From: Actinomycetes bacterium
GTDB lineage: Bacteria; Actinomycetota; Acidimicrobiia; Acidimicrobiales; Acidimicrobiaceae
Assembly: GCA_021785255.1 (NCBI GenBank)
Contig: JAJYGA010000080.1
Location: 1 to 34,438 of the forward strand
Reading direction: 5' to 3'
Length of the DNA stretch: 34,438 nucleotides
Shown here: in pieces, positions 1 to 34,438 of the stretch
Layout: each line of letters begins with the position of its first letter
How positions within the stretch are numbered: position 1 is the first letter of the stretch
Notes under the pieces: model-generated
Databases searched by the model: none
The model's input: only the letters and a program-made list of their open reading frames with translations
What the model was told of the DNA's origin: nothing
Position numbers and translations under genes: made by a program

Positions 1-2
1 CG

Positions 3-140
3 TGGAGGAAAACGTTTGGGGTGAGTGACCTGGTTGGGGTTTCCTGGCGGGATGCCAATAAGAAAAACAACAACAATCAGAGAGGAAATTCCAATACCAT
101 GACACCTCTCGACTTCTTGGATAAGCCACCTACGCGGTAA
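3..140 (+). CDS. C-terminal fragment of an unknown protein (truncated by window edge)
   Basis: An open frame enters from the left edge and ends at TAA 138-140, giving about 45 residues. The tail is hydrophilic and Asn/Lys-rich (a run KKNNNN near the middle) and ends in LDFLDKPPTR. It contains no recognisable domain. It reads like the disordered C-terminus of a gene whose body lies outside the window. Two small hairpins follow the stop (stems CCACC/GGTGG at 155-167 and CAGGTC/GACCTG at 170-190), which suits the end of a transcript, although no T-run follows. The frame could also be open by chance. Confidence 0.35.
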   Translation, partial: WRKTFGVSDLVGVSWRDANKKNNNNQRGNSNTMTPLDFLDKPPTR

Positions 141-335
141 CTGTGCTATCATGACCACCACGGGTGGCTCAGGTCGGTTTGAAAGACCTGAATAGTTGCT
201 AAGCCTAACCCCCTCAGTACCTTCCACTGCGCCTCACCGAGTACACAACTGCTATCCACAACCTTACATTGCATGCATAGATTGTGTAATATAAAAGTCG
301 AGTTCGAGAGAGTTCGGTTGTATCAAGTTTTGCCC
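141..335. other. Non-coding stretch before the lectin gene
   Basis: I see no gene here. Two short hairpins lie at 155-167 and 170-190. A TAATAT hexamer at 287-292 could be a -10 box for the lectin gene downstream, but no good -35 hexamer lies 16-18 nt before it. The repeated word GAGTTCG occurs twice near 303-316. There is nothing else I can support. Confidence 0.4.
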
Positions 336-438
336 ATGGGGGTATGTGAGATGAAGTTCGTTAGAGGATATCTTTTAGAGGACAGTACCTTGCCTGGCTC
401 TCCTAGTTGCTTTATCTCTTAGTTCTACTACGACTCAG

Positions 439-1128
439 ATGTCTCTTTCGGTCTCTGTGGCTCCAAAGCTTGTTGTAGGTGGAGGCGGGTGTGGAGGATC
501 GACTCTTTCACCAGGGGTTGGTCTAGCTGAAGGAGGATATCTCTGTTCATTTTCTAACGGATTCACCTTTATCATGCAAGGCGACGGAGATCTAGTCGAG
601 TACAACTCCCAAGGACAAGCACTTTGGGCTAGCGATACCGCGGGAGAGCCCAGAAACTATGTTGTTATGCAAAGCGACGGGAACTTAGTGATCTACTCAT
701 CTTCTGGACAAGCTCGTTGGGCCAGTGGAACATATGGAATCGGTGGGGGTTCTGCCTATCTATCTTTACAAAGTGACTCAAATGTAGTCATATATGATGA
801 CTCCTCTGGCGCGATCTGGGCTGTTAGGTGGTTTTCTCCTCAGTCCTATGCCCAAGAGATCATGTTTCACTTTGGGTGGAGTTCTTCTCAGTGGACATAT
901 CTCTATCAACTGTGGCAAGATGAGAGTAACTGGCGATGGAACGTCTGTTACGGAGGTGGGACTTATCCAAACTGTAACTACGAAAGTTCTGCATATGGAA
1001 TTCCCCAGGCTAATCCTGGATCTAAGATGGAATCTGTAGCTCCTGACTGGACCACTGATCCATTTACCCAAGTGCCCTGGGGAGAACAATACATACATAG
1101 TGCATATGGGGATCACAAAATGCGTTGA
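439..1128 (+). CDS. Secreted bulb-type lectin / transglycosylase-like protein, probably frame-shifted at both ends
   Basis: The N-terminal half is a bulb-type (B-lectin) mannose-binding domain. Its three copies of the QxDxNxVxY signature are at residues 47-55 (QGDGDLVEY), 78-86 (QSDGNLVIY) and 111-119 (QSDSNVVIY). The C-terminal half (about 137-229) resembles the small actinobacterial transglycosylase/APF-type wall hydrolase domain: LWQDESNW with candidate catalytic Glu152, then AYGIPQ and PGSKM. The role would be binding or remodelling of cell-wall glycan outside the cell. ATG 439 has no ribosome-binding site and no signal peptide. The same frame upstream (388-438) does encode a signal-like stretch, LALLVALSLSS, but has no start codon after TAG 376. 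The plausible starts ATG 336/351 lie in another frame. The protein also stops abruptly where family members continue. Re-reading one base in the A-run 1117-1120 would add about 25 residues, to TAA 1194-1196. Either this is a decaying gene or the sequence contains indel errors. The domain call is firm for the lectin and moderate for the hydrolase. Confidence 0.7.
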   Translation: MSLSVSVAPKLVVGGGGCGGSTLSPGVGLAEGGYLCSFSNGFTFIMQGDGDLVEYNSQGQALWASDTAGEPRNYVVMQSDGNLVIYSSSGQARWASGTYGIGGGSAYLSLQSDSNVVIYDDSSGAIWAVRWFSPQSYAQEIMFHFGWSSSQWTYLYQLWQDESNWRWNVCYGGGTYPNCNYESSAYGIPQANPGSKMESVAPDWTTDPFTQVPWGEQYIHSAYGDHKMR

Positions 1129-1268
1129 ATCATGCGACTTCTGGATGTCCCAATGGTAGCGATTGTCATCGATATGGTGAAGGGACGATCTCCTAATAGC
1201 TGAGCCTGTCTTTTCTTTTTCGAGAATTTATATACCTATTATGAAGTCGAAATATGGAGGTAAATAAG

Positions 1269-1925
1269 GTGAGATCAGTTGCCGCGAAGGCGAGCGTCGG
1301 GTTGTTGTTGGGCACTTCTCCAATAGCCCTCGTGGCTTGCGGTGTTTCGACCGTACAACCCGCTGTGCCTTCGACTAGCGTTTCCGAGTCTGTTTCGTCA
1401 GGGGCTGCGTTCAAGGGAGTGAACTGGAATACTCTAAGTTACCCAGTGTATCGTGGGGGACTTTTTGGACCACTGCATACGACCGTGTTGGCGCCTTTGT
1501 ATCTGGACGTGGGGAAAACTCATCTTGCAATCATCAGTTACTACCTAAGTAACCTCGCAAGTGTGAAGCCAGGTAGTGTGGCCGTCTATAAGGACAATGG
1601 AACGCTCCACCCAAGACTATTGGAGCTGCTTGTTCAGGGTGATTACGGGACCAAGGTGCCAAGTAATGTTACAGTAGCGATCTCGCCATCCAATGTAACT
1701 CCAAGGCCGGCGAATCCATTCGAACTATTGACTCCAGGTGTCAAGGTTCTTCCACCAAACGGACTTGAGGTATGCACGACCGCACCCGTTGGCCAGGGAG
1801 CGATTGCCTTGGATAAAACCACTGACTACCGCTTTCTCTTCAAGCTAGTGGATGGTCGATTTAGCCTTTCAAAAGTTCAGCACGCTGTTGCGGGTACTGC
1901 TTTGGCGATTAAGTATCACTGCTAG
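1269..1925 (+). CDS. Orphan lipoprotein of unknown function
   Basis: I do not recognise this protein. The start chosen is GTG 1269, because a strong GGAGG at 1256-1260 sits 8 nt before it; the upstream in-frame ATG 1254 overlaps that site. The N-terminus is a lipoprotein signal: basic start, hydrophobic core VGLLLGTSPIA and lipobox LVAC with Cys24. The mature protein should therefore be lipid-anchored on the outer face of the membrane. A Ser/Thr/Val-rich linker (about 28-45) follows, then a globular domain of about 165 residues with two further Cys (one is the last residue) that could form a disulfide. The gene is alone between two non-coding stretches, so context gives no function. Confidence 0.75.
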   Translation: MRSVAAKASVGLLLGTSPIALVACGVSTVQPAVPSTSVSESVSSGAAFKGVNWNTLSYPVYRGGLFGPLHTTVLAPLYLDVGKTHLAIISYYLSNLASVKPGSVAVYKDNGTLHPRLLELLVQGDYGTKVPSNVTVAISPSNVTPRPANPFELLTPGVKVLPPNGLEVCTTAPVGQGAIALDKTTDYRFLFKLVDGRFSLSKVQHAVAGTALAIKYHC

Positions 1926-2255
1926 TTGCGCAGACATCAGCACTGGAAAGATCGTGACAACAATCTGAGTTGTTTCCCTCTGAGATAGAGTCCCTCGTTT
2001 AAAGTATCTACTGCGCGGTGAGTTTGCTTAGACGGAGTTGTACGCGTTTAAATATTGCGTCCTTGGCAGACTCGAACCTATGCACCTGGTGAGCATTCCA
2101 GAACTCTTTGGTAGTGATTCCCGTAATTCTTTATCAGTCCCGTGACCTTAGAACTCTCAATTTTGGCGCGAAGTTTCTTCTTGTTGTTCCCATAATGACA
2201 TCCTTTCGCCTATATTGGATGATCGGCGTATTGGGGCCACTAAATCCGGGTAGTC
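1926..2255. other. Non-coding stretch between lipoprotein gene and paaR
   Basis: This 330-nt stretch lies between the converging ends of the lipoprotein gene and the paa operon. I see no convincing open frame and no RNA gene. The only structure is a short AACAA/TTGTT hairpin with a 6-nt loop at about 1959-1974. It is too weak to call a terminator. Confidence 0.4.
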
Positions 2256-2900
2256 TCACAGAAACTTAGGCAAGAGACTGACAGAGTCATCTTGACCCGA
2301 GAGAGCTCCGATGAAGAGGTACTTTATCAACAAACCCACCTCTTCGAAACTCAACGTGCCCTTTGGATCGAGCCATGTAAAGGTCCAGTTCATCATTCCA
2401 AACAAAAGCATTGTCAGTGCACGCATTACGGCAGGTCTTGTCTCTAGAGCATCGTCTTTTGCGAGAGTTATCAGTGTGGTGAAGTGGTCGACTATTTTGC
2501 GTTCCGCTGAACGGATTAGTTCGCTTTTTTCTGGCGGAAGGAACTTGAGATCCTGTACTAAAACGGAGTGACAGTTCGAAGATGTCTCGTACTCTCGCAT
2601 AAATTCGCTAATTAAATACCCCAACTCTTCAGAGGAGTTGGAGAACGGCATTGTCTTTGATTCGTTCACAATATATAGCAACCTTTGTACGTGTCCATTA
2701 GCTATGTCAAATAAGATCTCCGCCTTATCTCGGTAGTAGTGATATATGAGGGACTTAGATACTTCACAGGACTTCGCAATAGATGCCAGTGAAGTTGTTG
2801 GATAGCTACAGTTTGCAAATAAAGCAGCCGCTGTATTTTTGATGCGTTCTCGAGTCGTCTCTGTAGGCGAAAGTGCAGCTAAAGAAAGATTATCTGACAT
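2256..2900 (-). CDS. paaR: TetR-family repressor, probable PaaR of the phenylacetate operon
   Basis: A 214-residue TetR/AcrR-type regulator. The N-terminal helix-turn-helix spans about residues 18-64 (TRERIKNTAAALF, then SLASIAKSCEVSKSLIYHYYRDK). The rest is a helical ligand-binding and dimerisation domain. It is the last gene of the paa operon, and its ATG start lies 11 nt inside paaE, so the two are translationally coupled. By family knowledge, TetR-type PaaR proteins repress paa genes and are released by phenylacetyl-CoA. The likely binding site here is the palindrome at 10751-10776. Because the repressor is made from the operon it controls, negative autoregulation is expected. The specific PaaR name rests on context plus family. 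Confidence 0.85.
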   Translation of the reverse strand: MSDNLSLAALSPTETTRERIKNTAAALFANCSYPTTSLASIAKSCEVSKSLIYHYYRDKAEILFDIANGHVQRLLYIVNESKTMPFSNSSEELGYLISEFMREYETSSNCHSVLVQDLKFLPPEKSELIRSAERKIVDHFTTLITLAKDDALETRPAVMRALTMLLFGMMNWTFTWLDPKGTLSFEEVGLLIKYLFIGALSGQDDSVSLLPKFL

Positions 2901-3963
2901 CGTAATTTACAGTGACGGTACTTGCGGAAGGTATCGACTGACATGTGAGGATATAGCCTTGTTTTACGTCCGTTTTAGTGAGGGCGAAGTTGTTCGACAT
3001 GGTAACATCTCCTTCCAACAAAATAGCTTTACAGGTAGAACATACTCCACCTTTGCAAGAGTAGGGGAGGTCAAGGCCGTATTCAATGCCTGCATCAAGG
3101 ATAGATCTCGAATCATCCTTGAAGACAACGCTATGTTCAAGACCGTCGAAGATGATCTTAAGGCGAGCGCCTTCGATTCTTTCGATACGATTAGAGCGTG
3201 TGGTTCGTGTCTCCTCATTGTTGGGCATCCCGAACCGCTCGTATTTAATCGAGTCCTCGTCGACTCCCAGAGAAATAAGAGCCTTCGTGATGGTCTCTAT
3301 CATGTCGAATGGTCCACAGATCAATATGGTTTCGAAGTTTTTCAAGGAGCCTACCAAACCTTCAACGGCAATTAGCTTGTCGGCGTCAACTCGTCCGTTG
3401 TGCACATCCACGTCAGATCTTTGCCTTGAAAACGTTGGAAGGAATATAAAGCGGTTCAGGTATTTATCTTTTAGTTCCAGAACGTCGTCGTGAAACATGA
3501 CATGCTTTATATCTCTATTTCCATACAATAAAACCGCTGTTGTATGAGGTACGTCTCTCAGGTACTGCTTGATCATCGAGATTATTGGTGTGATTCCGCT
3601 TCCAGAAGCAATGGCAAGAATCGGACCTCGAGAAACGTAGGTATCAAGATAGAATTCTCCCTCTGGTGTCATCACCTCTATCTCGTCACCTACTCTTAGA
3701 CTGTGAAAAATCCAGTTAGAGAAGATCCCGCCTCGTACGCGTTTTACACCTATGCTTATCGTATTTTCAAAAGGTGCTGAACAGATGGAGTAACTTCTCC
3801 TGTATTCAACTTCATCTATCCATGCTCGGAGATTCAAGTGTTGACCTGGACGAAAGGTATATTCGCTCCTAAGGCTTTCGGCAATTTCAAATGTAATTGA
3901 TAGAGAATCCGAAGTCAACGGCTCAATCGAAGAGACCTTTAAAGGATGAAACTTTGGTGTCAA
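2890..3963 (-). CDS. paaE: Phenylacetyl-CoA 1,2-epoxidase, reductase subunit PaaE
   Basis: A 357-residue FAD/2Fe-2S oxidoreductase that passes electrons from NAD(P)H to the PaaA di-iron site. Domains in order: an FAD-binding barrel with RSYS at 57-60; an NAD(P)H-binding domain with GSGITP at 121-126 and ICGPFDM at 215-221; and a C-terminal plant-type ferredoxin domain with cluster ligands Cys303, Cys308, Cys311 and Cys341. The length matches the family. The start is TTG at 3963, one base after the paaD stop, which suits the usual N-terminus (xPKFHPLxV). The gene overlaps paaR by 11 nt. Confidence 0.96.
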   Translation of the reverse strand: MTPKFHPLKVSSIEPLTSDSLSITFEIAESLRSEYTFRPGQHLNLRAWIDEVEYRRSYSICSAPFENTISIGVKRVRGGIFSNWIFHSLRVGDEIEVMTPEGEFYLDTYVSRGPILAIASGSGITPIISMIKQYLRDVPHTTAVLLYGNRDIKHVMFHDDVLELKDKYLNRFIFLPTFSRQRSDVDVHNGRVDADKLIAVEGLVGSLKNFETILICGPFDMIETITKALISLGVDEDSIKYERFGMPNNEETRTTRSNRIERIEGARLKIIFDGLEHSVVFKDDSRSILDAGIEYGLDLPYSCKGGVCSTCKAILLEGDVTMSNNFALTKTDVKQGYILTCQSIPSASTVTVNYDVR

Positions 3964-3964
3964 C

Positions 3965-4480
3965 TTAGAGATCCTTCATATATTCAAATGTTTCAAGGCA
4001 GTTATCACACCGATAAAGTGCCTTACAACTTGTCGTACCAAAACGTGACAGTTCTGTCGTGTTGGTGGTTTCGCACCTCGGACACTTTACGGCGTTGAGA
4101 TGAGGTGTTCTTCTCTTGGATATTGGTATTTTGGTCTCGACTTTGTTGTCGCAAGGAGCGGCGACCCCAGATGTTGTCAGTTTTGTTCGAGCTGATGCTG
4201 TTAACCATCTTGTAGTCCAAGGTGGGAAGAGTACTTTATTAACCGTAACTTTAATTTCTGGCCCAACAGCGTTCCGGATGACGTTTTCAACCTCTTGGAA
4301 AATCAGTTCTGTAGCTGGGCAACCGGAGTAGGTGGGGGTAATACTGACCGTTATTGATTGGTCATTTACGTCGATGTCCCTCACCATCGCCAGGTCAACG
4401 ATAGAAACGATTGGGAGTTCTGGGTCTGGTATCTCCTCGAGGAGTTTAAGGATGTCGTACTTTGTCAGGGTATTCACCAC
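3965..4480 (-). CDS. paaD: Phenylacetyl-CoA epoxidase maturation subunit PaaD
   Basis: A 171-residue protein with an N-terminal MIP18/DUF59 domain (about 1-95, IPDPELPIVSIVDLAMVRDI and YSGCPATELI) and a C-terminal zinc-ribbon-like part. That part has Cys pairs CPRC (about 134-137) and CDNC (about 158-161). PaaD is needed for assembly of the epoxidase Fe sites rather than for catalysis. The 5' end has two consecutive GTG codons, 4480 and 4477. The second gives a GTGA overlap with the paaC stop and better spacing (6 nt) from GGAGG, so translation may begin at 4477. Confidence 0.94.
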   Translation of the reverse strand: MVNTLTKYDILKLLEEIPDPELPIVSIVDLAMVRDIDVNDQSITVSITPTYSGCPATELIFQEVENVIRNAVGPEIKVTVNKVLFPPWTTRWLTASARTKLTTSGVAAPCDNKVETKIPISKRRTPHLNAVKCPRCETTNTTELSRFGTTSCKALYRCDNCLETFEYMKDL

Positions 4481-5247
4481 CGACCTCCGGGATAGCTCCT
4501 TTGAAGATACTGCATTTCAGCCAGGATGTGTCCGAGGTGTTCACTGTGCACTCCGTACTTGCCAGTGGACATAAAATCAGAATCTGAAGGTAGATCAATA
4601 CCTGCTTCTGTGAAAACGTCTTCGATGGCGTTTACCCAATCGGCTTGAAGTTTTCCCGTATTGATATGAAGTAACCCCTCTAGATTTGAGAGAGTACGAT
4701 CGTTTCCAAAAAATTCAGCCGTATAAGGCCAGAGGTAATCTATAGATTTCAATATCTTTTGTCTTGAGACATCGGTGCCGTCACCTAGCCTGACGAACCA
4801 ACGTGAGAAGTGCTCGATATGGTAGTCAGTTTCTTTTAAGCTTTTAGCCGCAATATCTCTAAGTGTCGAGTCCTCGCCATCGAGTAAGGATACCCAGAGG
4901 CATTGCGAAAATGTGGAGAATAAGAAGGACTTTGTACAACTTTGTGCGAAGTCGCCGTTGGGTAGCTCTGCTATGGTGTAGTTCAGGTATTGGTGAGGAT
5001 CTCTTAGGAATGCGAGTTGGTCCTCGTCTTTGCGACAACCGTCCAAGTCAACAGCATAACTGAAGAGGTGACGTGCTTGGCCCAACAGGTCGAGTGCAAC
5101 GTTGGTTAATGCAATATCTTCTTCCAGCGTAGGTGCGATGCCACACCACTGCGACATTCGTTGAGAAGCGATAAGTGCGCTGTCAGCCAGTCGTATAGTA
5201 AGACTGAACAAGTAGGAACTCTTTGACGTATCTGTAATGGTGGTCAT
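4474..5247 (-). CDS. paaC: Phenylacetyl-CoA epoxidase structural subunit PaaC
   Basis: A 257-residue ferritin-like protein, the catalytically silent partner that pairs with PaaA. Diagnostic stretches are the MSQWCGIAPTLEEDIALTN region, ALDLLGQARHLFSYA, the AELPNGDFAQ motif, the FSRWFVRLGDGTDVS segment and the C-terminal SEHLGHILAEMQYLQRSYPG. Length and motif order agree with Escherichia coli PaaC. The ATG start at 5247 overlaps the paaB stop codon (ATGA), so the two are translationally coupled. Confidence 0.96.
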   Translation of the reverse strand: MTTITDTSKSSYLFSLTIRLADSALIASQRMSQWCGIAPTLEEDIALTNVALDLLGQARHLFSYAVDLDGCRKDEDQLAFLRDPHQYLNYTIAELPNGDFAQSCTKSFLFSTFSQCLWVSLLDGEDSTLRDIAAKSLKETDYHIEHFSRWFVRLGDGTDVSRQKILKSIDYLWPYTAEFFGNDRTLSNLEGLLHINTGKLQADWVNAIEDVFTEAGIDLPSDSDFMSTGKYGVHSEHLGHILAEMQYLQRSYPGGRW

Positions 5248-5546
5248 ATGTTCTGCACACCTTCTGGTAAGTTGTAAAAGGTTGGATGTCGATATATCTT
5301 GTCTTTCATTGGTTCAAAGAGCATCTCCTTGTCTGCGGGATCAGAGGCTGTGATGGACTCTGACGGGACTACCCAGATGCTGACACCTTCGTTTCTCCTG
5401 ACGTACACATCTCGAGCATTTGTGATGGCCATCTCTGCATCAGCAGCGTGCAATGATCCAACGTGACGGTGTTCCAATCCGTTCGCACTCCTAATGAAGA
5501 CTTCAAATAGTGGCATCTCCATCACATCTAAAGAGTTATCTTTCAT
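5244..5546 (-). CDS. paaB: Phenylacetyl-CoA epoxidase subunit PaaB
   Basis: A 100-residue protein of the PaaB family: PLFEVFIRSANGLEHRHVGS, then the stretch ALHAADxEMAITNARDVYVRR-type region and WVVPSESI. In the epoxidase PaaB bridges PaaAC heterodimers and is needed for activity. It starts 7 nt after the paaA stop and ends in an ATGA overlap with paaC. The length is normal for the family. Confidence 0.95.
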   Translation of the reverse strand: MKDNSLDVMEMPLFEVFIRSANGLEHRHVGSLHAADAEMAITNARDVYVRRNEGVSIWVVPSESITASDPADKEMLFEPMKDKIYRHPTFYNLPEGVQNI

Positions 5547-5553
5547 AGTTGAA

Positions 5554-6531
5554 TCACCTACCTTTTGACTTCATTGCGTGTGCCATTGCTGCTTCACGGA
5601 CCCACGCTCCTTCTTCCCAGGCCTTTTTCTTGACCCCTATGCGGTCTTTATTGCAGGGTCCACTCCCTGATACAACGCGCCAGAACTCGTTCCAGTCAAT
5701 CTTTCCGAAATCATAGTGTTCACGGGTTTCGTTCCATTTGAGTTGCGGATCTGGCAGCGTCACCCCTAACGTCTCAGCCTGAGGAACGGTAACGTCAATG
5801 AAGGTCTGCCTGAGCTCGTCATTTGTCTTCTTCTTGATTCCCCAAGCTTTCGACTCTTCGGAGTGTATGGAGTCGCTATCTTCAGGTCCAAACATCATGA
5901 GAGCGGGCCACCACCAGCGATCTACCGCGTCTTGGACCATGTCTTTTTGTTTTTGGGTACCTTGCATCATCTCATTTAGAAGATCGAAACCTTGACGCTG
6001 GTGAAATGACTCTTCTTTGCATATTCGGACCATTGCCCTAGCGTAAGGGCCATAAGAACACTGAGTCAAGGGTATCTGGTTCATAATTGCAGCACCATCG
6101 ACGAGCCATCCAATTACGCCAACATCCGCCCAGTTCAAGGTCGGATAGTTAAAGATCGACGAGTACTTAGCTCTTCCTTGTAGGAGGTCCTCGTAAAGCG
6201 CATCCCTGGACACTCCTAGGGTCTCTGTAGCGCTATAGAGATAGAGGCCATGACCTGCTTCGTCTTGTACCTTAGCAAGAAGAATGCTCTTACGTTTTAA
6301 AGTTGGTGCTCGAAGAATCCAATTGCCCTCAGGAAGCATACCTACTACTTCAGAGTGGGCGTGCTGGCTCATCTGTCTTATCAATGTTTTGCGATAGCGT
6401 TCGGGCATATCGTCTCGCGGCTCCACTACGTAGCCTTCTGAGATCCGCTTTTTCAACTCAAGCTCTCGTTTATCACTTACTTCTTTGGGGTCATTTGCAA
6501 GCGGATCTGTGTCCAGTGACTGTGTGTACAT
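5554..6531 (-). CDS. paaA: Phenylacetyl-CoA epoxidase catalytic subunit PaaA
   Basis: The di-iron oxygenase subunit that epoxidises the ring of phenylacetyl-CoA with O2. The frame is open to a TTG at 6549, but ATG 6531 is preceded by AAGGA at the right distance, so I start there (325 residues). Iron-site motifs are intact: HAHSEVVG (Glu61), KVQDEAGHG (Glu91, His94) and [11 protein letters not shown] (Glu173/Glu174, His177). It is about 15 residues longer than E. coli PaaA because of a hydrophilic N-terminus. It lies 28 nt downstream of paaK. Confidence 0.96.
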
Positions 6532-6559
6532 ATAGAGTCCTTTCCTCAAGCGCCAAGAG

Positions 6560-7840
6560 TTATTTTGGCCGCCTATCTAAAATTCTTTTCGCTTTGCCGA
6601 CGGCCGTCCGTTCAATGGTAAAGGGGGCTAAAACGGAGACGGTGGCTGATACTCCTAACATACTTTTTATGTGGTGGCTCAACTCCTGTTGAGCTTTGGA
6701 TCTTTCTTCGTTGTCGTCGGCGTTACCGCGAATCTCTACCTGTACTTCCAAAGTGTCAAGGGGACCCTTTTTATCAACTACCAGTAGATAGTGGGGAGCC
6801 AGTGTGGGAACTTTGGCGATCAAGTCTTCGATCTGAGTTGGAAAGACGTTCACGCCACGAATAATTAACATATCGTCGGAACGACCTTGGACTTGGCTCA
6901 TTCTCCGCATCGATGTCGATGTAGGAGGCAAGAGACGAGTGAGATCGCGGGTTCGATATCTAACCATAGGAAGAGCCTCTTTCGTCAAAGTAGTGATTAC
7001 AAGCTCTCCCTCTTCACCTTCTGTAAGTACTTCTCCGGAGATGGGGTCTATGATCTCCGGATAGAAATGATCTTCCCATATGATGGGACCGTCAAGAGTA
7101 GCACCACTTTCACTCGCCACTCCCGGACCCATGATCTCAGAGAGTCCGTAGATATCTACTCCAATCATTGAGGTTCGATCCCTAATTTCTGCCTTTATTG
7201 CACTAGCCCAAGGCTCTGCTCCAAAGATTCCGATTCGTAGAGAAAGGCGTTTTGTGTCAATGCCCTGTCTTGTCATTTCATCCAAGATCGTCAACATGTA
7301 AGAAGGAGTTACCATGATTATCGTTGGCTTAAGATCCTGAATCATTGCAACCTGTTTTTCCGTTTGACCCCCGGACATGGGTATGACCGCGCAACCTAAG
7401 GCTTCTGCTCCGTAATGTGCTCCTAAACCTCCTGTGAAAAGGCCATAACCGTATGAGACTTGAACAATATCGTGTCGAGTACCTCCTGCGATCTCTATCG
7501 ACCGAGCGACAAGTCTGGCCCAGTTTTCAATGTCGCTCTTTGTATATGCCACTACAGTAGGTTTGCCGGTTGTGCCTGACGAGGCGTGAATTCTAACCAC
7601 TTTATCTAACGGTGTGGCAATCATGCCAAATGGATAGTTGTCCCTAAGATCACTTTTTTTAGTAAATGGGAACTTTGAAATATCCTGCAAAGAAGTGAGG
7701 TCACTGGGATGAACGCCGACGGCGTCAAATGCTTTTCCATAGTATGGAACCTTGGTATATGCACGCTGAAGAGTTTGCTTCAATCTCTCTAACTGAAGCT
7801 CCTCAATCTCTGCCCGTGATGCAGTAACGATGGGTTCCAT
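6560..7840 (-). CDS. paaK: Phenylacetate-CoA ligase PaaK
   Basis: A 426-residue adenylate-forming enzyme. It makes phenylacetyl-CoA from phenylacetate, ATP and CoA, the first step of the pathway, in the cytoplasm. The phosphate-binding loop SSGTTGKPT is at 87-95, [10 protein letters not shown] at 231-240, and the hinge region RYRTRDL about 304-310. The C-terminal [20 protein letters not shown] leads into the short lid domain, with Lys416 in [10 protein letters not shown] as the likely catalytic lysine. ATG 7840 shares one base with the paaI stop (TAATG), so the two are coupled. Confidence 0.97.
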
Positions 7841-8313
7841 TAAAGACCACCTTGATGATCGTCCTGCACAACGTATCTTCCCTCAAGTTTGTAAGACCTG
7901 CCGGTCATAAGAGCAACCACCTCGCTTTTTTGATTTACAACCTTTACTTGATATAGACCCAGTCGACTTTTCAGGCTCACCTCGTTTGCTGTCGCCACCA
8001 ACAAGTCGTCTTTTGCGGCAGAGTTCAAAAACTCTATTGCAATAGATGAGGCGACTGTCAGTTCATTCCTGGAATTACAAGCGAAACCGAAGGCGGAGTC
8101 AGACAGAGCTGCTATCACTCCACCGTGACAAAGTCCAAATCCATTTAACATTCGCTCATCGACTTTCATCTCTACGACGGCGTATCCTTCACCCACAGCG
8201 GTTACAACCATGTTGAATAACTCGGATAGGGCATCTTTAGTGATCATGTCTTGGACTACCCGTTGTGACATTGTGTCGTGTCGTTGGCCGCTATCGAATT
8301 CATTCATTGCCAT
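7840..8313 (-). CDS. paaI: Hotdog-fold acyl-CoA thioesterase PaaI
   Basis: A 157-residue hotdog thioesterase. The motif LCHGGVIAALSDSAFGFACN at about 61-80 holds the conserved HGG (63-65) and the candidate catalytic Asp72. PaaI-type enzymes hydrolyse phenylacetyl-CoA and its ring-hydroxylated derivatives, rescuing CoA when the pathway stalls. The first ~20 residues are a hydrophilic extension. Met3 is an alternative start. The gene overlaps paaK by one base. Confidence 0.93.
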   Translation of the reverse strand: MAMNEFDSGQRHDTMSQRVVQDMITKDALSELFNMVVTAVGEGYAVVEMKVDERMLNGFGLCHGGVIAALSDSAFGFACNSRNELTVASSIAIEFLNSAAKDDLLVATANEVSLKSRLGLYQVKVVNQKSEVVALMTGRSYKLEGRYVVQDDHQGGL

Positions 8314-8334
8314 CGCTTGTTCTTTCTGGTTGTC

Positions 8335-9891
8335 CTAGTTGAAGTCTTCAATTGATGACCCGAGCCGTTCTTTGTCGGACCACATCTTCAGCTGTAAAGA
8401 CGGATGGTATCGAGCGCTACCAAAAGCCTCATATAGCCGTGTACAGACGTTCATAAAGTATGTCGGCCCGAGTTTCTTTAACCAATCAAGAGGGGATATT
8501 CGCTGGTTTAATCCAAGTTTGAATGCCTTATCCAACGTATCTGGTGACTCATTTGACCTTAGTACGAAATCCGCGAACTCGTTGACCAAAGAACAAGTCA
8601 TGCGTGTTATGTATTGTCCCCTGATATCTTTTAACTCGTATAAACCAACACCGGAGTTTTCAAATAGACCTGCTATTTCCTCGACGATCGTCTTGTTGCA
8701 ACCAAGAGACAGTGACACACCTAAAGACGCACAGTTTGAGTAATCAAAGGCAAGGTCTATACCTACTACGCCTTTCACTCCAACTGACTCCGATACCTCT
8801 GTGGCGGAGAGACCATCTAAGGAGCAAAGCAAAGTGTCCTTGAACAGTAAACCTCTCCAAGAGGGGTAGTTCTCATCTTTAATAGTCTCGCGTACGCTAA
8901 GTTTTGGGTTAGTTTTAGGTAGTTGTTGGAAGAGATCGTCAAGTAAGGAACCTCCGACAACTCGAGCCTCTGTCTCTTTCTCTGAGAAAAGAGATTTGAT
9001 AGGGGAGACCTTAACCGAACTCGGCGTTTTGTAGTCATAAAACCCTCTGCCCCTTTTTCGCCCAAGTAACCCTGCGCTCACGAGTTCGTCTTGTAGATTG
9101 GAGGGCCGGTACCTCTCGTCAAAGAATGTCTGTTCAAATACTGAGTTGGTGACGGCAAAGTTGACATCAAGGCCGATCAAATCCATGAGAGAGAAGGGAC
9201 CCATGGGAAATTGAGCGGAGCTTTTGGTCAGCAGATCAAGGGTCTCGATCGATGCCAGTTCTATCTCAGCTGACAGGAGTGACTCAGAATATATGGGCCT
9301 AGCCAATCTATTGACAATGAAACCAGGACGGCTATCTGTGACTACTGGCATCTTTGCGCACGATATCACAAAGTCCTTGGCTCGTGATATCGACTCTTTT
9401 GAAGATAAGGGCGAAACAACTATCTCCACTAGTTTCATTCTCGTTGCAGGGTTGAAAAAGTGAAGACCGATGAAACGCTCAGGGTTTGATATGTGTTTTG
9501 CAAGTTTTGTTATGGATATCGAAGAGGTATTCGTCGCCACCAAGACGTCCGATCCAATGAGAAGATCGACCCTTTGCAGGAGATCGGCTTTAGCGTTTAG
9601 GTCCTCGTTTATCGCTTCGATGACTAAAGAGCAACCTGTGACCTCTTGGATTTGGCTGCTCAGAAGCAGTCTGTCTTTAAAAGTAGCGTCAACTAAATGG
9701 GTGTCATCCTTGTTTTGTGTACGACGTGAAAATGCCTTTTCTATGTGAGTCGTTGATGATGCAAGCTGCTTGACATCGGCGTCGATCAGAACGACGTCAT
9801 GTCCACCTAAAGCTACTACCAAGGCAATTTCTCTGCCCATGGTTCCGGCGCCAATGACGGCAACTTTATCTATAAATGAGTGGGAATCCAT
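8335..9891 (-). CDS. paaH: 3-hydroxyadipyl-CoA dehydrogenase PaaH
   Basis: A 518-residue 3-hydroxyacyl-CoA dehydrogenase with an NAD-binding Rossmann fold (GAGTMG at 14-19), the IEAINEDLNAK and NTSSISIT region, and the active-site HFFNPATRMKLVEIV segment. A helical 3HCDH domain follows (FPMGPFSLMDLIGLDVNFA). A second, partly degenerate 3HCDH-like domain (about 375-505) repeats this, as in E. coli PaaH (475 residues). It oxidises (S)-3-hydroxyadipyl-CoA to 3-oxoadipyl-CoA. It lies 12 nt after paaG and 21 nt before paaI. Confidence 0.94.
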   Translation of the reverse strand: MDSHSFIDKVAVIGAGTMGREIALVVALGGHDVVLIDADVKQLASSTTHIEKAFSRRTQNKDDTHLVDATFKDRLLLSSQIQEVTGCSLVIEAINEDLNAKADLLQRVDLLIGSDVLVATNTSSISITKLAKHISNPERFIGLHFFNPATRMKLVEIVVSPLSSKESISRAKDFVISCAKMPVVTDSRPGFIVNRLARPIYSESLLSAEIELASIETLDLLTKSSAQFPMGPFSLMDLIGLDVNFAVTNSVFEQTFFDERYRPSNLQDELVSAGLLGRKRGRGFYDYKTPSSVKVSPIKSLFSEKETEARVVGGSLLDDLFQQLPKTNPKLSVRETIKDENYPSWRGLLFKDTLLCSLDGLSATEVSESVGVKGVVGIDLAFDYSNCASLGVSLSLGCNKTIVEEIAGLFENSGVGLYELKDIRGQYITRMTCSLVNEFADFVLRSNESPDTLDKAFKLGLNQRISPLDWLKKLGPTYFMNVCTRLYEAFGSARYHPSLQLKMWSDKERLGSSIEDFN

Positions 9892-9903
9892 CTGAGAATC
9901 TCT

Positions 9904-10713
9904 TTACTTACCCATAAACAAGGGAGGGCGTTTTTGTACAAATGCCTCCACGCCTTCTCGGTAGTCATAAGTTGCACCAAGGTCGCTCTGCATCTCCGCT
10001 TCGAGGTTCAAGGATTCTTCGAAACCCATATGAAATCCCTGATCTACGGCCTTCCGAGTCGCTACAAAAGCCTTCGTGGGCCCGATGGCGAGCATTTTAG
10101 CCACTTTTTCAGCTTCGTACTCAAGATCCTCGCTGTCGACTACCTTTGCTATCATCCCAAGTTCAAGAGCTGTTTCAGCGTCGATAGAATCTGCTAATAG
10201 GAACTGCGACAACGCTCTCGATCGTCCTATCAAACGTGGTAGTAACCAAGTTCCGCCAGAGTCCGGCATCAGGCCAATTTTCGAGAATGCTTGCAGGAAT
10301 CGCGCGTCTTTGGAGGCTATGACAATATCGCAGGCTAGCGCTAAACTTGCGCCTGCGCCTGCGGCTATGCCATTTACTGCACAAACAGTAGGCACTTCAA
10401 GACTTAGGAGTCTCTTCATCAACGGAAGATAGTTGTCCTTTACCAGATCTCCGACTTTTACAGCCTCTCCGTTGTTGGGAGTAAGAACCTCTTGTAAGTC
10501 TTGGCCGGCGCTGAAGGCTCGTCCTTTGCCGGTAATTAAAATGGCTCGAACTTTGTGGGGAGGTTTCAGAAGTTCTTGAAGCGCCTTTAAAAGTTCAAAG
10601 TGCAAAGTTGAGTTCAATGCGTTCAGGCTTTTTTCACGACTTAAGGCAATTGACCCATAACCTTCATGCACATGCACATCAATATGCGAAAATTCAAAAT
10701 CACCAAGTCCCAC
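9904..10713 (-). CDS. paaG: Ring-1,2-epoxyphenylacetyl-CoA isomerase PaaG
   Basis: A crotonase-fold protein of 269 residues from GTG 10713, the first gene of the operon. PaaG, rather than PaaF or another hydratase, is indicated by GKGRAFSAGQDL, CAVNGIAAGAGASLALACDIVIA, FSKIGLMPDSGGTWLLPRL (with the Asp of MPDSGG) and the C-terminal YREGVEAFVQKRPPLFMGK. It isomerises the epoxide to the oxepin and can also act as a 3,4- to 2,3-enoyl isomerase. The frame runs open upstream to 10824, but that part covers the operator palindrome and promoter. GTG 10713 has GGGGGGAAG just before it and gives the normal family length. Confidence 0.93.
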   Translation of the reverse strand: MGLGDFEFSHIDVHVHEGYGSIALSREKSLNALNSTLHFELLKALQELLKPPHKVRAILITGKGRAFSAGQDLQEVLTPNNGEAVKVGDLVKDNYLPLMKRLLSLEVPTVCAVNGIAAGAGASLALACDIVIASKDARFLQAFSKIGLMPDSGGTWLLPRLIGRSRALSQFLLADSIDAETALELGMIAKVVDSEDLEYEAEKVAKMLAIGPTKAFVATRKAVDQGFHMGFEESLNLEAEMQSDLGATYDYREGVEAFVQKRPPLFMGK

Positions 10714-10750
10714 GCTTCCCCCCAACGCCAATCCAAGATTAAATCTATAT

Positions 10751-10776
10751 AAGGTGACCGACCGGTCGGTCACCTT
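10751..10776. promoter_or_regulatory. Perfect 26-bp palindrome in the paa promoter, probable PaaR operator
   Basis: Each half is AAGGTGACCGACC and the 26 bases are a perfect inverted repeat with no spacer. On the minus strand it abuts a TATATA -10-like hexamer (10751-10746). Its inner part covers a GTGACC -35-like hexamer 16 nt upstream of that. It lies about 40 nt before the paaG start. TetR-family repressors bind such symmetric ACCGACC-GGTCGGT sites, and the only TetR gene nearby is the last gene of the same operon. I noticed no second copy in the window. Assignment to PaaR is inference. Confidence 0.85.
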
Positions 10777-10940
10777 TATGCAAATTTCTGTAATTTCTCT
10801 TTCACGTAAGTGCCGAGTTGACAAAAGCGATCGCCGGTTGATCCCACTACCAGCGATATCCTTGATGCAGCAGTGGGCTTAGGTGAGAGATCTAACGGTG
10901 TCGAGATTTAATGTTGCAAATGCCCGTAACAGTTCACCAC

Positions 10941-10953
10941 TACTATTGACTCG
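10941..10953 (+). promoter_or_regulatory. Candidate leaderless -10 box of addB
   Basis: TACTAT at 10941-10946 is followed by 7 nt and then ATG 10954, so transcription would begin at about the start codon. There is no Shine-Dalgarno sequence before this ATG. No convincing -35 hexamer lies 16-18 nt upstream. The 240-nt paaG-addB intergenic region thus carries two divergent promoters. Confidence 0.45.
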
Positions 10954-13900
10954 ATGTTAATTACCAACTTAGAGGGCGACGATCTCGAGGTTTTAGCCAG
11001 TCTGTCTCTACCACTTCTTGAGAACCGAGCCCATGAAGGTGATCTATCCGTTTTAGTTCCCTCGTTTTCGTCAAAGATGTGGCTTCGTCGACTCATTGCT
11101 TCAAGATCAACTGTCAGCGGCAGCGGTGTTTATCCAATTAACCTATCCGTTTTGACAATGGAGGAATTTGGAGTTGAATACGGCCTTGCCGCACTGTTGA
11201 AACAGGGTCGTATTCGGTGTCCACGCCGTGTCATAGCTGCTGTTGTAGCATCTGACCAGTTTCAACGCAAGAGAGCTATTGATCCGAATGTTCTTTCCAA
11301 CTTGGTCCATAGCGTTGAGCGTCTTGCGCTTTTGCGAGATGGCGACCTTGATCTCTTGGTTGAAGTTGGAGGTTCAAAAGAACTGATCGAACTGGCAGAA
11401 AAAGTCGGAGAACTGAGAGATGGACGATATTTTCATCTTCGAACTCTTCTTGAATGTGCAGTAAGTTCTGTGGCGTCAAACTCCACTTCCGTCAAGGAAC
11501 TAGTCGTATTTGCCCCTCAACTCTTTGATGAATCGTTGAAGGTGTTTTGGGAAGTTCTAGGTGAGCAGTCGGCGGAGGTGACAGTTGAATCTGTGAACCC
11601 CAAGGTTTCTCTTGGACGTTGCTCAGACAATGAAGAGGTGTCTTTTGTGGACACAGATCGCAAGTGCAACAAGTTGCAGATCGTCGGAGCCCGTAAAATC
11701 TTGGATGAACTAAGGTCAGCGGTGACTTTTATGATTTCCCACATAGACGCAGGTCATTCGCCGTCGAAAATGGGACTATTTTTTGCACAACCAAGTCTTT
11801 ATCTTCCTTATTGGGAGATTCTACGTTCGGAGATGGCTACTAAGAAAGAGAGCTCTGGGTCTTATGACGGCGACGACATGTCTTCGCCTGATTCTTTGGA
11901 GTCTCTCTTCAATGCCTATCAATCTGTTGTAATCAAACAGCTGCCAGTTGGCCAACTTCTGCATTCACTGTTGCTTTGGATGGACTCTGACTTTGGTCGA
12001 CTCGACTTTATTGACAGGTTGCCTGGTGTTCTTGCTCAAATAGAAAACGGGAAGGATGAGAGTAAGCGTAAGTCTTTCGAGTATTGGGATTTGATTACGA
12101 CAGAAGCAAACATATATAAAGGTAGACAAGAGTGGTTGGCGCGTCTTGAAGACCTTAAAGAGTCATGGACAAGCGCTACGCATTCAGTTTATTTGGCTGG
12201 TAGAACTCTCACACAACTTGAAATGCAGGAGGTTCTGGAGCAGCTATGTGACCTTCAGGACTTCGTTCATCGCTGTTTTGTCTTTCATGATCAGGTACAA
12301 GGGGGTACGTTTGCCTCGATGGCAAAAGCGGTCATCGAGTATCTGATAGGCATCCTTGGATCTTTAAAAGCGTCGACCGTCCAGCAAGCTGAAGCTAATG
12401 GGCTTGACGAGTTTGTGACATTTTCAAACCAGATGAGCGAACTAGATGACTTGGATATCCCACCTTCGTTTGAGAAATTTAAGCTATTGCTAGAGAACTT
12501 CCTCGAACAAAGTGTCAAGACATCTACGCAGTCCCGACAACTAGTTACAGTGGCTCCTTTGATGTCTGTTGTAGGGTCAACGTACGATTACGTGGCCGTG
12601 ATAGGTGTCAACGATCAATTGACAAGTTTGGGAGGAGGCTTTTCATCTTCGTTTGACGACTCAAGTATTGCTACTCTTGGACTTCCGCTTTTTACATCAA
12701 AAGAGTTTGGAGAACGTGTTCTTGCTCATCTGGTGGCATTAATTCGCTCAAGTAAGGCGATAATGATCACCTTCGACAGATCAAAAGTTGGTGCCAAAGG
12801 AGAAGTGAGTGAATCAGTCTCGCAGCTCCTTGACGTTACCGATGATAGATATGAGATCGTAAACTTGGACTCTTCGTCTACAAAACTTCCTGTTTACGCG
12901 GGAACGTTGCGACAACCTCTTTCGGTCAAAGAACTACTCTTGCTGATAGATGGAGTTTCCAAAAAAGAAGGATCCATCTCTACCATCGATGTATCCACAG
13001 AGGTCGAGCCTTACTTGGCGCGCGCACAGGAGATTCAGCGAAGGTTCAAAGCTCATGATCTACTGGAACATCTTGATTTAGAGTTCGTTGATCTCGTTTC
13101 ATTGTCCAAAAACGCTGATATTGAGAACTTCCCCATCCGAGAAGGAATACTTAGACTTGCTCCGACGCAACTTGAGTCTTACGTGAAATGCCCTTATGGA
13201 TTTTTTGCAAACTCAATACTGGGCATATCGATTCCAGAACGTCCTGAAGAAACTCTATACATGAGTCCGCGCACTATGGGTGAGTTGATCCACGCCGTTA
13301 TGGAAGAGGTTTTGCGTCAACCGTTCGCCAACTCAGGTGGTGTCTCGCTGGATTCGGAACCAGAGGCATTGTTTTACATCGCCGATCAGACTTTGAACTC
13401 AAAGTTTAGTGAACTCTCGCAAAAGGGACATGCTGGCAGACGGGCTTTTGAGTCGGCCAACCTTGCTAAGGCCAGAGCACATGTAAGGAGACTGCTAAAG
13501 ACCTTTATCTCTCATGTTCCTTTGTCGGCAGCGACAGGTCTTGCAACTGAGGTCCGTTTTGACGGAATTGAGCTAAACAGAGGATATTTGAAGACTAAAG
13601 GTGAAGTTCCAGTGGCCTTTAGGGGGAAGATGGATCTTCTAGTAACTCTGGGAATCAATTCAAATGTGGAAGTACTTGTTGTTGATTACAAAACGGGATC
13701 TATGCAGAGTTACAAAGATCTGAGCGAGAAGGATCCGACAGCCAGAGGAAGTAAATTCCAGATGTTTATCTATGCTCTTGCAGCTACGAAGCTAGCTGAA
13801 GTTCCAATTGAAGCAGTTGCTGCCAAGTACTGGTTCTCGTCTGTATCGGTGGGACAGAGAGAGATAAGCATGAACTTTACTGTGGAGTCTGAAAATACCG

Positions 13901-14139
13901 CCCAGTCGGAAGCCGAGAAAGTGATAGGCCTGATACTAAGTGGAGTCTTCGCGGGAAGATCTCCGTCGGCCTCTAATCGACATATTAGCTGCGAATACTG
14001 TAACCCTAAAGGAGTTAGGAACCCTTATCTAGAAAGGGAGTGGTTATTGCAACTGTCGAACCTTCTCAACGCTTCGATTGCCGTTCCAGATGTTTGGCTA
14101 GATAACGTAAAAGCCGTTGCGCAACAGAAAGGAGAGTAG
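10954..14139 (+). CDS. addB: AddB/RexB-like nuclease subunit of a recombination helicase-nuclease
   Basis: A 1061-residue partner of the AddA-type protein encoded next. The C-terminus is a PD-(D/E)xK nuclease of the RecB/AddB type. It shows SYVKCPYGFFA (Cys746), RGKMDLL with Asp894, VVDYKTGS with Asp911 and Lys913, and QMFIYALAA (QxxxY). The N-terminal 700 residues are helicase-like in arrangement (VAPLMSVVGSTYDYVAVIG near the middle) but no GxxGxGK loop is visible, so it should not hydrolyse ATP. AddB proteins usually ligate a 4Fe-4S cluster with four Cys. Here Cys746, Cys1013 and Cys1016 (CEYC) are present, but there is no Cys after 1016. The product should process double-strand ends for RecA. 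Subfamily assignment (AddB versus RexB or other actinobacterial types) is uncertain. Confidence 0.82.
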   Translation: MLITNLEGDDLEVLASLSLPLLENRAHEGDLSVLVPSFSSKMWLRRLIASRSTVSGSGVYPINLSVLTMEEFGVEYGLAALLKQGRIRCPRRVIAAVVASDQFQRKRAIDPNVLSNLVHSVERLALLRDGDLDLLVEVGGSKELIELAEKVGELRDGRYFHLRTLLECAVSSVASNSTSVKELVVFAPQLFDESLKVFWEVLGEQSAEVTVESVNPKVSLGRCSDNEEVSFVDTDRKCNKLQIVGARKILDELRSAVTFMISHIDAGHSPSKMGLFFAQPSLYLPYWEILRSEMATKKESSGSYDGDDMSSPDSLESLFNAYQSVVIKQLPVGQLLHSLLLWMDSDFGRLDFIDRLPGVLAQIENGKDESKRKSFEYWDLITTEANIYKGRQEWLARLEDLKESWTSATHSVYLAGRTLTQLEMQEVLEQLCDLQDFVHRCFVFHDQVQGGTFASMAKAVIEYLIGILGSLKASTVQQAEANGLDEFVTFSNQMSELDDLDIPPSFEKFKLLLENFLEQSVKTSTQSRQLVTVAPLMSVVGSTYDYVAVIGVNDQLTSLGGGFSSSFDDSSIATLGLPLFTSKEFGERVLAHLVALIRSSKAIMITFDRSKVGAKGEVSESVSQLLDVTDDRYEIVNLDSSSTKLPVYAGTLRQPLSVKELLLLIDGVSKKEGSISTIDVSTEVEPYLARAQEIQRRFKAHDLLEHLDLEFVDLVSLSKNADIENFPIREGILRLAPTQLESYVKCPYGFFANSILGISIPERPEETLYMSPRTMGELIHAVMEEVLRQPFANSGGVSLDSEPEALFYIADQTLNSKFSELSQKGHAGRRAFESANLAKARAHVRRLLKTFISHVPLSAATGLATEVRFDGIELNRGYLKTKGEVPVAFRGKMDLLVTLGINSNVEVLVVDYKTGSMQSYKDLSEKDPTARGSKFQMFIYALAATKLAEVPIEAVAAKYWFSSVSVGQREISMNFTVESENTAQSEAEKVIGLILSGVFAGRSPSASNRHISCEYCNPKGVRNPYLEREWLLQLSNLLNASIAVPDVWLDNVKAVAQQKGE

Positions 14140-17100
14140 TTGACTCTCGAAGATGACGCAAGTAGGACTCGTATCAAAAAGGATCTGCGCACCTCTTTAT
14201 TTGTTGAAGCAGGGGCTGGTAGCGGGAAGACGTCTGCTCTTGTTGGCAGAGTTCTTTCTCTAGTGTTGGATGAAGCTGTTGACATTCGGTCAATAGTTGC
14301 AATAACTTTTACGGAAAAGGCTGCCCAGGAACTGCGAGAACGTCTAATTTCAGAGCTTAAGGGTATTGAAAAAGACATACACAACGTCGATGAAACCAGG
14401 CACAATCGTGCCGTGGCCGCACTGAATTCGATGCATGAAGCTCCGATAGGAACGATTCACTCGTTTTCTCGCCGTGTGCTAGCGCGGTTCTCGTCACTTG
14501 CCAATCTTCCTGCGGAGATCACAGTTATGGATGAGGTGGAACTTGAGATCGACTTTGAAAAGTATTGGTCTCGTTTTGTAGAAGAGATTCTTTCCTACGG
14601 TAGCTTCGAGAGCGTTCTTTCAATTCTGCTGCATGCCAAACGTTCGGATTCTCTGAGAGACTTAGCCAAAGGGTTGCTCAAGAGTAAAATGGTCATCGAA
14701 AAGGTGCGTCTATGGTCTAGTTCTTTGGACTCAACGTTTCACGCCAAAGAGGTCGATCAGACTATAGATGCGTTGTTGTGCACCTTTGGACAGTACCGTT
14801 TGCAACTCCAAGAGCGTATGAAACAATGTAACGATCCTCACGACTCTCTGTTTATCTGTATGGTCAAGTTGGAACAGCAGATCGAAGACGTATTGGATAC
14901 TTCGGCTACGTCCGACATTTTAGAGATGCTTATGCAACTGCCTAAGGCGACGACTAATGCTGAGAAGTTTAAACTACCTAAAAATGCGGGACGTCAGAGT
15001 GCTTGGGGTGGTTCCAAAAAGGAGCTTGTTGATGAACTTAATCAGTTCGCGGATGAAGTGGCCGAGGGGGCATACACACTAATTGACAAGGCCATTAAAG
15101 TCTTCGTCTTTCACCTGAGTGAGTTTGCCCTCAACTATCGCGATCAAAGGCGATCGAGAGGATGTCTTTCGTTCGACGATCTCATCGATTTTTCCATCGA
15201 ACTTCTCTCTGATCCAACGGTCGGTACTGACGTGAGGAAAGAGCTTTACAGATCCTATAAAGTGGTAATGCTTGACGAATTTCAAGATACTGATCCAGCT
15301 CAGATCTTGTTAGCTGCTTTGGTCGCCACCCCACACACAGAAACCTTTGGCAAGAACTGGGAGTCTGCTTCGATAACTCCAGGACGTCTCTTTGTGGTTG
15401 GCGACCCCAAACAGGCAATATATCGGTTTCGTGGTGCTGACCTGTCAGTCTTTCAAAGAGTGCATCAACGTCTCGAGGAGATAGGCGATGTGGTCAAGCT
15501 GGTGACGAACTTCAGGAGCACAGAGGGCGTCTGTAAGTTTATCAATAGCCTCTGTGAAGCAATATTCCAGATCGACGTGGAGAGTTTAGAAACTGTTGTG
15601 TATGAGCCTTTGCGAGCAGTGAGAACGTCGATGTCCGTCGGTCCTTCTGCCGCTTTCATTGGTAGAGTGCCGCTGGCGTATGAGAAGCAAGTTGGAGTTT
15701 CTATGACTTCAGAGCTTAGAACTCTAGAGGCCGAGTCTACAGCCGCTGCTGTTATGAAGATCATTGAAGAGGGATGGAGCGTACATGATGAGTTAACTGA
15801 TTTGGAGCGTCCCGCGAGATATGGGGACATTACAGTGCTGATTCCTAAGCGCATAGCACTTTACCAGCTAGAGAGTGCTTTGAAACGTATTGGGATACCC
15901 TATGTTCTTGATGTATCTGTAGAGATACTTTCCACACAGCTGATTCGTACTTTATTACTAGTCTTGTGGTCGCTTTGGGACCCTGCAGATGAATTAAATA
16001 CGGTCTCTGTTCTGAAGAGCTTTTTGTTTAACGTAACCAATGAGCAGTTGGCCAGTCATCGACTTAGATGTCGAGGAACCTTTAGGTATCTCGACACGAG
16101 AGCTAACTCCTGTTCATGTGAGATCGGACGCGCCCTGTCTCGACTTGGGTTTCTTCGTTCAGTGACACTTGACACCTCGGTAAGTATGTGCATCGCCAAG
16201 GTGGTGGAGGAGTTCTCGTTGTTCGAAGCGACGGCGGGACTTGAGAGTTGGCAGGTTGAGTGGAAAAGATTGGACTGGTTCATGAGTCAAGCCGTTCGTT
16301 GGACCGCAGCCAGTTCTGATACCCTGGGATCGTTCTTACGTTACATACAGAGGTTGCTTTCGTCAAAAAGCTATGTGTTGGAGTCAGCGACGAAAAATCA
16401 TGGAGAAAATGCAGTAACGATATCTACGATACATGGAGCCAAGGGGCTTGAGTTTCCTATATGTATTGTCTCTGCATTATCTGCCTCGATTGTAGGTTCA
16501 AACAACGTTGACACTCCGATTCTCTTTGATAAGAACGAACAAGTTGTCTACACGTTCATGGGTCAGAAGTCTTATGGCTATAGAGACCATGTTGAAGCAC
16601 AAAGAGCTGAAGAGCTGCTCGAGGCGAAGCGTTTGTTGTATGTTGCGTTTACCCGAGCCCGGGATCATCTTGTCGTATCTTTGTTTCGAGCTCAGCAGGA
16701 CAATGCCACAAGTGACAGTACTAAGAAGCTTAACTCCAAGATGACCTATGCGGAGCTTGTGTCTTTATCAACTGAAGGACTTCCAGTTATTTCTGATACA
16801 CGTGATCTCTTTGAAGATGTCGACGCAGTGCGCCGCTATATCGAGAGAGTCGGTGGCAAAAAAAATGAGGACAGAACCTTCTCGAACTCCCAAGGTGAAC
16901 TTGCCGAGTTGAGAAGAAACCCTTCTAAAATTGTCTCAGACGCTGAAGACACCCTTTTCCACCTCGCGAAGCGTTATAAGGTCGACATAGAACCGGTAGG
17001 CGTAACGAGTGCCTCTAAGAATGTGTCTCGCTATCTGGGAGACGACTTTGAAAAAACAGGTGGTGAGGTGGAAGGCAATGAGGTTCCAGAACTTCACAGC

Positions 17101-17613
17101 TTCAACCGACCAGGCAAGATTGGTACCGCACTTCACCACCTCTTAAAACTTGCTGATCTAAGTGATCCCACTGGCATCCACATTATTGCAGAGGTCCTAA
17201 CTAAACAGTTCGACTGCATGGAGTATCTAGAAGACATCGTAAAAATGGCAAAAGCTGCAATGGAGTGTGGCACGGTCCGTGAGGCTCTCAATAGTGGGGC
17301 AAAGATTAAAAAAGAGGTGTTTGTTTCAAGGATCTCTGAGGAATCTGGAAAGTGGTTTGAAGGCTTTGTCGATCTTTTAATTGAATACCAGGATTTTGTT
17401 GAAATTGTTGACTATAAGTCAGCAGCTGTTCTTCCTGAAGGTTCAGGTAAGAACTTTCCTCGATATAGCTATCAACTTGCACTTTATGCATGGAGCCTCG
17501 GTAACACATTTGATAAGAAGATTCGTGGAAAGATCATATATCTTGCGCCAGAAGGTGCCAAAGAGGTAGTTGTAGATATTGAAGGAGTGTTGGCTCAACT
17601 CAACTGGTCCTAG
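14140..17613 (+). CDS. addA: AddA-type UvrD/RecB helicase-nuclease
   Basis: A 1157-residue superfamily 1A helicase with a C-terminal nuclease. Motifs in order: Walker [14 protein letters not shown] (Gly25-Thr31), motif Ia [16 protein letters not shown], Walker [12 protein letters not shown] (Asp379, Glu380), motif [19 protein letters not shown], motif [13 protein letters not shown] (His765-Phe772) and motif [18 protein letters not shown]. The end carries [22 protein letters not shown] and [10 protein letters not shown], a complete RecB-type nuclease core. It begins with TTG directly after the addB stop, with AAAGGAGAG upstream, so the pair is co-translated. Its role is end resection and recombination repair. 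Confidence 0.9.
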
Positions 17614-17836
17614 GCCTCGTTGAGTTGATAGGTCATATGTTAAGACTCAAAACCGAGATCTTGCAGTAAACTTTCACTTTAAGTGTGTATCAAAAGGACC
17701 CAAAAGTGATAAGAGTCCTATGGGTTTAGGATCTTCAGTTTTAGGGCAAGGAATCATCTATTTCGTTAGTGGCAAAATAATGTCTAACGATCTGCCTTAA
17801 GCGGTTACGCACCAACTATGTAACGGAGGAAAATAC
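17614..17836 (+). other. Leader region of the ABC-F gene
   Basis: A 223-nt stretch without a gene. A short hairpin can be drawn from AGGAC/GTCCT and, alternatively, from ACCCA/TGGGT around 17696-17726. ABC-F genes are sometimes controlled by such leaders, but I see no clear uORF-attenuator layout here. The start is set by ACGGAGGAAA at about 17822-17831. Confidence 0.35.
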
Positions 17837-19441
17837 TTGCTACGAGCAGCAGGAGTCGAACTGAGAATTGGCCCGAGACTTCTATTGGAGGAGACGACTT
17901 TTACTCTCAATGCTGGCGACAAGATGGGCCTCGTTGGTCGTAACGGTGCTGGAAAGACGACGTTGCTCAAAGCTTTGGCAGGGGAGACTCAACTTGCCAA
18001 AGGTGACATTACCGTTAGCGGTTCGCTTGGTTACTTGCCTCAAGATCCAAGGTCGGTAGAGTTAAATCAATACACCTTCGAGCGGGTACTTTCTGGAAGA
18101 GGTCTTTCAGACCTTAAACGTGAACTAGCCCTCGCAACCCAAAAGATGTCGAGCCAGGATCAGTATACCTCTGAGGTTGGTACAAAGCTATATGGCGAGC
18201 TTGAGCATCGTTTTTCTGCACTGGGTGGATACTCGGCTGAGGCAGAAGCCGAAGCCATATGTCTTTCAGTTGGTATTCCTTCTAGACTTCTTGATGCACC
18301 ATTGGGTAACTTATCTGGAGGTCAAAGACGAAGAGTTGAGTTGGCTCGAATTCTTTTTTCGAACGCGACCACCTTACTTTTGGATGAACCTACGAACCAT
18401 CTTGATGCCGACTCTATTCAGTGGCTTAAGGGCTTTCTTCGCTCTCATAAAGGTGAACTCATAGTGATCTCTCACGATGTTGACTTACTTAGGGATGTCG
18501 TCAATCGTGTGTCTTACTTGGATGCAAACACCTCGAAGTTGGAGTTGTACCAGATGGGATATGACACCTACATAAAGGCGCGAGCGCAAAATGAGGATCG
18601 TTCGAAAAAGGAGAGAGAGCGGACCGAAAGTGAGGTACTGAGACTAAACCGACAGGCGGACAAGATGCGGGGATCTAGTTCGAAAAGGGCTCGGAAAGCC
18701 AAGGTCTTGGATGCTCGTTCTTCAAAACTCGAAAGCTCTCTTCAACAGGTAAAAGTTAAAGATAAAGTTGCCAGGATGCGCTTTCCTGATCCGCTGCATT
18801 GCGGGAAAACTCCGTTGCAAGGTACCTTCTTGAGTAAGACCTACGGATCTCTGGAAGTGTTCATGGGGATAGATCTGGCAATTGACCGTGGCTCAAAAGT
18901 AGTGGTACTTGGACTAAATGGTGCTGGGAAGACCACGTTACTCAAGGTACTTGCCGGGGTGGAATCACCCGATACCGGAGAGGTCATGTTGGGCCATGGT
19001 GCACTTGTTGGGTACTACGCTCAAGAACATGAAACCCTAAACCATGAAGAGACGGTCTATAGCTACCTGCGCTGGAAGGCGCCGGCGTCCATGCAGGACA
19101 AGGAACTTAGATCTCTGTTGGGAAGTTTTCTTTTCACGTCGGATATGATGATGCAGAAAATAGGTACTTTATCGGGTGGAGAAAAGACGAGACTGGCGTT
19201 GGCTGCATTAGTCACTACCGGAGCTAATGTCTTACTGCTTGATGAACCCACGAACAACCTGGATCCCATCTCTCGAGCGCAGGTACTTGGTGCCCTCAAA
19301 GGATATAAGGGAGCAGTCGTGTTGGTAACTCACGATCCAGGTGCTGTGCGCGCTCTTGATCCCGAGCGAGTACTTTTACTTCCAGAAGGTGACGAAGACT
19401 TCATGAATGAACAGTACTACGATATAATCTCACTGTCCTAG
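17837..19441 (+). CDS. ABC-F family ATPase (ribosome-associated type)
   Basis: A 534-residue protein with two ABC ATPase domains on one chain and no membrane segment, which is the ABC-F layout. Domain 1 has Walker A GRNGAGKTT (34-42), signature LSGGQ (159-163) and Walker B LLLDEPTNHLD (Asp183, Glu184). The inter-domain linker (about 243-320) is long, charged and predicted helical. Domain 2 has GLNGAGKTT (359-367), LSGGEKTRLALA (from 445) and LLLDEPTNNLD. Such proteins act on the ribosomal E site, either as translation factors (EttA/Uup-like) or as antibiotic-resistance factors. Which subgroup this one belongs to cannot be told from sequence reading alone. The start is TTG 17837, after a strong ribosome-binding site. 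Confidence 0.9.
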   Translation: MLRAAGVELRIGPRLLLEETTFTLNAGDKMGLVGRNGAGKTTLLKALAGETQLAKGDITVSGSLGYLPQDPRSVELNQYTFERVLSGRGLSDLKRELALATQKMSSQDQYTSEVGTKLYGELEHRFSALGGYSAEAEAEAICLSVGIPSRLLDAPLGNLSGGQRRRVELARILFSNATTLLLDEPTNHLDADSIQWLKGFLRSHKGELIVISHDVDLLRDVVNRVSYLDANTSKLELYQMGYDTYIKARAQNEDRSKKERERTESEVLRLNRQADKMRGSSSKRARKAKVLDARSSKLESSLQQVKVKDKVARMRFPDPLHCGKTPLQGTFLSKTYGSLEVFMGIDLAIDRGSKVVVLGLNGAGKTTLLKVLAGVESPDTGEVMLGHGALVGYYAQEHETLNHEETVYSYLRWKAPASMQDKELRSLLGSFLFTSDMMMQKIGTLSGGEKTRLALAALVTTGANVLLLDEPTNNLDPISRAQVLGALKGYKGAVVLVTHDPGAVRALDPERVLLLPEGDEDFMNEQYYDIISLS

Positions 19442-19467
19442 ACGGCCGTAGTGACTTGTTGCTCGCA

Positions 19468-20244
19468 CTATCCGAGCCTATTCAAGGCGCCCAGCCCAAT
19501 TGAGTTGGCAAGAGACTCCAGGTGTATCGTCATCCAGGAAAATTCGTTAATGCTCAAAAGAACGCCAAATACTGCCAGAACCAAAGCGGAACTAGCCGTG
19601 AGAACGGTAAAGTGCCTTTTTATGAATGCAAAGGCACCCACGAACTTAGAGAATGCTAAGCCAGTTATGAGAAATGGAACCCCTAACCCCAAGGAGTAAG
19701 AGACCAGTAAAAGTGCACCTTGTGTAGCCTTCCCGCTGGTGGCCGCCACTGTAAGCACTGAAGCCAATATAGGGCCAATGCATGGTGTCCAACCAAAGGC
19801 GAATGCCATCCCAGCGATTGGAGATGCAAATAGACCAAACTTGGATAGCTGTGGATGAAACCGCTTCTCTTGATAGAGCCAAGGCAACTTCAACGACAAG
19901 GAGGCGATAAGAAATGCAGACATTGCTAAGAGGACTATGCCAGAGACTCTGATCAATAACGGTTTATAGGCGGTAATAGATGCACCAAGTACGCTAACGG
20001 TCAGGCCCAAAGCGGTGAAAACCAGACCGAACCCAAGTATGAACAATCCAGTAGATATAGCTATCCTCTTCATGTTGCTGGCGGAACTTGAGACTATATC
20101 CTTAGTCTCGACTCCACTGACGACAGAGAGGTAGGCTGGAACGAGAGGAAGAACGCAGGGCGATAAAAAAGAGACAACGCCTCCGCCGAACGCAACAACG
20201 TATTCAAGTCCAGGAACCATATACTCCAATATACTCATTGACAC
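19468..20244 (-). CDS. ccdA: CcdA-type thiol-disulfide transporter / cytochrome c biogenesis protein
   Basis: A 258-residue, six-helix membrane protein of the CcdA/DsbD-beta family. The two redox Cys are both present in their usual settings: SFLSPCVLPLVPAYL (Cys30) and FAFGWTPCIGPILASVL (Cys155). The family carries electrons from cytoplasmic thioredoxin to extracytoplasmic thiol proteins, often for cytochrome c maturation. The start is GTG 20244 or ATG 20238 and no good ribosome-binding site decides. It lies 43 nt downstream of the anchored protein gene on the same strand, so the two may be cotranscribed. No ResA/CcsA gene is next to it. It converges on the ABC-F gene. Confidence 0.9.
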   Translation of the reverse strand: MSMSILEYMVPGLEYVVAFGGGVVSFLSPCVLPLVPAYLSVVSGVETKDIVSSSASNMKRIAISTGLFILGFGLVFTALGLTVSVLGASITAYKPLLIRVSGIVLLAMSAFLIASLSLKLPWLYQEKRFHPQLSKFGLFASPIAGMAFAFGWTPCIGPILASVLTVAATSGKATQGALLLVSYSLGLGVPFLITGLAFSKFVGAFAFIKRHFTVLTASSALVLAVFGVLLSINEFSWMTIHLESLANSIGLGALNRLG

Positions 20245-20287
20245 ACAGTTGCATCTTTACATGAGACAACATCGACTTAGTCACCCC

Positions 20288-20761
20288 TTAGCGAGAAGAG
20301 GTTGGAGTGAGCTTCAGCTCGATGGTTGATTCGAGTTCCATGTTGGATATTCGTACTATACGGCTCTGAGTATCTATCTTCATGTAAAGTTCAGCACGAG
20401 TTGAACACCAGCTATCCAAGGTAGAAGCGAGAAGTTCGTCATCTCTGGGCAACCATGCTATCATCGTTTCACCAAGTTCTGGGCGATCTATGGGTCTAGA
20501 GCCTAGATCCCGAACCCCGGTGACCTCTTCGGCCTTCTTGTATCCGATTAACAAGGTTTCTTCGTGCCTTACCACGGCTATTAAGACCACTCTGGGGAAG
20601 TTCTGAATACGTTTGGCAGCTAGTTTTGCCACCTCGACCGCTCCAGCTTGAGCGCGTTCAGAGCGATATCGTTCTATAAAAGCTCCGTGCCGTGAAAGAA
20701 CCAAAAGGACCGCCGCCAACCCTACAAAGCTAAGAAAGAGCGGGAAAACTAGTAAGTTCAT
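20288..20761 (-). CDS. Membrane-anchored protein of unknown function upstream of ccdA
   Basis: I do not recognise the family. From ATG 20761, which has GAGGAA just upstream, it is 157 residues. One N-terminal membrane helix (about 4-24, LVFPLFLSFVGLAAVLLVLS) is followed by a basic, Ala/Arg-rich helical stretch. A soluble domain then holds TGVRDLGSRPIDRPELGETMIAWLP and a single Cys. The soluble domain is more likely cytoplasmic, because positive charges (RHGAFIERYRSER) follow the helix. An in-frame upstream start at 20779 is possible but lacks a ribosome-binding site. Position suggests an operon with ccdA. Confidence 0.7.
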   Translation of the reverse strand: MNLLVFPLFLSFVGLAAVLLVLSRHGAFIERYRSERAQAGAVEVAKLAAKRIQNFPRVVLIAVVRHEETLLIGYKKAEEVTGVRDLGSRPIDRPELGETMIAWLPRDDELLASTLDSWCSTRAELYMKIDTQSRIVRISNMELESTIELKLTPTSSR

Positions 20762-20898
20762 GTTATTCCTCAGAACCAAGCCGCATAAGTACAGAATACA
20801 CTTTCTCAGTATCTATTTGCTAGATGTTATCCATTGTCTCTTTAGTATTTAGAGCTAAAGAGTACTTCGAACCCGATGAAAGAGATGAGGTTTCCCAG

Positions 20899-21636
20899 AT
20901 GCGTCTTGCGGTGATAGGAAGTGCTGGAAGTTATCCGGCGCCAGCGTCTGCTTGCTCATCGTATCTACTACAACATGACGGCTACCAACTGCTTATCGAT
21001 GCTGGAAACGGATCAATGAGCAATCTCTATAACTTCACGACCCCTGGCCATCTTGATGGGGTCTTTCTCTCTCATCCTCATGTCGATCACATAGCTGATT
21101 TCGTAGGAATCTATCACTACAGACAGTTTGCTTGTGTGCCGGAGCGTAAACTCGATCTTTACGCTGGAGTCGAGACGGTTGATGCTCTTGGCAGGTTGCT
21201 TGGGAGTGATCTAGGCGACACGGTAAACATCAATATTGTTGAGCCGTCCAAGATCTTTAAGATTGGCCCTTTTGAGGCTACGAGCGAGCTCATGGCACAT
21301 CCAGTTCAGACATATGGTCTTAGATTGACGGCAAAGGGTAAGAGTATCGCGTATTCTGCTGATACCGGTCCATGCGAGTCGCTTGAAGTGCTAAGCCACA
21401 AGGCAGATCTGTTTCTCTGTGAATCGACGTGGATTGAAGAGAGCGAGACCTATCCAAAAGATCTTCATATGACGGTGACTCAGGCTGTAGGATTTGCACT
21501 AAGAGGAGAGGTGGGCAAACTTCTGCTGACTCATATCGCCTATCCGAACTCTCCATTTGTTGCACTGGCCAAGGCGCGTGAACTTGGAGCTAGGAACGTA
21601 GAACTTGCATTCGATTTGGAAGAACATAGCATCTGA
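20899..21636 (+). CDS. Metallo-beta-lactamase-fold hydrolase, RNase Z-like
   Basis: A 245-residue MBL-fold protein starting MRLAVIGSAGSYPAPASAC at ATG 20899, which has GATGAGG 8 nt upstream. The frame stays open to ATG 20824, but the extra 25 residues do not fit the family's start. The metal motif HxHxDH is SHPHVDH (His59, His61, Asp63, His64). Later ligands are probably the His of MAHPVQTYG, the Asp of YSADTGP and the His of LLLTHIAYP. The layout matches the short RNase Z / cyclic-nucleotide phosphodiesterase branch. The exo-site of true tRNase Z is not evident, so the substrate is unknown. Confidence 0.85.
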   Translation: MRLAVIGSAGSYPAPASACSSYLLQHDGYQLLIDAGNGSMSNLYNFTTPGHLDGVFLSHPHVDHIADFVGIYHYRQFACVPERKLDLYAGVETVDALGRLLGSDLGDTVNINIVEPSKIFKIGPFEATSELMAHPVQTYGLRLTAKGKSIAYSADTGPCESLEVLSHKADLFLCESTWIEESETYPKDLHMTVTQAVGFALRGEVGKLLLTHIAYPNSPFVALAKARELGARNVELAFDLEEHSI

Positions 21637-21821
21637 CGGTCAACGTCGTAGTTTACCTGGATGAGACAGCAGCGTAGGTATGTGCCATGCGCATATTAAA
21701 TAAGCAGATGTCGCCTAAATACCTTAAATTGCCTCGCCTTCCCTATGAGGCAGATGTTAAACAGAAGCAAGCTTTGTTACTTCGGAATTTATGCAAGATA
21801 TTAGACCTAAACTGAACTGCG
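21637..21821. other. Intergenic region before the phosphatidyltransferase gene
   Basis: This 185-nt stretch has no gene. A 6-bp hairpin TGCCTC/GAGGCA with an 11-nt loop lies at 21730-21752 but has no T-run. TAAACT at 21808-21813 lies 8 nt before ATG 21822 and is a candidate leaderless -10 box. Confidence 0.35.
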
Positions 21822-22448
21822 ATGAATAAGAAAGATAACCTAACGCAAAAGACAAGTGCTCGAGGATCAAAGTCTTTTTTGCCGCGGTTTCTTCCTAACT
21901 TGGTTACGGCTACTCGAATTTTACTCTTACCTCTATTTGTCTACCAAGTGCAAAAAGGAACTTCGCCACTTTACATCGCTGGGACTTTAGCGATAATGGG
22001 AATCACAGACTTTCTAGATGGTTTTGTTGCTCGTCGTATCGACGGAGTAAGTACCTTTGGAAAGGTTTTTGATCCGACCGCTGACAGGGTTGTATTGGTC
22101 GTCGTAGCAATCGAATTAATCCATGCGCACTATCTACCACTTATAATTGCAGTCCCTCTGTTGGTGCGAGAAGCTCTTGTATCGATTTTGATGATCTATC
22201 TCTTTTTTGTGCAAAAAACTAGAGTGGACGTACTTTGGGTTGGCAAAGCTGGAACATTTGCACTACTTTTGGCTCTTCCTGCTCTCATCTTTGAGGGGCA
22301 CTATGGTGTCTTGGGTAGTAATATCCATAGTGCCGGTGAAGTGATCGCTGGCTTTGGAACGGTAGTTCTATATTACGCTGGACTTAGTTATGTAAAAGCC
22401 CTGAGGAAACGATCAAGTGGAACGCAAATCCACCAAGATGGTTGTTAG
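21822..22448 (+). CDS. CDP-alcohol phosphatidyltransferase (PgsA-like)
   Basis: A 208-residue integral membrane enzyme with the full CDP-alcohol phosphotransferase signature DG-x2-AR-x8-G-x3-D-x3-D at Asp66-Asp88 (DGFVARRIDGVSTFGKVFDPTAD), preceded by Asp63. About five or six membrane helices follow. The family transfers a phosphatidyl group from CDP-diacylglycerol to an alcohol. The PNLVTATRILLLPLFV start resembles phosphatidylglycerophosphate synthase, and in mycobacteria a pgsA2 gene lies just upstream of the gcvH-garA cluster. The alcohol substrate is inferred, not shown. There is no Shine-Dalgarno site. Confidence 0.87.
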   Translation: MNKKDNLTQKTSARGSKSFLPRFLPNLVTATRILLLPLFVYQVQKGTSPLYIAGTLAIMGITDFLDGFVARRIDGVSTFGKVFDPTADRVVLVVVAIELIHAHYLPLIIAVPLLVREALVSILMIYLFFVQKTRVDVLWVGKAGTFALLLALPALIFEGHYGVLGSNIHSAGEVIAGFGTVVLYYAGLSYVKALRKRSSGTQIHQDGC

Positions 22449-22489
22449 GCGATAGTTGTGACTTCAGACGGGAGCTGATAGGGAATTAT

Positions 22490-25042
22490 ATGAAGGCAGT
22501 CATAATGGCCGGGGGGGAAGGTACTCGACTTAGACCGTTAACCTCCACTCAACCTAAACCGATGCTACCCATGGCAAACGTTCCCATGATGGAACACATA
22601 CTACGCCTTCTTGTAAAGCACAGCTTTGAAGAGGTGATAGTAACAGTCGCTTACCTTTCCAACTCTATAAGAACTTTCTTTGGTGACGGAAGTGAATTTG
22701 GAGTGAAGATCACTTATGTATCGGAAGACTCTCCTTTGGGTACTGCCGGTTCAGTTGGAAATGCCCGAGAGCTCCTGAAGGATCGATTTCTCGTTATATC
22801 GGGCGATGTCCTGACAGATATTGACTTGGGAGCGGCGCTTCAATACCACGATGAACGCGGAGCGACTGTGACTGTCGTTCTGCAGAGGGTTGAAAATCCG
22901 CTGGAGTTTGGAATCGTTACCACCGACAACGACGGGGCAGTAACCAGATTCTTGGAAAAACCGTCATGGGGAGATGTATTTTCCGACACGGTCAATACCG
23001 GCATCTATATTCTTGAACCTGAGGTGTTTGACTATATTCCTCTTGAGACCGTTTCTGACTTTTCGTCAGACGTCTTTCCCCAGTTGCTTAGCGCAAAGCG
23101 CCCGGTATTTGGATGGATATCCGAAGGATACTGGGAGGACGTGGGTACCTTGGCCGGATATCTCAAGGCCCATCGAGATATTTTAGATGGTCGGGTGAAG
23201 GTGTCAGTCGATGGCTTTCAAGTGAGACCAAGTGTCTACTTCGGACCAGGCTGCCAGGTGCATCCAGATGCAAAGATCGAAGACTGCGTCATTATTGGAC
23301 CGAACGTCAGAATAAGTGCCGGGGCGCATGTGCGCCGCTATAGCGTGCTTGGAGCTTCAACGCGCGTTGGAGAGGACGCGGTAGTTGAAAACTCCGTTAT
23401 CTCAGACCACTGTTACTTGGGTCCGCAGGCGCATGTAACGGGAGCCGTAGTTGGAAGCAACTGTGACTTGAGAAGAGGCGTTACCTTAGAAGATGGAGTG
23501 GTCGTCGGGGATGACTGCTACATTGGCGAAGAGGCTGTTGTTCAACCCTTCGTCAAGATCTATCCGTCTAAGAATGTTCAGTCCCGAACTACCGTCAATA
23601 CCTCTATCGTTTGGGGATCTCGAGCAGTTAGAACTCTATTTTCTGGCAGTGGACTAAGTGGACTTGCAAACATCGACGTGTCTCCGGAGATTGCCGTACG
23701 TCTTGGTATGGCTCTTGGGTCTACCTTGTCTCCTCGGTCGGTAATCGTTGCCTCAAGGGATACCTCTAAGACAGCTCGGATGCTCAAGCGAGCTGTCATG
23801 GTAGGTGCTAACGCTGTTGGGGTGTCAGTGTCTGACTTGGAGGTAGGTCCCATGCCACTGACCCGGTATCACCTTAAATATTCTTCTGCCGTTGCGGGTT
23901 TTCGTGTATTTCTTGCGGAAGATCCTGACGCGGTGGAGATCAGACTTTTTGGTTCTGATGGAGCTGAACTATCTGAATCTGAAATCCGAAAGATTGAGCG
24001 AGCAATGGCAAGGGAGGACTTTCGAAAGATGCCGTCCTCCGAGATTGGAGACATCTCTTTTCCTGGAAGGGTTGTGGAGCACTATGCAGAGTCTCTTCTT
24101 GACCTAGTAGACGTAAAGGCCATTCGGGAACGCAAGTTCCGAATCGTCATGGACTACTCCTTTGGAACAGTGGGGCTACTGCTTCATAACGTGTTGAGCA
24201 AACTAGACGCAGAGGTGCTGAGTTTTAATCCTTATGCCGCTACCGGAAGAGCCATTGCTCTTGTGCGCGAGGATCAGCGAAGTCTGGTGTCTAAATCAGT
24301 GATTGAGTCTGGATCCGATCTGGGAGTAATCTTCAACCCTTCGGGCGAGTCCTTTGAGATAGTAGATAATCAAGGAAGAGTTCTGCTTGGACAGGAGTTT
24401 GTCTATGCGATGGTGGAGCTATTTGCATCTGAAGCGACAGCAGGTGATCAAGTATTTCTTAGCGTCGACAGCTCGAACAAAGCCCTTGCATTAGCCAGAG
24501 AACATGGTATTGAGGCATATTGGGCCAAGTCTACCCCTCAAGCCCTTTGTCACGATGTACTTCAAAGTGCGTCCATCAAAAGTAACGGAGTTAGCAGCAG
24601 CGCACTAGAGCCGAAGTTTTCCGAATCCCTTACACTAGGACTTAGCCCACTGGGTTCAATGGTGTTATCAGGCGTAGTATCGGGACCCGATAGCGTTTTC
24701 AATCTGGCAAAGCTTCTGGAGGTGCTAGCTCGCCAAAACAGAGAGCTGGCAGAGATCTCCAACAGTATCCCACCGATGTTCGTAAAGACTGCTAAGACCC
24801 ATACTCCTTTTGAGCTGAAGGGTTCATTGATGCGTTATCTTTTGGAGGCCGAAGCGAGCGAGGGTGTTTTGCTAGTTGACGGTATCCGAACTACTGACCC
24901 AGATGGTGGCTTTACGCTTGTAGCGCCGGATCACGAAGACGCGCTTACCAAAGTGACAGTTGAATCAAATAGTGAATCGTCTGTTGCTGAAAAACTATCT
25001 CGCGCCATTGAGTGGGTATCTTCGATGTTGCGAGAGATATAA
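22490..25042 (+). CDS. NDP-sugar pyrophosphorylase / beta-helix / degenerate phosphomannomutase fusion
   Basis: An 850-residue three-part protein. Residues 1-230 are a sugar-phosphate nucleotidyltransferase: MKAVIMAGGEGTRLRPLTS with the signature GGEGTRLRP at 8-16, then VISGDVLTDIDL and FLEKPSWGDVFSD. Residues about 250-380 are left-handed beta-helix hexapeptide repeats. Residues about 395-850 align in outline with phosphomannomutase/phosphoglucomutase. In that domain the phosphoserine loop (about 464-490), the metal loop (NPSGES at 616-621 in place of a DGDxDR loop) and the phosphate-binding loop (APDHED at 812-817) have all lost the catalytic residues. The likely activity is therefore only the nucleotidyl transfer (GDP-mannose or NDP-glucose type), and the mutase domain would be structural or regulatory. 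ATG 22490 is chosen because AGGGA lies before it; an earlier ATG at 22442 overlaps the previous gene. Confidence 0.85.
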   Translation: MKAVIMAGGEGTRLRPLTSTQPKPMLPMANVPMMEHILRLLVKHSFEEVIVTVAYLSNSIRTFFGDGSEFGVKITYVSEDSPLGTAGSVGNARELLKDRFLVISGDVLTDIDLGAALQYHDERGATVTVVLQRVENPLEFGIVTTDNDGAVTRFLEKPSWGDVFSDTVNTGIYILEPEVFDYIPLETVSDFSSDVFPQLLSAKRPVFGWISEGYWEDVGTLAGYLKAHRDILDGRVKVSVDGFQVRPSVYFGPGCQVHPDAKIEDCVIIGPNVRISAGAHVRRYSVLGASTRVGEDAVVENSVISDHCYLGPQAHVTGAVVGSNCDLRRGVTLEDGVVVGDDCYIGEEAVVQPFVKIYPSKNVQSRTTVNTSIVWGSRAVRTLFSGSGLSGLANIDVSPEIAVRLGMALGSTLSPRSVIVASRDTSKTARMLKRAVMVGANAVGVSVSDLEVGPMPLTRYHLKYSSAVAGFRVFLAEDPDAVEIRLFGSDGAELSESEIRKIERAMAREDFRKMPSSEIGDISFPGRVVEHYAESLLDLVDVKAIRERKFRIVMDYSFGTVGLLLHNVLSKLDAEVLSFNPYAATGRAIALVREDQRSLVSKSVIESGSDLGVIFNPSGESFEIVDNQGRVLLGQEFVYAMVELFASEATAGDQVFLSVDSSNKALALAREHGIEAYWAKSTPQALCHDVLQSASIKSNGVSSSALEPKFSESLTLGLSPLGSMVLSGVVSGPDSVFNLAKLLEVLARQNRELAEISNSIPPMFVKTAKTHTPFELKGSLMRYLLEAEASEGVLLVDGIRTTDPDGGFTLVAPDHEDALTKVTVESNSESSVAEKLSRAIEWVSSMLREI

Positions 25043-25429
25043 CTATCGATGTACCCAAAACTGTCCGCGTCTAGCTTTTATTCGAAGCTGCAAAATACGA
25101 AGTCCTCCAATGAAACTTGTGAACAAGACGCCTCCAACGGCTGAGAACAAAATTGTGATGCCTAAGGGAAACTTTCCCTTAAAACCAACGAACCGTATGG
25201 GTACACTTTGAGGGTTCTCCAATATAAATATAAGCACTAGAATCAAGACCAAAGCAGAGATGCCTAAACTAATGAAAAGAGACGAGGTTCTCGTTACTCC
25301 TCCAATACGCCCCTTCTCGTAGAGAGTTTCGTCTATGGCAGTCTCAGGGGTTGAAGTCGGCGCAATCTCCTCGCTAACTTTATTTTCTGGCACTACAACG
25401 CTGTCACCTTGTATGTTTTCATCATCCAT
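25043..25429 (-). CDS. LapA-domain (DUF1049) membrane protein
   Basis: A 128-residue protein with a Glu/Thr/Val-rich N-terminal tail (1-48) and two membrane helices (about 51-70 and 89-110). Between them is ENPQSVPIRFVGFKGKFPLG, the hallmark of the lipopolysaccharide-assembly LapA domain family, and the C-terminus is basic. In Gram-positive bacteria the role of this domain is unknown. The ATG start has AGGAG 6 nt upstream. Its stop codon abuts the stop of the sugar-nucleotide fusion gene, with no room for a terminator between the two. A small basic membrane protein occupies a similar place near gcvH in mycobacteria. Confidence 0.8.
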   Translation of the reverse strand: MDDENIQGDSVVVPENKVSEEIAPTSTPETAIDETLYEKGRIGGVTRTSSLFISLGISALVLILVLIFILENPQSVPIRFVGFKGKFPLGITILFSAVGGVLFTSFIGGLRILQLRIKARRGQFWVHR

Positions 25430-25611
25430 TTTCAGCTCCTACTCATCTAGGTTACTCGAATTGAACATTCGTTCGACTGTTCTTCATGTATGGATTGGAT
25501 CTACGACGTAGCCATAATCGTTTCGACCTTTGCTGGCATTTGTGACGATCCAAAACACGCTGTCTTAAATGTTTAGTCATGTTTGTTGATACTTTCCATA
25601 TTGCTATGCGC

Positions 25612-25624
25612 TAGTATTCGAGGA
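25612..25624 (+). promoter_or_regulatory. Candidate leaderless -10 box of gcvH
   Basis: TAGTAT at 25612-25617 is followed by 7 nt and ATG 25625. TTGATA at 25586-25591 resembles a -35 box but the spacing is 20 nt. AGGA touches the ATG directly and is too close to act as a ribosome-binding site. This supports transcription starting at the ATG. Confidence 0.5.
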
Positions 25625-26008
25625 ATGAATCTTCCTGAGAATCTTAAATACACAAAAGACCATGAATGGGCCGAAATTACCAAAGATGAGGCTGTGATCA
25701 GGGTGGGTATCACAGACTATGCACAAGATGCCCTTGGCGACATCGTCTTTGTGGGATTGCCCAAGGTGGGAGTCACTGTAAAAGGTGGAGAAACCTTTGG
25801 TGAAGTGGAGTCAACGAAGTCTGTGTCAGATGTGTTCTCTCCTGTGTCAGGGAAGGTAGTAGCGGTGAACGCTGAACTTGAAGGCAATCCGGAACTTTTA
25901 AATACGGATCCGTACGGAACAGGTTGGATCTGTGAGATAGAGATCGCTGACAAGGCGGAGGTTGCAGCACTAATGAGTTCTTCTGAATACGCGAGCTTTA
26001 TAGCCTAG
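25625..26008 (+). CDS. gcvH: Glycine cleavage system H protein
   Basis: A 127-residue lipoyl carrier of the glycine cleavage complex, which shuttles the aminomethyl group from P to T protein. It begins MNLPENLKYTKDHEWAEI, the normal family start, so the longer open frame from 25583 is rejected. The lipoylated residue is Lys65 in ESTKSVSDVFSP, and the end has NPELLNTDPYGTGWICEIE. It opens the gcv/garA cluster and is separated by about 2.9 kb from gcvT. Confidence 0.96.
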   Translation: MNLPENLKYTKDHEWAEITKDEAVIRVGITDYAQDALGDIVFVGLPKVGVTVKGGETFGEVESTKSVSDVFSPVSGKVVAVNAELEGNPELLNTDPYGTGWICEIEIADKAEVAALMSSSEYASFIA

Positions 26009-26029
26009 GTATATAGTCACAGCAACTAT

Positions 26030-26065
26030 AAAAAAAACTCTCAAGGTTTTATCAAGGTTGAGGGT
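26030..26065 (-). terminator. Rho-independent-type terminator read on the minus strand
   Basis: Stem ACTCTCAA (26037-26044) pairs with TTGAGGGT (26058-26065), 8 bp with one G-T pair and a 13-nt loop. On the minus strand the hairpin is followed by a run of eight T (A-run 26030-26037). On the plus strand no T-run follows. There is no minus-strand gene to the right that would need it, so either it stops antisense transcription or it works imperfectly in both directions after gcvH. The loop includes a repeat of TCAAGGTT. Confidence 0.5.
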
Positions 26066-26112
26066 AATCTTGTACGATAGCGTGAGAGAGATATATATGT
26101 AGGGGAGTTACT

Positions 26113-26595
26113 TTGATCGCTTGTCTTCAATGCGGACACGTCAATCAGGAAGGATCGCGTTACTGTTCCTCCTGCGGACGGCCACTTACGCTTCATGAGG
26201 ACGAGACTACTTCCAGCTTCATACAACTTGACTTGCTGAGTGAGGGTGGAGACGAAAGATACCTGAAAGCTTTATCAGAAGTACCCAGGGGTGATGCTGC
26301 TCTGGTAGTCAAATCTGGAGAAGGAACTGGATCTTGGTTTGGTCTTGATCGGGAGATCACTACGATCGGTAGACATCCTGAGTCGGACGTATTTTTAGAC
26401 GATATAACCGTTTCAAGACGTCATGCTGAGGTCCGTAAGGTCCAAGACCGCTACGAGCTAAAAGATACAGGGTCTTTAAATGGAAGTTATCTGAATCGGG
26501 AACGTGTCGAAGGCGCCCAATTAACTCATGGGGACGAACTCCAAATAGGAAAGTATCGTTTTACGTTCGTATGCTTTAACAGCGAAGAAGAGTAA
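26113..26595 (+). CDS. garA: GarA/OdhI-type FHA regulator with N-terminal zinc ribbon
   Basis: A 160-residue protein. Residues 1-25 are a zinc ribbon (Cys4, Cys7, Cys18, Cys21). Residues 31-36 are ETTSSF, the exact type of Ser/Thr-kinase phosphorylation motif found in GarA/OdhI. Residues about 60-155 are an FHA domain with GRHPESDVFLDDITVSRRHAE (Arg87, Ser101, Arg102, His104) and GSLNGSYLN (Asn123). In mycobacteria and corynebacteria the unphosphorylated protein inhibits 2-oxoglutarate dehydrogenase and controls glutamate enzymes. Phosphorylation at the TT pair makes the FHA domain bind its own tail and releases the targets. The zinc ribbon is extra compared with those proteins. The start is TTG 26113, set by AGGGGAG 5 nt upstream. 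Confidence 0.88.
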   Translation: MIACLQCGHVNQEGSRYCSSCGRPLTLHEDETTSSFIQLDLLSEGGDERYLKALSEVPRGDAALVVKSGEGTGSWFGLDREITTIGRHPESDVFLDDITVSRRHAEVRKVQDRYELKDTGSLNGSYLNRERVEGAQLTHGDELQIGKYRFTFVCFNSEEE

Positions 26596-26616
26596 AGAGA
26601 TGCGTGGAGATCTGTA

Positions 26617-27657
26617 ATGTCTGAGGCGTTAGGTTTCTTGTCGATTGGAGAGGTGCTTTCCCTTATAAAGAAGGATTTTCCTGATGTGTCTATCTCCAAG
26701 ATCCGTTACTTGGAGAGCCAGGGTTTAATTGATCCTGAACGAACTCCCTCTGGATATCGTAAGTTTTATTCCTATGACATTGAGCGACTAAAAAAGGTGT
26801 TATACCTCCAAAGAGACTCGTTCTTACCACTTAAAGTTATTAAAGATACTCTTGATGGACGTCTGGCGGAACCACCGGACGTTGTTGTGCAACCAACTTT
26901 GGAGTTTCAAGACCATGAAGACGAACCAAGTGACAACGTTGGACTGAATACGAAAGACAGAGGGGATGAACAGAGTCAACTTGTTGATTTAGTTTCACGC
27001 CTAGCTCAAAGAGATGATCTGAATTCAAAAACGACCCATATGGAGACGGAGCAGCTTGCACAAGGAGGTAGTGAAAAGACAAACAGACATGCTGTTCAAC
27101 ATAGATCCTTGGAGAACTCTACACAGGCCCCAGATACTGCCGATCATAAAGAAGATCTAGATCCGACCGATCCCAAGACAGCGATGAGAAATGCTGAAGT
27201 CTTCAACCTCCCTGTGACTCCACCTAGCGCAGCGGCCTCCTCTTTAATTGGCAATGAGCCACCTAAAGTGACCCGAGAGGACCTGCTTTCAGTCGAAGAG
27301 CTCTCTAGATTGACTGGCGCACGGCTCTCTGAGATCAACGAGATAGAGTCATTTGGTTTGATAGAATCAAAGGTAATAGCGGGGGAACACTACTACCTGA
27401 AGCTCGACTTTGAAATCGTGCAACTGGTCTTGGTCTTTAAAAAATATGGAGTGAGTTCCAGGCATCTGCGCATGTACAAGTTGTCAGCTGAGCGTGAAGT
27501 TGGTTTCATGGAGCAAGTCATAACGCCTCTGCTGCGACAAAGGAATCCACAGGCTCGTCACAAGGCTCAAGACCAACTGTCTGATCTACGAACGCTAGGC
27601 AGCTGCCTGCGGGGATATTTCATGGAGCGTCTCTTGGATAAGTACCTTCAGCTTTAA
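26617..27657 (+). CDS. ftsR: MerR-family regulator, FtsR-like, with long acidic linker
   Basis: A 346-residue regulator. Residues about 8-80 are a MerR-type winged helix-turn-helix (LSIGEVLSLIKKDF, KIRYLESQGLIDPERTPSGYRKF). Residues about 222-345 form a second MerR-like/effector domain (LSVEELSRLTGARLSEINEIESFGLI). This architecture and the place after garA match Rv1828 and corynebacterial FtsR, an activator of ftsZ. The known proteins are about 250 residues. Here the two domains are separated by a linker of about 135 residues, rich in Asp, Glu, Gln and Thr and probably disordered. ATG 26617 is 21 nt after garA, so cotranscription is likely. Confidence 0.85.
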   Translation: MSEALGFLSIGEVLSLIKKDFPDVSISKIRYLESQGLIDPERTPSGYRKFYSYDIERLKKVLYLQRDSFLPLKVIKDTLDGRLAEPPDVVVQPTLEFQDHEDEPSDNVGLNTKDRGDEQSQLVDLVSRLAQRDDLNSKTTHMETEQLAQGGSEKTNRHAVQHRSLENSTQAPDTADHKEDLDPTDPKTAMRNAEVFNLPVTPPSAAASSLIGNEPPKVTREDLLSVEELSRLTGARLSEINEIESFGLIESKVIAGEHYYLKLDFEIVQLVLVFKKYGVSSRHLRMYKLSAEREVGFMEQVITPLLRQRNPQARHKAQDQLSDLRTLGSCLRGYFMERLLDKYLQL

Positions 27658-27726
27658 TATCCTCCACGTTGAACTTTGTCCGTAAAGGTCACTCACTTTT
27701 TCCTCCAGCGAGTTCATTCGCATCGC

Positions 27727-27752
27727 GTCGGAGATCCGACTAGATTCAAAGT
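27727..27752 (+). promoter_or_regulatory. Promoter of the DUF151 gene with inverted repeat in the spacer
   Basis: TTCGCA (27716-27721) and TAGATT (27741-27746) form a plausible -35/-10 pair with a spacer of about 18-19 nt. ATG 27753 follows 6 nt after the -10, so the transcript would be leaderless. The spacer holds the inverted repeat GTCGGA-GA-TCCGAC at 27727-27740, which would suit a regulator that bends or blocks the promoter. MerR-family proteins bind such repeats between -35 and -10, and two MerR genes flank this one. Confidence 0.5.
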
Positions 27753-28262
27753 ATGGTCGAAGTTGAATTAATTGGGGTTAAAGTTGACGTTAGGACCAAC
27801 TCTCCCGTAATGTTACTTCAGGAATTGGAGAGTCCAAAGCGAACGCTTCCTGTGTTTATCGGTTCTCCAGAGGCATCGGCTATTGAGATTGCAGCACGCG
27901 GACTTGAGACTCCGAGGCCGCTGACTCATGATCTCTTGAAAGATGTGATTGAAGTTTTGGGTGGCTCTCTGCTTAGGGTGGTAATCACAGAGCTTAAAGG
28001 AGGCACATTCTATGCAGAGATGGAGATTATCCAAGGGCGAGGACCCATTATAGTCTCTTGTCGTCCCTCAGATGGTGTAGCAGTGGCCATCAGAACCGGA
28101 GCTCCCATGTTCGTGTCGGAAGAACTAATTGACACTGAAGGCGTTGTCGTAGATGAAATATCACAAGACGATGACCAAGACAACACGACGGCAAATCCGG
28201 AAGAGATCGTAGGAGAGTTCAGAGATTTCTTGAATACGGTTAAGCCCGAGGACTTTTCGTAG
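27753..28262 (+). CDS. Bifunctional nuclease-domain (DUF151) protein
   Basis: A 169-residue protein with the BFN/DUF151 domain (about 1-130): VEVELIGVKVDVRTNSPVMLL, LPVFIGSPEASAIEIAARG and LTHDLLKDVIEVLGG, then ISCRPSDGVAVAIRTGAPMF-like. The C-terminal 35 residues are acidic. Plant and Thermotoga members have been linked with DNase/RNase activity, but the role in actinobacteria (Rv1829 homologue) is not settled. It sits between two merR genes, as in mycobacteria. Confidence 0.88.
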   Translation: MVEVELIGVKVDVRTNSPVMLLQELESPKRTLPVFIGSPEASAIEIAARGLETPRPLTHDLLKDVIEVLGGSLLRVVITELKGGTFYAEMEIIQGRGPIIVSCRPSDGVAVAIRTGAPMFVSEELIDTEGVVVDEISQDDDQDNTTANPEEIVGEFRDFLNTVKPEDFS

Positions 28263-28333
28263 TACAGGACATTAAGTAGGTTTCCTCTGCGTTTTTCCTC
28301 TTCAGGAGGACACATTTTATACCGATGACACGC

Positions 28334-28354
28334 TGGGGATAAAGTTGTGGATAA
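28334..28354 (-). promoter_or_regulatory. Pair of DnaA-box-like 9-mers upstream of the second merR gene
   Basis: TGTGGATAA at 28346-28354 is, on the minus strand, the perfect consensus DnaA box TTATCCACA. A second word, TGGGGATAA at 28334-28342, differs by one base and has the same orientation, with 3 nt between them. They lie about 60 nt before the merR start. Binding by DnaA is inference; one exact 9-mer could occur by chance in a window of this size. Confidence 0.4.
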
Positions 28355-28410
28355 GATATCAATAACACTCATGTAAGTACGGTCTCCGAAATTCACAGAA
28401 GTGAGGCACA

Positions 28411-28935
28411 ATGATGGATAGTCAGAACTCCACTGCAGCGAAGCAGGCAACCACTGAGGTCCCCCTACCGAGAAGTTTCCGTGGTCCTCAAGCCTGCAGA
28501 TTGGTAAAGATTACCTACCGACAGCTTGATTACTGGGCTCGTACCGGATTAGTAGTTCCGTCTGTCGAAGACGCGAATGGTTCGGGTTCTCAAAGGCTCT
28601 ACTCTTACTCTGATCTCTTGGCCCTAAAGTTCGTTAAGCGGCTCTTGGATGCAGGCCTCTCTCTGCCGTCAATTAGACGCGCTTTGTCACAGACAAAATC
28701 CGCCTTTAACTCTGTTCCTGAACACCTGACGTATGTGTTAGTGTCTCCAAAGTCGGTTTATCAAGCCGATGGTGAGGAACTCGTGGATCTCCTTAGGGCT
28801 GGTAGGATAACCACTGCAGTGCTTGTTTCACTCAACAGCATTCGAGACGAACTTGACATGGACATCTTCAAGTTGAAGCAGACTCCTGACTTTCTTCAAC
28901 CTTCGCTTTTTGAAACGATGCCCAAGGCAGTTTGA
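28411..28935 (+). CDS. MerR-family regulator (Rv1830-like)
   Basis: A 174-residue protein with a MerR helix-turn-helix at about 24-95: RGPQACRLVKITYRQLDYWARTGLVVPS, then GSQRLYSYSDLLALKFVKRLLDAGLSLPSIRRAL. The C-terminal part (about 100-170) is a small sensor-like domain without the Cys residues of metal-sensing MerR proteins. It is the usual second merR gene after the DUF151 gene in this conserved cluster. GTGAGG precedes ATG 28411; Met2 is an alternative start. Its target is unknown. A DnaA-box-like pair lies upstream. Confidence 0.87.
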   Translation: MMDSQNSTAAKQATTEVPLPRSFRGPQACRLVKITYRQLDYWARTGLVVPSVEDANGSGSQRLYSYSDLLALKFVKRLLDAGLSLPSIRRALSQTKSAFNSVPEHLTYVLVSPKSVYQADGEELVDLLRAGRITTAVLVSLNSIRDELDMDIFKLKQTPDFLQPSLFETMPKAV

Positions 28936-29013
28936 ATTCGTCAACTTCCACCCTAATTAGCTGTTATTCGCTTTGATGGCAGGTATTGATTACAACAAGA
29001 CTTAAACCACTGC

Positions 29014-29025
29014 TAATATCGACTC
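29014..29025 (+). promoter_or_regulatory. Candidate leaderless -10 box of gcvT
   Basis: TAATAT at 29014-29019 is followed by 6 nt and GTG 29026. There is no ribosome-binding site before the GTG. TTACAA 18 nt upstream is a weak -35 candidate. The short 90-nt gap after merR leaves no room for a glycine riboswitch in the transcript. Confidence 0.5.
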
Positions 29026-30081
29026 GTGACTTTGAAACGTACTGCACTATATGACTTACACCTTTCTCTTGGAGCCAAGATGACCGATTTCGGAGGTTGG
29101 GAGATGCCCCTCTCTTATCCTCTGGGAACAGTGCATGAACACTTGGCCTGTCGTAACCGTGCGGTAGTTTTTGACGTCAGCCACTTAGGAACTGTTTCGC
29201 TATCTGGAATAGATGCGTACGATACTTTGCAGCACAATCTCTCTAACGACCTTGGGAAGATTGCACCAGGTCGAGCACAATATACTCACCTCCTCGACGG
29301 GAGTGATGCATCTGTGCTTGACGATATAATCGTCTGGTGGGATACTGAGAAACAGTTCTACGTCATGCCAAATGCGTCCAATACTGAGCGGGTTATCGAC
29401 CGTATTGGAGGTGTAGATACTACTAGTACTCGCTCTATTCTAGCTGTTCAAGGCCCTAAATCTCGAGAAGCACTTAGCAAGGTTATCCCCGGTGCAGCAG
29501 GTGTCGGGAGGTTCCGACTTGGCCACTTTCAATACAAAGGCGAAGATGTCGTAGTGGCAGGTACGGGATATACCGGTGAGGATGGCGTCGAGATCAGCAT
29601 AGATGGAGATAGCTCTAGAAGCCTCTTTGAGGAGTTGGTCAGTGTAGGAGTTGAACCTGCTGGGCTTGGTGCTCGGGATACGCTCCGTCTGGAAGCTGCA
29701 CTGCCGCTCCATGGGAACGAACTTGGACGAGAGATTACTCCCATTGAAGCGCGCCTCGAATGGGTTGTGTCTCTTACGAAAGGAAACTTTGTGGGACGGG
29801 AAGCCTTTTTAAGACACAAAGAAGAAGGTGCCCGGTTTTTGCTCTATGGCGCGTTGTCCCAAGGAAGGCAGCCTGTGCGCTCACACATGGCGGTTCATAA
29901 AGATGCTAACGAGATCGGGTGGGTGTCCTCCGGTAACTTCTCGCCGTCGCTCAAGAAAGCGATAGCCTTAATTTTTTCTCGTACTACATTGCATTTTGGG
30001 GACACGGTAGAGATAGATGTAAGGGGTAACATGCTTAGTTTTGAAATTGTCAACCTACCTTTTGTGGCAAAGACACGATGA
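29026..30081 (+). CDS. gcvT: Glycine cleavage system T protein (aminomethyltransferase)
   Basis: A 351-residue T protein that takes the aminomethyl group from GcvH, makes 5,10-methylene-tetrahydrofolate and releases ammonia. Family landmarks are DFGGWEMPLSYPLGTVHEHLA, the VFDVSHLG motif, LDDIIVWW, AVQGPKSREAL, GTGYTGEDGVEI, GLGARDTLRLEAALPLHG and, near the end, IGWVSSGNFSPSLKKAIAL. It starts with GTG and appears leaderless. It is followed after 87 nt by gcvPA, so the gcvT-gcvPA-gcvPB genes probably form one unit. Confidence 0.96.
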   Translation: MTLKRTALYDLHLSLGAKMTDFGGWEMPLSYPLGTVHEHLACRNRAVVFDVSHLGTVSLSGIDAYDTLQHNLSNDLGKIAPGRAQYTHLLDGSDASVLDDIIVWWDTEKQFYVMPNASNTERVIDRIGGVDTTSTRSILAVQGPKSREALSKVIPGAAGVGRFRLGHFQYKGEDVVVAGTGYTGEDGVEISIDGDSSRSLFEELVSVGVEPAGLGARDTLRLEAALPLHGNELGREITPIEARLEWVVSLTKGNFVGREAFLRHKEEGARFLLYGALSQGRQPVRSHMAVHKDANEIGWVSSGNFSPSLKKAIALIFSRTTLHFGDTVEIDVRGNMLSFEIVNLPFVAKTR

Positions 30082-30087
30082 GATGCT

Positions 30088-30129
30088 CCTAGAGTCTCAA
30101 CCCCAAAGGCTCAACGGATTGTCTCTAGG
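30088..30129 (+). repeat. Seven-base inverted repeat between gcvT and gcvPA
   Basis: CCTAGAG (30088-30094) and CTCTAGG (30123-30129) are perfect complements separated by 28 nt. The pair lies directly after the gcvT stop and before the gcvPA ribosome-binding site. It could form an intercistronic RNA hairpin affecting transcript stability, or be a protein site. No T-run follows, so it is not a standard terminator. Confidence 0.3.
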
Positions 30130-30168
30130 TTTTGACAACTTAGTACAAAGAAAGGAAAGACGAGGTTA

Positions 30169-31527
30169 ATGCCGTCTTTTGTTCCACATAGCGACTTTGA
30201 AACCAAAGAGATGCTACGAGATCTCCAGATGGAGTCTTTGGAGGAGCTTTTCCAGCTTGTCGATCCAAAACTTCGACTGAAAGAACAACTTAGACTCCCC
30301 AAGGGAGTATCGGAGTTCGAGGTACTCGACAAGTTCCTCAACATAGGACAACGCAACTTAACAGGCGGTAAAGCGTTAACTACCTTTGCTGGTGGCGGGG
30401 CATATGACCACGAGATCCCCTCGGTGCTTAAGGCGCTAGGTGGCCGCTCAGAGTTTGTCACAGCGTATACGCCTTATCAGCCCGAGGTGGCTCAGGGAGT
30501 TCTACAAGCACTGTTTGAGTTTCAGACTCTCATATCTCGGATATCAGGACTAGAGATTTCAAATGCGTCTATTTATGACGGCGCTTCATCCCTTGTCGAA
30601 GCCATCAATCTGTCGTGTGCAGCAACCTCGAGAAGCAGCATCTTGATCTCTGAAGGTGTCAACGAACGCTATATACAAACTGTAGAAACGTTCTCCAAGG
30701 GTACAGGACTTGCTCTTCAAAGACTTCGGCTCAACGATAAATTGGAGACCGATTTCGTCAACTATGAAGGCGACTCGGAGATAGCTGCTTTGGTAGTAGG
30801 GTATCCAAACTACTTCGGTGCTGTAGAAAATCTTATCTCTGCGAGAGACTTGGCTGACAAACTCGGTGCTTTACTGGTTGTCGTGTACGACCCTATATCC
30901 ATGGCCGTGTTGAAGAACCCCGGGGAGCTAGGAGCCGATGTAGCCGTAGCAGAGGGACAGCCGTTTGGCATTCCTCTCTCATTCGGTGGTCCTTATCTAG
31001 GTCTGTTCTCCACCAAGAAGGAGTTTGTCCGTCTGGTACCTGGACGTTTAGTTGGAGAGACGAAAGATACTGATGGCAAGACTGCATATGTAACCACGCT
31101 TCGAACTAGAGAACAAGACATTAGGCGTGAAAGAGCGACCTCCAACGTCTGTACAAATCAAACACTGATGGCGGTGTGGGCAACGATATATCTATCGTGG
31201 TTAGGAAAAGCTGGCTTTATTGAAACGGCAAAGAGATGTCACGACAATACCAGGTACTTGGTAGAAAAGATGTCTGCGATTGACGGCGTTACTTTGTGTA
31301 ATCAAAGTTACGTGCGAGAGGTGAGCTTCCAACTTCCCATCGCTGTTGATCTGGTTATTGACAAGATGGCAGAACAAGGGTATCTTGCTGGCGTAAAGGG
31401 TACCGTGAGACACTCCTCAGGCATTACTACGGAATGTCTAATTCTTACAGCCACTGAGAAGCGAACTCAAGATGAGATGGACGGATTCGTAGAGACTTTA
31501 GAGAAGGTAGTAAGAAGTGGAAAATAA
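30169..31527 (+). CDS. gcvPA: Glycine dehydrogenase (decarboxylating) subunit 1
   Basis: A 452-residue alpha subunit of the split P protein, which decarboxylates glycine with PLP and loads the aminomethyl group on GcvH. Landmarks are MPSFVPHSDFETKEML, FAGGGAYDHEIPSVLKAL, AYTPYQPEVAQGVLQALFEF, ASIYDGASSLVEAI and REQDIRRERATSNVCTNQTL. The subunit lacks the PLP lysine, as expected, since that lies in subunit 2. ATG 30169 has AAGGAAAG and GAGG upstream. It overlaps gcvPB by 11 nt. Confidence 0.95.
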   Translation: MPSFVPHSDFETKEMLRDLQMESLEELFQLVDPKLRLKEQLRLPKGVSEFEVLDKFLNIGQRNLTGGKALTTFAGGGAYDHEIPSVLKALGGRSEFVTAYTPYQPEVAQGVLQALFEFQTLISRISGLEISNASIYDGASSLVEAINLSCAATSRSSILISEGVNERYIQTVETFSKGTGLALQRLRLNDKLETDFVNYEGDSEIAALVVGYPNYFGAVENLISARDLADKLGALLVVVYDPISMAVLKNPGELGADVAVAEGQPFGIPLSFGGPYLGLFSTKKEFVRLVPGRLVGETKDTDGKTAYVTTLRTREQDIRRERATSNVCTNQTLMAVWATIYLSWLGKAGFIETAKRCHDNTRYLVEKMSAIDGVTLCNQSYVREVSFQLPIAVDLVIDKMAEQGYLAGVKGTVRHSSGITTECLILTATEKRTQDEMDGFVETLEKVVRSGK

Positions 31528-33049
31528 GATCGTCGGTGGGGGAGTAGCGAGTTCCTCTCCTCTTGTCGGTAAGAGTTCCGAACCGACTATATTCGAACTC
31601 TCTGTTGCAGGCCGAACTGCGTATTCGTTGAGGTCTACTGAGGTACCTAAGCGAGATCTTTCAGAGTCCGTACCTCAAGACTTTGTGCGTGATACACCGA
31701 TAGATTTGCCGGAAGTTTCCGAACGTGACCTCGTGGCACACTTTACGCGGCTTTCCTCGAGACAGTATTCTGTCGATCTTGGGGCCTATCCACTTGGTTC
31801 TTGTACCATGAAATACAATCCAAAATTCGCCGATGCGGTAGCCAACATGGCTGGAATTGCAGATGTTCACCCACTAACTCCGGCTCGTCAGGTTCAGGGA
31901 TGGCTCGAGCTTATGGTATTGCTCGAGAGATACATATGTGAGATTACCGGGATGAGTGAGGCTACTTTGCAACCGGCTGCAGGTGCTGCTGGCGAGCTTA
32001 CCGGATTGCTTATCATGGGAGCTCATCACAGAGCCTGTGGAAATAAAAGGTCGAAGGTCATTATTCCTGACTCTTCACATGGAACCAACCCAGCTTCTGT
32101 AACGCTTTCGGGATACGAAGCAGTAACTGTCCCATCGAACGACCGCGGACTTGTGGATCTCGAACATTTAAAAAAGGTCCTCGATGACGAAGTTGCTGGC
32201 ATGATGCTGACGAACCCCAACACCTTGGGACTGTTCGAAGAGGAGATCTATGAGATTGCGCAAGCCGTTCATGAAGTTGGCGGCTTGATGTATTACGATG
32301 GGGCGAACCTGAATGCCATCATGGGAATATCTCGCCCAGGAGATATGGGTTTTGACATTGTGCATAGCAACCTTCATAAGACTTTTGCCACGCCTCACGG
32401 GGGAGGAGGTCCAGGAGCTGGTCCTGTAGCTGTTACGGCAGCACTAGCACCGTACCTGCCAGGACCAAAGCCGGCTTTGGTTAGTGCCGATGGCGCAAAT
32501 GTCTACCGTTGGACTATACCGGAAAGATCCATAGGAAAGGTCCATGGCTTTTTCGGAAATGCAGTGGTGCTTGCACGTGCGCTTGCTTATATGCTGTACA
32601 ACGGCTCAGACGGACTGAAGAAAGTATCCCAACATGCAGTGCTGAACGCCAACTGGCTTCGTCATAAAATCTCAGAGAGTTTCGAGATTCCCTATCCACA
32701 GCTGTGCATGCATGAGTTTGTAGCCTCGGCGCACGGCCTTCGTCGAGAGGGAGGTGTGAGGGCATTAGACATAGCTAAGGCTCTGCTGGACGAGGGATTT
32801 CATTCACCCACTGTGTACTTTCCCTTGGTAGTGGAAGAAGCACTGATGATGGAACCCACTGAAACGGAGTCATACCAAACGCTTGCTGTTCTGGCAGAAA
32901 GACTGAATGAACTTGCGGGATTTGCAAAAACTAGCGAAGGACAGGCCAAGCTACATGCGGCGCCGATTAATACTCCGACGCGGAGATTGGATGAAGCGTT
33001 AGCGGCGAGGAAACCCCGACTTAACTTTGATCAACCATCCAACCACTAG
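31517..33049 (+). CDS. gcvPB: Glycine dehydrogenase (decarboxylating) subunit 2
   Basis: A 510-residue beta subunit carrying the PLP site: HSNLHKTFATPHGGGGPG with Lys288 as the Schiff-base lysine. Other landmarks are YPLGSCTMKYNPK, LQPAAGAAGELTGLL and PDSSHGTNPASVTLSGYE. The start is GTG 31517, inside the end of gcvPA, so the two subunits are translationally coupled. The L protein (lipoamide dehydrogenase) is not in the window. Confidence 0.96.
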   Translation: MENKIVGGGVASSSPLVGKSSEPTIFELSVAGRTAYSLRSTEVPKRDLSESVPQDFVRDTPIDLPEVSERDLVAHFTRLSSRQYSVDLGAYPLGSCTMKYNPKFADAVANMAGIADVHPLTPARQVQGWLELMVLLERYICEITGMSEATLQPAAGAAGELTGLLIMGAHHRACGNKRSKVIIPDSSHGTNPASVTLSGYEAVTVPSNDRGLVDLEHLKKVLDDEVAGMMLTNPNTLGLFEEEIYEIAQAVHEVGGLMYYDGANLNAIMGISRPGDMGFDIVHSNLHKTFATPHGGGGPGAGPVAVTAALAPYLPGPKPALVSADGANVYRWTIPERSIGKVHGFFGNAVVLARALAYMLYNGSDGLKKVSQHAVLNANWLRHKISESFEIPYPQLCMHEFVASAHGLRREGGVRALDIAKALLDEGFHSPTVYFPLVVEEALMMEPTETESYQTLAVLAERLNELAGFAKTSEGQAKLHAAPINTPTRRLDEALAARKPRLNFDQPSNH

Positions 33050-33148
33050 TAGAGGTGTGGCTAGGTTAAATCTAAGTGATGGGTAAATTGTACTCGACGA
33101 TCACAAATTTACTTATTTCAAGGTCAGTAAGAGGAGTTCTGTTCGACG

Positions 33149-33305
33149 ATGAAAGGTGCTGTGGAAACTCATCAGAGAGACCTTTCTATAGACTCCGGAA
33201 GCTGCAACAGAGGAGATACTTGGAGCATTTACGCGTATCGTTGGAAATGACATGGAGCAGGCTGCGACTGTATCAAGCGAGGACGAGATAGCAGCAGTCG
33301 TTTAA
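33149..33305 (+). pseudogene. Possible decayed coding remnant
   Basis: ATG 33149 opens a 33-residue frame (MKGAVETHQRDLSID...) that stops at 33250. The next frame over, open from 33192 to TAA 33303-33305, reads like a normal helical protein end: EEILGAFTRIVGNDMEQAA and then SSEDEIAAVV. A one-base shift near 33190 would join them. GAGGAG lies upstream at 33131-33136. I do not recognise the family, and the reading could be chance. Confidence 0.2.
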
Positions 33306-33352
33306 CTGCTGACTAATGAAGTAGTTTCATTTCTTTACTAACTGCAACACCT

Positions 33353-33379
33353 GAAGTCTTCCTTTCGGAAGGGTGCTTC
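33353..33379 (+). terminator. Nested hairpin, possible terminator-like structure after gcvPB
   Basis: An outer stem GAAG/CTTC encloses an inner stem CTTCC-TTTC-GGAAG. It is stable in outline but is followed by ATAGATTTA rather than a T-run. It lies 300 nt after the gcvPB stop. Termination is therefore only a weak inference. Confidence 0.3.
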
Positions 33380-33419
33380 ATAGATTTACATATCTTGTAG
33401 AAGGTGATTCTTGAAGACG

Positions 33420-33789
33420 TTAAACACCTTGGGTATTTGGGAGATGCGGCAGCAAATGCTCTTCGTTAGGGCGATGCGAGTTACCTAGTTCTTCGATCCT
33501 CATTGACGGCAAGCCGCATTTTGGGTAGCATTCCTCATTCTTGGTATCTTCCTTCTGACTCACGTTCCGCCAGAAATGTTCATTTCCTGACAGAGAGTTC
33601 AACGCCACAGATCCATCTGAACGAGGCGTTGACGTGCCACTCGAAATGTTCTCCCGGTTTATCCCTCTCGCGGTCTAGGTCAGAGACATCTGAGATCTTT
33701 TGTCTCTTGGTAACTGCCAACCTCGTCTTTTCCAGTAAAGACGATCCAAAAGATCCAAAATAGATGTCTTGGACTTGCTCCTCTGGTTC
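33420..33789 (-). pseudogene. Possible frame-shifted remnant on the minus strand
   Basis: One minus frame is open from 33789 to a stop at 33580 (69 codons) with no ATG/GTG near its beginning. Its end reads GEHFEWHVNASFRWICGVEL. Near its stop an overlapping frame continues from 33608 to 33420 and ends GNSHRPNEEHLLPHLPNTQ. Together they look like one short protein split by a frameshift. I recognise no family, so this is a weak call. Confidence 0.2.
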
Positions 33790-34032
33790 TTACCTGAGGA
33801 GATCGGTTTGGCCTGCACTCATGAGGTAGTGACTCTTACGGAGTTTCGTAATGTCAATTGATGGCTAACAATGTGGAAACAAGCAGCATCACAAACGCTC
33901 TTGAGCCGGCCAAACACTGACAGAAGTGAGATTAAAAACTTGGTCGTTTCTAGTTCCAAGCCGCACGCACTGGCGCTAGGTCAGCCAGCCGACATGAGTC
34001 TAGTGACCTGAGATGCTCTTAGTAGGAACCAG

Positions 34033-34438
34033 CTAACTTGACGTCTTCGCAGATGCTGAATCAGACTCTCCGTATAGGTTTGTGTTCTCTTCGTTGCTCG
34101 AGTTCTTACGTATTCGTTGAACAAGATAAAGAGCAAACGTCAGAATTACAACAACAGCAGCATCTACTCCCAATTCAATGAGCGAATGGTCGAAAACCAT
34201 CGGCGAGATGCGTTTTGTGGTTGATAGTTGCGCCCCAAGTACCAATATCCGCCGCACCGATGAGATTATACCGATGATAAGAAAGGGTCGAAGTTGGAAC
34301 CCACCTTCAGAGAGGTGCGTAATGACCGTACCAAGGAGCTCCATTAAGATAATGACGAACAAGACATCGTTCAGAACGGTGGTGAGGCCTAAAATTATAT
34401 CGCCATGTAATACGACAGTGATCAAAGATGCAGTGGAG
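34033..34438 (-). CDS. PsiE-family membrane protein (5' end cut by window edge)
   Basis: The frame ends at TAG 34033-34035 and stays open through the right edge, giving at least 135 residues. A TTG at 34425 is an internal start candidate, but the reading continues upstream. Three to four membrane helices are visible, and the RPFLIIGIISSVRRILVLGA segment is typical of the phosphate-starvation-inducible PsiE family. The tail is hydrophilic (about 25 residues, rich in Asn, Glu and Ser). The function of PsiE is unknown; phosphate control is known only for E. coli and cannot be seen here. Confidence 0.8.
   Translation of the reverse strand, partial: STASLITVVLHGDIILGLTTVLNDVLFVIILMELLGTVITHLSEGGFQLRPFLIIGIISSVRRILVLGAQLSTTKRISPMVFDHSLIELGVDAAVVVILTFALYLVQRIRKNSSNEENTNLYGESDSASAKTSS

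Follow-up and report, generated by a model that had tools for sequence, protein, structure and literature searches.

Organization of the locus

The window, by which we mean the whole 34,438-nucleotide stretch of DNA analysed here, carries a gene (22490..25042, +) that joins a nucleotidyltransferase, a left-handed beta-helix and a phosphohexomutase-like domain in a single chain, the architecture of SCO1388 from Streptomyces coelicolor. The mechanical open reading frame starts at a TTG at 22442 and ends with the stop at 25042, giving 866 residues that we number from that TTG; the likelier start is the ATG at 22490, which yields 850 amino acids with the N-terminus MKAVIMAGGEGTRLRPL. Directly upstream lies a gene for a ClsA-like CDP-alcohol phosphatidyltransferase (21822..22448, +; Pfam CDP-OH_P_transf), whose best NCBIfam match is ClsA, below cut-off. 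An FHA-domain gene and a MerR-family gene downstream (26113..27657, +) belong to a conserved neighbourhood, whose order of LapA (opposite strand), GcvH, FHA, MerR, BFN and MerR is partly kept as far as a Streptomyces-like locus, L101.

The nucleotidyltransferase domain (22493..23188, +; residues 18-249; Pfam NTP_transferase, 201 bits) has its catalytic residues intact, with GxGTRxxPxT, PKP, the metal Asp residues and EKP all present. The signature Gly and Arg, Lys39, Asp122, Asp126, and Glu172 and Lys173 of EKP are invariant in 82 of 82 fused relatives (most columns of this domain hold 82 rows since L075 is a partial row), in keeping with a first-pass annotation of the window that had proposed a fusion to a probably active nucleotidyltransferase. 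The model for mannose-1-phosphate guanylyltransferase of the Rv3264c type (NF052502) matches the fused protein with 279.9 bits, below its cut-off of 440, and GDP-mannose is a plausible annotation for the product, as a candidate specificity. Close paralogues of this half occur without a mutase domain (L096, L098 and L100), and in L097 nucleotidyltransferase and mutase apparently lie as separate pieces; these four, 46-48% identical to the window nucleotidyltransferase, are not among the 83 fused sequences considered below.

The beta-helix of hexapeptide repeats (23225..23569, +; residues about 262-376) leads into the mutase-like domain (23633..25039, +; residues 398-866), which contains all four mutase subdomains. 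Its start had been placed at 23670, a position that does not match the reading frame and falls about 12 codons past the domain's first residue. Pfam recognizes only subdomains I (398-528) and II (547-645), while the NCBIfam model TIGR03990 spans the region nearly end to end (model positions 3-442 of 444), at a score of 169.6 bits that is below the cut-off of 439. Subdomain 3 carries an insertion of about 20 residues (24563-24619; residues 708-726) common to only about 5 of the 83 fused sequences, the corresponding columns being a gap in about 94-95% of rows.

A mutase fold without its catalytic loops

We compared the domain with six intact mutases, two from the host genome (L001 and L002) and four others (L083-L086, of which L086 has slightly varied motifs such as DPDADR and GEGNG). 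Where intact mutases carry the phosphoserine loop SASHNP, the window protein reads VAGFRVFLAED (23891..23923, +; residues 484-494), with a gap at the Ser column itself; the metal loop DGDxDR has become FNPSGES (24332..24352, +; residues 631-637), with Asn, Ser and Glu in place of the first, second and third Asp; and the phosphate-binding loop RxSxTEP has become VAPDHED (24920..24940, +; residues 827-833). These three replacements had been read from the sequence at first pass, and we confirm each at its homologous place. The sugar-binding loop GExSGH, which the earlier reading did not list, is likewise gone, replaced by GLSPLGS (24638..24658, +; residues 733-739), so that its statement that every catalytic loop is lost holds for all four. 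The Arg of GIRG is also missing (S406), and the Lys of NGIK is an Arg.

Had the catalytic Ser and metal loop simply moved elsewhere in the protein, the case for a dead enzyme would fall; a pattern search for SHNP, DGDxDR, RxSxTEP and GExSG found no match in all 866 residues, and the host phosphomannomutase (PMM)-like protein L002, our positive control, carries all four loops. A sequencing or frame error can be set aside as the cause, because closely related sequences in separate assemblies (L005-L007, L034-L036) show the same losses, as do the 83 fused rows overall.

The overall fold, by contrast with the loops, is predicted to be kept. An AF2 model of the mutase domain reached a pLDDT of 83.2 and a pTM of 0.85, from an alignment of 5 fused proteins and 10 intact mutases in which the intact ones favour a mutase fold. 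Superposed on solved mutases it matches the archaeal enzyme 9du5 both in Foldseek (E 5.6e-36, TM 0.83) and in VIA-align (Z 42.3, 2.9 A, 439 residues); by sequence the closest solved relatives are the archaeal phosphosugar mutases 1wqa and 9du5. The insertion in subdomain 3 is poorly modelled, with pLDDT of about 35 in places, and a full-length model built from 5 sequences (pLDDT 50) places neither the mutase domain nor the nucleotidyltransferase relative to the other. Taken with the TIGR03990 coverage, the loop comparison and the motif search, the predicted fold supports the first-pass view of a full-length pseudo-mutase, and we regard the mutase half as very likely a pseudo-enzyme, a judgement drawn from its sequence.

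The loss is shared by all fused relatives examined

A wider survey indicates that this loss is not peculiar to the window protein. The fusion occurs in 39 of 60 relatives and, as a match reaching the mutase part, in 115 of the 296 genomes sampled from the phylum, the host's own genome counted in both; the latter figure leaves out 17 genomes (of a tally of 132) whose match stops short of the mutase part. It is also found in a small second phylum, where 12 of 17 genomes have full-length matches to its representative L037 (its own genome counted), and plasmid-borne copies occur in Streptomyces and in Sulfuricurvum kujiense (Campylobacterota). No fused relatives were found in viral contigs. From 30 of the 39 relatives with the fusion, and from 41 loci of the 115 phylum genomes, together with the other lineages, we assembled 83 fused rows covering Actinobacteriota, the second phylum and one Campylobacterota plasmid; L003 and L004 (the window itself) and the near copies of included rows L034-L036 were excluded. 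Among the host's close relatives is Ferrithrix thermotolerans (L035; 84% identity).

All 83 share the loss, and none has intact loops, in a sample that leaves cyanobacteria, Firmicutes, Chloroflexota and others outside. Within the phosphoserine motif SHNP, His and Pro are retained in no row and Asn in 2, and the Ser column keeps Ser in 39; the metal loop keeps its first Asp in 62 rows, its second in 9 and its third in 2 (79 have Glu), with the following Arg in 42. Because that Ser and first Asp persist in so many rows, some fused members, unlike the window protein, may still hold part of a metal site, to judge by these columns. The same residues, with the recurrent Glu at the third Asp, would suit a domain turned to altered chemistry, with another nucleophile or substrate; but the window protein has neither the Ser nor any of the three metal Asp residues and no catalytic loop elsewhere, and we consider such an enzyme decidedly improbable.

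The phosphate-loop Arg is found in 0 of 83 rows, its Ser in 4 (Asp in 74) and its Thr in 1 (Glu or Asp in 54); the sugar-loop Glu is absent throughout (0/83), and 3 rows retain the GIRG Arg. These counts bear on the first-pass suggestion of an allosteric sugar-phosphate sensor, in which the dead mutase would bind a hexose phosphate or bisphosphate and thereby tune the nucleotidyltransferase. The retained fold and cleft framework would suit such a sensor, as would the Arg at the NGIK Lys, present in the window protein and 35 of the 83 rows. Ordinary hexose-phosphate binding is nevertheless unlikely because the Arg that would grip the distal phosphate is missing from every row and the loop Ser and Thr are mostly acids, and we disfavour the sensor as an unlikely reading.

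Purifying selection on the dead domain

The mutase domain is under strong purifying selection, with subdomains 3-4 drifting faster. Just one pair, L034 and L036, has unsaturated synonymous sites in all parts (other pairs being too saturated for most); its dN/dS is 0.009 for the nucleotidyltransferase, 0.010 for mutase subdomain 1, 0.031 for subdomain 2, 0.053 for subdomains 3-4 and 0.040 for the whole mutase domain. The domain has also gained conserved residues of its own: a KGxxMR motif (24818..24835, +; residues 793-798) in which the frequencies over 83 rows are 0.93 for K, 1.00 for G, 0.99 for M and 1.00 for R, together with R475, the Glu at the third metal Asp and the Asp at the phosphate-loop Ser. 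Strong conservation extends to F400, G407, N410, R475, E636, D750, G814 and P829, some of them shared with intact mutases. In a tree, 36 of the 83 fused mutase domains formed one clade against the six intact mutases (support 100/100), which fits a single origin, though the tree has no fixed root and includes only six intact mutases.

These observations weigh against one account of a domain without catalytic residues, that it is the decaying relic of a formerly bifunctional enzyme and has no present role. Such decay could explain why subdomains 3-4 are more variable, insertion included, but it sits poorly with purifying selection, newly conserved residues and occurrence across the phylum, and we hold it to be highly improbable. 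The dead domain has been retained in many related bacteria and therefore probably has a non-catalytic job.

A conserved ClsA-like neighbour

The ClsA-like gene is a constant companion of the fusion among the window's relatives: of the 28 whose flank is long enough, 27 have it within 250 nt on the upstream side, the exception being L029 (the window enters this count as L004; L012 and L021 were left out, their upstream flank being too short). Of 7 Actinobacteriota loci from further afield, 5 have it upstream at that distance, or 6 if 1046 nt is allowed, and it was not found beside L037, L099 (flank 1376 nt) or L107. Nor did we find it beside the unfused nucleotidyltransferase paralogues L096, L098 and L100, or adjoining the split L097.

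Plasmid-borne copies have other neighbours. On the Sulfuricurvum kujiense plasmid pSULKU01 (L078:2366-7138) the fused gene sits between a phospholipase A gene and a patatin-like phospholipase gene, overlapping the latter by 4 bases, which provides a phospholipid link in another phylum. The Streptomyces plasmid fusions (L079, L081) lie downstream of a muconolactone isomerase-family gene and near a short-chain dehydrogenase, with ClsA not found there; they are possibly a specialized lineage.

The host has other proteins of both kinds. Its separate mutases, the PMM-like L002 and the GlmM L001, have intact loops, and its further nucleotidyltransferases are an unfused protein (L130; best model the Rv3264c type NF052502, 276.5 bits, below cut-off), a long RmlA (L129) and a GlmU-like protein (L131). 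Since the host carries all five, the fused protein is probably not its only source of these activities. The GlmU-like gene (L131:1456-2583, contig C151) encodes 375 amino acids matching positions 4-349 of the 488 in the best GlmU model; because the match ends at 349, the acetyltransferase domain seems from the sequence to be missing its C-terminal part. Another gene begins right after the stop of this one.

Role of the mutase half

Our best explanation, which we think somewhat probable overall, is that an ancient pseudo-phosphohexomutase serves as the non-catalytic arm, structural or allosteric, of a sugar-1-phosphate nucleotidyltransferase whose activity is predicted from its sequence. The arm might shape the oligomer, or it might have a place where a partner protein, or some ligand that is not a hexose phosphate, can bind; it would thereby adjust the supply of NDP-sugar. 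Given the state of the phosphate and sugar loops, such a structural or allosteric arm appears more likely than a hexose-phosphate sensor.

That a ClsA-like gene is so closely linked suggests a role in cell-envelope or phospholipid synthesis, a neighbouring gene being only a hint, and the constancy of this linkage supplies a direct first hypothesis. In a more specific version, the pseudo-mutase arm would couple sugar-nucleotide synthesis to that of anionic phospholipid of the cardiolipin type across actinobacterial classes, binding the ClsA-like enzyme or its lipid, not a sugar phosphate, and so setting nucleotidyltransferase activity; we offer this as a quite unlikely proposal. The neighbouring phosphatidyltransferase could alternatively use the nucleotidyltransferase product, an NDP-alcohol or NDP-sugar, directly, in which case the dead mutase would serve to dock the fused protein onto the membrane enzyme. 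Adjacency in 27 of 28 relatives would accord with this, as would the existence of a natural cytidylyltransferase/CDP-alcohol transferase fusion (NCBIfam NF041135, to which the upstream neighbour is a weak match). That neighbour, however, scores best as a cardiolipin synthase of the type that condenses PG with CDP-diacylglycerol, and the second-phylum L037 is without ClsA beside its fusion, so that we find direct use of the product improbable.

Comparison with known systems

A close known counterpart is SCO1388, a GDP-mannose pyrophosphorylase with a PMM domain described as seemingly bifunctional (PMC5982138). The same work reports that a SCO1388 insertion mutant remains phage sensitive and that SCO3039 and SCO4238 supply most of the GMP activity (PMC5982138). 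In another study, insertion in SCO1388 alters actinorhodin production in an inconsistent direction, the gene being listed as a 'downmodulator' while decreased production is reported (PMC6585502). SCO1388 has the identical domain order, and the Streptomyces-like locus L101 has a like neighbourhood, with ClsA upstream and FHA, MerR, BFN and MerR further on; we infer that L101 is the SCO1388 orthologue and, from the numbering and L101, that SCO1389 adjoins SCO1388. The description as seemingly bifunctional differs from what we see in the sampled relatives L050, L051 and L053 (about 41% identical to the window protein), which are without the mutase catalytic residues.

In our searches of an open-access library, as far as titles and the starts of abstracts go, we found no report of the loss of catalytic residues in a SCO1388-type fusion, and the available sections on FtsR (PMC6683498) do not discuss the locus of the fused gene. 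We set aside a study of Bacillus thuringiensis rfbM (PMC9007996), which deals with a guanylyltransferase that carries a cupin-domain annotation. What was already known, then, is the fusion as an annotation, and the control of sugar-nucleotide synthesis by a pseudo-enzyme; a dead mutase fused to a nucleotidyltransferase and widely kept in a phylum appears to be unreported in the papers searched. Of the two halves of a fusion read as bifunctional, very probably just one is functional, and these genes should therefore not be counted as phosphomannomutases in pathway maps. Streptomyces coelicolor, for which mutants exist, is a tractable test organism.

With the archaeal-type phosphoglucosamine mutases and phosphohexomutases of TIGR03990 (9du5, 1wqa) the window protein shares a full-length fold at 23-25% identity, differing in being without all four catalytic loops. 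Structures of PGM5 (aciculin; 6y8x-6y8z) and of the GlmM-CdaA complex (7olh, 9g69) were among the VIA-align matches. PGM5 has a phosphoglucomutase fold, no known activity and a non-catalytic role; it differs from the window protein in being eukaryotic and unfused, and it retains more of the active site. The GlmM-CdaA complex resembles the proposed arrangement in that a mutase fold is complexed with another enzyme, GlmM there being an active enzyme. A functional parallel is GMPPA, described as a non-catalytic allosteric inhibitor of GMPPB (PMC11228364): there a dead enzyme relative regulates a sugar-nucleotide pyrophosphorylase, as the fused domain may do here, but the dead GMPPA partner is a nucleotidyltransferase on a separate chain, whereas in the window protein it is a fused mutase, making this a bacterial case in which a dead enzyme domain is kept across a phylum, fused to what is probably an active enzyme of the neighbouring step.
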